NCBI GenBank assembly: GCA_025399215.1
Contig: MU621105.1
Location: 1,112 to 65,111 of the forward strand
Origin: Globomyces pollinis-pini
Taxonomy: Eukaryota > Chytridiomycota > Chytridiomycetes > Rhizophydiales > Globomycetaceae
Direction of reading: 5' to 3'
DNA: 64,000 bases
Shown here: positions 1 through 64,000 of the stretch, piece by piece
Position numbering within the stretch: position 1 is the stretch's first letter
Layout of the letters: each line of letters begins with the position of its first letter
The notes under the pieces: model-generated
What the model was told of the DNA's origin: nothing
The model's database searches: none
Seen by the model: only the letters and a program-made list of their open reading frames with translations
Program-made: the position numbers and the translations under genes

Positions 1-360
1 ATCAGTGCTTGAAGTATCGGTGGTAGAAGTATCAGTGCTGGAAGTATCGGTGCTGGAGGTATCAGAGCTGGAAGTACCTCCGGAAGTATCGGTGCCAGTA
101 GTGCCGCCAGAACTATCAGTGCTGGAAGTATCGGTACTAGTAGTGCCAGAAGTATCAGTTCCAGAAGTACCTCCGGAAGTATCGGTCCCAGTAGTGCCGC
201 CAGAAGTATCAGTACTGTCTTGTCTTGCATATAAAATATGATTAGCCACTTTTTCTGTGCTTCGTTTATATACATCTTTGCAGTTAGCTTCCTTACAGGA
301 ATTTTCTGCATTGATTCCCAGTATCAAGATAGCTGCAAGTGCAGAACTGAGAAGTTTCAT
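1..360 (-). CDS. Mucin-like secreted surface protein, N-terminal part (runs off the window)
   Basis: An open frame starts at an ATG at 358-360 and stays open to the window edge (120 codons). Residues 1-18 form a signal peptide (MKLLSSALAAILILGINA). A short Cys-containing segment follows (CKEANCKDVYKR), and from about residue 47 there is a low-complexity Ser/Thr/Asp/Gly tract with TDTSGGT and TDTSST units. Such tracts are usually O-glycosylated in fungal cell-wall or coat proteins. The N-terminal 48 residues and about 60 bp of upstream DNA are nearly identical to the gene ending at 53585, so the two are recent paralogues. The C-terminus, and so any GPI signal, lies outside the window. Function beyond a surface or wall mucin is unknown. 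Confidence 0.75.
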   Translation of the reverse strand, partial: MKLLSSALAAILILGINAENSCKEANCKDVYKRSTEKVANHILYARQDSTDTSGGTTGTDTSGGTSGTDTSGTTSTDTSSTDSSGGTTGTDTSGGTSSSDTSSTDTSSTDTSTTDTSSTD

Positions 361-982
361 TTTGGTGAATTTTTCAAAAAATGTTTGTGATTATAAACCT
401 TTTCGCGTTTTTTGGCCCGTGAAAGTTTTTTAAAAAACCAATGATAAATGCAACCAAATGGAATTTTCGTTTTCTTTGAAAAGAAAGCTCTTCAGTTCCT
501 ATGAGCTGTTGATTGCATTGAATTCTTCACCAAGCATTGTTATAACTTTCATTACGAAGGGTTTATCTGTATGTTATTTTACCTTAAATTTACTACTACA
601 ATGCAACAAAGGAAGAAGATTTTTAAAGTAACCTTAACACTGTAATTAATACATACGTGTTGCGTTCTTAAACTTTCAACTTTTTATATATAATAGCTGA
701 TTGTGATTTCTCTAGCTCATGTAACTTTGAACTAGTGAACGATTCTCTCCTTTGCGTTTGGAAACAAAATACCCTATGTCCATTTATTTATTCAGGTAAG
801 TTCTAGTATTCATCAATCTACAAACGACATATCTTCTAGTTTGATAAGGATTAAAACTTGTATACAAATGAATGATTGATTTTTTTAAAGTTCGTTATTG
901 GTCTCATTAAATTGGGGTATAGACTACTCAGGTAGTTGGGATAGTCAAAATTAAAGAGAAGAGATCTAATAGTTTTGGCTAT
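361..982. other. Intergenic; includes a promoter block shared with the 53.6 kb mucin gene
   Basis: No gene seen. Positions 361-419, directly upstream of the mucin-like start codon, match 53586-53645 at almost every base, including a TTTTCGCG-then-TTTTTTGG core. This is either a conserved promoter and 5' leader or simply part of a recent duplication unit. The rest (420-982) is AT-rich without recognisable structure. Confidence 0.5.
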
Positions 983-2862
983 TTATTTATTTCTCACATT
1001 TTTCATTACGCGGATTATAAATTCCACTTGAGGATTCGAACTATTTCTCAGCAGAGTGATGATTTCTTGAACAACTTCTTTTTCTTGTTCCAAATTTGAT
1101 TTCTTGAATGCACCAATACATGCTCCACGCTTACCTTCCCAATATTCTGGGTTAGGATCTAACCTTTCCAAAACATCAAATGCTTTTGCAGAATACAAAT
1201 ACTGCTCTGTCTATAATGTGAGTTTTAAATGGATACTCTATAACAATCATTTGCAATCAACTGCAGTAGACTAAATGATTCACTTGATGTTTCCATTTTA
1301 AGATACAACTCCCAAGCTAGCTTGGGTTTCTTGTTCATTACATCTAATAGGTCAAGTCAATGGAATTTACAGCATCTACACAGATGACTAAGGTATGCAT
1401 ACTCTTGTTTATACTTTTCACTTTGAATCATAAGGAGTAACTCTTCTCCTTCTTCGAAAGCTCCCGTTGCGATTTTAGCTTGGGCATAGTTATAATTAAA
1501 AGTGTCGTCATTGTAAAAGTACCCCTAAACTGTAAGTTCTGAAGCTTACCTTGATAGAATTCAGATAAATTAGCACATCATCAAATTGCTTCAATAGAAA
1601 AAAGCACGATGCCATACATTGTCTTCCAGGAATCGTGTCACATTCGGATGCACTACCACCCACAAGTTGAAAATATTGTTGTGCAATCTTCAGATGCTCT
1701 CTGCTATCCTGCTCTTGTCCTAAACACGCATTTACAATCCCTTTCAAAATATATTCCTAGCTTCAGTAATGTTGGCGATTACTTGTGGTGTTGCTGGTTC
1801 CACATCTTTCATCAAATTAAAGGCTGAAACAATATCATCTTTCCGTAAGTGATAGATGACCAAGTTTAATCTGGCCTCCGGTATGACATCCAACAAAGCT
1901 GGAAAGTATTGGAGGGCACTCTCACCATTCCTAAAAACCACCTATATTATGAGTGGTAAACCTTATTACAGTATTGTGTTTAATCAAGTCTTCGGCAAAT
2001 TTCAAGTTATGAGATGTTTTTTCTGATAACAACTTTAGTTCAGTTTCTGCTGCTTTCCCATTGTACAAACGAAAGTGATTACAAGCTTTTAAATTGATTC
2101 CAATAACGCTATCAGGGTAATGTTGCAAATAGACCGATAATACTTCTTGTGATACATCATAGTAATCAAGCTTATAGTAACACATTGCCACGTACACGTT
2201 GATTGCAAGAAAATCTCTGGGGACCAATCAATAAATTTTTAATCATACCTGTTTTCCAAGAGAATTCGTTTATAAATATCAATGGCTTCTTGGTAATGAC
2301 TTCGAAGATAATGTATAGATGCCAAACTTAATTGATCTTCAATCACATCTTGCAAGTTTTGATGGTATCCCATCAACCGCTTTTCATCATTAAATTTATG
2401 TGATAAGTGGAATAATAACCGGTTTTGTAGTTTACATGTTGGACCTATCTTGTTAAATTTTTGTATCTACCTTTTTGTGCCTCTTCATCTGCTTCTTTAT
2501 ACATTCCAAGAAAAAAATAGCAACATCCAAGATATAGATGTACAGCAGGATCTATTGCCTTTTCATTGAGTAGTAGTAGGTAAGTCTCCATTGATTTCCG
2601 ATAATCACCTAAATGAAAAAACGCATATCCAAGCCATAAAGTATTCTCAGGACTAACATCTCCGCACGCTCTGTTAAACTAATATTGTTAACGATATTTT
2701 TTTTACTTCTAATAGTGTAATTGCTCCTATGTAATCGCGATTTGCAAGAAAGGTTTCTAATTTGGGAACTTTCTTTTTATCATTTGAAGTATCGTTAGCT
2801 ATTACACTGTTTGCAGATGAAACTGCTGGTTTGGCTCTTGATAGCATCTTTGTGGTTAACAT
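983..2862 (-). CDS. IFT56: Intraflagellar transport protein 56 (TTC26/DYF-13)
   Basis: Multi-exon TPR protein. The N-terminus MLSRAKPAV (internal ATG near 2838), the following [20 protein letters not shown], and later segments such as ALNVYVA-type [49 protein letters not shown] and [22 protein letters not shown] match vertebrate IFT56 almost block for block. This subunit of IFT complex B is needed for ciliary and flagellar transport, especially of motility components. Exons lie at about 2862-2674, 2227-1931, 1941-1744, 1747-1508 and 1198-983, with more between. The gene ends [15 protein letters not shown] at 983. Start at 2862 ([11 protein letters not shown]) or the internal Met. Its presence implies a flagellated life stage. 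Confidence 0.95.
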
Positions 2863-3214
2863 ATTGCATATTAGTTACCATCTTGAATAATTATTGCACG
2901 ACAAATCACAAATGAAAATCAACAAAACGCGTTATGAATTTCTAAAGAAATTGTATAAATGAAAATGGTTAATTCACCATTCGAGTGTATTCTCTATGTG
3001 TGCTGAAAATAGCTTTATTATTTAAAGTGTGACTGTAAAAACTGCAACAACTAAGTATAGCCAAGAAAAATATGCTATCCAGGTCGATTAAGTTAAAAAT
3101 GGTCCCATAAATACAGAACTATGTTAATGATAGAATTATACTGTACAATGAACATTTTGTATTTAACAAAAAGGACATTGTCCCATAAAAAACACCACAT
3201 ATTTGACTTTTTCA
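2863..3214. other. Intergenic region between divergent genes
   Basis: Separates the start codons of IFT56 (minus) and the orphan at 3215 (plus), so it probably carries both promoters. AT-rich; no RNA gene or repeat recognised. Confidence 0.4.
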
Positions 3215-3926
3215 ATGAATTATGGGCACATCAAGCCAAAGGAATCATCAAATTGTGTATCAACTTTATCAAAGATCCCAGAAAAATATGAATTCTTAAA
3301 ACAACGATCACGACGGAATCCGAATTCATTCAATCACATCAAATTGAACAAACGAGATCAACCCTTTTGGCCAAGAAAAACGTCCAGGTTCACGATCATT
3401 ATAATTGATTTCATAGAATTAAAGTGCATTACGATGCGATTCCGTTTCCACAGATGGTACCAACTGTTATTGATAGTAAGTCCAAACAAGTCTAAAAATA
3501 GAACCTGATGAAGATTTACGAGTCATGCAACAGGAATCGGATAAGCGAAGGGAAGGATATCCTCATATGGGGATGGCAGCAATCCGAGAAGGAGATATAC
3601 CAGATATTGTACATCCTTACTATGAATCCAGAACGCTATCGCGTGTATGGAATGAGAGTGGAAAGGTTGCGATCCCATTACCAAGCGTATTAGAAAAACC
3701 AATTTCAGTTAACGAATACAATTGTATGCTACTTCAAACTGAAATACCAAAACTACCATCTGTTCATGGCACTGCATTATTTAAATCAACAGATTTCATT
3801 ACAAAATCCCCTCCTATATTTCATCAACGAGTGAAACAAGCTGACTTCAGTGATCTAAGGCAACAGTTGTTGATCCAGAAACCAATTGTAATCCGAGAAG
3901 CCAAAAGTAGAGAAAGAAGGTTTTGA
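3215..3926 (+). CDS. Conserved-looking hypothetical protein, 218 aa, two tiny introns
   Basis: Not recognised. Starting at the ATG at 3215 and removing two short GT-AG introns (3388-3416, 29 nt; 3476-3501, 26 nt) gives one open frame of 218 codons plus stop. The internal in-frame stops are in the introns, which supports the model. The protein is basic at its N-terminus (RSRRNPNSFNHIKLNKRD), has a central acidic and Met-rich part, and an Ile/Pro/Leu-rich C-terminal half (KSPPIFHQRVKQADFSDL) ending in KSRERRF. No signal peptide, membrane span or known catalytic motif is visible. It is divergent from IFT56 across about 350 bp, which weakly suggests a flagellar role; that is guesswork. Confidence 0.7.
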
Positions 3927-3938
3927 TTGTTATATTTA

Positions 3939-4764
3939 TTATAATGGAGACATTGACCTTTCGTCTCTGAATCTTGGATTTTTACTTATCTGAACATCTT
4001 CTTCAAAATCATCATCATCTCGTCCACGCTTGCCATGGCCTAGATTTAATAAATTCATATTCATCATATACCTGTTTTATAGCTTTTGCTATAGTAAGTA
4101 TTATTTGAACCTTCAGGAACACTAAGCATTCCGTCTCCATAAACTTGTCTTTGAGTTTCTTCTCTCATCTCTTCTTCTCTAACACGAGCACCCCAACCAC
4201 CTTGAATCAATTAGGGTTGATAGTATCAAACCTCTGCCTTCATCATAATCTACACGATGCTCATCACGGACTTGTCCTCCAGACTTTCCTCTGCCAAATT
4301 GTCTACCTGATTTAAAACCACTACCATGTTATAGATGAATATAATTACGGATCAATATCAGTTCTGATCAAACGTTCATCTAGTTTTGTTCCGTTAATAA
4401 ATTTTTGAGCATCCAAAGCATCAATTCTAGTATAACTACTTTTAAACAAATCGTTCACGTACTATTCAACGAAGCAGAAACCACAAGGTGTTTTCTTGTG
4501 ACGATCTAAACCCATAATACTAATGTTACCAAAAGGGAAACAAATACATTCTTTTAATTTCCCCAGTTTTCGAAAATAATTCAAATATTTGCTCTTCTGT
4601 AGTATAAAATGACAAATTTCCAATGTATAGAGTTGTTGACTTTTCCAAATCGATTTCCAACTGAACTAAACCTTCCTGCACTATTAACAGCAATTGATAT
4701 GTACTGGATATTTGCGATCCCGATATGAAGATGGAGCTCCTAGAGGTTGAACTATGCCTGACAT
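3939..4764 (-). CDS. NCBP2: Nuclear cap-binding protein subunit 2 (CBP20)
   Basis: Small RRM protein that binds the m7G cap of nuclear RNA polymerase II transcripts together with CBP80. The start at 4764 ([20 protein letters not shown]) splices over a 29-nt intron to an RRM with RNP2 LYIGNL, the family signature [20 protein letters not shown], and RNP1 CGFCFVEY. After it come [19 protein letters not shown] and the diagnostic [17 protein letters not shown] tail that closes over the cap. The C-terminal extension ([14 protein letters not shown]) is acidic and ends at 3939. Introns of about 24-32 nt interrupt the gene several times. Its 3' end lies only 12 bp from the 3' end of the orphan at 3926 (convergent). 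Confidence 0.93.
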
Positions 4765-5744
4765 TCTTCAAACTTTGAGCAAAGTTGAAAATTTTCTCAA
4801 AATGAATCTAGTGGAATGGAAAGGATGCAACGATTTGATTAAACTGAAGAACAAAGCACCTTTATGAAATTGTTTATTATTTGACGAATTGTTTGCACAT
4901 TTGGTGGGACATCAAACTAAAAAAAGATGATTTTCAAATCGCACTCTTTATGGTTTTGGATGATGTTGGAAATTAGCTGGGGCAGGTGGTTGGTCGTACT
5001 AAAAGGAATTAGTTTTGATAAGCTATACGATTATTTTGATTGAACCAACGTCTCCAGTATGTTAATGTTTAATTGATGTTCATATCTAAACAGATTTGAT
5101 CAGTCAACTGTTAAAGTGACACATATTCGACCTGAATTCGACCTGATGTTTTTAATATTTTGTCAAAAGGCTGAAAGAGTATAAAATTTTTGGTTCCAGA
5201 GCACATGTGTTCGTTTCACATCGTCTAACAAATAATTTCAATGTGAAATCACTACAGTCCAATTGGCAATGAAATTCAATGACGGCGCAAATAAGAGAAG
5301 CATATACACGCTCGATTACTGAACTTTGATTTTAATAATTGAGACATATGTAATGCTCGGAAAAATAACGACACATGGACGCGACGGTTAGTCAGGCCAT
5401 GGTAACTACACAAGTGTACCCTAATAACTGAAAGACTGATTTTAAACAGCCGTATGAAAGAGACTAGTATAAGAATCTTAACGGACCCATTTCTCTCATC
5501 GCAACACGTTAGCCCACCGAAGATTCTGAATTGAGGAATGACGACAAACACCAATTAAGCGCACTCAAGTAAAACTCATGTATTCAATTCAGTGGGTCTA
5601 ACTGGTATTATTTGAAACATCAATCAATCTGAACTTACAGAGACTTGACTGTTTAAGTATGGGCGTAGTACAGGCTCAATGACCCAATCACAAAACCAGC
5701 CACCATCCAGTTAAATATAGAGATTTAATTTGATTTTCCTATCA
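4765..5744. other. Intergenic, about 1 kb, no supported gene
   Basis: Contains scattered short ORFs on both strands (the longest, 5276-5554 minus, 92 codons) without recognisable motif, splice logic or similarity. It lies upstream of both NCBP2 (minus) and the DOMON gene (plus), so two promoters are expected. Nothing else seen. Confidence 0.4.
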
Positions 5745-6371
5745 ATGAAATTAACTACCGCTTCTGTGTTGCTAACTGGTACTTCAATCTTAATTAACCA
5801 AAGGTGTTTTGGGTGCAAAGAAATGCTCTGATACTCCCGATACTTTTTGTATCAATATGAACACCAGTAACCCTGCCTCTACAGTGTACACTTTTCATTC
5901 TTCTGTTGACGGTTGGGCTGCCATGGGTACTGGTACTGCCATGAAGGGATCAGAAATGGTGATTGGTTGGATTAATGCTGGAAAACCCGTAGTTGGTAAC
6001 TTCGTAGCCTCTGGCCATACACTACCAAAAAGTTCTGCAACTCAAACTGTTAAAGTACTGGACACACTTGACGATCCTAAACCTACTTGGTCTAAAACTT
6101 CCTTCAGGTAATTTTGATTGTGTTTCTAACATTCAGTTTCTCAATGCCAGGTGCTCCAAGTCCACAGCTCATCTGGGCGCAAGGTGCTACTCCATCCCTC
6201 AATGCTGAAGATGCTACCAAGGCCGCCTTTTCTAAGCATGCAAAGTTTGGTACTAGTTTGACAGAAACTAGTAAAACAGCTGCTTCTCCTTCTCCAACAA
6301 ACGGAGCTAGCACTTTTGGTGTTTCTTCATTATTGGTTGGTTCTGTCTTAGTTACCCTTTTCCTACAATAA
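5745..6371 (+). CDS. Secreted DOMON-domain protein with GPI-type tail
   Basis: ATG at 5745 plus removal of a 25-nt intron just after the signal peptide (MKLTTASVLLTG) and a 29-nt intron near 6111-6139 gives 190 residues. The middle fits a DOMON fold: a Cys/Val-rich strand, then DGWAAMGTGTAMKGSEMVIGW, a hallmark of cytochrome-b-type DOMON domains in which the Met can act as heme ligand, and later a candidate His ligand in ASGHTLP. The Ser/Thr-rich segment (TETSKTAASPSPT) and hydrophobic end (VSSLLVGSVLVTLFLQ) look like a GPI-attachment signal. It is probably an extracellular, surface-anchored heme or sugar-binding protein. No dehydrogenase or b561 partner domain is attached. Confidence 0.8.
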
Positions 6372-6499
6372 ACTCTTTTTCATGAATTGCTTATTCATAA
6401 TGTGGTGCAAGTGTGAAAAATTATTTGTCCATTCCAAACAATCTCTCTTTTTGAACAGAAGACAACGATCTCTAGCATATAAGTGGTATTATAAGTATA

Positions 6500-8308
6500 T
6501 TAATTCGTTTTTCGTTTCTCTTCAGCAATTTTTTTCCAATCCAAACCTACACACGCTTCAGATATAACCTGCTGAGCACCATCCCACTTGTTTGGACCAT
6601 ACAACCGATAATCTACAATTTAATTTAAAAAAAATAATACGGCTAGATACAGTAGGACCAAAGGTGACTTGAGCAGCCAACGTCCAGTTAGATTTCCATA
6701 GTCTCCATAAATCAGGTTTGACACCTATTTGATCGGCTATCATGTCCATATATACAACTGTTTCGACGGCTATTGTTGTTCGCTCACGTGGTACGAATTT
6801 AGTAAGATGTTCTCGATAATCAATTGATGTTTGATCTCGCATATCTTTCAGTGATGGAAGTTTGCATTTGTCAGTAAATACTCGAGTTGCCCATCGGGCT
6901 TGAAGTTCAGCTACGGGTAAAATGGACCCTGTTGTAGGTTGGACTAGACCGATAAAAGCCATATTCTTAGTTGAAGTGGGGAATATATGTTTATATAGCT
7001 TCACGCGATTTGAATCTGGTTCTTCCTTTCCAATTATTTCAGAGTCAATAAAGGGATTCTCGATCACATAACCAGTACAGTATATGATTGTATCAACTTC
7101 TTGTACTGTTCCATCTGTAAATTCTACACTATTGGCATTAATTTTCGCAACATTTGGTTTCACTATAATCTTTCCAGATTCAATATGATTGAGAACTTGA
7201 GTGCCAACCACAGGTGGTGATTCTAGAAACGAATGCCCCGGTTTAAGGTTGTATTTTTCTAAGTTTCCATTGTGGAGTTGCATTAAAGTTTCAAGCGCAA
7301 AGTTTAATAGCGGTCTTGGTAATGAATTAGCAGCTCTGCAAATTAAATTTTAATGTGTTTACCTAGTCGAGAGTTGATCGGTTGGTAAGCCAAACAAAGT
7401 AACTCGAGGAGCTATCCAAGTCCCGGATCTAGAACTAAGATAAACTGATGATGCATGTGCCGCCAATTCGGATGAAATTTCCATTCCTGAATTGCCAACT
7501 CCAACAATCAAAACTTTGTCATCTTTAAATGGATATGGTCTAAAGTTATTGGATAAAGATGTAGCTTACACTTTATATTTATGCGAATGAATGACGGTGC
7601 CTTTAAAATCATTCATTCCAGGAAACTCTGGTAATCTTGGTTTCCAATGATGTCCCGTACACACCATGATAAAATCAAACACATCCTTTTTTAAAGAAGA
7701 TTTCTTCTTTGATCTTTCTTTATCAGAATTAAAACTATCTTCTGAGCTTCGATGTTTTGGGAAGTTCAATTCAAAAGATGGTTGACTAGATAAAGATTTC
7801 TTTGGTGGAATGGGTGAACATGTAGCAGATAGAATAGGAGACGATGGATAACTATCAGTATTGATTGGTTTTCGATAAATCACTTCCCATCTGCCAGTTT
7901 CAATCCCATTTTCCACTTCAGGCTTTATAGATTGAACTTGCCTGTTAAACTTAATGTGCTTTCCCAATTTAAATTTATCACAATATAGTTCTAAATAGTC
8001 TGCAACTAATTCGTGAGGTAAGAAATTTGGCCATTCTGAATATTAAATGAATGAATCTAATTACCAGACGGAATAGGAGAATCAGAAAAGGCCATCATTT
8101 GCTTAGAAGTATTAACAACAGTGGATTTATAAACTGAAGAATGGCTCTCCCGTTCACCTTTAGTACAATATCTCCATAGACCTCCAATATTACTCCCAGC
8201 TTCAAAACAAACGGGTAATAAACCTTCTTCCAAACAGTGCTTTATAGCTGTGAGACCAGAAGGACCAGCACCAATAATGGCAACTCGCTTTGTTTCGTTG
8301 ATCGTCAT
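6500..8308 (-). CDS. Flavin-containing monooxygenase (FMO family)
   Basis: NADPH- and O2-dependent flavoenzyme that oxygenates N or S nucleophiles. Start at 8308 (MTINETKRV). FAD-binding GAGPSG lies at residues about 12-17; the FMO signature with [11 protein letters not shown] is near 7600; the NADPH site GVGNSG is near 7500; the CTGY motif with the family-typical following segment is near 7080. A roughly 60-residue Ser/Lys-rich insert (about 7690-7870) sits between the first Rossmann fold and the FMO signature and is not typical. The last intron (28 nt, near 6618-6645) restores the end [16 protein letters not shown], and the frame stops at 6500. At least four other tiny introns. Substrate unknown. 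Confidence 0.9.
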
Positions 8309-8643
8309 GAAATTTAAAAGTTGAACCAAATGCTCGCTAGTGAAACGTAGGACAGTCAAAGTGTCAAAGCCATGTTTCAATCGTTGGTCAATGATTCATT
8401 CGCTATTATTCCGACAGCGTTCTCATTTCGGGGCAGTATTTGATATGAACTCATTCAGCCTCTCGAAAAAAATGGTCATTGTTCTGCTGCTCTTGTAGGA
8501 TTCTTTGATGACAAAAAACACGATTGACGGACAATCAAAAAACATGTGACTTGGCCACCAAAATAGACATTAGTCAGGTGCAAATTGTTTATATTGCCAA
8601 AGATTAGATATCACATATATATAATTGTAGTATACATCAATAT
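8309..8643. other. Intergenic region between FMO and TOP3A
   Basis: About 335 bp, holding the FMO upstream region and the TOP3A 3' end (both genes on the minus strand). No further feature seen. Confidence 0.35.
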
Positions 8644-11600
8644 TTATTTATTGGGACAAGCATTGGCCATATGCCCTTTTTGACCACATTTGTAACATTT
8701 GGTATCACTTGGCCCTGCCCTATTGGTTTGCCTTTGAGGACACGTTGATGCAAAATGACCTACTTGACCACATCCATAACATGTAGATGTACTAGAAGAT
8801 GAAGATCCACGAGTTTGAGTTGATTCTTTGGTAGTTCTGTTTGTTGGACAACTTGATGTAAAATGTCCAAACTGCCCACAATCATAACATTTAGTGTTTG
8901 AGTCCATCTCGTCTTCTGTTACCCATTCAAAGAATTTACAAGTAGCACCTGATTTTGGACAGCTGAGAAAGTTTCTGTTTTGATTTGGTCCTGCTTTATG
9001 ACACGTTTTAACAATTGCAACTAAATCGCACTGACATTTGGTTCTCTTACTGAAATTATTCGCTGTTTGTGCCTGGTATCCACTAGTGTTCTAAACTTTA
9101 AATCATTGGGGTTCTTACTGTGGTATTTAATTTCTATTATTAAAAAATAATATTCACCTTACCTCAAATGTATTCGCACCATCACCTGCCCATGCAAAAA
9201 AATCACATTTATCATCTGAAGATGACTTTCCACATACATAAAATTGACGACCGCAATTAGGGCCTTCTTTTCTAACCGTTCTACTAAGTGCTCCGAGATT
9301 ACATTTGCAGTTAATGTTAGAATCACCGCTATTAGAACCGTGGTAATTACTATTTGATGCCGTGCCTGATTGCTGTCGACTCTCACTTGACTGCTCATCT
9401 GCCCATTTGAAATATTCACATCTCGACGTGTCGGATTGCGCTTTAGCACACACATAAAACTGTCTTCCGCAATTTGGACCTTCTTTTCTTACTACTCGCG
9501 TCACCGCCGCGGTTTTACAATGACATATATCTTGTCCCTAGAATTTAATTTGATTCAGTGAGTTACATCACCGGAAATGTTGTGATTTGGAAAATTGTCC
9601 ATTGGGATACTAGCATGATTGGACCGAGAATTATAAACAGGTATTTGCACAGAGTTAAATGTCTGCTGATCTGGTTGGTTGGACTTTCTGGGGCTTGTAT
9701 ATTCTAGAAACTCCCTATTGCACCACAGACAGGTGATCAACTATATGTAAGATGTGATGGTGATCATACTGGTAGTGGGAACGTGTATGGCAGGGAAGCC
9801 CTTCGAAATTGTATGGTGACTAAATGTGCAGGTTGATTTTGCTCACTACATGTCCCACAAATATTTTCATGTACACTGACATCGGTAACAAAATCTGGCA
9901 TCCAGACACTTTCTCTGCAACTAGGATAACCTGTACACCCTAATGTTAATACTGTCTATTTACCAATCATCTTTTTGGCATCATTCCCTTTAATGCTCTT
10001 CAAAAGCATTTGCATCTTACATTTAGGACAGTGTCTCACATATACTCCTTGCCGAGTTGTAGCATCAGCTTGCTGTTGAAATGGTATGGGAGTCATAAAT
10101 TTGTTGCATTCTGCTACCAAAACATCCATTTGTGCTTGTGCAGTATCAAATGCAGATTTATACATATCAATAACTTCTCGCAACACGCTTTCTTTTGTTT
10201 TTCGACCTTCGCATATATATTTCATATTTTGTTCCATCTAACGTAAATGATTATTTATGTACCAGTGCTCTCAAGTCGGGTTTTGACAAGGATAATTCAA
10301 TATTCATTGAATCGTATCCACACACCAAAGCCATTCCCAAAGTGGTTGGGAAGAAATAATCACCTTCTTTGTTGGCGTATTCTCGTTCCAATATCTTCTT
10401 TATATGTTCATGAATGGTTGAATCGGTTCCGATTCCAGATTTATCCATGATATTGATTAAATCCGCTTCCGTTAGCATGTTTGGCTTGTTGGTTGACCCT
10501 TCATTCATTTCTAATATGGAAGGTTCTACAGTTTCTCCTTCCGTGAATACTCCCACTTGGCTGTCAGACCATTTTTCAAATGGATACACATCTAAGAAGT
10601 TTCTTTCTATTATCATTAACCCTAAATGTCGTGAGCTAATCACAGGTTTACCTTTAGCAGTGAATGATTCGTCTGCCATAGTCAAATCTACTATTGTTTC
10701 ATTCCCTTTCGCAGAATCCGAGCAACATGCCAGAAATCGACGTGTAACAAAATCATAAACTTTCCTTTCATCCCCCTGTAACGTTAGCGCGCCACGAACG
10801 GGATGAATCGGCGGATGCGCTTGATCATCTCGCTTTCCCTTTCTTGGAAATCTAAATTTGCCATCCAACAACCTAAAGTAAGTGAAAAACTAATCACCCT
10901 TTTGCATATTGCCCCCAATTTGGATCATTAACTTGTTTTTCAATCAGTGATTTTAAATCAAAAGTTGGAGAAAACGAATCAGTTTCAGTTCTAGGATAGC
11001 TAATTATTCCTTGATTATACAACGCTTCTGCGATCTAAATCTTCAGCATATTTACATTGATTACATGCATGATTTTGTCAGAACTAATGCGCAACGTACG
11101 AGACCCGATTTTTTGAAGTTCTACAGTTGTCAGTGGTAGAGGTGCCCTATTTTTACGCATTAGATCTGTAAATTGTATTACCATTTCGATTTAGGTTTAG
11201 AAGTAACCTTCTTAATCACTCCTACTGAAGCATCTATACACATTTCATATAGCACTAATGTCATATGGTGGTCAAACAGATGTGCTCGGTCCTGAAGTTA
11301 AGCAAATGAAAAGTTTACCCAATGAAATTTCGTGTCAATACCATCTTTTGATACTGTCAGATCGATCTTCCAAAATGGTTCTTCCACAAAATGTTTGGCT
11401 TTCAAAAACCTGTCAACGACAAATCCCAACGTTGGAAATTGACAAGGGCCATAGCTAAGTACTTTTTGATCTGCCAAATCTTGAAATTTAGGTTTCAAGT
11501 TGACTGTTTGGAATCGTGTAAACACTGCACCTTAGAAAATCAATCATCAGTCAGTTACAAACCAATTCTTAAATCCAATTCCGACCTTGCATCCACGGCC

Positions 11601-12371
11601 TTTGCAGCGTTCATATCCAAATTAACCAACGAGTTCCACGCCGTTTGAATATCCCTAACATAACCAACTTTCACTAACAAACCTATTAAAATCAGAATAA
11701 TTGGTAAGTACCGATGTTGAACTACTGAAAACCTTGCTCGTTTTACGATTATGTTTGGATTAACACTTTGGCATATCCCAACAACTTCTGCACCAATATT
11801 TTCTCCTATACATCCATTATAAAATCTGGAATTTACCCTCTCTAACATCATGAGTCACGTCTCTGATACCTATCACAATCTGTCCAAATAACTAGTAATT
11901 GACCTATCGTTTATGAAACTATTATGTACAATATCTGCTCTGTCTTTTTAAGTTGTCTGCTAGATCCTGCATATTGGATTTGACACGTTTGAGTAACTTA
12001 AGATATTAGTTCAACATTATTAACTGTAGCTTCAAACAGTTGGGGAGTAGATGAATTATTCCATTGCTACGGTTTAAGATAAACAATCTAACCTTATATT
12101 CAGGTGGGAACTCATACTCCCTAACATTAATAAGTGAACAATCTATACATTAAATGCCCCAAAAGTGCCGTCATTGTTACTTGGGACTGTCTTCCTTCAT
12201 ACATGCAATTGAATTGATAGTTTTTTATATACTGATTCTTTGTTGATTTCTGATGGAATCAGTAATATCCTTTGCAATTACAGTTTCAAGTTGACCTCCA
12301 CTTAGTATCTGAGCAACTGATTTCGATATTGATGGTTTTTCAGCTACACATAGAATCTGATTAACAACCAT
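8644..12371 (-). CDS. TOP3A: DNA topoisomerase III alpha with extended GRF and CCHC zinc-finger tail
   Basis: Type IA topoisomerase that with RecQ helicase and RMI1 dissolves double Holliday junctions. It starts at 12371 ([23 protein letters not shown], Toprim start). Further exons carry the [21 protein letters not shown] segment (about 11430), the active-site Tyr in ISYPRTETD (about 10990), HPPIHPV (about 10810) and the [12 protein letters not shown] motif (about 10420). The C-terminal tail is long: a Cys pair region with [11 protein letters not shown], then three GRF zinc fingers ([11 protein letters not shown] twice, and a divergent [11 protein letters not shown]) and three CCHC knuckles ([14 protein letters not shown] and two more) up to the stop at 8644. 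Many short introns. The knuckle array probably binds single-stranded nucleic acid. Confidence 0.93.
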
Positions 12372-12891
12372 GTTGAAAATATACAAGTTACGGACAAACC
12401 ATTTTTAAAAACTTTTCTTCTTTAGAGAATATCAATGTGTATTATAGTTAGATACATTGCATATATTTCATATATATTCATGTTGGTATAGGGAAAGACT
12501 AAATATTGCACACATTGAAGGTTAAATTTAGTCTTGGTAAATTAAATTGTATTTCTAGTCTATTTACAATGAAAGAACAGTTTCGAATAGTGTAGTGATT
12601 ATTTTTTAATCAACATAATAACGTGCTAAGTCGTATACAATAGTAAACACAGATAACAAAATTATCAACACCTTCCACGTGTTCTTCCATTGAAGCTTTG
12701 GAGATAGAACAAGCAGCTACTATTGAGTTACCTTGGAAGAAAAAGGAACCGATAAGGAGCATCTACCGTTTGCGTGTTGGACCAGTTAAGCTTATTGAAA
12801 CATATACCGTGTTCATGAAACCAATCTTTTTTTCCATGAAACTACTGATAATGATATTTAATATTTACAGGGTTCTTTTGAATTTTTTATT
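12372..12891. other. Intergenic between divergent TOP3A and F-box-like gene
   Basis: 520 bp AT-rich region serving as promoter space for both divergent genes. An open frame at 12698-12922 lacks an ATG near its start and shows no motif; not accepted as a gene. Confidence 0.35.
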
Positions 12892-13939
12892 ATGCCATTA
12901 TTCGATTTACCAAATGAATTGATGGAAATGGTGGTATATCACCTAGATTTCCTAGAATATCAAGCATTACACCAGTCATCTCGAAAATCAAGGCTATGGA
13001 AATTACCTACACTCTCATGGGAATCATTCTCTGACGAAAATACTGGTGATTTGAAGTTAGAATCCTCTGGTCGACGTATTGTTCGATTATCGTATGACGA
13101 TTTGCCAACTTCACACGATCTTTCAATTCCTGATTTATTCAAATTGGATTTAAAATTCATGAATGGCGATCGTCTAATAACATTGCTGGATAGAAAGTAC
13201 TATGGATTAACTCTCAAGCTTTATCAGGCGATTCAATACAAATTAACTTTACCACAGAAACAAACTTTACTATTACAGTCCATTAATCATGGATTCTACC
13301 CGCTTCTAGAGAAAATCTTGCAAGAGAATTCATTGGATCTGAACAAAACGACGAATCCATACAATAGGTATAACTCCTATCGACACAAAGATGTGTGTGA
13401 CATTGAATACCTCATAAATGTTCGTGCCATGGCTAAAGAAACCCCCGAAAACAATCAATTAAAGTATCTTTCAAAAGATGATTTACTTTGCCATATGCTT
13501 TTGCTCCAACATCCAGACTTCAATCCAAAAAACTATGATGAAATAGCCCAAAGAGCATTTCAATGGGTTGGATACCATGATCAGTATGATTCTCTGAAAC
13601 AGCTCTTGTCCAAAACAAAATTCATTGAAATGGACTCGCAACATTTCTACTGGGTATTTCAGATGGTATTTTAAACATGATTTAACTGTATAGGTATTGG
13701 TCCAATCTATTTCAAATGATAAATGCGAAATTGTCCAATTATTGTTGTCGCATGAGTTAGCTGATCCATCATTTGAAGAATACAAATGTATCAAATATGC
13801 AGCAAAAGATAGAAAAGATGCATTGCTCCTCGCACTCCTAAAGCATCCCAAAACAGATCTGATTGACCTTGAAGAAGAATTAGAGACTTGGGAAAATGCT
13901 GAGAGTGCTTTAGTGAAGCAAACTTTACTTCTAATCTGA
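12892..13939 (+). CDS. F-box-like protein of unknown target
   Basis: 339 residues after removal of one 28-nt intron (13666-13693), which is in phase and carries two stops. The first 45 residues (LPNELMEMVVYHLDFLEYQALHQ) resemble the LPxEL start of F-box domains, which dock on Skp1 in SCF ubiquitin ligases. The remainder has helical repeat-like units (LLLQSINHGFYPLLEKIL, LLLSHELADPSFEEYKCIKYAA, LLLALLKHPKTDLI) reminiscent of degenerate ankyrin repeats in fungal F-box/ankyrin proteins. The assignment rests on the N-terminal motif only; no substrate can be inferred. Confidence 0.6.
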
Positions 13940-14024
13940 ACAAGTTCTTTAACATACGAAGACTCCATAGAGTGGCATAAATTGATATGATATCTAAATA
14001 AAACTATAATATTTGATTTGATTC

Positions 14025-15285
14025 ATGTCTGATGGTGATTTCATTGTCGGAGTTATGGTTGAAATTCATCAAAGATCCAGTATTCTCCTGCTTTTCATAA
14101 TGCATATCCAATCAGCCAATATTAATTATATTGGCTCCATTCATCGTTCTATTCAGATACCTGCTGTGACAATACCATCAACTTGGCCAACATCTGACCA
14201 AACCAAACATATCAGCTCAAACTTTCTAACTGATCCATTAGTAGTCAATGCATATGAATATGTCAAAACAATGGTTCCTTCAACATTACTGTCTATTCCT
14301 CCATCAAAACATATCATAGGTAACTTTTTTCAATCTAAATTTTTAGATAACCAGGTCATTTATACAGGGGATAAATGGAAGGCCTGCTACTCGCCTGCCA
14401 CTGGATGCACTAGAAATGATAGTCAATATTTCAAAGCTGATATTTCGACTTGTCCACAACAAAATGATTGGGGGTTAACTTATGGTACACTGTATTTCAC
14501 TCATCATAGACGATGGTCCAACGGTGGAGGAAAAGGGATTCAGTACTGTGAACATCAAGAATGAATTAAAGCTGAAGGATATCCGAGCTACCTTTTTTGT
14601 GATAGGTGCGAATATAATTCGTAATCCACAACTACTGATTGAACTATACAACGATAAACATCAGATTGGATTACATACTTGGACTCATCATCCATTGACG
14701 ACGCTAAAGAATGAAGAGATTGTAGCGGAAATCAAGTACACTGAAGCATTAATTTACAAAAACCTGGGTGTTATACCAACGTTTCTACGGCCACCATAGT
14801 AAAAATTACGATTTTTAATAGTCAGTGGTGATATTGATGATAGAGTACGGGCAATTGTATCGGCCCTTGGTTACCGGAATGTACTATGGACAGATCCAGC
14901 CCCACTTCGCGATAGCAAAGATGGAGCACAGCAAAGCACCTCAACTAAATCGCTGCAATCTATGATAAAGACAATTCAAAGCTGGTTCTATCCTCAAAAG
15001 GGATTCATTTCATTACAGCATGATGTGAATAATTTTACCAGTTACATTGCAGTTAAAGTACTGCAGAGTATATCTACGACTAACTTTCCGTTAAAGCCCC
15101 AACCAGTTGGAAGTTGTCTAGGACTTCCTGAGGCTCAGTGGTATCGTTCCAACAGCAATATCATAGTTAGTCAACCCCCACCAACCACCACTATGGGGCA
15201 CAGTGCTAATTATACAAGCTCTTCAATGGCAAATATCTATGTGGGATATTTAGGATTACTTACTATCCTGTTTACCTTTATATAA
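14025..15285 (+). CDS. Chitin deacetylase 1 (carbohydrate esterase family 4), GPI-type
   Basis: Removes N-acetyl groups from chitin to give chitosan at the cell surface. Three introns (about 27, 25 and 27 nt) restore one frame of 393 residues. CE4 motifs are complete: TYDDGP (metal and catalytic Asp), HTWTHHP (metal His pair), RPPYGDIDDRVR, LWTDPAP and ISLQHD. A hydrophobic N-terminal stretch (SSILLLFIMHIQSA) can act as signal peptide, possibly from the internal Met at 14055. The C-terminus ends in a hydrophobic tail (VGYLGLLTILFTFI) typical of GPI attachment. It sits 340 bp upstream of a second copy that shares all three intron positions, so the two are tandem duplicates. Confidence 0.93.
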
Positions 15286-15624
15286 ACTTGAACAATAAAT
15301 GATTATTAACTCATAAAACTTCTTCGATTGATTACAAGGGGCGATATTGACTGCATCATGGCTCCAATCTTTTGAGGTCTCAATTTCCCAACCTGGATTA
15401 CAGGATAAAACTATGAACTTCAAATATTTACGTAACTGATGTTTGGTAGTACAACGAAGGGAGCACAATTAGATTGAAAAAAACTCTTTCCATCAAATAG
15501 TTACTTCATAGATCTCGATCCTTGTATTCATATTCAGTTGAATATGGAATATCAAATGTGACAATCGGAGTTTCGCGTCTGTTTATAAAGGCTGAAAGTC
15601 TGATCAATCTCCCAAATACAATCC
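15286..15624. other. Spacer between tandem chitin deacetylases
   Basis: 339 bp; terminator of copy 1 and promoter of copy 2 expected. No gene supported. A short reverse-strand ORF (15256-15468) is not convincing. Confidence 0.35.
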
Positions 15625-16821
15625 ATGTATATCACATCTATTACTAGATCAACGGGATCCCCATCACAGCCAATGCTAAGTTATCCACCACCGATGCCAA
15701 AAAATTGGCCTGTTTTAAATCAGTTGGTCAAAATAGATGGGGATTTTTTAAAAGACCCACTTATCACCGAAGCGATGACGTATATTCAATCAGTTGTACC
15801 TCAATCTTTATTGTCAATACCACCATCTACACAGATCTTGGGTATACTCGTTTGTGTGACTTATCCTAGGGAATAACGTTCGATATAATTCAGACCCTAT
15901 AAAGAATTGTTACTGGCCAGCAAGTGGATGCACTAGACTAGCGGATACAGAATTCTATAAGGCAGATTACGTAAAGTGCCCGAACGATAACGATTGGGGA
16001 TTAACTTATGGTAAGCGTGACAGAATGAGATTTATAGTTTAGATGACGGTCCCAGTTTAGCTACTGGTAATTCGTCATTTGACACAAGCAAGATAGTCAC
16101 CGCTTTAAGTAAACAAAACTTGAAGGCAACATTTTTTGTAGTTGGTATTAATACTATGATCAACCAGAAAGAATTACAAGCAACCAAACTAATAGGACAT
16201 CAAATTGGTCATCATACCTGGTCCCACCACCCACTAACCAGTTTAACCAATGAGCAAATCGTCGCCGAGATAAAATATACAGAAGCCATTATTTACAAAA
16301 CTATTGGTGTTGTTCCTAGACACTTCCGACCACCATAGTAATCATATTAAATTAACAATAGTGGAGATGTTGATGATAGAGTGCGAGCGATAGTCACTGC
16401 TTTAGGGTATAGAAACATTTTTTGGACCACCACAGCTCCTCAAATCCGTGATAGTAAAGATACAGTACCACCCAATCGGACAGAATCTGCAATCACTTTT
16501 GTCCAAAATAATGTACTCTCCTGGTTATATCCTCAACCTGGTTTCATATCATTACAACATGATATCAACACATTCACATCCAAGGTTGCTGTAAAGGTGT
16601 TGGAAAAGATACCTTCAAATAGTGTGTTAAAATTGCAGCCAGTTGGAAGTTGTTTGGGATTGGCTGAGAAGGATTGGTATGTTAATGAAGACGCGATTTC
16701 CAAACCACCCTACAAGTCAGCTAATGCTGTCCAACCTAATAAGAACACTAGCGGTTCTTTGAAGCAGACAGAACCTCATCTACACTTGATGACTATGTTG
16801 CTTATGGTTTTATGGATTTAG
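15625..16821 (+). CDS. Chitin deacetylase 2 (carbohydrate esterase family 4), GPI-type
   Basis: 370 residues once introns of 28 (15842-15869), 32 and 24 nt are removed. The 24-nt intron splits the RPPY-GD motif and is among the shortest in the window. CE4 motifs: TYDDGP, HTWSHHP, RPPYGDVDDRVR, WTTTAP (the fourth motif is altered compared with copy 1: no Asp after the Trp) and ISLQHD. The C-terminal tail (HLMTMLLMVLWI) is hydrophobic and could be a GPI signal. The annotated ATG gives MYITSITRSTGSPSQP without an obvious signal peptide, so a short upstream exon may be missing. Tandem partner of the gene ending at 15285. Confidence 0.9.
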
Positions 16822-16883
16822 TACGTTTGATTAATAAATGAAATATATGTTTTAAGTTCAGTGGTTGGATTTTTCCAAAAATA

Positions 16884-17773
16884 ATGGCTCATGTTTTAAT
16901 TACCGGAGCATCTGGAGGAGTGGGAGTTAATTGTGCATATCATTTTATCCGTAATTAACCAATTGATTAATGAATAAGAAAAGGGATATAAAGTCACATT
17001 ACATTACAATTCAAATCCATCAACTTTATTACCATTATTAAAGCAATACCCCGGTCAAGTGGTTTTAACTCAAGCATCTGTAACTAATGAACAGCAAGTT
17101 ATGGATGTGTTTGGTCAAGCAATCTCCAGATTTGGACCAGTCGAAATTTTGATTGTTTGCCATGGTGTATGGCCATCTGATGATGTTTTGGTTAAAGATA
17201 TGGAATACTCTAGGTGGAAATCTACAATGGCAATCAATTTGAATGGAACATTTCTATTCATTAAACATTATTGTCAACAATTGGATAAATTTAAAACTTC
17301 AATTGAAAATCCAAGTATTGTTTTGATTGGGTATAGCATGTATACTATTAATTATTTAGATCTACTGCTGGTAAATTTGGGGAAGCATTCCATACTGATT
17401 ATTCATGTTCAAAAACTGCAATGATGTATGGAATGATTAGTTCTTTGAAGAATGAGTTGGTCAAAATCCATAAGAAAGCGAGAATCAACACTGTTGCACC
17501 AGGTTGGATCCGAACGCCAATGGCTGAGAGAGCAATGAATGATCCACAGTTGCTTTACCAGGCTTTAGCATCGACGCCATTGAGAAAGGTATCAGAACCA
17601 GAAGATATAACGAAAGGTAATTATTCTCATCCTTCTCTGATTCACTAGCAATCATGTTTTTAGCTGATAGTACTCTGAGTGGAAATATTACTGGTGTTTG
17701 TTTAGATGTAAATGGAGGAATGGAAGGAAGACTATTGAATTCGTTGAATGATTTCAATAAAGCAAACTTGTGA
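16884..17773 (+). CDS. Short-chain dehydrogenase/reductase (FabG-like)
   Basis: NAD(P)-dependent oxidoreductase of the classical SDR type, 266 residues after removing introns of 28, 29 and 32 nt. Visible motifs: TGASGGVG nucleotide-binding loop at the N-terminus, CHGVWPS in place of the usual NNAG stretch, Tyr and Lys of the active site in DYSCSK, NTVAPGWIRTPM after strand six, and the end DVNGGMEGR. The product resembles 3-oxoacyl-ACP reductases, but substrate cannot be told from sequence. It starts only 62 bp after the chitin deacetylase stop, showing how tight spacing is here. Confidence 0.88.
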
Positions 17774-17858
17774 AGATCATCTATATCTATCGATTTTACA
17801 TTCAATCTCATGCTAAAATGTTAAAATACCAATCAATTCAATGATCTATTATATTCAA

Positions 17859-18854
<996 letters not shown>

Positions 18855-19476
18855 TTAAGGAAGGGTAAAAGTTGTAAAGTTAAGTTTATGTATTCAATTA
18901 TTCAGAAGAATGGCACTCAACAGTGAATAATTTGATAGACCAATAGCTAGCATTCAATTGCCAGTGTGGTATATATATATGTATGGCATTGAACACTAAC
19001 CAGCTTGTCTTCTATAACATACCGTTACCTTCCATAGATAAATGTGATATGATAAAAACACAAGATCTTTCTTTGTTCTTCAAACAAACACAAAGGTATA
19101 TCACAAGGTATTGGAAAGTAAAGCCTTGAGCATTTTGTCCAACAACACAGTGAAAAAAATACAGATGGATGGATAAAACCACATGAATTTAATTAATCAG
19201 TTTCACAAAACCCCTTTGAACTCGCCTGACCTTGAAAATCATGCATATTAAATCCCTTTCCTTGCAGCAATGCACAGGTTGGTAAAGGAAATGAAGAAAA
19301 GTACCGCAATATGACATACTACTTGGTTCAGTCCACGTTTCCGGTATGGAAGAACGTGGTGGTTCAAGAGAGAAAAAAAATGAAGTCGGAACACATGATT
19401 GTCCCAATTGGGAATCATTCGTTCCTCCCAAAAAGCACCTTATTTAAACTCAACGTGATTCAAAAAAAATGTTAGA
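18855..19476. other. Intergenic upstream of the acid phosphatase cluster
   Basis: 622 bp between the divergent thioesterase and acid phosphatase genes. A TATA-like run (TATATATATGTATGG) occurs near 18971. A reverse ORF at 19189-19431 has no motif and is not accepted. Confidence 0.4.
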
Positions 19477-20316
19477 ATGTTGTCAAATTTGCTATTAGCT
19501 ACACTTGCTTGTGCTCTTCCTCAGCCTGCAGCTGATGCTCCATTCGATAGATTTTTCGTTATTACGTTTGAAAACACAAACTATGCTGATGTTCTTGCAG
19601 ACCCTTACTTTGGTAAAGATCTTGTCCCTAAAGGTCGTCTATTGACAAACTATCACGGTGTCACTCACCCTTCTCAACCAAACTATATATCAATGACTTC
19701 TAACAGTGTTTGGGGTACTTGGTTAGACTTTCAATCAAATATTAACCGTGAAAATATCGTTGATACTCTAGAAGGTGCTGGTAAATCATGGGTATCTCTT
19801 CAACAAGGATACCCAAAAGACAAAGGCTGTTTTACTGGAAACCAATTTCCATATGTCCGTAAACACAATCCATTTATGTCTTACAACAACATTCGCAACA
19901 ATCCAGCACGTTGTAAAAATATTGTGAATGCTGACCAACTCTACGTTGATATTGAAAAGAAACAGCTTGCTGATTATGTTTTCTATACACCAGATATGAA
20001 TAACGATGGTCATGATACCTCTCTTGAATTTTCTTCGAAATGGTTGAAAGGATTCCTTGATCCTCTTTTGGCTAACCCTTATTTTGCAAGAACTCTGTTT
20101 GTGATTACTTTTGATGAAAACAAAGCTACCCTAGGTGTAATAGAGTTTGGTGGTAATCATATCTACACACTCTTGATTGGATCTGGAGTCAAAGCAGGAA
20201 CTACCGATGATACTTACTATGAACACTATAGTCAAATTTCCACATTGGAAAAAGCATGGGGATTAAAACCATTAGGAGGAAATGTTAACAAAGCTACCCC
20301 ATTTAAATTGGCTTAA
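19477..20316 (+). CDS. Secreted acid phosphatase / phosphoesterase, copy 1
   Basis: 279 residues, intronless. Signal peptide MLSNLLLATLACALPQ, then the fungal acid-phosphatase (phosphoesterase family, Pfam PF04185) pattern: FFVITFENTNY with the likely Thr nucleophile and metal site, THPSQPNYI, YVRKHNPF, NNDGHDT metal-binding loop, and LFVITFDEN. The family releases phosphate from organic esters outside the cell; some members act on phospholipid headgroups. First of three tandem copies. Intergenic spacers are 0.6-0.75 kb, so each copy probably has its own promoter rather than sharing a transcript. Confidence 0.9.
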   Translation: MLSNLLLATLACALPQPAADAPFDRFFVITFENTNYADVLADPYFGKDLVPKGRLLTNYHGVTHPSQPNYISMTSNSVWGTWLDFQSNINRENIVDTLEGAGKSWVSLQQGYPKDKGCFTGNQFPYVRKHNPFMSYNNIRNNPARCKNIVNADQLYVDIEKKQLADYVFYTPDMNNDGHDTSLEFSSKWLKGFLDPLLANPYFARTLFVITFDENKATLGVIEFGGNHIYTLLIGSGVKAGTTDDTYYEHYSQISTLEKAWGLKPLGGNVNKATPFKLA

Positions 20317-21069
20317 TTGTTGTTTCTAATAAAGTATTCCCGTCTACTTGTGGCAATATACCTAATTGATTTTTGAACCGAGTTTGAATTAGTGAATGGC
20401 TTCTATAGAATCCATATCATACTCATTTAGAGTGTTATGATGTTAATGGTTGTATCCATTAGGTTGAATCATTGTTGTAGTCAAATAATACGGAATATTG
20501 GTAACAGGATTGGGCGATAATGGCATTTTAGAATGACTTGCTTAATCCAAGGATTCATCAAATTTATTGAAAAGACAGGCAGAATTATATGCCAATGGAT
20601 AATGCACAAAGTGTGTTATGCAAATCAGATCTGATAGATAAATTTCACTATGTCGTACAATACCTTGTCTTGAACCAATGTTCAAAAGCGTTATTCATTT
20701 CTATCTCGTCATTAGTCATTGAACAATCGAATTATGATGAATCAATTGCTACTGTTCTTATATTTCAGCATGATTCCTGTTCACACCATTCATCTTGAAC
20801 AGACAACGATTTCATTCACAGTCATCATCTCATGAAACACCATCAGCTGTCGAACTGGTTACTCTTTATCGATTACTGTTCAGTATTGGTCGATATCAAA
20901 GTTGCAGATAATCAAATATATAATCACGTTTAGAGGTAAAATTGGGCAGGTTGTTTCATAATCATGTCTGATGATCCAAAACGATTCCCTTTCGGTAACG
21001 TAATACACATGAAAAAATGAAATATAAATGAAATGAATACTGCAAAGAAGATCTCAAAATATTATAAGA
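20317..21069. other. Spacer between acid phosphatase copies 1 and 2
   Basis: 753 bp AT-rich; the only ORF (20589-20798) lacks motifs. Nothing supported beyond expected 3' and promoter sequence. Confidence 0.35.
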
Positions 21070-21909
21070 ATGAAATTACTGCAACTGGCACTTTTTGGAT
21101 TCGCGTGTGCACTACCACAACCATCTTCAGATAAACCTTTCGATAGATTCTTTGTAATCACCTTAGAAAATACCGATTATGAAGATGTTTTAGCAGATCC
21201 ATACTTTAAAAGTTTGGTTCCTAGAGGTCGTCTCTTGACCAATTCACACGGTGTTACCCATCCATCTCAGCCAAATTACATTACCATGACTTCCAATACC
21301 GCTTGGGGTACTTTCTTCAACTTCAAAGCCAACTTTGACCGTGAAAATATTGCTGATACTCTAGAAGGTGCTGGTAAGACTTGGGTGTCCATGCAAGAAA
21401 ATTACCCTAAAGATAAAGGTTGCTTTGCTGGAGATAGCTATCCATATGTGCGAAAACACAATCCATTCATGTCTTATAACAACATTCGTAACAATCCGGC
21501 ACGCTGTAAAAAGATTGTCAATGCTGACCAACTCTATGTTGATATTGAAAAGAAGCAACTTGCCGACTACGTATTCTATACTCCAAATATGCTAAATGAT
21601 GGACATGATACATCCATTCAATATGCGTCAAATTGGTTGAAAGGATTCCTTGAACCATTGCTTGCCAACCCATACTTTGATCGAACCTTATTTGTTATTA
21701 CTTTTGATGAAAGTGAAGCATTCTTGGGTGTGATTGATTTTGAAGGTAACCACATCTACACTTTATTGATTGGATCTGGAGTCAAGGCAGGAACCACTGA
21801 TGATACTTATTATGAACATTACAGTCAAATGGCACTTCTTGAAAAAGTATGGGGTTTAAAGTCTTTGGGGGGAAAAGTGAGCAAAGCGACTCCTTTCAAA
21901 CTAGCTTAA
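21070..21909 (+). CDS. Secreted acid phosphatase / phosphoesterase, copy 2
   Basis: 279 residues, intronless, same architecture as copy 1: signal peptide MKLLQLALFGFACALPQ, ENTDY, THPSQPNYI, YVRKHNPFMSYNNIRNNPAR, NDGHDT, VITFDES and the conserved LLIGSGVKAGTTDDTYYEHY block. It differs from copy 1 mainly in the first third and in the last 25 residues, while the centre is nearly identical. All candidate catalytic residues are kept, so it should be active. Confidence 0.9.
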   Translation: MKLLQLALFGFACALPQPSSDKPFDRFFVITLENTDYEDVLADPYFKSLVPRGRLLTNSHGVTHPSQPNYITMTSNTAWGTFFNFKANFDRENIADTLEGAGKTWVSMQENYPKDKGCFAGDSYPYVRKHNPFMSYNNIRNNPARCKKIVNADQLYVDIEKKQLADYVFYTPNMLNDGHDTSIQYASNWLKGFLEPLLANPYFDRTLFVITFDESEAFLGVIDFEGNHIYTLLIGSGVKAGTTDDTYYEHYSQMALLEKVWGLKSLGGKVSKATPFKLA

Positions 21910-22486
21910 ACGCTTGGTTAATAAAGATTTATCATATTACTCAACCGTCTTTTTTCTCTTTAATTCTAACTCGTGGTTGGGCTTCAAAACACCAGACAAA
22001 GGGACCATGTTCACGTTTCTCACACCACGATGGTGATCAACGAACGGGGTCTTCTAATTCAAGTATATTCGAAACTTGTAGGCTATTTGATCCAATGGAA
22101 TACACATGAGAGTTTAATCAATAATGATACTCTAGAGCAAATTATAAAGTTATCACCACCAATTTAGTTCTTTGAATAAACCACGTGAGTGCAATTCCTA
22201 GTTTGTATTTTTTTTTGGCGGATCCGACCTGGTGTAACACTCATGCCAAAGGATATCTACGAAACTTAACGTAGGGAATCGTACCAGCACTTTTTGAAGC
22301 CGAATCTATGGTTGTCATTGTCATTCAGGGAAAAGTCCTTTTCAATGTTATAACTATCGGCCGACCTTGTGTGATCAGGTCATTGATGTACTACAATGTG
22401 AGAACTGTAAGAGTACAATTAGTGGCATCTGCCAACGTCTGTAATATAAAAGGCACTGCATTGGTAAACCAAAAAATCCAAATCAA
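21910..22486. other. Spacer between acid phosphatase copies 2 and 3
   Basis: 577 bp, somewhat richer in G and C than other spacers. Short ORFs at 21973-22167 and 22308-22502 have no recognisable content. Nothing further seen. Confidence 0.35.
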
Positions 22487-23344
22487 ATGTTATCAATTTT
22501 AACTTGCGTTTTATATTTATCTACTGCGATTTTTGCTCTTCCAGCTGGTGAACCAAAGGCAGTAGCTCCCTTTGATCGATACTTTATTATCACGTTCGAA
22601 AATACAGACTATGAAGCTGCCATGAAGACACAATACTTTGGTAAAGATCTTCCAGCAAAAGGGCGATTGTTGACAAACTTTCGTGGGGTAACTCATCCGT
22701 CCCAAGGAAACTATGTAGCGATGGTATCTGGGAGTACCAAGGGAGTCTTTCTCGACACAAATGCCGACCTTGATCGCGAGAGTATTGTTGATCGTCTTGA
22801 AAAGGCTGGTAAGAGTTGGGTATCTATGCAACAAGATTACCCAAAGGATAAAGGTTGCTTTAGTGGTAGTCAACATCCTTATGTACGTAAGCATAATCCA
22901 TTCATCTCGTTCAACAACATTCGTAACAATCCAGCACGCTGCAGCAAGATTGTCAATGCTGATCAACTCTATGTTGATATTGAAAAGAAGCAACTTGCTG
23001 ATTATGTATTCTACACGCCAAATATGGATAATGATGGCCATGACACAAACGTTCAATATTCCGCTGATTGGTTAAAGGGTTTCCTTGAACCTCTCCTTGC
23101 CAATCCATACTTTTCAAGAACTCTGTTTGTGATTACATTTGACGAGAATGCAGCTTTTGCTGGTGTCATTGACTTTAAGAAAAACTTGATCTACACATTG
23201 TTGATTGGTTCTGGTGTCACTGCAGGGACGAAGGATAATACCTATTACAACCATTACAACCAATTGGCTACTATTGAAAAAGTTTGGGGATTGGGTCCTA
23301 TCTCGGATGAAGACAGAAAAGCAGCTCCTATCACATTGGCTTGA
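22487..23344 (+). CDS. Secreted acid phosphatase / phosphoesterase, copy 3
   Basis: 285 residues, intronless and the most divergent copy. Signal peptide MLSILTCVLYLSTAIFALP; motifs ENTDYEAAM, THPSQGNYVAM (Pro to Gly change in HPSQPNY), YVRKHNPFISFNNIRNNPAR, NDGHDT and VITFDEN. The central block from YVRKHNPF to NDGHDT is close to identical to copies 1 and 2 at both protein and DNA level, while the ends differ. This suggests gene conversion or strong constraint. Same predicted role as the other copies. Confidence 0.9.
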   Translation: MLSILTCVLYLSTAIFALPAGEPKAVAPFDRYFIITFENTDYEAAMKTQYFGKDLPAKGRLLTNFRGVTHPSQGNYVAMVSGSTKGVFLDTNADLDRESIVDRLEKAGKSWVSMQQDYPKDKGCFSGSQHPYVRKHNPFISFNNIRNNPARCSKIVNADQLYVDIEKKQLADYVFYTPNMDNDGHDTNVQYSADWLKGFLEPLLANPYFSRTLFVITFDENAAFAGVIDFKKNLIYTLLIGSGVTAGTKDNTYYNHYNQLATIEKVWGLGPISDEDRKAAPITLA

Positions 23345-23442
23345 ACTGTGCAGGAAGAATTTATCTAATAAAGCTTCAAGTGCTGGTCATACTTGATTTT
23401 AATTTTTGCACTTTAAGAACGCGTCTTTCTTAATTTTACATA

Positions 23443-25646
23443 ATGGTGGTAATTAAACTGAATAGGTAACTACAGATAATATTTAATACTCTAAAAATAG
23501 TAACCCAACCACTGAAGCGCAAATTGAAAAAAGAAAGCAATTAGAAAAGAAATTGGAACAAGATATAAAAGATATGCAATTGTTACAAGGAAGTCTTGAG
23601 TTAGCTGATGATGCAACAAAACGAGCAACTAACATGCTCAATTCATTTGATACAAGATTGGCCAAATTAGAATCATTTATTTTACCAATTCATGAACAAA
23701 CACAATCATTGACCAGAACAAATATTAGTATTTATAGATTTTAATTAATTATCAAGATTTGGATATAGCTCTAAATATTGTAACTGCATATACCAATGTG
23801 GTAGAGATGATAAATTATCATGAAAATGTGGTTGAAAAAGGATTGGGAGCAACAACTTTAGAATTATACATTGAATCGGTGGAAAAGTTGAAGGAATCCC
23901 TTCATCAATTAGAATCATCAAATTATCGATCATCAGAACGAATCACACAAGACTTGGTAAGATTCATTATCAATTTAATGCTGTTCTAGAGAGGCAAACT
24001 ATCAAAGGGAATACAAGAATTGGATGAATTATTCAAGAAAGTATTGACGAATTGTACAGCTTTTGCCACCGAATCTGATATTCAAAGTTTTCAATTACCA
24101 TTAGGAGTGGAATCAACACAATTGATTACATTAACCAACGTTTTATCTGATTCATTGGAACAAATTGGACCAGTTACTGGATTTCTTAAAATATACAGTG
24201 ACATTAGAGCAAAATTTTTGTCGCAATGTCTTGCTACTAGTAATGCATTAGCAAGAGATCAAGAAGTCAAATTTGGTTACTCTAGAATCGCATACCAAAA
24301 AGGTTCATCCTTGCTGCTCCCCTACGCGAATTCGCTCCTAAGTTTTTTACAGGTATCGTTGATTCTTTTTCATTGTATAGGCAGAATATACGGTAGCAAC
24401 GGATGTGGTTCCTAAACAGCATGTGGTCAATGCATATACACTTACAATTACTCCAGCTGTAGATGCATTTTTGGAATGTACTGAAACTCTATTGAACAGA
24501 GTGAAGAAAAGTTTGCAAAAACGAGATGCAAATGACCTATATATGTTGATTGATATATATGAAGGACTACATAACTTGACAGTGAATCAAGATTTGTTAT
24601 TAGCAGTACATGAAATGAATTGTTTCTAATCATTAGCATTGTGGAAAGAAAGGGTTTGAAATTCGATCCATTTTCTCGACCTTTGCCACTACTATTGTCA
24701 CTTACTTTAAAGAATACTATGAGGAGTTGAAGGTTCTATTAAATTGTCATAACTGTTTAGGTATATGAAAACTAATCTCACAATCAGATTGATCCCGATT
24801 CCAAAAAGTCGCATGTATTATCTCAAGATGGTACAGTTCATGAAACGACTAGTATGGTAATTTTTGTAGTCAAACTCATTTCATTAGACTATGAATGCTG
24901 TTAGGCGAATACACGATAATGTGGATGCCATCAAACTGATTTTAGATACAAATAAGGTACATGAATGAATTTCAAAAATACATAGGGAATTTATTCCATT
25001 TTCCCATGCAAATCTATCAGTGATTATATACATCAATTGATTGATTTACTGATGAGTGATTTGGAAAACAAATCCAAATCATATAAAAAACCAGTATTGG
25101 CAGCCTTATTTATGTTAAACAATGCAAACTACATCATCAAATCCGTTAAAGGCACACCACTATATGACCTACTTGATCAGAACGTTATTGGTAATATTGA
25201 TCGAACTATGAAAAAACAATTGGAAAACTATCGAGGAACGTAAGTTTTAAATTGAAACTAAAGTTTTCAAGATGGGTACCATTAATAGAACATTTAATGG
25301 ATAATGCAAAAATCAATGATGGCAAAATTGAAAAAGTATTGACAAAAGCACAACGTGAAATCATCAAGGATAAATTCAAGAATTTCAATAAGGATTTTGA
25401 AGAAATTTATACTACACAAAAAGCCTATGCGATTCCAGATGTAGAATTACGCGCTTCTGTTATCAAGGAAGTAAAAGCTATTCTGTGTCCAATGTACAAT
25501 CGTTTCTACGATAGGTTAGTGTTAGACTCTAAATCATTAGATATACTACCAATATCGAGTTTACGAAAAATATTGATAAATATGTAAAGTACAACAAGGA
25601 GGAATTGTCTTCACAAGTGGACAAATTTTTTGATGCATCCTCGTAA
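23443..25646 (+). CDS. EXO70: Exocyst complex component Exo70
   Basis: Peripheral exocyst subunit that binds PI(4,5)P2 and Rho GTPases and tethers secretory vesicles at the plasma membrane. ATG at 23443 (MVVIKLN) joins over an intron to NPTTEAQIEKRKQLEKKLEQ and the N-terminal coiled coil. Later exons give TELYIE-like ALEVESVEKLKESL, FSTFATTIVTYFKEYYEELK joined to IDPDSKKSH, DGTVHETTSM, AVRRIHDNVDAIKLIL, RFYDRYTTNIEFTKNIDKYVKYN and the end QVDKFFDASS. About ten introns of 26-35 nt. The junction ELK-IDPDS spans a 55-nt block (24733-24787) made of two complete back-to-back introns. The stop lies 150 bp before the next gene. Confidence 0.9.
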
Positions 25647-25792
25647 AAAAAATATACTTTCTAAATTTGATATCGTCATTTTAAAAACCATAATCCATCA
25701 CCAAAATTTAAACCATTGGCAACGTTATTTTCGTTTGTGCTCAGCCACAAGTGTCAAATCCTTTGAGTTTAAAGATCAAGTAATTTTTACCA

Positions 25793-26486
25793 ATGAAAAA
25801 TCCTGTAGACTTTGTAATTTGTAGAATATGTTTAGATCAAGATACACCCAATTCAATGATAACTCCTTGTGTATGTAGTGGAAGTTCCAGATATGTTCAT
25901 GCACTCTGTTTATCTCAATGGAGGGCAATGAAATTAACTTCAAGATTTCGATGTGAAGTTTGTAAAAATTACTATCAATTTGATATTCATTGGTTAAATC
26001 ATGGTATTTCTTTATTGCTTATATTTAGTTGTTATTCAAAGTTGTTGTTGGATTGGTGTATTGGTTTATGCTTATTTTTGTTTAAATATTTGTCATTTTA
26101 TTATTGCTTGGTTAGGTTTGGTTCCTCATACAAGTAGAATCGAATCACTTCAGTATACTTCTCATTATTACTCTACCATACAATTCTTTTATCGTTTGTT
26201 ACACCATATCGGTCCAAGTGCTCTCTTGATTGACTATTTCATTGCAATCAATAAGAAAAAGAAAGTTTCTAGAATCATCACGTCCCTAAAAATATTCTTT
26301 TGTTGGGTCATTTCATTCTATTCAAGTCATATCAATCAAGTTATTGCGTTTTTTTCCGATTGTTTGTATATATCGTTAACTATCTTTGGAATAATAAGAG
26401 TTTTGTGGATATCAAGAGTCACTGCGAAAAGCTTATCACCAACAGTGACCATTATCCTGGCAGATTTAAATCGTCATGAAAAGTAA
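25793..26486 (+). CDS. Membrane-bound RING-CH (MARCH-type) E3 ubiquitin ligase
   Basis: 222 residues after removal of one 25-nt intron near 26005. Residues 10-60 hold a C4HC3 RING-CH domain: CRICLDQD, TPCVCSGS, YVHALCLSQWR, RCEVC. This type recruits E2 enzymes and ubiquitinates membrane proteins. The rest of the protein is very hydrophobic, with at least three likely membrane helices (CWIGVLVYAYFCLNICHFII, FFCWVISFYSSHINQVIAFF, LYISLTIFGIIRVLWI). The protein is therefore anchored in an endomembrane with the ligase domain facing the cytosol. Target unknown. Confidence 0.88.
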
Positions 26487-26590
26487 AAAGTAAACCATAA
26501 TAAATAGATTAATCAAGTTAACTAAAGACGATTGGAATTGAAATTAAACCTATATTAAGGAAGCTTTTGTATGAATATTGATGCAACAAT

Positions 26591-28649
26591 TTATTTGTCA
26601 GCCCTACCCAATATTTTTGGACTTTGAGCATTCATTGATCTAGACGGCTTTCCGTACAGAGCATTCTTCAATGATCTTATGGCAAATACTGTCAACCCCC
26701 TAAAAAGTATGAATGACTACCAGAAAGCTTACAAATTTTGCCAATCTTCTTCAACTAAATCCCGTAAATCTCCAACAGTCATCAAATCTTGCGCCTTTAG
26801 CTTTGATAACCATTCATTTGCTTTTTCTAATCCTCTCTTTGTCGCAACTGCTGTATCTCTCACAAATTCCTCAATGACAACTTCATCACTATAATCTAAA
26901 ATAATAAAAAAGGTGTGCACAAACCTTTTGCTGGGAAATCTTCGAAATCAAATTGACTGTTCACATCCACAGTAGAAGTTTTTCGTGACAGTGAGAGGTG
27001 CCCCTCATTGGCGGTTGCTGAATCTCGATTGGCTGTGACAGATTCTCGATTTATAGAATCTGGTCTTGGGAGACTGTTTAAACTGGTCCACTGCCTGTTT
27101 TCTTCTCTATTTTTGTCATCTGTAGCAGGTTTTGTTATTTCCCGAATGATTCTGTTTAATTCGCCTAAAAAAATTAGTGATTTGAATAGTACCAGTAATT
27201 AAATGTTGATATCGATACGGAAGTACCTCTTCATGAATCTGAAATTAGTAAACAACTTTTAACACTACCATTTCATTTACAACCTCTTCTGCAGTATCGG
27301 TATCCACTATTTATGAGACTTCTATAAATGATACCATTAAATTCAAATTTGACGGAGAGGCGATCTGTTCCTTTAAATACAACTTGCATTGTTAGGTGGT
27401 TTTTATCTTCAGCGTTGAGAATAACAACTTCAGGCTCAACAGCTAAAAATGGATGCTCCACAATTTGCTGAGCACTAAGTCTGTAACATTTAAGAAATGA
27501 TTTGAATACCTTTCCATTTCTGGTCCAATGCAATTACAAATAAGGTCATAAACTTCTGGATCTGTAACTTCGGCCAGACAATCCGGTTTTATGCCCTAAA
27601 ATAAATAAAAAGATGAATTAAATACTTGAATGACTTTTCTATAAATCTGGGCGGCATTTTTACATTCACAATAAGGGTATTGACCAGTCACCTAGAGTCA
27701 GGACAAAAATCAAAATTACCATTTCTAATAAAGCCATTCCAAATGCATAAATATCGACTTTTTCACTATATCCTTTTTCTTCATACATTTCCTTAGCGTT
27801 AGTAACTGATTATAATACAGGAGCCATAAATTCAGGAGTTCCTATCACGGTATACTTTTTGCCTAATTTCATTTTGGCAGTGCCCATATCACCAATTTTG
27901 ACTTCTCCATGAGCACCATTGATAAAAATATTATCACACTATTATTAGTTTTCTATAAATGGAACCTTTATGTCTCTATGAATAATTGGTGGATCATAAG
28001 AATGTAAATATGATAATCCTAAGAAAAATAAGCTTTAAGATTATAAACCTTTCAAAATTTGCCTGGCCCATCTTTTGACGATTTTCATATTGGGTGTGGC
28101 TAACTTGCGGATGTACCTTTGATTAGTAATCAGTCATTAATTATGAATGAGTGAAATACAACGATAGAAAATAATGTATGTAAACTTACCTATTGAATGT
28201 TAAATGAATAAAGATACTCTCGAAGTGTTCCAGAAGTCATCAATTCAGTTATAAATACAAACTCTGAATTTTGAAACCAACAATCATGGAACTGTATGAT
28301 GTTAGGATGTCGAACTCTCTTTAAAATTTCGATTTCTTGTGATAGTTCCATGAACTCGGCTTTTGTAGTCTAGTTGTAAACGAATTAAGAGTTATTACTT
28401 GACAAGTATTCCAAGCAACTTCGTAACCTTCCTCTCTATCGATTGCTTTATAAACAATTTTATAAGCACCTTTTCCAAGAACATGGTTCATCTGGGTTGT
28501 TAATATATAGCTAATACTCTAGCATAACGTTTATTTGGAGATTCTTCAATAACTTTATCTGAATCAGTTCTATCATTTTGATCCAATAATATATTTTGAT
28601 TTTGAACTTGATCATAATCTGATTGTTTTACTTGAGATAATCTTGACAT
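26591..28649 (-). CDS. WNK-type (with-no-lysine) serine/threonine kinase
   Basis: Start at 28649 ([14 protein letters not shown]). The kinase domain has the WNK signature: the catalytic Lys lies in the glycine loop ([11 protein letters not shown]) and the usual beta-3 Lys is absent (EVAWNTCQ, Asn where WNK1 has Cys). Further: [36 protein letters not shown], a GDMGTA version of [49 protein letters not shown]. After the kinase domain comes [14 protein letters not shown] with a WNK/OSR-type C-lobe module, then a C-terminal SAM-like segment ([18 protein letters not shown]). WNKs sense chloride and osmotic stress and activate SPAK/OSR kinases in animals. Introns of about 26-30 nt, plus one composite block at 28117-28217. 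Confidence 0.88.
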
Positions 28650-29113
28650 TTCCAAACCAGAAAGTGAATTAAATGAAAGTAAGAAAGATTCTTGATATTT
28701 TTTGTTGATGTTTTTTTTAAAGGGAGTTTTTTTGAATGGAGTAAAGATTGTTGTTATTTGGGCGTCAAATAAAAATGAAAAAAACGAAGAATGAATTCAA
28801 TGAAAGGAATTCACTAAACAACTATCAATAAGAAAAACATAATCAAAATTGTAAAAGTTGATTGCTTAATTCTTTGGTTTTTTTTTTTACTTTACTCGAT
28901 GATGTAATATAGTACTTTACTGTATGATGTAATATGTATACTACCTAATTAAAATATTTAAATAATCTCTATTTATTCCATCAGTTGATTCAAATAAACT
29001 TCAACTTTACACTAATTACCATTAACTTTGATTAAAAGAATTCTTTACAAATGTTTATTGGTTTGGTAAAGTCTCTTTATTTTTTTCAAAAAAATAAAAA
29101 AAAAAGTTTATTA
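28650..29113. other. Intergenic between divergent WNK and AAMP genes
   Basis: 464 bp with long T and A runs (28877-28890 and 29085-29105). Shared promoter space for both divergent genes; a near-repeat of TGATGTAATAT occurs twice around 28900 and 28927. No gene. Confidence 0.4.
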
Positions 29114-30497
29114 ATGAGTGATTTAAATGACCAAGAAGAATTCATTAATGCTGATGAAGTACAAGAAGTATTAGAAGACGGAAATGAAATGGATGAAGAT
29201 TTAATCGATGATGAAAATGATATGGATGAGGAAAATGTGGACATGGAACAATATGCTGCTGAATTACAAGAAGAATTCAATCAACAAGATGATTCAATTC
29301 AAGGGTTTTTTGAACATAAAGGTATTCAATAGAAAATAGCTTACTAAACTTTGATAGAACCTGTATTCACTGTTGCATTTCATCCATCAGATATCACTAT
29401 GGCTGCCTCTGGTGGTGGTAATGATGAATCTTATTTATGGAATCCAACAACTGGAGATAAAATTGTGGATTTGGGAAAACATACTGACTCTGTCTCTGCA
29501 ATTGCCTTCAACCATGATGGAACATTTGTTGCCAGTGCTGGATTAGACGGAAAATTATTCATATTCAATTTACAAGGTGAATTACAAAATACTTTGGAAG
29601 GTCCAACAGAAATTTCTGTAAGATTTTTGATTTTCATTGTGTTATAGTGGGTCAATTGGCATCCAAGAGGTAATGTCATTATTGCTGGAGGTGAAGATGG
29701 AACAGTTTGGATGGTATGAATTTTTGAAATACTAAAATCTAAAGTGGTCTGTTCCAAGTGGTCAATGTATGAATGTCTTCACAGGTCACGCAGATGCTGC
29801 TACCTGTGGTCAATTTACACCTAATGGTAACAGATTTATTTGTTAATAAGGTAGGAAAAAGCATTGTTACTGGGTGTGCAGATGGTTCAATTGTAGTTTG
29901 GGATCCTAAAACCGGTGCTGCAATGCATAAATGGACAGCAGCGGATGGTCGATTCCACCAAGCTGGTATAACATCCTTATCAGTCAGTAAAGACAGTAGT
30001 ATGATTGCCTCTGGTGCTGAAGATGGTACCACTCGATTGTTACAAATCTCTACTACCAAGGTTTACATTTTGAAGTTAATGTTTTTAGATTGTTGGAAAT
30101 TTTGATGATCATCCTTCATCAGTAGAATCAATTGAATTTTGCAAAGAGTAATTTTTTAGAAATTCTTATCATAGTTATCCTTACGTTGCCACTAGTGATG
30201 TGGATGGCCATATAAGCGTTTGGGATTATACAAATATGAAATTACGTTTTTCTGCAAAACATGAAGTATCTGATTCTATTTAATGTTTAGGAAGCCGTAA
30301 CCAAATTAAAATGGAGTCATAATGGAACTTTATTAAGTGCTTCATTTGATTGTACCATCAAGAATTGGGATGCAAGAACGGGTGCTCTATTACATACTCT
30401 AAAAGGACATCATAATGCAATATTGGACTTTGATGTTCATAAAGATCGTGTGGTCACAGGTAGTGATGATGGTACATGTCTTGTATTTGCAATATAA
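29114..30497 (+). CDS. WD40 protein of the AAMP/Sqt1 family (ribosome assembly chaperone)
   Basis: Acidic N-terminus (EEFINADEVQEV, DEDLIDDENDMDEENVDMEQ), then a WD40 propeller with SYLWNPTTGDKIVDLG, HTDSVSAIAFNHDG, WVNWHPRGNVIIAGGEDGTVWMW, VPSGQCMNVFTGH, GCADGSIVVWDPKTG and FDCTIKNWDARTGALLHTLKGH, ending CLVFAI at 30497. The order and the WHPRGN-with-TVWMW pair match AAMP of animals and Sqt1 of yeast, which escorts ribosomal protein uL16 to the 60S subunit. At least eight introns of 25-37 nt; one (near 29827-29854) shows two possible acceptors four bases apart. Confidence 0.85.
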
Positions 30498-30585
30498 CTA
30501 AAAACTTTCAATAAACTATCATTATAACTTTTAATTTTCTTTGTTGATGGTAATGAATTCGATGTTTTTTTTTATTGAAACAAAC

Positions 30586-33500
30586 TTATAACTTTTCAGG
30601 GGGACCAGTTAGTAAATACCATTTCCCACGAGTATTAGATGCTTTTTGTCTTACAATACGTTTAGGATCATCCAAATAATCACCCAAAGTATTAACAATC
30701 TTGACTTTCAATGGAAATACAATAGAAAATTCTATTTTTTCCGATAATAAACCCAATAGATGTAATGCTTCTGATCGAACATGAGAATTGTTACCCAATG
30801 ATAAAGTTTGATATGAAGATAATTCTAAAAGTTTTGTAACAATCGTATCAATATGATCGGATATCAAACGAGGTGATTCATTGACCATCAATGTTAATGT
30901 GGTCAATGTTGCAACTTTCAAACGACTATCTTGATAATTCAATGATTGCAATAACATGGGGAATAACTAATGTTAAATTTAATAAATTTACTTTTGGTAA
31001 TTCATTTAATAATGTTTTGTTATTTACATTGCAAAGTAGATGTGATAGAGCAAGTAAATAGTTCTTTTTGGTGTCTATAGCATATAATGAGATTATTGGA
31101 TATCAATCACCTTGGCTACACGTTTCAAATCCAGTTAAAATTTGTGGTAAACATTGATTATAGAATTTTTGTTTGAACAACGCCTAAAATATTGTGATTA
31201 GATTTGATTTCATACTTTTTGAATAGCAAATGTATCTTTTGTCAAAATACCTTCTTCATCCAACTTGATAACAATCTCAATTCCATCAGATGCAATTAAC
31301 CCCATTTGATTGTCTTTTAATAAATCTATCAAGTAGGTTGTAAATTCCCAACCTAAAGGATGCATTCTAAGTACCAAAGCCTTGCAAATCCAACTAAACA
31401 CAATCAGTGTGTTTGTTTTGGAATATTTGGAATCGTTCAGAATGGTGTCTTTAAAATTGGATACAAATGCTTTGATTATCGTTTCTAACCATTTAATATC
31501 AATCTCACTAAACCTTTTCTTGTTTTGTTCAAGATTGAGGATACAGACTGTGCTGTTGCAATCACACTAATATCATCACCATTTTCCAACCCCACTTTCA
31601 AAAGTTCATTCATGAACAAAACCTCATCTTCGACCACTAAAGAAGTCTAAAATATTAATAAAAATGGTGAATTTACGGTAGGTTGTAAGTTACATATCAC
31701 ACATTTGAAGATGTACATCAATTCTTTGGTTTGTGGAATGAAATTGTTTGAGTTTGACTTTCCTTTGTTGAATGAAATAACATTCTTTAAAAGTGTTTCT
31801 TGCTCACTATTTAATTAGAATGCTAATCAAAAACCTTGAGTTTAATGATCTGGTAATAATGCTCAGAATATGTCCAAATGACTTTAAATTTTGAAATGAT
31901 TCAATTATCCATGTGAAGATTGCTTCATTTTGTAAGATCTTCCAGATTGAATCCACTTGAGATGCAATTAATTTATCCATTTTTGAATCTTTTTCCACTA
32001 TTTCTCTTGCAGAAGCAATTTCTTCAATCTTTTGGAGTAATAACGGTTTATCAAATACATTGAAAGAAAGCTTTTCTATGATAAGTGGAAATATGGTTAA
32101 AAAGAGCTCATTTGTGACTGATACCGTCTTTAATGCAACTAAAGCAGCATCAAACGATTCTTTAGAAGCCGAGACTTGATGATTAGTTGAGCAAAACCTT
32201 TACCATCAATAGACTTCAAAAATAAAGGAGTGGATGTATCCAGTAATAATTTGGGTTTCAGATCAGCAATTTTGGACAAACAAGCAAGTGCCTTTTCATA
32301 AGATTCGTCTATTTCTGCTGCCAAAATCAATGAATTGAAGTGATTCATCAACAACTCAGTCTAGAATAAGTATACGCAAAAAACCTCGTCTCTGTTAAGT
32401 AATCCTGATGATATAATCAACTCATACATTCCTTCAACGGCTGTTGTCTTTAATGGGGCATATTTGCTTGTCATCAACACTGAAATAAACACTTCAATGC
32501 ACGTATCTTTGTAAGGACTTATTGGTGTTTTGACAACCACATCTACTATTAGCACTTCAAAAACATATACCACTGTCTTCTTTTGTCACTTTACGATTTA
32601 ATTCCTTCACTATACGAGATGCTACTACTAAATCAACAATGATCTTGAGTAATATCTTCTTCTTTGATGATACTTCTTCTTTTGAAAACTGTTCTAGCAA
32701 TGGATGAACTTGTTTTAGGACAATATCACATGCTGCCATAGATGATATGGCACAAGCTTGAAGTATTTTTCCACATGGTCGGGCATATTGTAGTTCTGGG
32801 TCGACCAAATTGTCCATACAATCATTCACAATTGTATCCAAGAGTTTTTCCAAGGATGACTTTGAATTTCTTTCATTGGTAACAGTTACAGCAGAAGCCA
32901 TTTCTTTGGTTAACTGTGTAATACAATTTAACGCTGAGCGTTCCATATCTTCGTCTGCTGCAGATGCCATCTATACCGAATGAATCAATAGTTTATTCGT
33001 TACTTCTTTCTTTAAACAATTCCAAAGCTCTGAGATATGTGGAACAAAGGAGTTGATGCCATAAACAGGTAAACATGCTGTAATTGTGTCCATTGAATCT
33101 TTCTATATAATCAAATGATAAAATCATATACTTTTGCACTATTAGATGCTGAAGTTAATTTTTCTAATAAAATTGGAATGGCTAATGTAGAAAAAAGTGG
33201 AGTTGAAGATATAACATTACGTAATGCTATCTTCAATTGTTCAGATGTAACACCATACGGATCATTTGGAGGTGGTCTAAAAGTAATTGGAAAGTAACAG
33301 AACAGAACTTCAAATAAATCTTGATAATTCTTTTCAAAATTCAAGTGCAAAACAATCAATTTCGAAATTTCAAAGAGTAATAATAAATTTCGAGGATCTT
33401 TTTCACCATCCATAGTATGTATAAATCCAATTATAAAATCCTTTTCAATTTTCTTTAATCCATTGATATTTTGATCAAATATTTCTTTGAATATTCTAAA

Positions 33501-34067
33501 GATGGTGTTTCTTACAGATTGGGGAAAAGTTTGGACATTTAATTCAGAAAATATTCTAAGATTCAATAATTGGATTTAAATATTCGACTAACCTCGTTGG
33601 AATAGACAATTGGTCTGTCTTTGATACAATCTTCATTTCTAATAATGATAAAACACCATCCAATGAATATGCAACTGAGGCATGATCATTCAACCTTGAT
33701 AAAAAGAATTCCATTAATACGGTGGCTGAATATGTTATCATCATGTAGAATACCTGCTTGAATGGATTTCAATTCAATGTTTTTTACAACACTTGACAAC
33801 AGGAGTACACCTGCAATGTTAGATTGAAATTGATAGAACCTTTTGCTCGTAAAAATGGATCTGAACTGGTCAGTAAAGGTCCAGCATTTTCCTTAATTTA
33901 AGATAATTGATTCTTTACCACCAATTGAAGTATGTTAGAACTGTTTGAATTAATTTCTATAACTCAGCATTTACAATCCAATTACCATCTGAAAAATGCT
34001 TGATAGATTCCAGTGCTAATTCACTGTCCAAAGGTGCATTTGCGTAAACCTGTATTTTGTCGTTCAT
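30586..34067 (-). CDS. MMS19: MMS19, cytosolic iron-sulfur assembly targeting factor
   Basis: Long HEAT-repeat protein that hands Fe-S clusters to DNA-metabolism enzymes such as XPD and polymerases. The start at 34067 opens MNDKIQ, followed by NAPLDSELALESIKHF, matching the MMS19 N-terminus. The family-specific block CYFPITFRPPPNDPYGVTSEQLK is near 33290. The C-terminal signature LSEKI...VFPLKVKIVNTLGDYLDDPKRIVRQKASNTRGKWYLL ends at 30586. Many exons and short introns. The protein end lies about 90 bp from the AAMP stop (convergent). Confidence 0.9.
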
Positions 34068-34352
34068 GAAAAAAAGTTTACCACAAAAAGAGATTGAGCT
34101 GTTTTTAGGACAGACACAGGATATTCAAAGAACAGGGAGAATTAAAAAGGAGTGCCATTTATCATAAAGCTTAATAATCCAGGACTGTTTATGGCGAGTC
34201 GAAAGATATAATCTCATATCTGATGATTACTTTGCAGTATGTGTATATTTGCGAATGGTGGTTTCAAAAGCCATAACCTTACTTGTAATGACAAATGGCT
34301 GAAAGATACTCAAAGAATTCAATTTCTGATATGATAAATTCCCAACACCGTT

Positions 34353-34562
34353 TTACAGAGAATCTTGAGTTGGTTTTGGTAAAGCGCCAATTATTAATTC
34401 TCTGTTAGTTGCTTCATGTGTCTTCTTTCTCTTTCCTTTATCATTTCTGCAACAAAGGTGGTGTTGCATGTGCCTTGATAGAGCACTTTTGCTGGTACCA
34501 GTCATTAGTTTCCCATCAGGCCATATGTACCCCCATTTCTTTACAATAGTCCTATTAACCAT
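34353..34562 (-). CDS. Short hypothetical ORF, possible zinc-ribbon or BED-like remnant
   Basis: 69 codons from an ATG. It has W and PDG residues near the N-terminus (KKWGYIWPDGKLMTGT), then SKSALSRHMQHHLCC with a possible His-x3-His/Cys pair, and a basic end (GKRKKTHEATNRE). The compositional mix is more protein-like than most shadow ORFs, but I do not recognise it. It sits between MMS19 and a decayed coiled-coil reading frame. It may be a fragment of a larger lost gene or an insertion. Confidence 0.25.
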   Translation of the reverse strand: MVNRTIVKKWGYIWPDGKLMTGTSKSALSRHMQHHLCCRNDKGKRKKTHEATNRELIIGALPKPTQDSL

Positions 34563-34609
34563 TGCAACACTTGCACGGTGTCTGTTCGTTTAGTGTCATT
34601 TAATTTAAT

Positions 34610-35180
34610 TTAACATTAGAAATTGGTTGATGTCAATCACTTTGGTCGGGACTTTCCTATCCATAATATCGTTGATGAAGAACAAAATATCCTCCCCCTC
34701 CAACCCATCATATCTCCTGCAAATCTGCTTCGTCTACAAGCTCAAGCAGCTGAGTCTGTTACTAGCCTTAGATAATGACTTGTTAAATGTTCAAACGCTA
34801 ACCGATGAACGGAATGCAGCTCTGAACATGGAAGCTCAAGTTTCTCATTCACTGCTACCTTTAATCTTGGAGCCCAAATTTAAGAGAATGAAAATATCAC
34901 TGTGGAGAAAGAAATCCTTGTCTGTGAAAAAGCTAAAATGCAACCGCTCCTTCAAGAAACACAGATTTCCTTTCAGACACAAACTACAGAAAATGTAGAG
35001 CTTGGCCAGCTTCGGTATGAATTAAACACAAAGCTCCGAGACATGACTAATGAAAGAAATATTGCTGTAAATGAAAAGGCTTCTATTACTCAAGAGCTTA
35101 TGGAAACTCGAATCTTACTCAAAGGGTTAGAAACCATTCTTGGAATTCGAAAAATATTCATCGAAAGACTTCAATTATAA
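34610..35180 (+). pseudogene. Decayed or mis-framed coiled-coil gene
   Basis: Reading frames change without acceptable splice sites. One frame gives NHFGRDFPIHNIVDEEQN then NLLRLQAQAAES; a +1 shift near 34775 continues DNDLLNVQTLTDERNAALN; a further shift and a stop near 34880 lead to ENITVEKEILVCEKAKMQ, then ENVELGQLRYELNTKLRDM and the end IRKIFIERLQL. Together these look like one heptad-rich protein with two related units (TDERNAALN and TNERNIAVN). At least two shifts and one stop have to be explained, so it is a pseudogene, or the assembly has indels. Function unknown. Confidence 0.45.
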
Positions 35181-35251
35181 TTTCTTAACATATTAATGTT
35201 TATTGATAGTTTCATGCTGCAACATATTTACGCGCTTATATTTGAATCAGT

Positions 35252-36775
35252 TTACCACTTGAATATTTCTGTAACGACATAGTCTATAATCCCAACAATT
35301 CCACCTCCCAAGATGGCCAGTGGTGGTTGAAGTTTGCAAAACCCAGCAAGGGAATATGTCATGACAGCAACTGATGTATAGATTGGATAATTTACAAGAA
35401 AATCAACCTCCAAATCTCCTTTGATTGGCACAATAGATTTTTTGGCCAATATATAAACAGCTGCCACCACTAAACCAATGGCTGTAGCATTGACTCCTTT
35501 AATAATCGCCTGAACAGAGTCCAGACTTCTATATTTTTTCCACAATGGAATCAATCCAGTCATCAATAATAAACCTGGTGAGAACATACCAAAGTTTCCT
35601 AGTATGCCTCCCAGAAACATATACCAATTTCCCCTAAGAGCTAAAGCTCCACAGTACGCAGCCAAGTTGAAGTTTGGCCCTAGAGATAAATTCATAGGAA
35701 ACCATACCAGGTAAGGCATTGATCAATGCCAAACCAAAGAGGAATTCTCTATTAGACATCCAAGCAGCACCATCTACAACATAACTCTGCAGAAGAGGAA
35801 TAACAACAGGACCACCTTACAATTAATCATCATCACTGAAATACCTCCGAATATGATTGAACCAACGAAATACATTGTTCCGACAATCTGAATCACTGTT
35901 GGTACCAAAATAGTTCGAATAGTTACTGCCAATGCCAGTCCCACAACCCAAATACTGAGTACTATTAAACCTGTATTGTGACTATATGTGAATCCGTAAG
36001 TAATTGGATTTTCATTGACAGATTCCGAGTCACTTCCAGTCTCTGATTGGACAATATTCACGTTTGAACTTGTGGTGGATAACGGAACCATATTCTCCTG
36101 TCCTCGAGTATTTAATGAATTCAAATATCTTTTTAATAATGACTCAATGTATGTAGTAGATCCACCAACAATCATCAAAATAGGAAATAGCCACGGAAAT
36201 TGAATAGATATAGCACATGAAGCGGCCAAAGAACCTAGAATAACTGATATTGGATCCACTAGAATTTTGATGGATAGTTTATAGGCAGCCAAAGCAACCA
36301 GACCAACCGCTGATGCAGTTAATCCATTCGCGATGTATTGAACAGGTAGCGGAATAGACTGTCCTACAGAGGATATTCCGTATGCAAAAGCAACCATAAC
36401 AAGCATTCCTGGTAAACTATGATAAATAAAACTCTCCAAAAATCAATACCTCCAAATACAGAATGCCAAGAGACCTGCAATTACACCACCTCTAAGTAAA
36501 GCTATAGAATAACCCAGTTGAGTTGAAGCAGGACCTGGTAATGATTGGGCAATTGCGAATAGTTCTGTGAATGTTTGATCCGATAACCATTGTTTTTGTT
36601 CAACAAATAACATTTGGTACATGGCAATATGAGCTTGAGGACCACCAAAGGCAGTCAATGATAAAGGACCGTAAGCATATAGAATTTCCTTCAAAGTACC
36701 ATTATTATTTTTGGACTGAGTTGCTGTTTGTAATACTGTTGTAGTATTCGTATTTGCTTGTTCTATATCAGCCAT
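35252..36775 (-). CDS. CHR-family (chromate) ion transporter, two-domain form
   Basis: Long-chain CHR transporter with two homologous halves. N-terminal half: SLTAFGGPQAHIAMYQ, SLPGPASTQLGYSIALLRGG. C-terminal half: IIFGGGPVVIPLLQSYVV, WMSNREFLFGLALINALPGPNFNLAAYCGALALRG, the duplicated FGG and LPGP motifs of the family. About ten membrane helices expected. In bacteria and fungi such proteins export chromate, probably in exchange with sulfate or by proton motive force; the physiological substrate here is unknown. Several introns of about 26-29 nt lie within the halves. The protein ends YVVTEIFKW at 35252. Confidence 0.9.
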
Positions 36776-37308
36776 CTTGAACTATAAAACTTGAACAACT
36801 TTAATTTTCTTATGGAGATTTAACCGGTGCTTGAATCTGACCAAATACGTTAAAAACGTGTTCAACAAACACCAAAAAAACCAATATTTACCCCATTACC
36901 CAATTCAGAGAAGACACTGAAAGACATGATGGTTATAACTGAAAATCAAGTATCCATTAACGTCAATCTCTCATTAGAATCGATCAGTTTTGATAGTATT
37001 CCATTCCATACGAAAAGCCACGACATATTGCACAATTCTTTAAAAAAAATTCAAATGATGACGAAAACAATCCAAGTCATTAACTGACCCTTAAAGGAAA
37101 AACCCTTTTTGTGTGTTGGAAGGTGACGAAGACGAGGAATAATTAATATGCAGTTTTCAACCTGATGAATTGTAACCATTCCCAAATAGCTATAATTACC
37201 AATAAAAGAATATATTACAGTATACAGTTGAGAAGTTGAAGTGATTTACTACATGCCATTGATTTGAGAATACTTTGTGTTTTCTTGACCAATTTCTTTA
37301 ACGATTTC
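36776..37308. other. Intergenic between CHR transporter and SnoaL-like gene
   Basis: 533 bp promoter space for divergent genes. Nothing recognised beyond AT-rich sequence. Confidence 0.35.
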
Positions 37309-37762
37309 ATGAATTCAGATCAATTGGAAATTCAAAACTTGATTCATTCATTCTTTCATTGCATTGATGATTATCACTATAATCCCGATGATTTTGTAAA
37401 CAAATTTCAATCATTGTTTGCTAAAGATGCACAATTTGAGTTTCCATATAGAAATGTATCTGTTCAAAATCACGAAGATAATTTGAAAAACTTATGTACC
37501 AAGATGGCTACCAATGTAATATTGAAGTTTTATTAATAGATAGTTTAAAGGGTTTAATCATGTAGAGTATAATGTAGTGATTGAATTAAACGGAAATTTG
37601 GCAACAAACCAAAGTTACTGGGCAGCATATGATAAAGGACAAATGACAAGTTTAGGACGTCATTATGATGAATTTGTTAAAGAAGATGGAAAATGGTTGT
37701 TTAAATATCGTTTGGTACGATTACGATATAGTCTTCAAGATGGGAATGTTATTGACAAATAA
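37309..37762 (+). CDS. SnoaL/NTF2-like small protein
   Basis: About 140 residues with one intron near 37515-37542. The pattern fits the SnoaL-like NTF2 fold: an N-terminal helix pair (LEIQNLIHSFFHCIDDYHYNP), a phenylalanine-rich strand with FAKDAQFEFPYRN, then a beta-sheet with NVVIELNG, GRHYDEFVKEDGKWLFKYR. These single-domain proteins are often isomerases, dehydratases or of unknown function. No partner gene nearby points to a pathway. Confidence 0.65.
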
Positions 37763-37836
37763 ACAACTGCATCCTATGATTTTAAGAATTTCGTTATTTT
37801 ATTGTGTACGTGAAAGTATTATATACATTAATACTG

Positions 37837-39931
37837 TTAATCATGTTCAAATCGAATAGAGGATTTTTGATCCAATCGTTGAACCGGAGGTTGAAGACTT
37901 AATAAAACATCGCGTCCATAAGTAGATTGACTCAACCCATGTTTATACAATTGCATCGACAATTGCATTCGTTTGTCTTTAATAATTTGGTCACTTGAAA
38001 ACCCAACGGTTTGATACCAATTAGGCTAAAATGAGTTTGAACATTATGAATACCCTATCAGTGTTTTTCTTATGTTCGAGTACAGAAACTGTATCTTGGA
38101 TAGCACGGTTCCAATCACTATGGTAAATGGTAAGGATAATACCATTCAACATTCACAGCTACTGATTTTCTCAAACGATCCAATCTTGCTTCTAATTCAA
38201 CTTTCTCTTGCATAATCGCCTGTAACTTCATTTCACGTTCTTTTAATTTATTCAATCTATTCTTTTCACGATATTCAATCCTAGTTTGGTTCACCTATGA
38301 ATGATTATGATTGGTTTGAAAGTATAAATTACCTTTCGTTCTTGTTCCTTGATTTGAGCTTCTTTAAGTTTTAATTCATGCATCAATTTCATTTCCTCAT
38401 TCTTTTGTTGTCTTAACATATCATGATACTTGATTAGATTATTCTTGATTTCTAATCTTCTTAATCTTTCATTTTGGTTTTTCTCATATTCTCTTTTCAT
38501 TTGATTTTTAATTTGATCTTGTAATTGAGTTTGATTTTCAATCATTGATTGGATTTTGTTTTTTCTCCAATTGTTTAGTAAATGATGTCTCGTTTGCATT
38601 TCTTCGAGTTGATTTTGTCTTTCTTGTTGACGGACTTGGAACTCTTGTATTTGTATTTTTTCATCCTATCATATTAGGTTCGACTATTACCGTTATGTTT
38701 TGTATGGTTGAGTGAATAAACTTTTCAATATAATCATCAATAGATTTCTTCAAACATTCTTTTTTGATTGAAAAGGTTACTTGACGTTGATACCAATTGT
38801 AATGATTCTAATGGTTCATCAATGGTTTGTGTTACCGATATGGAATTTGAAGTTTTGTATGGGAGTTCCATCTTGATTCTTTCACAAAATAACGTATATT
38901 TCTCTTGAGTTTGGTTTGAATATTCATCTAGTATCTTTACAAATCTTTCATGATCTAGTTTATTCCAACCATTCAGAGGGTCACTGTTGGATATACCATA
39001 TTCTTGTTTTAATTGTTGTAATTCATCATTGTAGAGATTAGAGAAGCTTTTCATGAATTAGTCCATGTAATTTACTAATAGCTATCTTTTTCATGAATCT
39101 CATTCATTTCCATATCAATATATTTCAAATCTTTGAATTGTATCCAATCACCTTCAAATTCAATCCATCGATCTCTAAAGTCAACTCTTTTTGGAATTTT
39201 AAATTGACTCAATTCCAATTCCAATTTTTCAATCAAACTATCATCCTAAACAATAAAAAATCCAATAAATCATCAAACGTTATGTAATTGATCTTCAATC
39301 GTTGATCGTAATTGTCCAATTTGTTTTTTTAATTGTTCTTTGTCATTGAATTTCATCACCATTTGATTCTTTCTTAACATTTTTGATTTCTCATTCATTG
39401 CATATACTTTTTCCAATAATACATCTATTCATCAATTAATAGCACATTCAAACTTTTTGAATTCGTGTCCAATGATACTTGAATATCTTGCAGTACACTG
39501 ATGAAATCTATAAATTGATTTTCATTTTTGAAATATAATTGAATAAGTCTAGTGAAAAATCTAGATATTTCTATACTTGTAATTTGTCTAAATACATCTA
39601 TTAGTATCAATATCCATTTACTTCCATCTTTCCAATCGAATTTGTTCTTCAAACCAAACTACAAATCAATCTTAAACGATTAACCTTTTTGGTGTTTTTG
39701 AAAAATATTAAATTGATTTAATTTAAATGTTTTTGTATTCAATTCATTCAACTAGTATCATTAATTTAAAATAATTACCTTTGTCATGGATAATAGACTG
39801 GATTTTTTGTATTTTTCAATTGCCAGAGTTTGATGATTTAATTCATTACTTTTGGTAGTATAATTGATTTTTCTTTTTAAAAGACTTGATTCAAGTTTGA
39901 TTTCATTGAATTCATGGTGATAATCATTCAT
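37837..39931 (-). CDS. Long coiled-coil protein, probable CCDC148
   Basis: Multi-exon gene read from an ATG at 39931 (MNDYHHEFNEIKLESSLLKR) to a stop at 37837. Almost the whole product is charged coiled coil (for example NERLRRLEIKNNLIKYHDML and NEEMKLMHELKLKEAQIKEQ). The C-terminal part has EWYYPYHLPSDWNRAIQDT, GFSSDQIIKDKRMQLSMQL and KHGLSQSTYGRDVLLSL, which resembles the end of CCDC148, a protein found mainly in ciliated organisms. I base the name on that tail; the coiled coil alone would not be specific. It fits with IFT56 as evidence of a flagellum. Confidence 0.5.
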
Positions 39932-40248
39932 TTTTTTTGAATTAGATTTGATAACGCGTTTTTTGAGGTTAATTTATATACATTAGTGTATGTTGGAAGG
40001 TTACATTGTTGTAACGATGGGATTTCAAAGTCTTTTTGGATTGTACTTTATGATATAAATTTACAGTTTTTTAATTTTTTATTGACAATACTAACCCAAA
40101 CTTTACTACAATTCCATCCAAAACGTTACTATAATTTTCATTTAATGAATTGTTTAGTATTTTTCATATTTGGTAATCAGTTTAGAAGATCAACAGTACG
40201 CCACTGATTAAAGAAAAAAACAAGAAGATAAATTGGTATTTACAAGCA

Positions 40249-40578
40249 TCAATTTATTAGATTTTGAATAGACAACAATGATTTTGAAGGTTTAGCGAGA
40301 GTGACAAGACTAGCAGCACATAGTAAGTCTATAGGATTCAATTGAGTAGGTAATGAAGCTACCAAAGGAGAAGGAGAAGTAGGAGGAGATAGAGGAGCAG
40401 TAGGTATTTTTTTATGAATTTTTGAGTGTCTTTGTAAAGCATCTAAACGAGAGAAAGGTCTTTGACAAGTAGAACAAGAGAAAGATTTTAAACCCGAGTG
40501 TACATTTAAATGTCTATTTAAATGTTCAGTTCTTTGAAAATTCAACGGACAGTGAGGGCATTGCTTCCTTATTTTCAT
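40249..40578 (-). CDS. Small C2H2 zinc-finger protein
   Basis: 109 residues, intronless. Two classical C2H2 fingers at the N-terminus: CPHCPLNFQRTEHLNRHLNVH and, joined by a GLKSF linker, CSTCQRPFSRLDALQRHSKIH. The fingers are followed by a Pro/Ser linker (APLSPPTSPSPL) and a helical end (PIDLLCAASLVTLAKPSKSLL). The finger pair resembles fungal DNA-binding regulators that read short GC or AGGGG-like sites, but the target cannot be predicted. No activation domain is evident. Confidence 0.8.
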   Translation of the reverse strand: MKIRKQCPHCPLNFQRTEHLNRHLNVHSGLKSFSCSTCQRPFSRLDALQRHSKIHKKIPTAPLSPPTSPSPLVASLPTQLNPIDLLCAASLVTLAKPSKSLLSIQNLIN

Positions 40579-41085
40579 TTGTGATTTGATTTAATTTCTT
40601 TCTGTGATTTCTTTCATTTATAGGTGACCCCACAGTATTCGCGATATCTGTTACTATGGCGTGATTTTCCATTTTTTTGCCACTTGATCAATAATTGACC
40701 CGATTGACCCCACAATTTCATCATTGGAAAATCATTAAAAACAATAAAGTAAATGATACTTGATAATGAGTTTATTAACAGTGGAAATACTATTCTATAC
40801 ATTAAAATTCTCATGTATGAATATGGTGATGATGACTCTTCATTGTCACTATGAAACAAGGTGGAAAAAACAATCCAATTTCAATCATACACTTGAATTC
40901 ATTTAATCTAATTGTGAATTGATCTTCAATTTTACTAATTCTTAAAAATACCATCATAAATAAAGTTGTTAAAAAACAGTATTCTAATTCTTACTTGATA
41001 GTAATGCTAATGAGAATGTATTTATATTTGCTGATGAGTATGTAGTCATTCAATGACATACTTGGTATGGATCTGAAAAATCTTT
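40579..41085. other. Intergenic between divergent C2H2 and securin-like genes
   Basis: 507 bp, AT-rich; a reverse ORF at 40614-40859 has no motif. No element identified. Confidence 0.35.
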
Positions 41086-41843
41086 ATGATTTCAACACCA
41101 CTTCAGACAAACAACAAAGAAAACACTTTTGATGGTCTAAAAACAAATGGAAAGAAAACTATAAAGAAATCAATATTAACTACAAACACTAAACTAAAAT
41201 CAAATATTCAATTTCAAAATGTAAAAGATACTCCTACTTGTAATAAAACTCCTTTGGTATTCATAATTTCCTTATTCTTGTAGATGACTGGAAAAAAGCT
41301 AAGACCTTTGGGTGAGAAGACTAATGTGTTGGACTCGATGGTCAAACAATCCACTACCAAACTACTCCAATCTAAAAAATCTAAAAAGGTAATGTATAGA
41401 TACTGATAACTTTTTAGGTATATCAATCCATTTAACTTGAACTTAGGTATCAGATTTGTTTAATGACAAGATTGGAATGAAAGTTTACAAAGATAAAGAA
41501 AATACAATCGATAAAGAATATGTAGTTGAATATGCTCCACCTCCAGTCAAAGAAATACGTAAAATACTATACAGTTGATCAACTAGCTTGGTGTCCACCA
41601 ATTCAAGATCAAGAATTATTTGAAAATATTGAATTACCACGTCCAATTTTTCTCAGTCATTCAGAAATGGAATTAGGGATTGCAAAGAAAATTCATAATC
41701 ATGAATATGATTTTGAACCTTTATGTCCACCTGTTAATATGGATTTTTATAAACTTGCTGACGATGGTATGGATACTTTTATTGAAGGTTTAGATTTTGT
41801 GACTCTTGATTTGGATCTTAACTCGGAGAGTTTAATCATCTGA
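41086..41843 (+). CDS. Securin-like anaphase inhibitor
   Basis: 214 residues after removing 27 nt, a 58-nt composite block and 28 nt; the total is divisible by three. A KEN box sits at residues 10-12 (TNNKENTFDG), the usual APC/C destruction signal, followed by a Lys/Thr-rich basic stretch and KLRPLGEKTNV, a degenerate D-box-like site. The C-terminal half is acidic with EYAPPPVKEIPWCPP and ENIELPRPIF, like the separase-binding end of fungal securins. Securins hold separase inactive until anaphase. The family is poorly conserved, so the name rests on motif order and composition. Confidence 0.5.
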
Positions 41844-41943
41844 TAACACCACTCTTACCTTTTTAGTATTTCATATTTATAATAAAGAATTTTCAATCAC
41901 TTACATGTACACGCTAAAGTATTACAAACATTGTTAATTTATT

Positions 41944-42651
41944 TTAGATTGCATATGATTCCATATTCTTTCGTCTCATACGTTCCAATTCATTCATCAA
42001 AGGGTTTGGAAATGGTGATTTAGTAATATCTGGTCTCCAAGTCACTTCAGCAACTAATTCAGCAGCCGTATCTAAAGGTCCCTCTAACAATCAACTGGTA
42101 TAAAGACAAATACCTTTACGATTGGCATATTTAGACTCTTTTGGTGGTAATGGAATACAACTTCCTGTGGATGCAGCAAATCGATGTAATCCTTGTTCTG
42201 GAGTATATTTTAATTCCACACGTACTGGTTTACTACTCATGAATTTAGTTTTTTAAAATACTTTGAATTTGGATCGACTAATTGAATTTTTGAATAATGA
42301 ATTGGAGTTTCTTTCAATAACTTTTTCCCTTGTGGATAAAATGGATTTGGTTTCATATGTTTTGTAGCCTAACATGAATTGACATGAACCAATCACCTTG
42401 TAAATATCCGATACTACAACCAAATTCTTATCCTTGATGATATCTATAATTTTTCCTTGTTTTCCAACATCTCTCTTTCCAGCTACAATAATGAATATCA
42501 TACATGACTCACAAACAACTTGTACAAGATCACCTTTGAATAGTTTAAAGTTTTTGATCAAATCTTTTGGGTGGGTATTCGATATTTTAGGTCGCAAACT
42601 GGTTTCAATTTCAACTTTTTCTACTTACAAATTCGTTCCTCTCATCTTCAT
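41944..42651 (-). CDS. MRPL24: Mitochondrial large-subunit ribosomal protein uL24m
   Basis: Five introns of 30, 30, 28, 29 and 30 nt restore 186 residues with no leftover bases. Start MKMRGTNF at 42651, then a KOW motif: FKGDLVQVVSGKRDVGKQGKI, DKNLVVVS. Next come HMKPNPFYPQGKKLL, the family-specific KIQLVDPNSNKPVRVELKYT, and SGTGSCIPLP-type STGSCIPLPPKES, matching the DPxxxKPTE...SGRIIPKP block of MRPL24. It sits 43 bp head to head from mL54, another mitoribosomal protein, so the two very likely share a bidirectional promoter. Confidence 0.88.
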
Positions 42652-42694
42652 TTTTGAAAAAAAAACAAAAAAAATTACTTTGATTTTTTTTTTC

Positions 42695-43004
42695 ATGAGT
42701 AGATTCATACAAACTTCTACCAGACTATTTCACAGTAAGGAATAGATTTCATTAAATAAAAGGTTCATCCATTGTCAATACAGTGAAATCTTCTTGTGCA
42801 CCGGGAACGGTTTTGAAAGGATTGAATGTATTACAAGGTGGAAAAGATCCTGTAGCTTTAAAAGATGAAGAATATCCAGATTGGTTATGGAAATTAGCCG
42901 ATTACCAAAAAACTACTTTTGAAGGTGAACATGATAAATTATCAATCAAATATTTACGATCACTATCAAAATCAAAAATTATTACAAATTCAATGACTAA
43001 ATAA
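42695..43004 (+). CDS. MRPL54: Mitochondrial large-subunit ribosomal protein mL54
   Basis: 93 residues after removing one 28-nt intron. MSRFIQTSTRLFHSSSIVNT is a typical positively charged mitochondrial presequence. The body KSSCAPGTVLKGLNVLQGGK, DPVALKDEEYPDWLWKL and the C-terminal YLRSLSKSKI match mL54 (yeast MRPL37 family), where the YPDWLW motif is diagnostic. Head-to-head neighbour of uL24m. Confidence 0.9.
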
Positions 43005-43044
43005 ATATTTCAAAAAACATATGATCAATAATAGTCGGTTTTGT

Positions 43045-45372
43045 TTACGATGTGAAAAAGTTTACGATTTTTTTGGATAATGCAGTACCAATGACTTTAC
43101 GACCTTGATCACCAATATCAACCAAACATTTAATTTGCTGCTCCTGGTTTCGGCATTGTGATAATGCTTCATATAGCGAATACAATGTAGGATAAACACT
43201 TATAATCAAGAGTGCTTTTTCAGGACTCACACCGCGTATAGTCATCTACAATTATATGAACCACTAACTTTACCAATTGTCGGATCCAAACATCTCTGAC
43301 GGTGAATGATTTTGTTTTATGTGATAATGAATTAAAAGTGGAAAGTTGCATGTGATACGAATGTCCATGTATTTCGAACAACCGTTTTCGAATGGTCTGA
43401 TGAGTTTCTTGATAGATAATGGATGAATCCAATACATACAATGGTTTATTCTAAAGTATGAAGGACATAAACCGTACTTGATATGATCGCTTGATCGCAT
43501 TTGTGAGTGTAACAAGGTATGAAATAGTATCGTCAACATTCAACGTTTGTTTTAAAAATAAATCATCCACAATTTGAGTTTGTGTTAAACTAGTTACCAT
43601 TGCTTCCGGTGAAAAATAGGATTGATTGAATTCTTCAACGATATAAATCAAATTTTCAATTCCACATTGTTTTAATCGATGCTGTTCTTTAGTCATTTGA
43701 AACTCACCTTTTGTTCCTTGAACCGACCATCTTTGATACTAGATGCTAAATCATCATTTCTCTTCCTTTCTACATTCTTAGGTTTTAAATTTTGTACCAG
43801 CAATATAATCCAACATGATCAAATCGTCCAGAGAATTGGAAGATTTAGGTCGAGCTACCCACACAATATCTCCTAACTCTAGCACCTTGGTCAATACAGA
43901 CACTCCTTGTTCCTCCAATCTCTTTTGAAAATAATCTCGATCATCGCGTTTACGAACTTCCCTAGAATCTAAGCATCAATAACTCTTAGCGGTTACGCTA
44001 CCTAATACGACCAATATCTCGTAGCTGTTTGCGGGTATCATTCGAGGAGTTGGCGGAGAGGAGCGGAGGTAATCATACCAGATCTTTTCCTGATTACGTG
44101 ATTCATATTCGCTTTTGCCTGTCTCGAAACTACTGGATCGAAAACTACATTTATCAGTGATGAATGCTCACCATAATTGTTGTTGAGGATTTTGATCAGC
44201 ATTTCCATTCATATTTGTACTGTTATCTACTTTCTGATCATCTGCAAATCTGAATTTGGGGCTCTTAGGTGGTATCACACCGCCGCTGTTGAGACTATTG
44301 CTTGTGCTGAATTTGTCTGCTAAATGGGTATTTTCGTCTGGACTGGACAATGTCGTGTTATACTCAGCTTGCTCAGAAATATATCTTGCTCTTTTTCTTG
44401 CATCGGGTATGAGAGTTTCCATGAGAGTCTTGTTATCAGTATACTTTCTGGCCTTCACGTTTATATCTGGTAAACTTTTTGTATTGTTTGAGGAAGAAGG
44501 AGGCAAATGATGTGGTTTGGTGGAGAAAGATGAAATGTCGGTATGCTCATTGCCATTCTGGGAATTGCCTTGCGAATTCATTGAAAAAGTGGAACAATTT
44601 GAATGAGAGTTAGAACCATTTGTTGGTGCGGGTATTTGACCAACTATTGCCAATTCATGATCCGACAATTTTTTCGCCAAAGCTTTTCCTTCGTCCGATA
44701 AGCAGTACCGACTTGGTTTGCCCATAGATATCACCAGATCTTTTTTCTTTAAACTGTCCATTGACTTCCAAGCTGTTATTGTTCCTCTTTGGGGAACAGT
44801 AAAGGATGCATCACAAAACTCCTGAGATTTGGCTATAATATCATCTTTGGTGAGAAAATGAGTTGCACTGCCGTATCTGAATAACGCAATCAAAATCGCA
44901 TAGGCACCAGACCTCGAAGCTGGGATGTAAGGTTTCGCTTTGGTTTTGGTCTTGGTAGTTGAAAAAGAAGCTACTGATGGAACTACTGGAGGATCTAGAT
45001 GCTGATTCAAGACATCTGGAGTTGGGTTTGTTAAATTTGAAGGAAAATTATCACGATGATGTTCTAACAATCGTTTATCTAAACGGTCTGCAATTTTCTG
45101 TCCAATCTAAGATTATAAAAGGGAATGAAGGAATACATATTTAACAATCATTGCATCTTTTCCAGACTTTAAATTCAAAGGATAAATAATGAGAGCTTTC
45201 AAAGCCTAATGATCAGAAGCAATTCAATACTCTTTTTAAAGTATCTCTAAAGTGTGTTGAACTAGATTTTCTCTCCTCATCGTCAATCCAATCCTGAATC
45301 CACTATAGATCAGATAATAATCAATACTCTAGCAAACAAAGGGTTAGCACAAGAGTCAACACTGGGGGCCAT
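43045..45372 (-). CDS. MUS81: Crossover junction endonuclease MUS81
   Basis: Catalytic subunit of the MUS81-EME1 structure-specific nuclease that cuts flaps, forks and Holliday junctions. Start MAPSVDSCANPLF at 45372, then an N-terminal HhH region (RALKALIIYPLNLKSGKDA, KIADRLDKRLLEHH) and a winged helix (SGAYAILIALFRYGSATHFL, PSRYCLSDEGKALA). A low-complexity linker precedes the nuclease core VVLDSREVRKRDDRDYF and the active-site ERKRNDDLASSIKDGRFKEQ. The C-terminal HhH TIRGVSPEKALLIISVYPTL follows, ending VNFFTS at 43045. Introns of 25 nt occur twice near the start; others are 27-39 nt. Start codons of MUS81 and U2AF65 are 24-124 bp apart. Confidence 0.95.
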
Positions 45373-45495
45373 TAACTACCTACGAAGATTGGTTGTATGG
45401 TATTCAAAAACCAAGGTAATTTTTTTTCATTTCCTACTTTTGTCGGATGAGTACTCTCCTCTCAACTAATCATAGACTATCAAGACCCAGCATTC

Positions 45496-47123
<1,628 letters not shown>

Positions 47124-47217
47124 TAAAATAATTGAATGAAAGTTTTCACATTTTTTATCCACGGTGGTAGAGTAGATGAGACATACCTCCACGACACAGA
47201 ATGTTTAAACTTTAATT

Positions 47218-48398
47218 ATGCCTGTAATAGGATCGGCTGTTGAGCACCTGGTAGGTTCAGCAAAATTGGAAGCACCCTCAACAGTGATTGTGTCAAACGT
47301 AATTCCGCCCTTAAAACCCAGTAGTTGGCCACCATCAGGAGCGATAACGGGCAACTATTTGAACGATCCATTGGTATTAGATACATTATCATACATCAAC
47401 GCCGTTGTCCCTAAATCATTATTATCAATCCAACCATCAACATACCTTGGAGGCAATTCTGTAAAGTATCAAGCGGATCCTTATGGTACATGTTATTGGC
47501 CGTTTAATCGATGCTCTACACCTACTGGAACAGATACTGAGAAACTTGTACCAGATATCACACAATGTCCCAATGCCAATCAATGGGGATTAACATATGA
47601 TGATGGGCCATCTGTTGACGCCAGTCACTACGATACCGAGGGAGTACGAGCCGCTTTAAAATCCAATAACTTTAAAGCAACATTTTTTCTTGTTGGTTCA
47701 AGAGCTGTTTTATTACCTGCTTCAGAAATTCAAAAAACTATTGATGAAGGACATGAAATTGGAACTCATACATGGTCACATATGCCAATGACATCCCTTA
47801 CCAATGCACAAATCGTAGCCGAAATGAAATACACTGAATCATTGTTATACCAATCTATTGGAAAGGTGCCGGTATTGTTCCGACCTCCCTAGTATTTAAC
47901 CTATTACTGACCTTTAGTGGTGATATAGATAATCGCGTACGTGCCATAGTGACAGCATTAGGGTATAAAGTCGTGATGTGGTCAGTAACACCTGGATATG
48001 TTCGTGATTCCTTTGATACTAGTGGAGCGGGAGTTAATGCTACAGTAAGAAATATTCAAAGTTGGTTTGTAAGTCAACCCGGTTTTATTTCATTACAACA
48101 TGATACAAATACTTTGACTAGTAATATTGCTATCCAAGCACTAGCTTCAATTAAAAACTCGACAAGATTTCCTTTATCACCACAACCAGTTGGACAATGT
48201 ATTGGTTCACCTAATCAATTCATTGCACTTAAATCGGTTTCAGTTGAAGCACCAATAACTGTTTTGGCACCACCAAATGATAATGCAGGAGATAAAACTT
48301 CAAAATCTAATTCCGGTGATCAATCAAAGAGTGATGCACTTCCAAAAGGACTTTCAGGACTAATGATGGGAATCGTTGTTTATTACCTATTTTTTTAA
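47218..48398 (+). CDS. Chitin deacetylase 3 (carbohydrate esterase family 4), GPI-type
   Basis: 384 residues, one intron (26 nt) inside RPPY-GD, the position shared by all four chitin deacetylases here. Motifs LTYDDGPS, HTWSHMP, RPPYGDIDNRVR, GFISLQHD all intact. The DDGP intron and the first intron of copies 1 and 2 are missing. The C-terminal end has Ser/Asp/Lys linker then GLMMGIVVYYLFF, a GPI-type signal. The first residues (MPVIGSAVEHLVGS) are not a clear signal peptide, so a short 5' exon may exist upstream. Confidence 0.9.
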
Positions 48399-48442
48399 TT
48401 CCATTACGTGTAGATGTGGAGTTGATTTCATGCTAGTTTTAA

Positions 48443-48892
48443 TTATGTTGGTATACTGACTGATCTTAATAAACCAAATAACTCGTTTTTGATTTCTGGA
48501 TTTGGCAGTGTGGAAATAATGTCTTGAACAGAACGACCTTCTCGGTCAGACACAATTGGATTAGCACCCAATTCTAGTAATAGTTTAACAACCTTTATAT
48601 GACCACCCATACACGCACGATGTAGACAACTAACTTTACTATCTCTTGTTATTGAATCCACACAAGCACCATGATCAATCAACAATCTACACATTTCTAA
48701 ATGCCCTTGTCGACAAGCATAATGAATTGGTAGATAACCATAATGATCATAAGTATTAATTTGTTTTAATAATAATTTTGCTCTTTGAATGTTATTTAAT
48801 TGAGCAGCATTATGTAATGACCTATCAAAATCCATTTCATGTTGAGTTTGGGAATAAGCAGATGAAGCATGACAATGGCATTGATTGTGCAT
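48443..48892 (-). CDS. Ankyrin-repeat protein, ANKRD39-like
   Basis: 149 residues, intronless. A Cys/His-rich start (MHNQCHCHASS) and EMDFDRSLHNAAQ correspond to the EMDFERG motif at the start of human ANKRD39. Three ankyrin repeats follow: YLPIHYACRQGHLEMCRLLIDHGA, SCLHRACMGGHIKVVKLLLELGANP and a partial third (DREGRSVQDIIS). ANKRD39 proteins are poorly characterised. Its 3' end is 45 bp from the chitin deacetylase 3 stop. Confidence 0.65.
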   Translation of the reverse strand: MHNQCHCHASSAYSQTQHEMDFDRSLHNAAQLNNIQRAKLLLKQINTYDHYGYLPIHYACRQGHLEMCRLLIDHGACVDSITRDSKVSCLHRACMGGHIKVVKLLLELGANPIVSDREGRSVQDIISTLPNPEIKNELFGLLRSVSIPT

Positions 48893-49011
48893 CCAATTAG
48901 AAAGGTTAAAATCAATGACAAATTCTCTTTGTGGACCAATAAAAATTCACCACCGAATTTCCTTGAATTCAATCATATAAAAACAATCCAAATTTTTTTT
49001 CCTTTAATTCA

Positions 49012-50191
49012 ATGAATTTGATTCAATTAATTCTACTGTTTTTCGCTTTCCTAATCCATGCAAAAAATACTCTAAACGATGATGATAAAAATGATTTTAT
49101 ACCAACAAATGAATTCAAACCTGTTTTACCAGGTCAGAAAATACCAAAAGGATTACATGTTAGAATGAATTTTGAAACTGGTGTCATTGAAGCAAAGATT
49201 TTAGATTCAAATACTGATCAATCAAATGATTTAGCAATCAAAATTGATGATTCTAATACTCAAACTGTTACTCATGATAATATCATGAAATCTGATGGAA
49301 ATATTAAAAACACAGAGGTTAAAGAAAAGGATTTGTCTAATGAATTCAACCCTAAAGAGTTGGTGGATTCCATTGAATCTGATTCAAACAACCAAAAAGA
49401 AAGTTCGAATGAACCTATCAAAATCCATAAACCTGAATCATCAAAACTACAAGGATTAACCATTGTTGAAAAAGATTCATTAAAGAGTTTACTAGAACAA
49501 ATCAATTCCAAAGAAGAAATGAAAGCAATTGATATATTACAAAATTTACAAGATGCTGCTTATCAAGGTAATTAGTCGGATCTACTAACCATCAGTTGAT
49601 GTTGGCATTGGAATGGCTCAAGAACTGGAAGACATGAAGTTTTTAGTTCAATTGTTAAAAACCAGTTCGCTGAACATCAAAGCATCTATAGCGTCTCTCT
49701 TTGGGACTATAGTTTCGGTAAAGATATAAAAGTCAATTAACGTATAGAACAATCCAGATGCTGCTGAAAATATCTATCAAATTCCTGGATTTGTAAATGA
49801 TATATGGAGAGAGTTTCTGTCATTGCAAGATATCCGTTTTAGTGGTGCAAATGCAGAGAGTTTAGATAGAACCCGGTCAAAGTTGTTTTTTGCTATAGCT
49901 TCCCTCACCAGATCCCATACTGATTCACGTTCTAAATTCCTGACACCTGATATTTTGATTGAATTACGAAATATTTTCAATATGGAACAAAATTCAAAGA
50001 TCAAAAAGCAAATGATGAACTATTTGATTGATGTCAAAGAATCTATTCCAACAGATTTCATTCTCCCATTTGATGAACCTGATTCCTTGAACTCACGAGA
50101 TTCTTTACCATTAGATGATCTGTCTGGCTTGTTAGAAGATTTGATAGATTATCATGATATGTGTAGCAATTGCAATGACAAAGAGCTGTAA
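49012..50191 (+). CDS. SIL1: SIL1, nucleotide exchange factor for the ER Hsp70 BiP
   Basis: 373 residues after removal of introns of 28 and 30 nt. Signal peptide ([17 protein letters not shown]), then [20 protein letters not shown] and [15 protein letters not shown], the conserved SIL1 entry segment, a variable acidic linker, and an armadillo-like fold ([34 protein letters not shown]). The family promotes ADP release from BiP/Kar2. The very end is NDKEL, which resembles an ER-retrieval signal (KDEL/HDEL type) and fits an ER-lumenal protein. Confidence 0.88.
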
Positions 50192-50386
50192 TTGATTTGA
50201 AAACTCCTTTGTATGAAAATAAAAAATATTGAAATAATACACGGTAAACAATTCAATTGTACAAATTCCAATGAATATTGTTCAAGTTCGTACAGTGAAT
50301 ATACATACCCAGAAACATGACACTTTCCAGTATCAAAGTGTTTGAGCTTGTGCCACCACGACCCAATTGCACTTACCTTCACTTCA

Positions 50387-51355
50387 ATGATTATTGGATC
50401 CGCACCTTCATTGCTTGTTGGTTCAGGAATTAGTTTTGCTCAAAACCAAATCCCACCTCCAATGCCTGCTCAGTGGCCCGGTGCATCATTCAGTCAAGAA
50501 CAATTGAATGACCCTTTGGTAGCCAATGCACTAGAGTACGTACAGTCTGTAGTGCCTGCTGCATTGTTGGCAATTCCTCAATCCACTGCTGCTTCTCCTT
50601 CTTATGAAGTCCCAAGGTATAACGCTGATGCAGGGGCAAATTGCTACTGGCCTACAACTGCTTGTTCAACTCCAAACTCCCTTCCAGCAGACATCATCTC
50701 TTGCCCCGGTGCAAATGATTGGGGTTTAACTTATGATGATGGCCCAAGTAGGGATGGGTCTGGCAATGATACTCCTGGACTCTTAACAGCACTAGGAAAA
50801 GCCAATGCAAAAGCAACTTTCTTTATGGTCGGAGCAAGAGCAAATCAATTTCCTGATGTAGTAGAGTCGGTCAAGAACAATGGACATCAAGTTGGATCTC
50901 ACTCATGGACTCACACTCGAATGACATTACTTACAAATGCACAGATTGTAGCAGAAATTAAATATACTGAAGCAATTATCTATAAGGCAGCTGGAGTAGT
51001 ACCTCGTTTCTTCAGACCACCTTAGTATATCTATCTTGCTTAATTATTTAGTGGTGACATTGACAATCGTGTCCGAGCCATTTTGAATGCATTAGGCTAT
51101 ACTGTAGTTTTATGGACCACTGATCCAAATCCACAAAGAAACTCATTTGATACTAGTGGAGATGTTCCAAGAACCGTTAGGACTGTTCAAAGTTGGTTTG
51201 TTGCTCAACCAGGATTTATCTCTTTGCAACATGATGTTAATGCCAATACCTGCTCTGCTGCCATTCAAATCCTTGAATCAATCCCTTCTGTTCCCAATTT
51301 CCCACTCAATATTAAACCTGTTGGATCTTGCGCAGGTGGTGCTTGGTATCAGTAA
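50387..51355 (+). CDS. Chitin deacetylase 4 (carbohydrate esterase family 4), secreted form
   Basis: 313 residues with a single 27-nt intron in RPPY-GD. Complete CE4 motifs: LTYDDGPS, SHSWTHTRM, RPPYGDIDNRVR, LWTTDPN, ISLQHD. The protein stops right after SCAGGAWYQ and lacks the GPI-type tail of the other three copies, so it is likely released. The start at 50387 (MIIGSAPSLLVGSGISFAQ) is a possible short signal; a 5' exon is possible. The gene begins 195 bp after SIL1 on the same strand. Confidence 0.9.
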
Positions 51356-51766
51356 CTCAATAAAGTAGTTATCCTGTTCTTTTCTTTTATGCTTAGTTGT
51401 TTTTTATAGGCAATCAGATTTTACATGGTTTGATGAACGCCATTTTCCCATAGTCTTCGAGAGATCTCGTATGTCTACTGTAAATTCCAAGATAATATTC
51501 ATGATTGAATATGCTGGACTGGACCAATACTATCTCAGTAGCCCAGTCAGGTAGATATATCCAATACAAATTGGAAAAATCTACCAGAAACAATATCTCA
51601 CTTCAACAAAGAATTTCAACGACTTAACAATGTACTACGCGAATTGATCTAATTATTCTGTGTAATAAAGAATTTTTAGACATGGAAATTATAAAACAAT
51701 AATATTAAATAATAAATGAACATCATTCAATCAAAAAAGTTTATAAATCGTCTAAAAATAATACGA
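51356..51766. other. Intergenic between chitin deacetylase 4 and mucin-like gene (convergent 3' ends)
   Basis: 411 bp of AT-rich sequence between two convergent genes; no feature identified. Confidence 0.35.
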
Positions 51767-53585
51767 CTAGAGTAACATAAATGCCATCACAACTGAGACA
51801 AAGCAAGACAACAGCATTGGGTCATTCTTGAAGCTTCCGGAGAAGACTTTAGTTGGAGTTGGACTCTTTGTGGTGGTGGTGGTGGTAGTGACAACCACTT
51901 CCGTGGTGGTTTCTTCTTCAGTAGTTTCCTCCTCGACTGTTTCCTCAGTGGTACCNNNNNNNNNNNNNNNNNNNNNNNNNNNNNNNNNNNNNNNNNNNNN
52001 NNNNNNNNNNNNNNNNNNNNNNNNNNNNNNNNNNNNNNNNNNNNNNNNNNNNNNNNNNNNNNNNNNNNNNNNNNNNNNNNNNNNNNNNNNNNNNNNNNNN
52101 NNNNNNNNNNNNNNNNNNNNNNNNNNNNNNNNNNNNNNNNNNNNNNNNNNNNNNNNNNNNNNNNNNNNNNNNNNNNNNNNNNNNNNNNNNNNNNNNNNNN
52201 NNNNNNNNNNNNNNNNNNNNNNNNNNNNNNNNNNNNNNNNNNNNNNNNNNNNNNNNNNNNNNNNNNNNNNNNNNNNNNNNNNNNNNNNNNNNNNNNNNNN
52301 NNNNNNNNNNNNNNNNNNNNNNNNNNNNNNNNNNNNNNNNNNNNNNNNNNNNNNNNNNNNNNNNNNNNNNNNNNNNNNNNNNNNNNNNNNNNNNNNNNNN
52401 NNNNNNNNNNNNNNNNNNNNNNNNNNNNNNNNNNNNNNNNNNNNNNNNNNNNNNNNNNNNNNNNNNNNNNNNNNNNNNNNNNNNNNNNNNNNNNNNNNNN
52501 NNNNNNNNNNNNNNNNNNNNNNNNNNNNNNNNNNNNNNNNNNNNNNNNNNNNNNNNNNNNNNNNNNNNNNNNNNNNNNNNNNNNNNNNNNNNNNNNNNNN
52601 NNNNNNNNNNNNNNNNNNNNNNNNNNNNNNNNNNNNNNNNNNNNNNNNNNTCGGTAGTAGTATCATCAGTGGTAGTGTCGGTAGTAGTATCATCAGTAGT
52701 AGTGTCAGTGGTAGTATCAGTGGTAGTATCATCAGTAGTATCAGTGGTAGTATCAGTGGTAGTATCAGTGGTAGTATCAGTGGTAGTATCAGTGGTGTCA
52801 GTGGTAGTATCAGTGGTAGTATCAGTACTGTCAGAAGTAGTGTCAGTGGTAGTATCAGTAGTGTCAGAAGTAGTGTCAGTGGTAGTATCAGTAGTGTCAG
52901 AGGTAGTGTCGGTGGTAGTATCAGTACTATCGGAAGTAGTGTCGGTGGTAGTATCAGTACTATCGGAAGTAGTGTCGGTGGTAGTATCAGTACTATCGGA
53001 AGTAGTGTCGGTGGTAGTATCAGTGGTAGTGTCCGACGTAGTATCAGTGGTAGTGTCAGAGGTAGTATCAGTGGTAGTGTCCGACGTAGTATCAGTGGTA
53101 GTGTCAGAGGTAGTATCAGTGGTAGTGTCTGAGGTAGTATCAGAAGTAGTTTCAGTACTAGTAGTGTCAGTACTAGTAGTGTCAGTGGTAGTGTCCGAAG
53201 TAGTATCAGTACTAGTAGTGTCAGTGGTAGTGTCCGAAGTAGTATCAGTACTAGTAGTGTCAGTGGTAGTGTCCGAAGTAGTATCAGAACTAGTAGTGTC
53301 AGTGGTAGTAGTGTCAGTGGTAGTGTCCGAAGTAGTATCAGTACTAGTAGTGTCAGTACTAGTAGTGTCAGTGGTAGTAGTGTCAGTGGTAGTAGTGTCA
53401 GTGGTAGTGTCCGAAGTAGTATCAGTGGTAGTATCAGTCGTGTCTTGTCTTACATATAGAGCATGATTAGACACCTTTTCATTGCTTCGTTTATATACAT
53501 CTTTGCAGTTAGCTTCCTTGCAGGAATTGTCTGCATTGATTCCCAAGATCAAGATAGCTGCAAGCGCAGAATTGAGAAGTTTCAT
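51767..53585 (-). CDS. GPI-anchored mucin-like Thr/Asp-repeat protein, interrupted by assembly gap
   Basis: Start at 53585 with signal peptide MKLLNSALAAILILGINA, Cys-containing neck CKEANCKDVYKR and RQD site, then more than 200 residues of Thr/Asp/Ser units (TDTTSDTT, TDTTTDTTSDST). A gap of 695 N (51956-52650) follows. The other side of the gap encodes Glu/Thr/Val-rich ETTEEETTTEVVV, a TTTTTTTKSPTP linker and a hydrophobic tail (LLSCFVSVVMAFMLL) that fits GPI attachment. The two sides are in different frames with the gap length as given, so the gap size is probably not exact. Probably a heavily O-glycosylated wall or coat protein; paralogue of the gene at 1-360. Confidence 0.85.
51956..52650. 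other. Assembly gap (695 N) inside repeats
   Basis: Run of 695 undetermined bases within the repeat part of the mucin-like gene. 695 is not a multiple of three, and the reading frame differs on the two sides, so the length is likely an estimate made by scaffolding. Confidence 0.98.
52651..53440 (-). repeat. Tandem coding repeats of Thr/Asp/Ser codons
   Basis: Imperfect tandem repeats of 12-27 bp built on GTAGT(A/G)TCAGTG as read on the plus strand, in frame with the mucin-like gene on the minus strand. A higher-order unit of about 45 bp occurs four times around 52830-53010. Similar but more degenerate repeats fill 1-220 in the paralogue. Confidence 0.9.
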
Positions 53586-54250
53586 TTTGGTGAATTTTTC
53601 ACAAAATGTTTGTGATTATAAACTTTTTCGCGTTTTTTGGCCCGGGAGTTAATAATCAAATGATGCAATATCGTCAAACTTCAGTGGGTGAAAATTGTAA
53701 CAAAAATCATCCAAAAAGATTAGCATTGGTTGTCTGCTTTTATACGATATGCATTCATTATTCGTCAACAATACGAGTTGATTGTAGCGTAAACAAAATC
53801 ATATAATAGCGTACAATGTAAATATTCGCGTATGTTATTCAATTTGAAACATTCATTATTTAATCAGATTATACACATATCTAGACTTAGTTAGTAACGT
53901 ATGGGTTTATACTAAGTAATTGAAGAATTCATTCCAAATGATTTCCACTTTAATTTATTTTTATGGTCGTACGCTTTAACGACACGAACTTATACACTCA
54001 TTAAGTAGTTAAAACAACACTTTAATATGTACTCTCCATACATTTAAACAAACGCGCGTTAAATTTACCCGCCACACCTCTCAATTCATTCTTTGTAATG
54101 TTTCTTTATTCAACCATTAATGAATTGATCCTCCCTACCTTCATTTTTCCAACCATCGTTTTTCCTGCTCTCATTTTTCCATTTTAAGTTCAAGCCACTT
54201 TTTGGTATAAAAATAAAAATGATGGTTAAAAGTTCAACAAAATTTTCCAA
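53586..54250. promoter_or_regulatory. Divergent intergenic region; duplicated promoter of the mucin-like gene
   Basis: 53586-53645 is nearly identical to 361-419, upstream of the other mucin-like gene. It probably holds the 5' leader and core promoter, or is retained from duplication. The rest separates the mucin-like gene from the thioredoxin gene. No other element recognised. Confidence 0.5.
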
Positions 54251-54565
54251 ATGGTACAAATTGTAGAAACTCCAGAACAGTTTTCCGACATTATTTCCTC
54301 CAATGCACTTGTGATTGTTGATTTCCATGCTACCTGGTGTGGACCATGTAAAATGATTGCTCCAAAGTATGAAAAATTCTCTCAAACTTATACTAATATG
54401 ACTTTTATTAAAGTTGATGTTGATGAAGTACCTGAAGTTGCTCAAACTAATGAAATTCGTGCTATGCCTACTTTTTTGATCTTTAAAGATGGTTCTATGG
54501 TTGAAGAAATTGTTGGAGCTGATCCTGTTAAAATTGAAACTGCTATCAAGAAATTTGCTTTATAA
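54251..54565 (+). CDS. Thioredoxin
   Basis: 104 residues, intronless. Standard cytosolic thioredoxin: active-site WCGPC at residues 29-33, DFHATWCGPCKM context, DVDEVPEVAQ, cis-Pro in AMPTF, and KDGSMVEEIVGA near the end. Reduces disulfides with electrons from thioredoxin reductase. No signal or transit peptide. Confidence 0.95.
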   Translation: MVQIVETPEQFSDIISSNALVIVDFHATWCGPCKMIAPKYEKFSQTYTNMTFIKVDVDEVPEVAQTNEIRAMPTFLIFKDGSMVEEIVGADPVKIETAIKKFAL

Positions 54566-54769
54566 AATTGAATTAAATTTGTATTATTAAAGTATTCATT
54601 TTGATTTTTCCTGTTGAGTGTTGAATTGCTTGATTATAACAAGAATGTATTTAAAAGTCTTGAATGGGTTGAGCAGATGGGATCACTGAATTGGTTGCAT
54701 AGATTGGATCATTGAATTGTATCCTGGTTTATAAATCTGTTGGAATTTGTCCGATTTTTCTAAATATTT

Positions 54770-56070
54770 ATGGATTTTACAACATTAAAGAGGAAAGAAT
54801 TACAGTATTATACATCAAATATATAATTGTATTAGGTTAGTATTGTAGACTAATCATTAGGTATCCAATCCATCATTAACGTAAAGGGCGTTGTGTAAAT
54901 CAAATAACATCAAAGCTGCTGGAAAGGTATCATTATATTGATATATTAACCAAAAAGAATGTAGAATTAATTGAAAGATTAACGGAACATTTCGCTAATC
55001 AATCGTTAAATGATACTGAACCAACTACACTGGAAGAAACTAAAGTTGAACCTACTCAAGAAGTGTCCAATGAAAATGTTGAATCTGATCAATTAAATGA
55101 ACCTCAGGATGATATTAAAAATGCTAAAGATGAACAGAATACTCAGGAAGCAAGTCCTGAAAAAATTGAAATCGTAACCACTACCGATTCTACCACTAAA
55201 TCTATTCCTAAAACACAGGAAACGAAGGATTCAGCTGTGATCACTGCTGTCAATCAGACAGTCAATGAAGAATTAAATTTGTACCCAACACTTTCAAAAG
55301 AAGATGAAGATAATCAATTGGATCAAATCGCATCCGAAGTGGGAGATGTGGCAGTAGCTGCTGAGCTGGATAACTTGCCCTCAAACGGAAATGGTGTTGC
55401 TGAAAAACTTGAATTCTTTGAACAACTAAACAAACCTGATTTAACAAAAGGTATTATCCATTCATACCTAACTAGTAGTTACTCATTTTAGTAAAGTTCA
55501 GATGAAAACTTTACCAAAACATGGGAAAATGATGTAATTTATCTATTCCCAGCTTATTGTATAGAGATGCTAAAGGAGAAGTTGATCATGCTCCACGAAC
55601 TCCTCGTACTAAGAGAAAGAATGACGGTCTTGGAAAAGTTTTGGAAAGGTACTTTATATTATCTCAACATGACAAAATATAGTACTCCAAAGGCACCAGT
55701 GGAATCATGCAAAAAACCGCGATTGATTTCAGAGCCAGTGTCCAGACCACCAACTGGAATATTTAGTAAAACCCCCAAAGTTATCAAGGCACGGTCTACC
55801 TTTCAACCCATTGCAACTTCAACCCCAATCAAGCAAGGTCCATGTCCACTTCCTGAAGACAACCCTATCAAGGTATGTATTCAACCATTTTATATATAGG
55901 AATTTTCATTTCGTCATGCTCCACCAGCTGGGACTATTGTCAAACAACCTTTTGATTTACAAGCGTCATTAAAGAAACCAATCACCTGGAAGCCGCATAA
56001 AGGTATTTATCCTTCTATTCGAATTACAATAGGGCCTCTGAAACCATTTGCTATGAAAGAGACACAATAA
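54770..56070 (+). CDS. NuSAP-like microtubule and chromatin binding spindle protein
   Basis: An N-terminal SAP motif is rebuilt when an 82-nt block (54805-54886) and a 31-nt intron are removed: MDFTTLKRKELQ joined to ALCKSNNIKAAGKNVELIER. A long acidic linker follows (STKSIPKTQETK). The C-terminal half is Pro- and Lys-rich (PRTPRTKRKNDGLGK, RPPTGIFSKTPKVIKA, STPIKQGPCP) and ends with FDLQASLKKPITWKPHKGPL, which matches the conserved microtubule-binding FDLKASLSRPLNYEPHKG block of animal NuSAP1. In animals NuSAP bundles microtubules around chromosomes. Exon junctions around 55450-55600 are uncertain. The 82-nt block consists of three complete introns in a row. Confidence 0.65.
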
Positions 56071-56099
56071 AAGAGTCAACGAAATTTTAATTACTGTGT

Positions 56100-56440
56100 G
56101 TTGAATTACAATGTACATTTATTATTGACAATCATTACAATTTACATCTATTACTGACTATGTACATATATCTTTTTGACAGTATTGACCTTGCATATAG
56201 TATCACACGTACATCTATTTTTGATAATGTTCATATATTTTACATGTGCATATTTTTTTGACAATTCTATTAACATTGCATATATTATTATGGCACGTAC
56301 ATTTATTATTGACAATGTACATCTACCATTAACAATGCATATATTATGACACGTACATCTCTATTGATAATGTCTATATATTTTACATGTACATCTATTA
56401 TGACAATGTACATCTATTAATGAATGTATTAGAATGGTTG
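56100..56440. repeat. Degenerate AT-rich repeat array
   Basis: About ten imperfect copies of a motif like TACATCTATTATTGACAATG with inserted ATATATTTTACATG, spread over roughly 340 bp between NuSAP-like and NUFIP1-like 3' ends. No coding frame. Could be a decayed minisatellite; it separates two convergent genes. Confidence 0.6.
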
Positions 56441-56494
56441 TCAGTATATTTCATGTTTATTAAACTAATGGTAATATTACAATTAAATATGTCT

Positions 56495-57473
56495 TTAAAC
56501 TTGTTGTAAAAAATGATTTTCCATAATAAATCGGATAGATTGAAGGATAAAAGAACGATCACGATTAATATCAGTTTGAATCAACTAGAAAATTAGTAAG
56601 AGATGAATACTTTTCTGAATAGTGAATTTTGAGCTTCCAAGTTTCCATTTGGAGTTTGTTTTGGTGGATGAAAGAATGGACAAACCAAACCTTTTTTACA
56701 TTTTCCTTTTAAATAGAATTTACAAACTTTAGGATTTTTTTGATCCGAGTCTAATTTAATTTTTTTTGTATTTAAATTGTCTTGATCTAAATTTCTCTTT
56801 AAATTCTTTTCTTCAAGTTTCTATTATTAAACAAAGAATAAAATACTTTTTCAATATTTTGTTTGTTTGGGAATTTAGTCTTTCGTTCTTGTATCCATTT
56901 TTCAATATCTTCAGGACTTTCTAATTTAATTAATGGATTTCTAAATTTCAAAAATTAAATTTTTATACCATACCCCATAAAAACTCCATCAGGACCTTCT
57001 TTTACAATTTTTGTATTTTGTTTTTTATTTGATGAATTTTGATTTTTTGAATGTTTTTGATATTTTTGATTTGGTTTTACATGAGTTGATGTTGTTTGAC
57101 CATATGCAGCATGATGAGCTTCAATTGATGGAGGATAAAAGTTTTGAGGATAATAATAAGGTTGTTGGTAAGGATTGTATTGGTACAATGGAACATTTGG
57201 ATTATTTTGAGAGTATTCTGGTATCTGATGAGGGTATTGTGGTGTTTGATATTGATTATTTTGAGAGTATTCTGGTATCTGATGAGGGTGTTGTGGTATC
57301 TGATGAGAGTATTGTGGTATTTGATATTGATTATTTATAGGTTGTTTTTGATATTGATTATTTATAGGATAATGAATTGGATTACTTTGATATTGATTTT
57401 TCTTAACATTTTTTGATTGTTTATTATCAGGAGGAGGGGGAGGTTTGTATTTTAAATTGTAATTGAAAGACAT
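56495..57473 (-). CDS. NUFIP1-like RNA-binding protein with CCCH finger
   Basis: Start at 57473 (MSFNYNLKYKPPPPPD), followed by a Gln/Asn/Tyr/Pro-rich tract with several copies of QIPEYSQNNQYQ and related units. Then KEGPDGVFMGYGIKI leads over an intron to RNPLIKLESPEDIEKWIQER and KTKFPNKQNIEK, the conserved NUFIP1 domain that binds SNU13 in box C/D snoRNP assembly. A C-x7-C-x5-C-x3-H finger (CKFYLKGKCKKGLVCPFFH) follows, and the gene ends at 56495. The combination suggests a role in RNP biogenesis. The Tyr/Gln repeats could drive low-affinity self-association. Confidence 0.7.
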
Positions 57474-57722
57474 TCAAAACTAAAGAATTTTTTTTTCTTT
57501 TTTAATCTGATTAACCTGAGTCTTTCAACCTGGTAAATGATGATTTTTATTAGCCAATGTTGAATAATTTAATGATATCAATTGAAAATCTGAGATAAAC
57601 CAAATGATGTCATAAATAATGGTTGTGGCCTGTTTTTTTAATTGGCCCTACTCTTACTGCTTAATTTTGATGATTAATTCATACTGATGGTTTTTATTTT
57701 TAATTCATATTTACTGATGGTT

Positions 57723-58026
57723 TTAATCTGTTTCAATATCATCCTTTTTACTTTCAATTTCATTCCCTTGTATTAAAACATCCAACAAAAAATTCTTTTC
57801 CAACTAAAACTATTAATATCTCTTAGAATAAATTATCATCAAATGGAACAATTGTAATGATAAAGAAAATTACCTTTAAAGAATGAATTTTAGATTTTAA
57901 TTCACTTGCAATCTTTTTCAATCTAATATTAAAATGAAATATTAAAGTTTACCGTTGTTTTTCTTTATGTAATCTTTCTTGTTTACTTTTCTCTACTTTA
58001 TATAGAGTTCTTTTAGATTGTACCAT
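57723..58026 (-). CDS. Small basic coiled-coil protein, 67 aa
   Basis: Too short for most ORF callers because of introns of 30 and 70 nt. Spliced, the frame gives exactly 67 codons: MVQSKRTLYKVEKSKQERL, KKIASELKSKIHSLK, LEKNFLLDVLIQGNEI and an acidic end. The pattern of a helix followed by EKNFLLDVL resembles the INO80E/TFPT-type helix that ends in KSFLLDRLL, but the match is short. Could be an INO80 subunit or unrelated. Confidence 0.5.
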
Positions 58027-58170
58027 AATTATAACAATCACGTAACTATCAATACACTTGGTTATAACAAGATTCAATACTGTCACTCTTCTTGTATATA
58101 ACAACTTTTTACGGTGATTCGTTTGTCTTTTCTAAAATAATTTTTCTATTTTTTCTTCCTTCATTTGAAA

Positions 58171-58969
58171 ATGTTACGTCTTGGAATCAATGCTCAACGT
58201 CAAGTAAGAATTTATTCATCTACTATGGATTCTTGTTCTTTTACCCTTAATTTTAATACCAGTTGGTTAATTGTATTCTAGTTCGTACGTGGAATGGCTA
58301 CTGCAAATAAAGCTGTCGATGTATTCAATTCTATCTAATTATATTAGATTCCTGTGAAACTTCACGGTATCGAAGGTCGTTATGCTACCGCTTTATTCGC
58401 TGCTGCTTCAAGACAACAAGTCTTACCAAAAGTTGAAGAAGAATTAAAATCTATTAAACAACTTTTAGACCAAGATGCTGGTGTTAAAAACTTTTTGGAA
58501 ACTCCTACTGTCGATCGTCAAAAGAAAATGAAGGGTTTGGATATCATTCTTGGAAAGAACAAAAACCCAATCACTTTGAACTTTTTCAACGTTTTAGCAG
58601 AAAATGGTCGTTTAGATCAAACTGTAAAGATCATTGATGCTTATAACACTTTGATGACTGCTTTCCGAGCTGAAGTCAGTGTAACTGTTACCTCTGCCCA
58701 GGTATGCTATACATCTATTTTAATGAATACAATAGCCTTTGGACAGTCGTACTTTAGCAAAGGTTAAAGATGTTCTTGCCAAGAACAAATTAGCTGGTGC
58801 AAATGGAAAGATGATTATTGCAAACAAGGTAAGAATGTTCACTAATGTTATCTAGGTTGATACTGCTATTCTTGGAGGACTTGTCATTGAAATTGGCGAC
58901 AATACCATTGATTTATCCGTCTCTTCAAAACTCAACAAACTCAACACACTTTTAACCACTGCTGTTTAA
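58171..58969 (+). CDS. ATP5PO: ATP synthase subunit OSCP (delta), mitochondrial
   Basis: 210 residues after removing introns of 78, 27, 34 and 27 nt; length is divisible by three. N-terminal presequence (MLRLGINAQRQFVRGMA), then PVKLHGIEGRYATALFAAAS, VKNFLETPTVDRQKKMKGL, NFFNVLAENGRLDQTVKI and EVSVTVTSAQPLDSRTLAKV, and the C-terminal ILGGLVIEIGDNTIDLSVSS. OSCP links the F1 head to the peripheral stalk. The 34-nt intron at SAQ-PLD is placed by homology, since another acceptor 11 bases downstream would shift the frame. Confidence 0.95.
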
Positions 58970-59243
58970 ATGAACACGAATAAAGAAAGGAGAATCACTT
59001 AGTTTTTTTTTATTGTTTACCTTGTCACTCTGGCATTTTGAATCTTTTTTTTTGGTTACTAATAGCAACTTACTATCACGGTCAAGTTGGTATCTTGAGT
59101 TGGACACGATCATCTTCGTTAAATTTCATTGAACTCTGTCGAAAGAATTTTTGATTTGACAGTTTATAAAGTTTTTGATAAAAATGACGAAATTGAATCT
59201 TCCAACCATTCAGTATGAAAGCAAAGAAACCTAACAAAGTAGA

Positions 59244-60586
59244 ATGACTTGTCCAGATGGTAGCCTCGGAAGTTACTTTACTTCAAGGTATTCTGAATAA
59301 TGGTAACATGACTATAGTCAACTGGAACATTCTCATCTAGAATTCAACAAATCATTCAACTTTTCAAATCTGGCTAATAGATTTCTTTCCTTATCAAATT
59401 CTGATCAATCTCAAATAATGATTTACGATGTGATCTTATCAAAAGTGAATGATACTGAAAGTGAATTAAGTGCTAAATTCTCACAATATTTGGTTATCAA
59501 CAGTCTAATAGGTGTTTGTGTAGAAAATAACATGATATATTACTTATTTCCTCCTACTGTATCTGTAGTTAGATCATTATTTCCTACGGTGATAGGTTCA
59601 GAAGGAGTTAAATATTATTTAGCATGTCATATTCATTCAAATAGTGAACCTCGACTATTGGGTACTTTAAATTGAAATCTAAATTATATTTAGTAGCACC
59701 AACCATTCAACAACATCGACCACAATTTATTCAATACGTTCAATCAAAAGTAGGTGCTATACCCGATGCATTAGCATTCACAAATTATTCCGTTTTTGAA
59801 CCTAGTAAATGTCCACAATTAAAGAATCTAATACAATATCTATTGGTAGCAGGTTCAAGAGTTGTATCAACAAATCATTGTAAAAATTTAATTGTAAATT
59901 CAAATAATTGATTTGATATTAGATTTCATCAGCTCATGTTGAAGAATTCCTAAAGAATCCTCTATTACCAATATTAAAACGGAAACCTATATCGATATGG
60001 TTATACGATGCATATGAATTATCATGTCCATTTCAATTAGAATTTTTCGAAATTTTCAAACAAGGTAAAATAATCTAAAATTGTTCAAAACAATAGGTGG
60101 AATATTAATGTTGGATATAACATTTTTAAGAAATTTTGATATTGAAAATCAATTAGCATTATTACAATCATTTTTGAAATTACATGATGGAAATCGATTT
60201 GGTAAACCAATGGGATGGAAATGTTTTATACATCCTAGAGTATGGGGATTTTTAGAATTTGATACAAAATCTCATGATGTTGATATCAGAAATAGGTTTT
60301 TTTTTTCATTTGGTTATTTATATATAGATCCATGTTGGTGATGAAAATATTGGAGAATTGGAGAAAATCAAATTTAATTGTTATCTGTAGATCTTTTGTT
60401 GATGAACAACCGGATACAAACAAATTAGGAAATGCAATGATTTACCTTCATCGTCTTTATTATCTTCATTATCGTTTCTTTTTCATGATCACGGATAATC
60501 CAGAATCTTATCATAACATTAGTGGATCATTGGAATTCATGACCTTTGAAAAGTTTTGGAGTACTATACCATTAATTGCCAATTAA
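59244..60586 (+). CDS. Hypothetical protein of about 400 aa, unrecognised
   Basis: ATG at 59244 (MTCPDGSLGSYF), then several exons joined by short introns: LEFNKSFNFSNLANRFLSL, VCVENNMIYYLFPPTVSVVR, KLYLVAPTIQQHRPQF, EEFLKNPLLPILKRKPISIW, GGILMLDITFLRNF, RFGKPMGWKCFIHPRVWGFL, GNAMIYLHRLYYLHYRFFFM, and the end STIPLIAN. The mix of Trp-rich beta strands and a late aromatic helix is suggestive of a folded enzyme-like or chromatin-type domain, but I do not recognise it. Convergent with POT1, 160 bp apart. Confidence 0.6.
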
Positions 60587-60747
60587 GTGATCTTTCTGTT
60601 GATTTTATCTCATTCTTTTTATACATTGTATGTATTAATACATTGATTATCATGGCAAATAATTTTGTAGTTTTTAAAAAAGATATTTATTTTGAAATTC
60701 TTTGATGATGAAAATAATTGAAATTCATGAGATCTACAACAGAAAAC

Positions 60748-62408
60748 TATAATTTGGTATTGACAAGTTTATAACGTATTTTAGATTCTCCTTGTACCAA
60801 CGTTTGATCAATTTTTATAAAACATGAAAATTCAATGGCATCTGTGACTCCATGATGATTTACATTCCAAAGTCGTGACAGTGATTTTTTAATTGAACTT
60901 GAATGTTCATTTGGTATGGTTAAATCACAAGGTTGAGTTCCATCAAAAAAATTGATCTATAAAATGTTATTTAAATTGATTTTTACCGCATCAGTACCAG
61001 TGACGATTAATGGTAAATATCCTGTTCCATCAGTTATCAATAAAGAAAATAAGTAATGGAATGTATAATCATCCATTGATTTGCATTTTGGACAAATCAT
61101 ATGTCCCAAATTTAATAATACTCTACAAAAAATCAATACTAAAAAATGGTTTACGTTTCAAAACAATGATCACATAATGGTCTAGTGAAATGTTGGATAT
61201 TCATTGGCATATAATCAACAACTTTAACATTGACTTTAAAGATTTGATTCAATGTTTGTGATTTGAGTATCATATTTATTTTCGAAATTTCATTTGGTTT
61301 GATATATTTATGATCCAATGTTATTGAAGTTGGAATTTGATTGTTTTGTATTCCATCATGATTTTGATAATCCATTTCTAATCTAACAGGTTATTTAATC
61401 AAATCATTTTACGATTTCAATGTTTGGATTTCTGGACTTTGATAGGATAATAATTTAATAAAATGATAAGGTTCAAATTGATCACCATTTAATGCAACTT
61501 CTAATCGACCATTGATATCAAGTTTTCCCTTCAAATTTCGTAATAATACCAAACTACCTACTTCAATTCCATGAAATGTTGAATATTGATCCCATAATGT
61601 ACATACGATCACCATATTTTCTTGAATTCCCATCAAATCTTCTGATTCCAATAAAAGTGGTGGTTCTAGTAATTGAATATTACATGTATAATCTGTGATT
61701 CCAAGGATTTGAAAATTATTGGATCGATTTGGTTTACATACAATCTAATTTTAAACCTAAACAATACATTACTTTACAAACCAAATCAAAGAATTGTCCT
61801 ACTTGAATATCTTTAACTTGTAACAAAGGTCTTTTAGATTCAAATGTTTTCTTTGGTATCATTGATGAATCTTTTAAAGAATTATACCAACCCTTTAAAT
61901 TTGAAAATATAGTAGAATCTAATAAATTCATATCCAAACTACCTTCAGTTAGAATTTTAACATATTCAGGTGAATGTCTGGATACTACACCTTGAATTCT
62001 TCTACCAAACACATTCGTCTGAATAATTAATATTAATAATGATAATGATACCTTGAAACAACATTTTACAATATCACCAATTTGAATATCAGGGAAATCT
62101 TGTAATTTTGGTTTGAACATATTAATGGATAATCCATTCACATTCAATGGTAACGTTGGATCTGTAATCACTATTGTCATTCCATAATCTTTAATTCAAT
62201 TATGATTTTATTTTAAAATCTTTACCAATTCCTTTGGTTTTTGTAGGTTCTTTTAATCCAATCACAACTCCAAAACTTGTCACCAATGCTCGTTTGGATT
62301 CAAAACTGGTCAACCATTTATATTGTGGTTCCTATGGTTGTATGTTATGATGATAGTGGTTACTTTGGAGAGTAGAGTAATGTAAGCGTCCGAAAGTGAA
62401 TGGGTCAT
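60748..62408 (-). CDS. POT1: Telomere single-strand binding protein POT1
   Basis: Start at 62408 (MTHSLSDAYITLLSK) with a 32-nt intron before EPQYKWLTSFESKRALVTSF. Telo_bind OB-fold 1: GVVIGLKEPTKTKGIDYGMT, TIVITDPTLPLNVNGL, INMFKPKLQDFPDIQIGDIV, RRIQGVVSRHSPEYVKIL. Second OB-fold region has VIVCTLWDQYSTFHGIEVGS, LVLLRNLKGKLDINGRLEVA. POT1 caps the telomere G-overhang and controls telomerase access. The C-terminal part (to 60748) has a Cys pair segment (PFCDHC-type DHCFET) and QGESKIRYKLVN. At least five short introns. Confidence 0.82.
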
Positions 62409-62525
62409 TGGGAAAGATTTTGATTTCTCAATATTAAAGTATCATCATGATTATATCTTCAAAATATTTTAATTTATTTCATGACGTGCAGATGTTGTTC
62501 TAACGTTTACTAAGATGAGGTTATT

Positions 62526-63798
62526 TTAGTGTCGATATTGACAACTGGAACCATTATGACAGTTTCCATTCATATAATACTTACAAACACTCTTTTTGGG
62601 CCTAGATTCCTAACAAATTAAAAAATCATTCATTTACCATTGCCCTTAGTTGAGGAGCATGCATTCGAGACGGATAAGGTTCATATCTGGTGGGATGCGG
62701 TGGTGCATTGTAATATGAACCCCTACGTAATGTAGGGGGATAGATTGGTATAGGAAGTGCTGGTGGTGGATAAGGCATTATCGGATTATGTAATCTCTTG
62801 AAATTATGTATAAAAGTGCACTTCTCTCCATTTGGACAATGTCCATCTACTTCAAAGTATTTACACGGCATTGTATAATACTTGTCAGATGCATTGAAAT
62901 TCCTAGGTTTTGTTGATTTCTTTTCTTCTGTTTGTTGTTTGTCAGATTGTTGAACCTGATTCTTAGGTTCGGTTCCTCGTGTCGGATTCCTTTTTTCCTT
63001 TATTTCTTCAGCCTAACATAAATTATAAGTTTAATATACTAGTTTAAGTAATTCTTCGCTGACAGGCTTTCCAGGGTACATATCATGTACATTTTTTAAA
63101 TGTTCAATCAAATTCTTTGGTGTACTTTCATAAAGACAATACTTACAATTCACATGTGATTTTAAGTGTATTTGATAGGATGATGAAGTTGGGAAGTCGA
63201 AATCACAACCTTTACAGTAGGTGGTATCAATTTTTTCAGCTTCATTTGGTCCATTTGTCATCTCTTCATTCTCATTTTGATCTCTATCAAGGTGATTTTT
63301 AGACTTCTTATTTTTATGAGTGGGGTATTTGTTGTTTGAGTGTTTTACTGGTCGATTGTCCTTATAATTTGGCCTTGGATGGATGAATCTGAAATTCTGT
63401 TGCTGGGGATATGGAGGATAAAATCCATCAGGAGAATGGAAAGAATGAAATGCCGGTGGGTAATGAGGAGGAGGAGGATACATATGTGGCCATGGAACAA
63501 TTGGTGGAATTGGTGGTGGAATTGGTGGTGGAATATGTCTTGGTGGTTGATAATGACTATGTCTTCGACCTTGAGGTTGGGTATGACTTGAAGTTTTAGA
63601 TGGACTATTAGATGAATGATTTGATTGCGGTTTCGTCAATTCCTGATTATCTTCTGAGTTGTACCGTTTATCTGTTGGGTATGATTCATATGCAGCTTGA
63701 GGATGTTCCTTTATATAATCTTCCCATTGTTCATTTAATGATCTATTAGCATCCTCGCTTTGCTCTTGGTTCTGTTTGCTCTTCTGTCTACTTTCCAT
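62526..63798 (-). CDS. Zinc-finger RNA-binding protein (C2H2 plus two CCCH)
   Basis: MESRQKSKQNQEQSED at 63798 (or a longer start at 63876). A Pro-rich tract (HIPPPIPPPIPPIVPWPHM) precedes a C2H2 region (YCKGCDFDFPTSSSYQIHL, CKYCLYESTPKNLIEHL, HDMYPGK) resembling the zinc-finger part of NUFIP1. Downstream are two CCCH fingers, CKYFEVDGHCPNGEKCTFIH (C-x8-C-x5-C-x3-H) and CKYYMNGNCHNGSSCQYRH (C-x7-C-x5-C-x3-H), the last right before the stop at 62526. This suggests an mRNA-binding or RNP assembly factor. Possibly a paralogue by domain of the NUFIP1-like gene at 56.5 kb. Confidence 0.75.
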
Positions 63799-64000
63799 TA
63801 AAAAGGGGAAGATTTTTGGACTATAAAAGACGGCGAATTTATTCAGATATGATGTCAATATTTCAGAATTCAGCATTAAATATTTATTTATTAACTGTTA
63901 CATACCCACACTGTCCCATATCTTTTGTAATGACGCTAAACGTCAATTTCACGCTTCCATGACTTTGAACTCTAGTCACTATCATGTTACTGTACAATAT

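Follow-up and report, generated by a model that had tools for sequence, protein, structure and literature searches.

Arrays of abutting minimal introns in a NuSAP-like gene and other genes of Globomyces pollinis-pini

A NuSAP-like gene of the chytrid Globomyces pollinis-pini (Chytridiomycota, Rhizophydiales) is interrupted near its start by an 82-nt block (positions 54805–54886, forward strand) that reads as three very short introns laid end to end. Would such a block leave the transcript as one longer intron or unit by unit, does it recur in other genes, and how could it have arisen? The window, i.e., the whole analysed stretch of 64,000 nt, was studied together with a further 300 kb, and these 364 kb served to train a home-made semi-Markov gene finder. 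Of the introns predicted there, 578 of 607 measure 23–38 nt and 29 are longer; the single introns of the later model have a mean length of 28.6 nt (s.d. 2.7). The signals of the genome's introns are compact: a GTA donor, a YTRAY branch site followed by 6–11 nt, and a TAG acceptor.

The 82-nt block of the NuSAP-like gene

Exon 1 of the gene (54770–54804, MDFTTLKRKELQ) ends within the codon ca/g of KELQ, which is split by the block, and exon 2 (54887–54926) supplies the remainder of that codon and then ALCKSNNIKAAGK. Both exons agree with P0001, a deposited protein of G. pollinis-pini. The block tiles exactly into GT..AG units of 31, 25, and 26 nt that meet at AG/GT joints (acceptor/donor). Unit 1 (54805–54835) is of the form GT..TAG with TATAATT as its best branch site (A at 54826), unit 2 (54836–54860) is GT..TAG with the branch motif ACTAATC (A at 54853), and unit 3 (54861–54886) is GT..AAG with the branch motif ATTAACG (A at 54879). 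A first-pass annotation had given these coordinates, the lengths, the GT and AG ends, and the joints, all of which proved exact. For comparison, an ordinary single intron of 31 nt follows at 54927–54957, its junction matching P0001. The remaining part of the gene (54958–56070, forward strand), whose joined protein carries the NUSAP domain, contains further single introns at 55451–55478, 55534–55564, 55649–55682, and 55873–55899.

Removal of the 82 nt yields MDFTTLKRKELQALCKSNNIKAAGKNVELIERL... in frame, with the SAP domain uninterrupted at the start of the protein. In the spliced product, Pfam finds the SAP domain (PF02037, E 6e-8, residues 2–37) and the NUSAP region (PF16006, E 1.7e-6), both above the gathering score, and the possession of the two makes the host gene NuSAP-like. 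P0001 is 100% identical to the gene model over 84% of its length and contains MDFTTLKRKELQALCKSNNIKAAGKNVELIERL; therefore, its annotators too excised exactly these 82 nt. P0001 and the other deposited proteins are gene models and are cited here as sequence. With the Pfam match and the same junction in P0001, the earlier claim that the removal restores the SAP motif in frame holds. The sister protein P0002 (Globomyces sp. JEL0801), which is 83% identical, begins downstream of the region of the block. At its C-terminal end, P0001 reads through the 27-nt intron 55873–55899 (NPIKVCIQPFYI), while P0002 and the gene model instead continue with EFSFRHAPPAG past this intron; this end of P0001 is likely a mis-annotation.

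The first-pass annotation had also described the three introns as complete and similar in length to ordinary ones. The lengths bear this out, since array units and single introns do not differ in distribution (KS p 0.85). Completeness stands for units 2 and 3, the branch motifs of which lie at the 97th and 96th percentiles of single introns, and is doubtful for unit 1, whose TATAATT is at the 3rd percentile and is equalled by 63% of shuffles. The scores refer to a motif derived from the branch sites of 608 single introns (YTRAY, then 6–11 nt). In the NuSAP frame, retention of every subset of the three units (7 of 7) brings in a stop.

An AT-rich long intron could contain AG/GT twice by chance. 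Random intron-like 82-mers tile into GT..AG units of 23–36 nt in 0.05% of 100,000 trials, and three-unit tilings occur in about 0.05–0.08% of simulated introns of 82–92 nt. Outside gene models, GT..AG stretches tile into three units in 2 of 606 cases at 82 nt, 1 of 474 at 89 nt, 0 of 495 at 90 nt, and 3 of 465 at 92 nt, in a set that may hold unannotated arrays. Two-unit tilings of 55–60 nt come more easily, being found in 2–3% of simulated introns and in 4–6% of GT..AG stretches outside gene models.

Recurrence in other genes and across the genome

The first gene finder had a flat length prior for long introns and no tandem option. It missed the 82-nt block, absorbing 54805–54886 into an intron of 173 nt, and returned 11 introns of 45–100 nt. 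Five of them (55, 59, 60, 89, and 90 nt) tile exactly at AG/GT into GT..AG units of 27–32 nt; the other six measure 45, 73, 75, 93, 93, and 100 nt. The later model no longer predicts either 93-nt intron, and the 100-nt one sits within a repeat. The 45-nt intron is a single one, well placed in a kinesin gene, so the limit on intron length is not absolute. The single introns of 73 and 75 nt may also be real.

Two further tandems are present in the window, both on the forward strand. That at 24733–24787 (28+27 nt) belongs to an Exo70-like gene (23443–25646; Exo70_C E 1.3e-75), and the branch motif is weak in its unit 1 (11th percentile) and good in its unit 2 (78th). The other, at 41389–41446 (29+29 nt), lies in a gene at about 41086–41843 that has no Pfam match and that one might guess to be securin-like. 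A 24-nt GT..AG unit directly after this tandem (41447–41470) could be coding instead (VSDLFNDK). Elsewhere in the window, three tandem copies of a phosphoesterase-like gene occupy 19477–23344 on the forward strand (PF04185 in the first copy, the one that was scanned), and a gene for a Thr/Asp/Ser-rich repeat protein at 51945–53585 on the reverse strand has an assembly gap of N inside.

Three more arrays could be compared with solved structures. A kinesin gene has 59 nt (30+29) within the P-loop YGATGAGKT, a CDKL kinase gene has 60 nt (29+31), and a CLK/LAMMER kinase gene (C1:20692–20829, i.e., L003:692–829, minus strand) carries five abutting introns of 25, 27, 29, 28, and 29 nt (138 nt) in the catalytic loop FLHDL/GLIHTDLKPEN. 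Each joint is gapless in the alignment with the best PDB match, one match being used per protein. The organism's own deposited CLK protein P0123 has the same junction as the model of the 138-nt array. The CLK reading frame was joined by hand with the omission of an uncertain stretch before STKIILIDFG, which P0123 reads as coding (NSKTKTRKMLV). In animals, CLK kinases regulate splicing factors. A PIG-Q gene contains a 90-nt array (30+32+28), and the joint is contiguous in the organism's own deposited P0003 and in 13 aligned homologues picked from the best 120 of 369; three of these show a one-residue difference about 8 residues upstream of the joint. The Exo70-like gene and a GDE1-like gene (29+30+30) match their families in Pfam, at the level of the family rather than of the joint. 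Altogether, five genes combine AG/GT joints with a protein that is contiguous over the whole block, as judged by solved homologues or own deposited proteins.

The array at C2:6657 (92 nt, 28+32+32) leaves an open frame upon removal. A first impression that this gene encodes a histidine phosphatase was discarded, the best PDB hit being an unrelated enzyme (E 0.69) and no real match. The outer ends of this array and of the CLK array were set by eye, and the two (92 and 138 nt) stand outside the tandem models of the gene finder. They were found by a search for WAGGTW joints and are therefore biased toward their joint letters. Of the eight arrays used in the tests of splice signals, five came from the first finder, in which no internal site was scored, and one is the block of the first-pass annotation. 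A putative array, C1:42529–42652, tiles as 27+34+32+31 nt; it was included in the test of unit similarity and left out of the eight-array tests. Of the 68 products that retention yields in the eight arrays, 67 undergo a frameshift or hit a stop, the exception being one 27-nt unit of CLK. Hence, complete removal matters, and the order of removal does not.

Decoy spacers between the units were used to probe the gene models. Zero-spacer tandems take up 6 of 614 predicted intron sites (three doubles and three triples), against two doubles in total at spacers 1–14. Under a laxer penalty, spacers 1–30 total 12 doubles and no triple vs. three doubles and three triples at spacer 0; under the laxest, the decoy spacers give 15 doubles vs. 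seven compounds (three doubles and four triples). When up to eight units were permitted, spacer 0 again produced six and spacers 1–11 three doubles in total. The total model score rose by 83 at spacer 0; among the decoys, it rose notably at spacer 20 (by 48, two compounds) and spacer 25 (by 41, one compound). A local test with 75-nt flanks was less clear than the gene-model test, scoring 8 at spacer 0 vs. 34 over spacers 1–20 (a maximum of 5 per spacer), probably because many exons do not reach the length of its flanks. As a general explanation, decoy spacers were rejected by these tests.

The first-pass annotation had proposed a genome-wide scan of AG/GT spacing, and the scan turned out to be strongly positive. 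Pairs of TAGGTA, the acceptor/donor consensus, were sorted by start-to-start distance over 18.5 Mb on both strands, genic or not. There are 332 pairs at 23–33 nt vs. 25 at 12–22 nt and 63 at 34–44 nt, 47 of the last at 34–36 nt; the counts are then 50 at 45–55 nt, 128 at 56–66 nt, and 24 at 67–77 nt. The reversed pattern, a commoner word that is informative through its flatness only, gives 225, 215, 183, 192, 158, and 187 in the order of rising distance (12–22, 23–33, 34–44, 45–55, 56–66, and 67–77 nt). The peaks of the TAGGTA spacing correspond to one and two intron lengths. A mild enrichment of the consensus pattern over the genome (279 vs. 207 reversed) is superseded by this test. These counts, along with the recurrence in other genes, refute chance as a general explanation and make it extremely improbable as the source of the three-unit block; a single doublet could still be accidental. 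Satellite repeats were excluded for arrays inside genes. The finding of similar tandems in other genes also upholds the structure first proposed for the NuSAP-like gene, in which minimal introns abut and the exons between them have zero length.

Among the 332 pairs, the 100 listed places resolve into 73 distinct arrays, the longest with five TAGGTA-flanked units. Extrapolation from 8 arrays in 364 kb suggests about 400 genome-wide. Six or more TAGGTA joints at intron spacing occur at C102:3738–3995 and C194:3382–3560, which are, by position only, candidates for the longest arrays; C68:15904–16038 and C12:42111–42255 are also candidate arrays by position only, in or out of genes. The 332 pairs are divided between 136 on the forward and 196 on the reverse strand, more unevenly than expected, perhaps as a result of arrays being counted several times.

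Routes of excision and origin of the arrays

Splice signals within the arrays bear on the route of excision. As a group, the units are U2-type introns, with a GT donor, a YTRAY-like branch site near the 3' end, and an AG acceptor. The branch motif of the 23 units in the eight arrays exceeds that of their own shuffles (p 4e-8), with 22 of 23 above the shuffled median. The same applies to the 15 non-last units (p 6e-6), which keep a motif that end-to-end splicing would not need. Compared with single introns, the branch score of array units gives p 0.085 overall, first units being weaker (p 0.038). The 15 internal donors and acceptors score higher than AGGT sites between genes (p 7e-5 and p 2e-4, respectively), the internal acceptors being slightly weaker than those of single introns (p 0.043).

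These features suggest that 54805–54886 would behave as three U2-type mini-introns arrayed without an exon between them. The compact signals would let the spliceosome recognise each intron of about 23–38 nt across the intron as one module, and each unit would be excised in a reaction of its own. If any one unit were removed, a valid array of donors and acceptors would remain, the joints being AG/GT, so that the grammar [GT..AG][GT..AG] would be closed under removal. This closure favours excision unit by unit, in free order, by intron definition; peeled off in whatever order, the units would always leave an identical mRNA. Unit 1 of the NuSAP-like block may depart jointly with unit 2 because its own branch motif is poor. 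As long as the splicing of mini-introns is efficient, the arrays would be nearly neutral and could persist. Judging from the sequence, the 82-nt block is most likely removed by stepwise (recursive) splicing, and arrays of tiny introns in general are probably excised in this manner, each unit by intron definition and in any order, which would amount to recursive splicing at zero-length exons.

Alternatively, the block may be a longer intron of the ordinary kind, spliced as a whole from its first donor to its last acceptor in a single reaction, with internal AG/GT sites that are relics of its formation or are used only occasionally. The final mRNA would be identical, the 45-nt intron of the kinesin gene (with those of 73 and 75 nt, if real) shows that single introns can be longer, and the poor branch motif of unit 1 would fit. 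In addition, passages of one study describe a preference of short human introns for conventional over recursive lariats (PMC10156609). When one-piece introns of up to 130 nt were admitted as rivals in the gene model, five of six tandems were kept; the exception was the GDE1-like gene, for which a single 89-nt intron was chosen over 29+30+30. Against removal in one reaction, the signals inside the arrays (donors, branch sites, and acceptors) are, taken together, preserved well beyond chance, and the spacing peaks lie at one and two unit lengths. Decayed arrays are scarce too: once tandems are allowed, the one-piece introns of 46–95 nt comprise only those of 73 and 75 nt and the GDE1-like block, which itself tiles. 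On balance, removal in one reaction appears unlikely, and excision unit by unit is preferred.

As regards origin, the arrays may plausibly have grown as intron units were inserted or duplicated. That new introns were gained repeatedly at AG/GT, an existing splice junction acting as the favoured insertion (proto-splice) site, may be entertained tentatively. It agrees with the zero spacer and the AG/GT joints, which the class has by construction, and with the mostly unrelated sequences of adjacent units. Less in its favour, among 608 introns 325 pairs share a 10-mer vs. 227 in one shuffle, with five members in the largest family. This modest excess may be explained by composition, and no copied source element clearly emerges from the 608 introns of the 364 kb.

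Tandem duplication of one intron, e.g., at AG microhomology, with later divergence of the copies, is another, only slightly less likely possibility. Unit lengths are nearly equal at C12:42111–42255 (28, 28, 28, 28, and 27 nt), matches at C68:15904–16038 are offset by exactly 27 nt, and neighbouring units at C2:6657 resemble each other (percentiles 0.96 and 0.99 of random intron pairs). The lengths of adjacent units also correlate (p 0.019), a correlation that is lost without the C12 array (p 0.11). Neighbouring units in ten arrays (20 pairs) resemble each other no more than random introns do (0.227 vs. 0.206, p 0.16), and the three units of the NuSAP-like block are dissimilar (percentiles 0.34 and 0.06). 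As the general origin, tandem duplication was tested and is not supported. The arrays at C68:15904–16038 and C12:42111–42255 are perhaps young duplications or minisatellites.

Relation to known systems and significance

Burnette (2005) and Duff (2015) are said to have described zero-nucleotide recursive splicing at ratchet points in Drosophila and vertebrates. As read from their sequence, the arrays have the defining arrangement of a ratchet point, with acceptor and donor juxtaposed and no exon sequence in the mRNA. The same AG/GT juxtaposition, with no exon left in the mRNA, appears in the portions of the ratchet-point literature consulted (PMC5126111, PMC8605326, PMC10156609), where usable sites are regenerated upon removal of a unit; for the arrays, such regeneration is predicted. 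In those portions, ratchet points are studied mainly in long metazoan introns, whereas the units here are of about 24–34 nt, with 2–5 units in the verified arrays and more in the candidates known by position only. A cryptic exon is reportedly required at the ratchet points of Drosophila (PMC8605326). The arrays leave hardly any room for one, and the mechanism would therefore have to differ from that of Drosophila: in the triples the next joint is only 25–32 nt on, so a cryptic exon could only be the next unit itself.

Stwintrons of Ascomycota, described in parts of three papers as nested spliceosomal twin introns (PMC9024468, PMC7138796, PMC6616335), are likewise complex fungal intervening sequences made of several U2 introns, and they are removed by consecutive reactions. 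According to the same parts, the internal intron of a stwintron splits a splice signal of the outer one, and the order is fixed. In contrast, the units of the arrays abut, no signal is split, and the order would be free: the listed units keep an intact GT and AG at spacer 0, with no split donor, branch site, or acceptor. In PMC6616335, U2 introns that abut and leave by recursive splicing form a type of complex intron of their own, for which Burnette 2005 and a review are cited. Introners, as outlined in an excerpt (PMC9860276), resemble the arrays in being a case of genome-wide intron multiplication; the 608 introns sampled from 364 kb contain no clear family of near-identical copies. The ultra-short introns of ciliates such as Paramecium are also about 25 nt long, and their retention leads to stops or frameshifts; the terms 'tandem', 'merg', 'fusion', and 'adjacent intron' are absent from the main text of the paper in question (PMC5014332). 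Among the matches listed from the open-licence literature, no report of arrays of ultra-short abutting introns was found.

Taken more broadly, we consider it an even call that the spliceosome of the fungus keeps to a tight intron-definition ruler of about 28 nt, that it tolerates longer intervening sequences chiefly as chains of mini-introns removed singly and in free order, and that hundreds of such chains (2 units to perhaps 8 or more) catch intron multiplication in the act through repeated gain or duplication at AG/GT. Discussion of recursive splicing has centred on the piecewise removal of long metazoan introns. In arrays of introns of about 25–34 nt, the same principle would operate at the other extreme of length, and the arrays would inform the question of how small a splicing unit may be. 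Annotators of such genomes should be aware that gaps of 55–60, 82–92, or 138 nt are easily mis-modelled. Since the removal of any unit would leave a valid array, the chains would offer a natural test bed for intron multiplication and for the order in which the spliceosome works.
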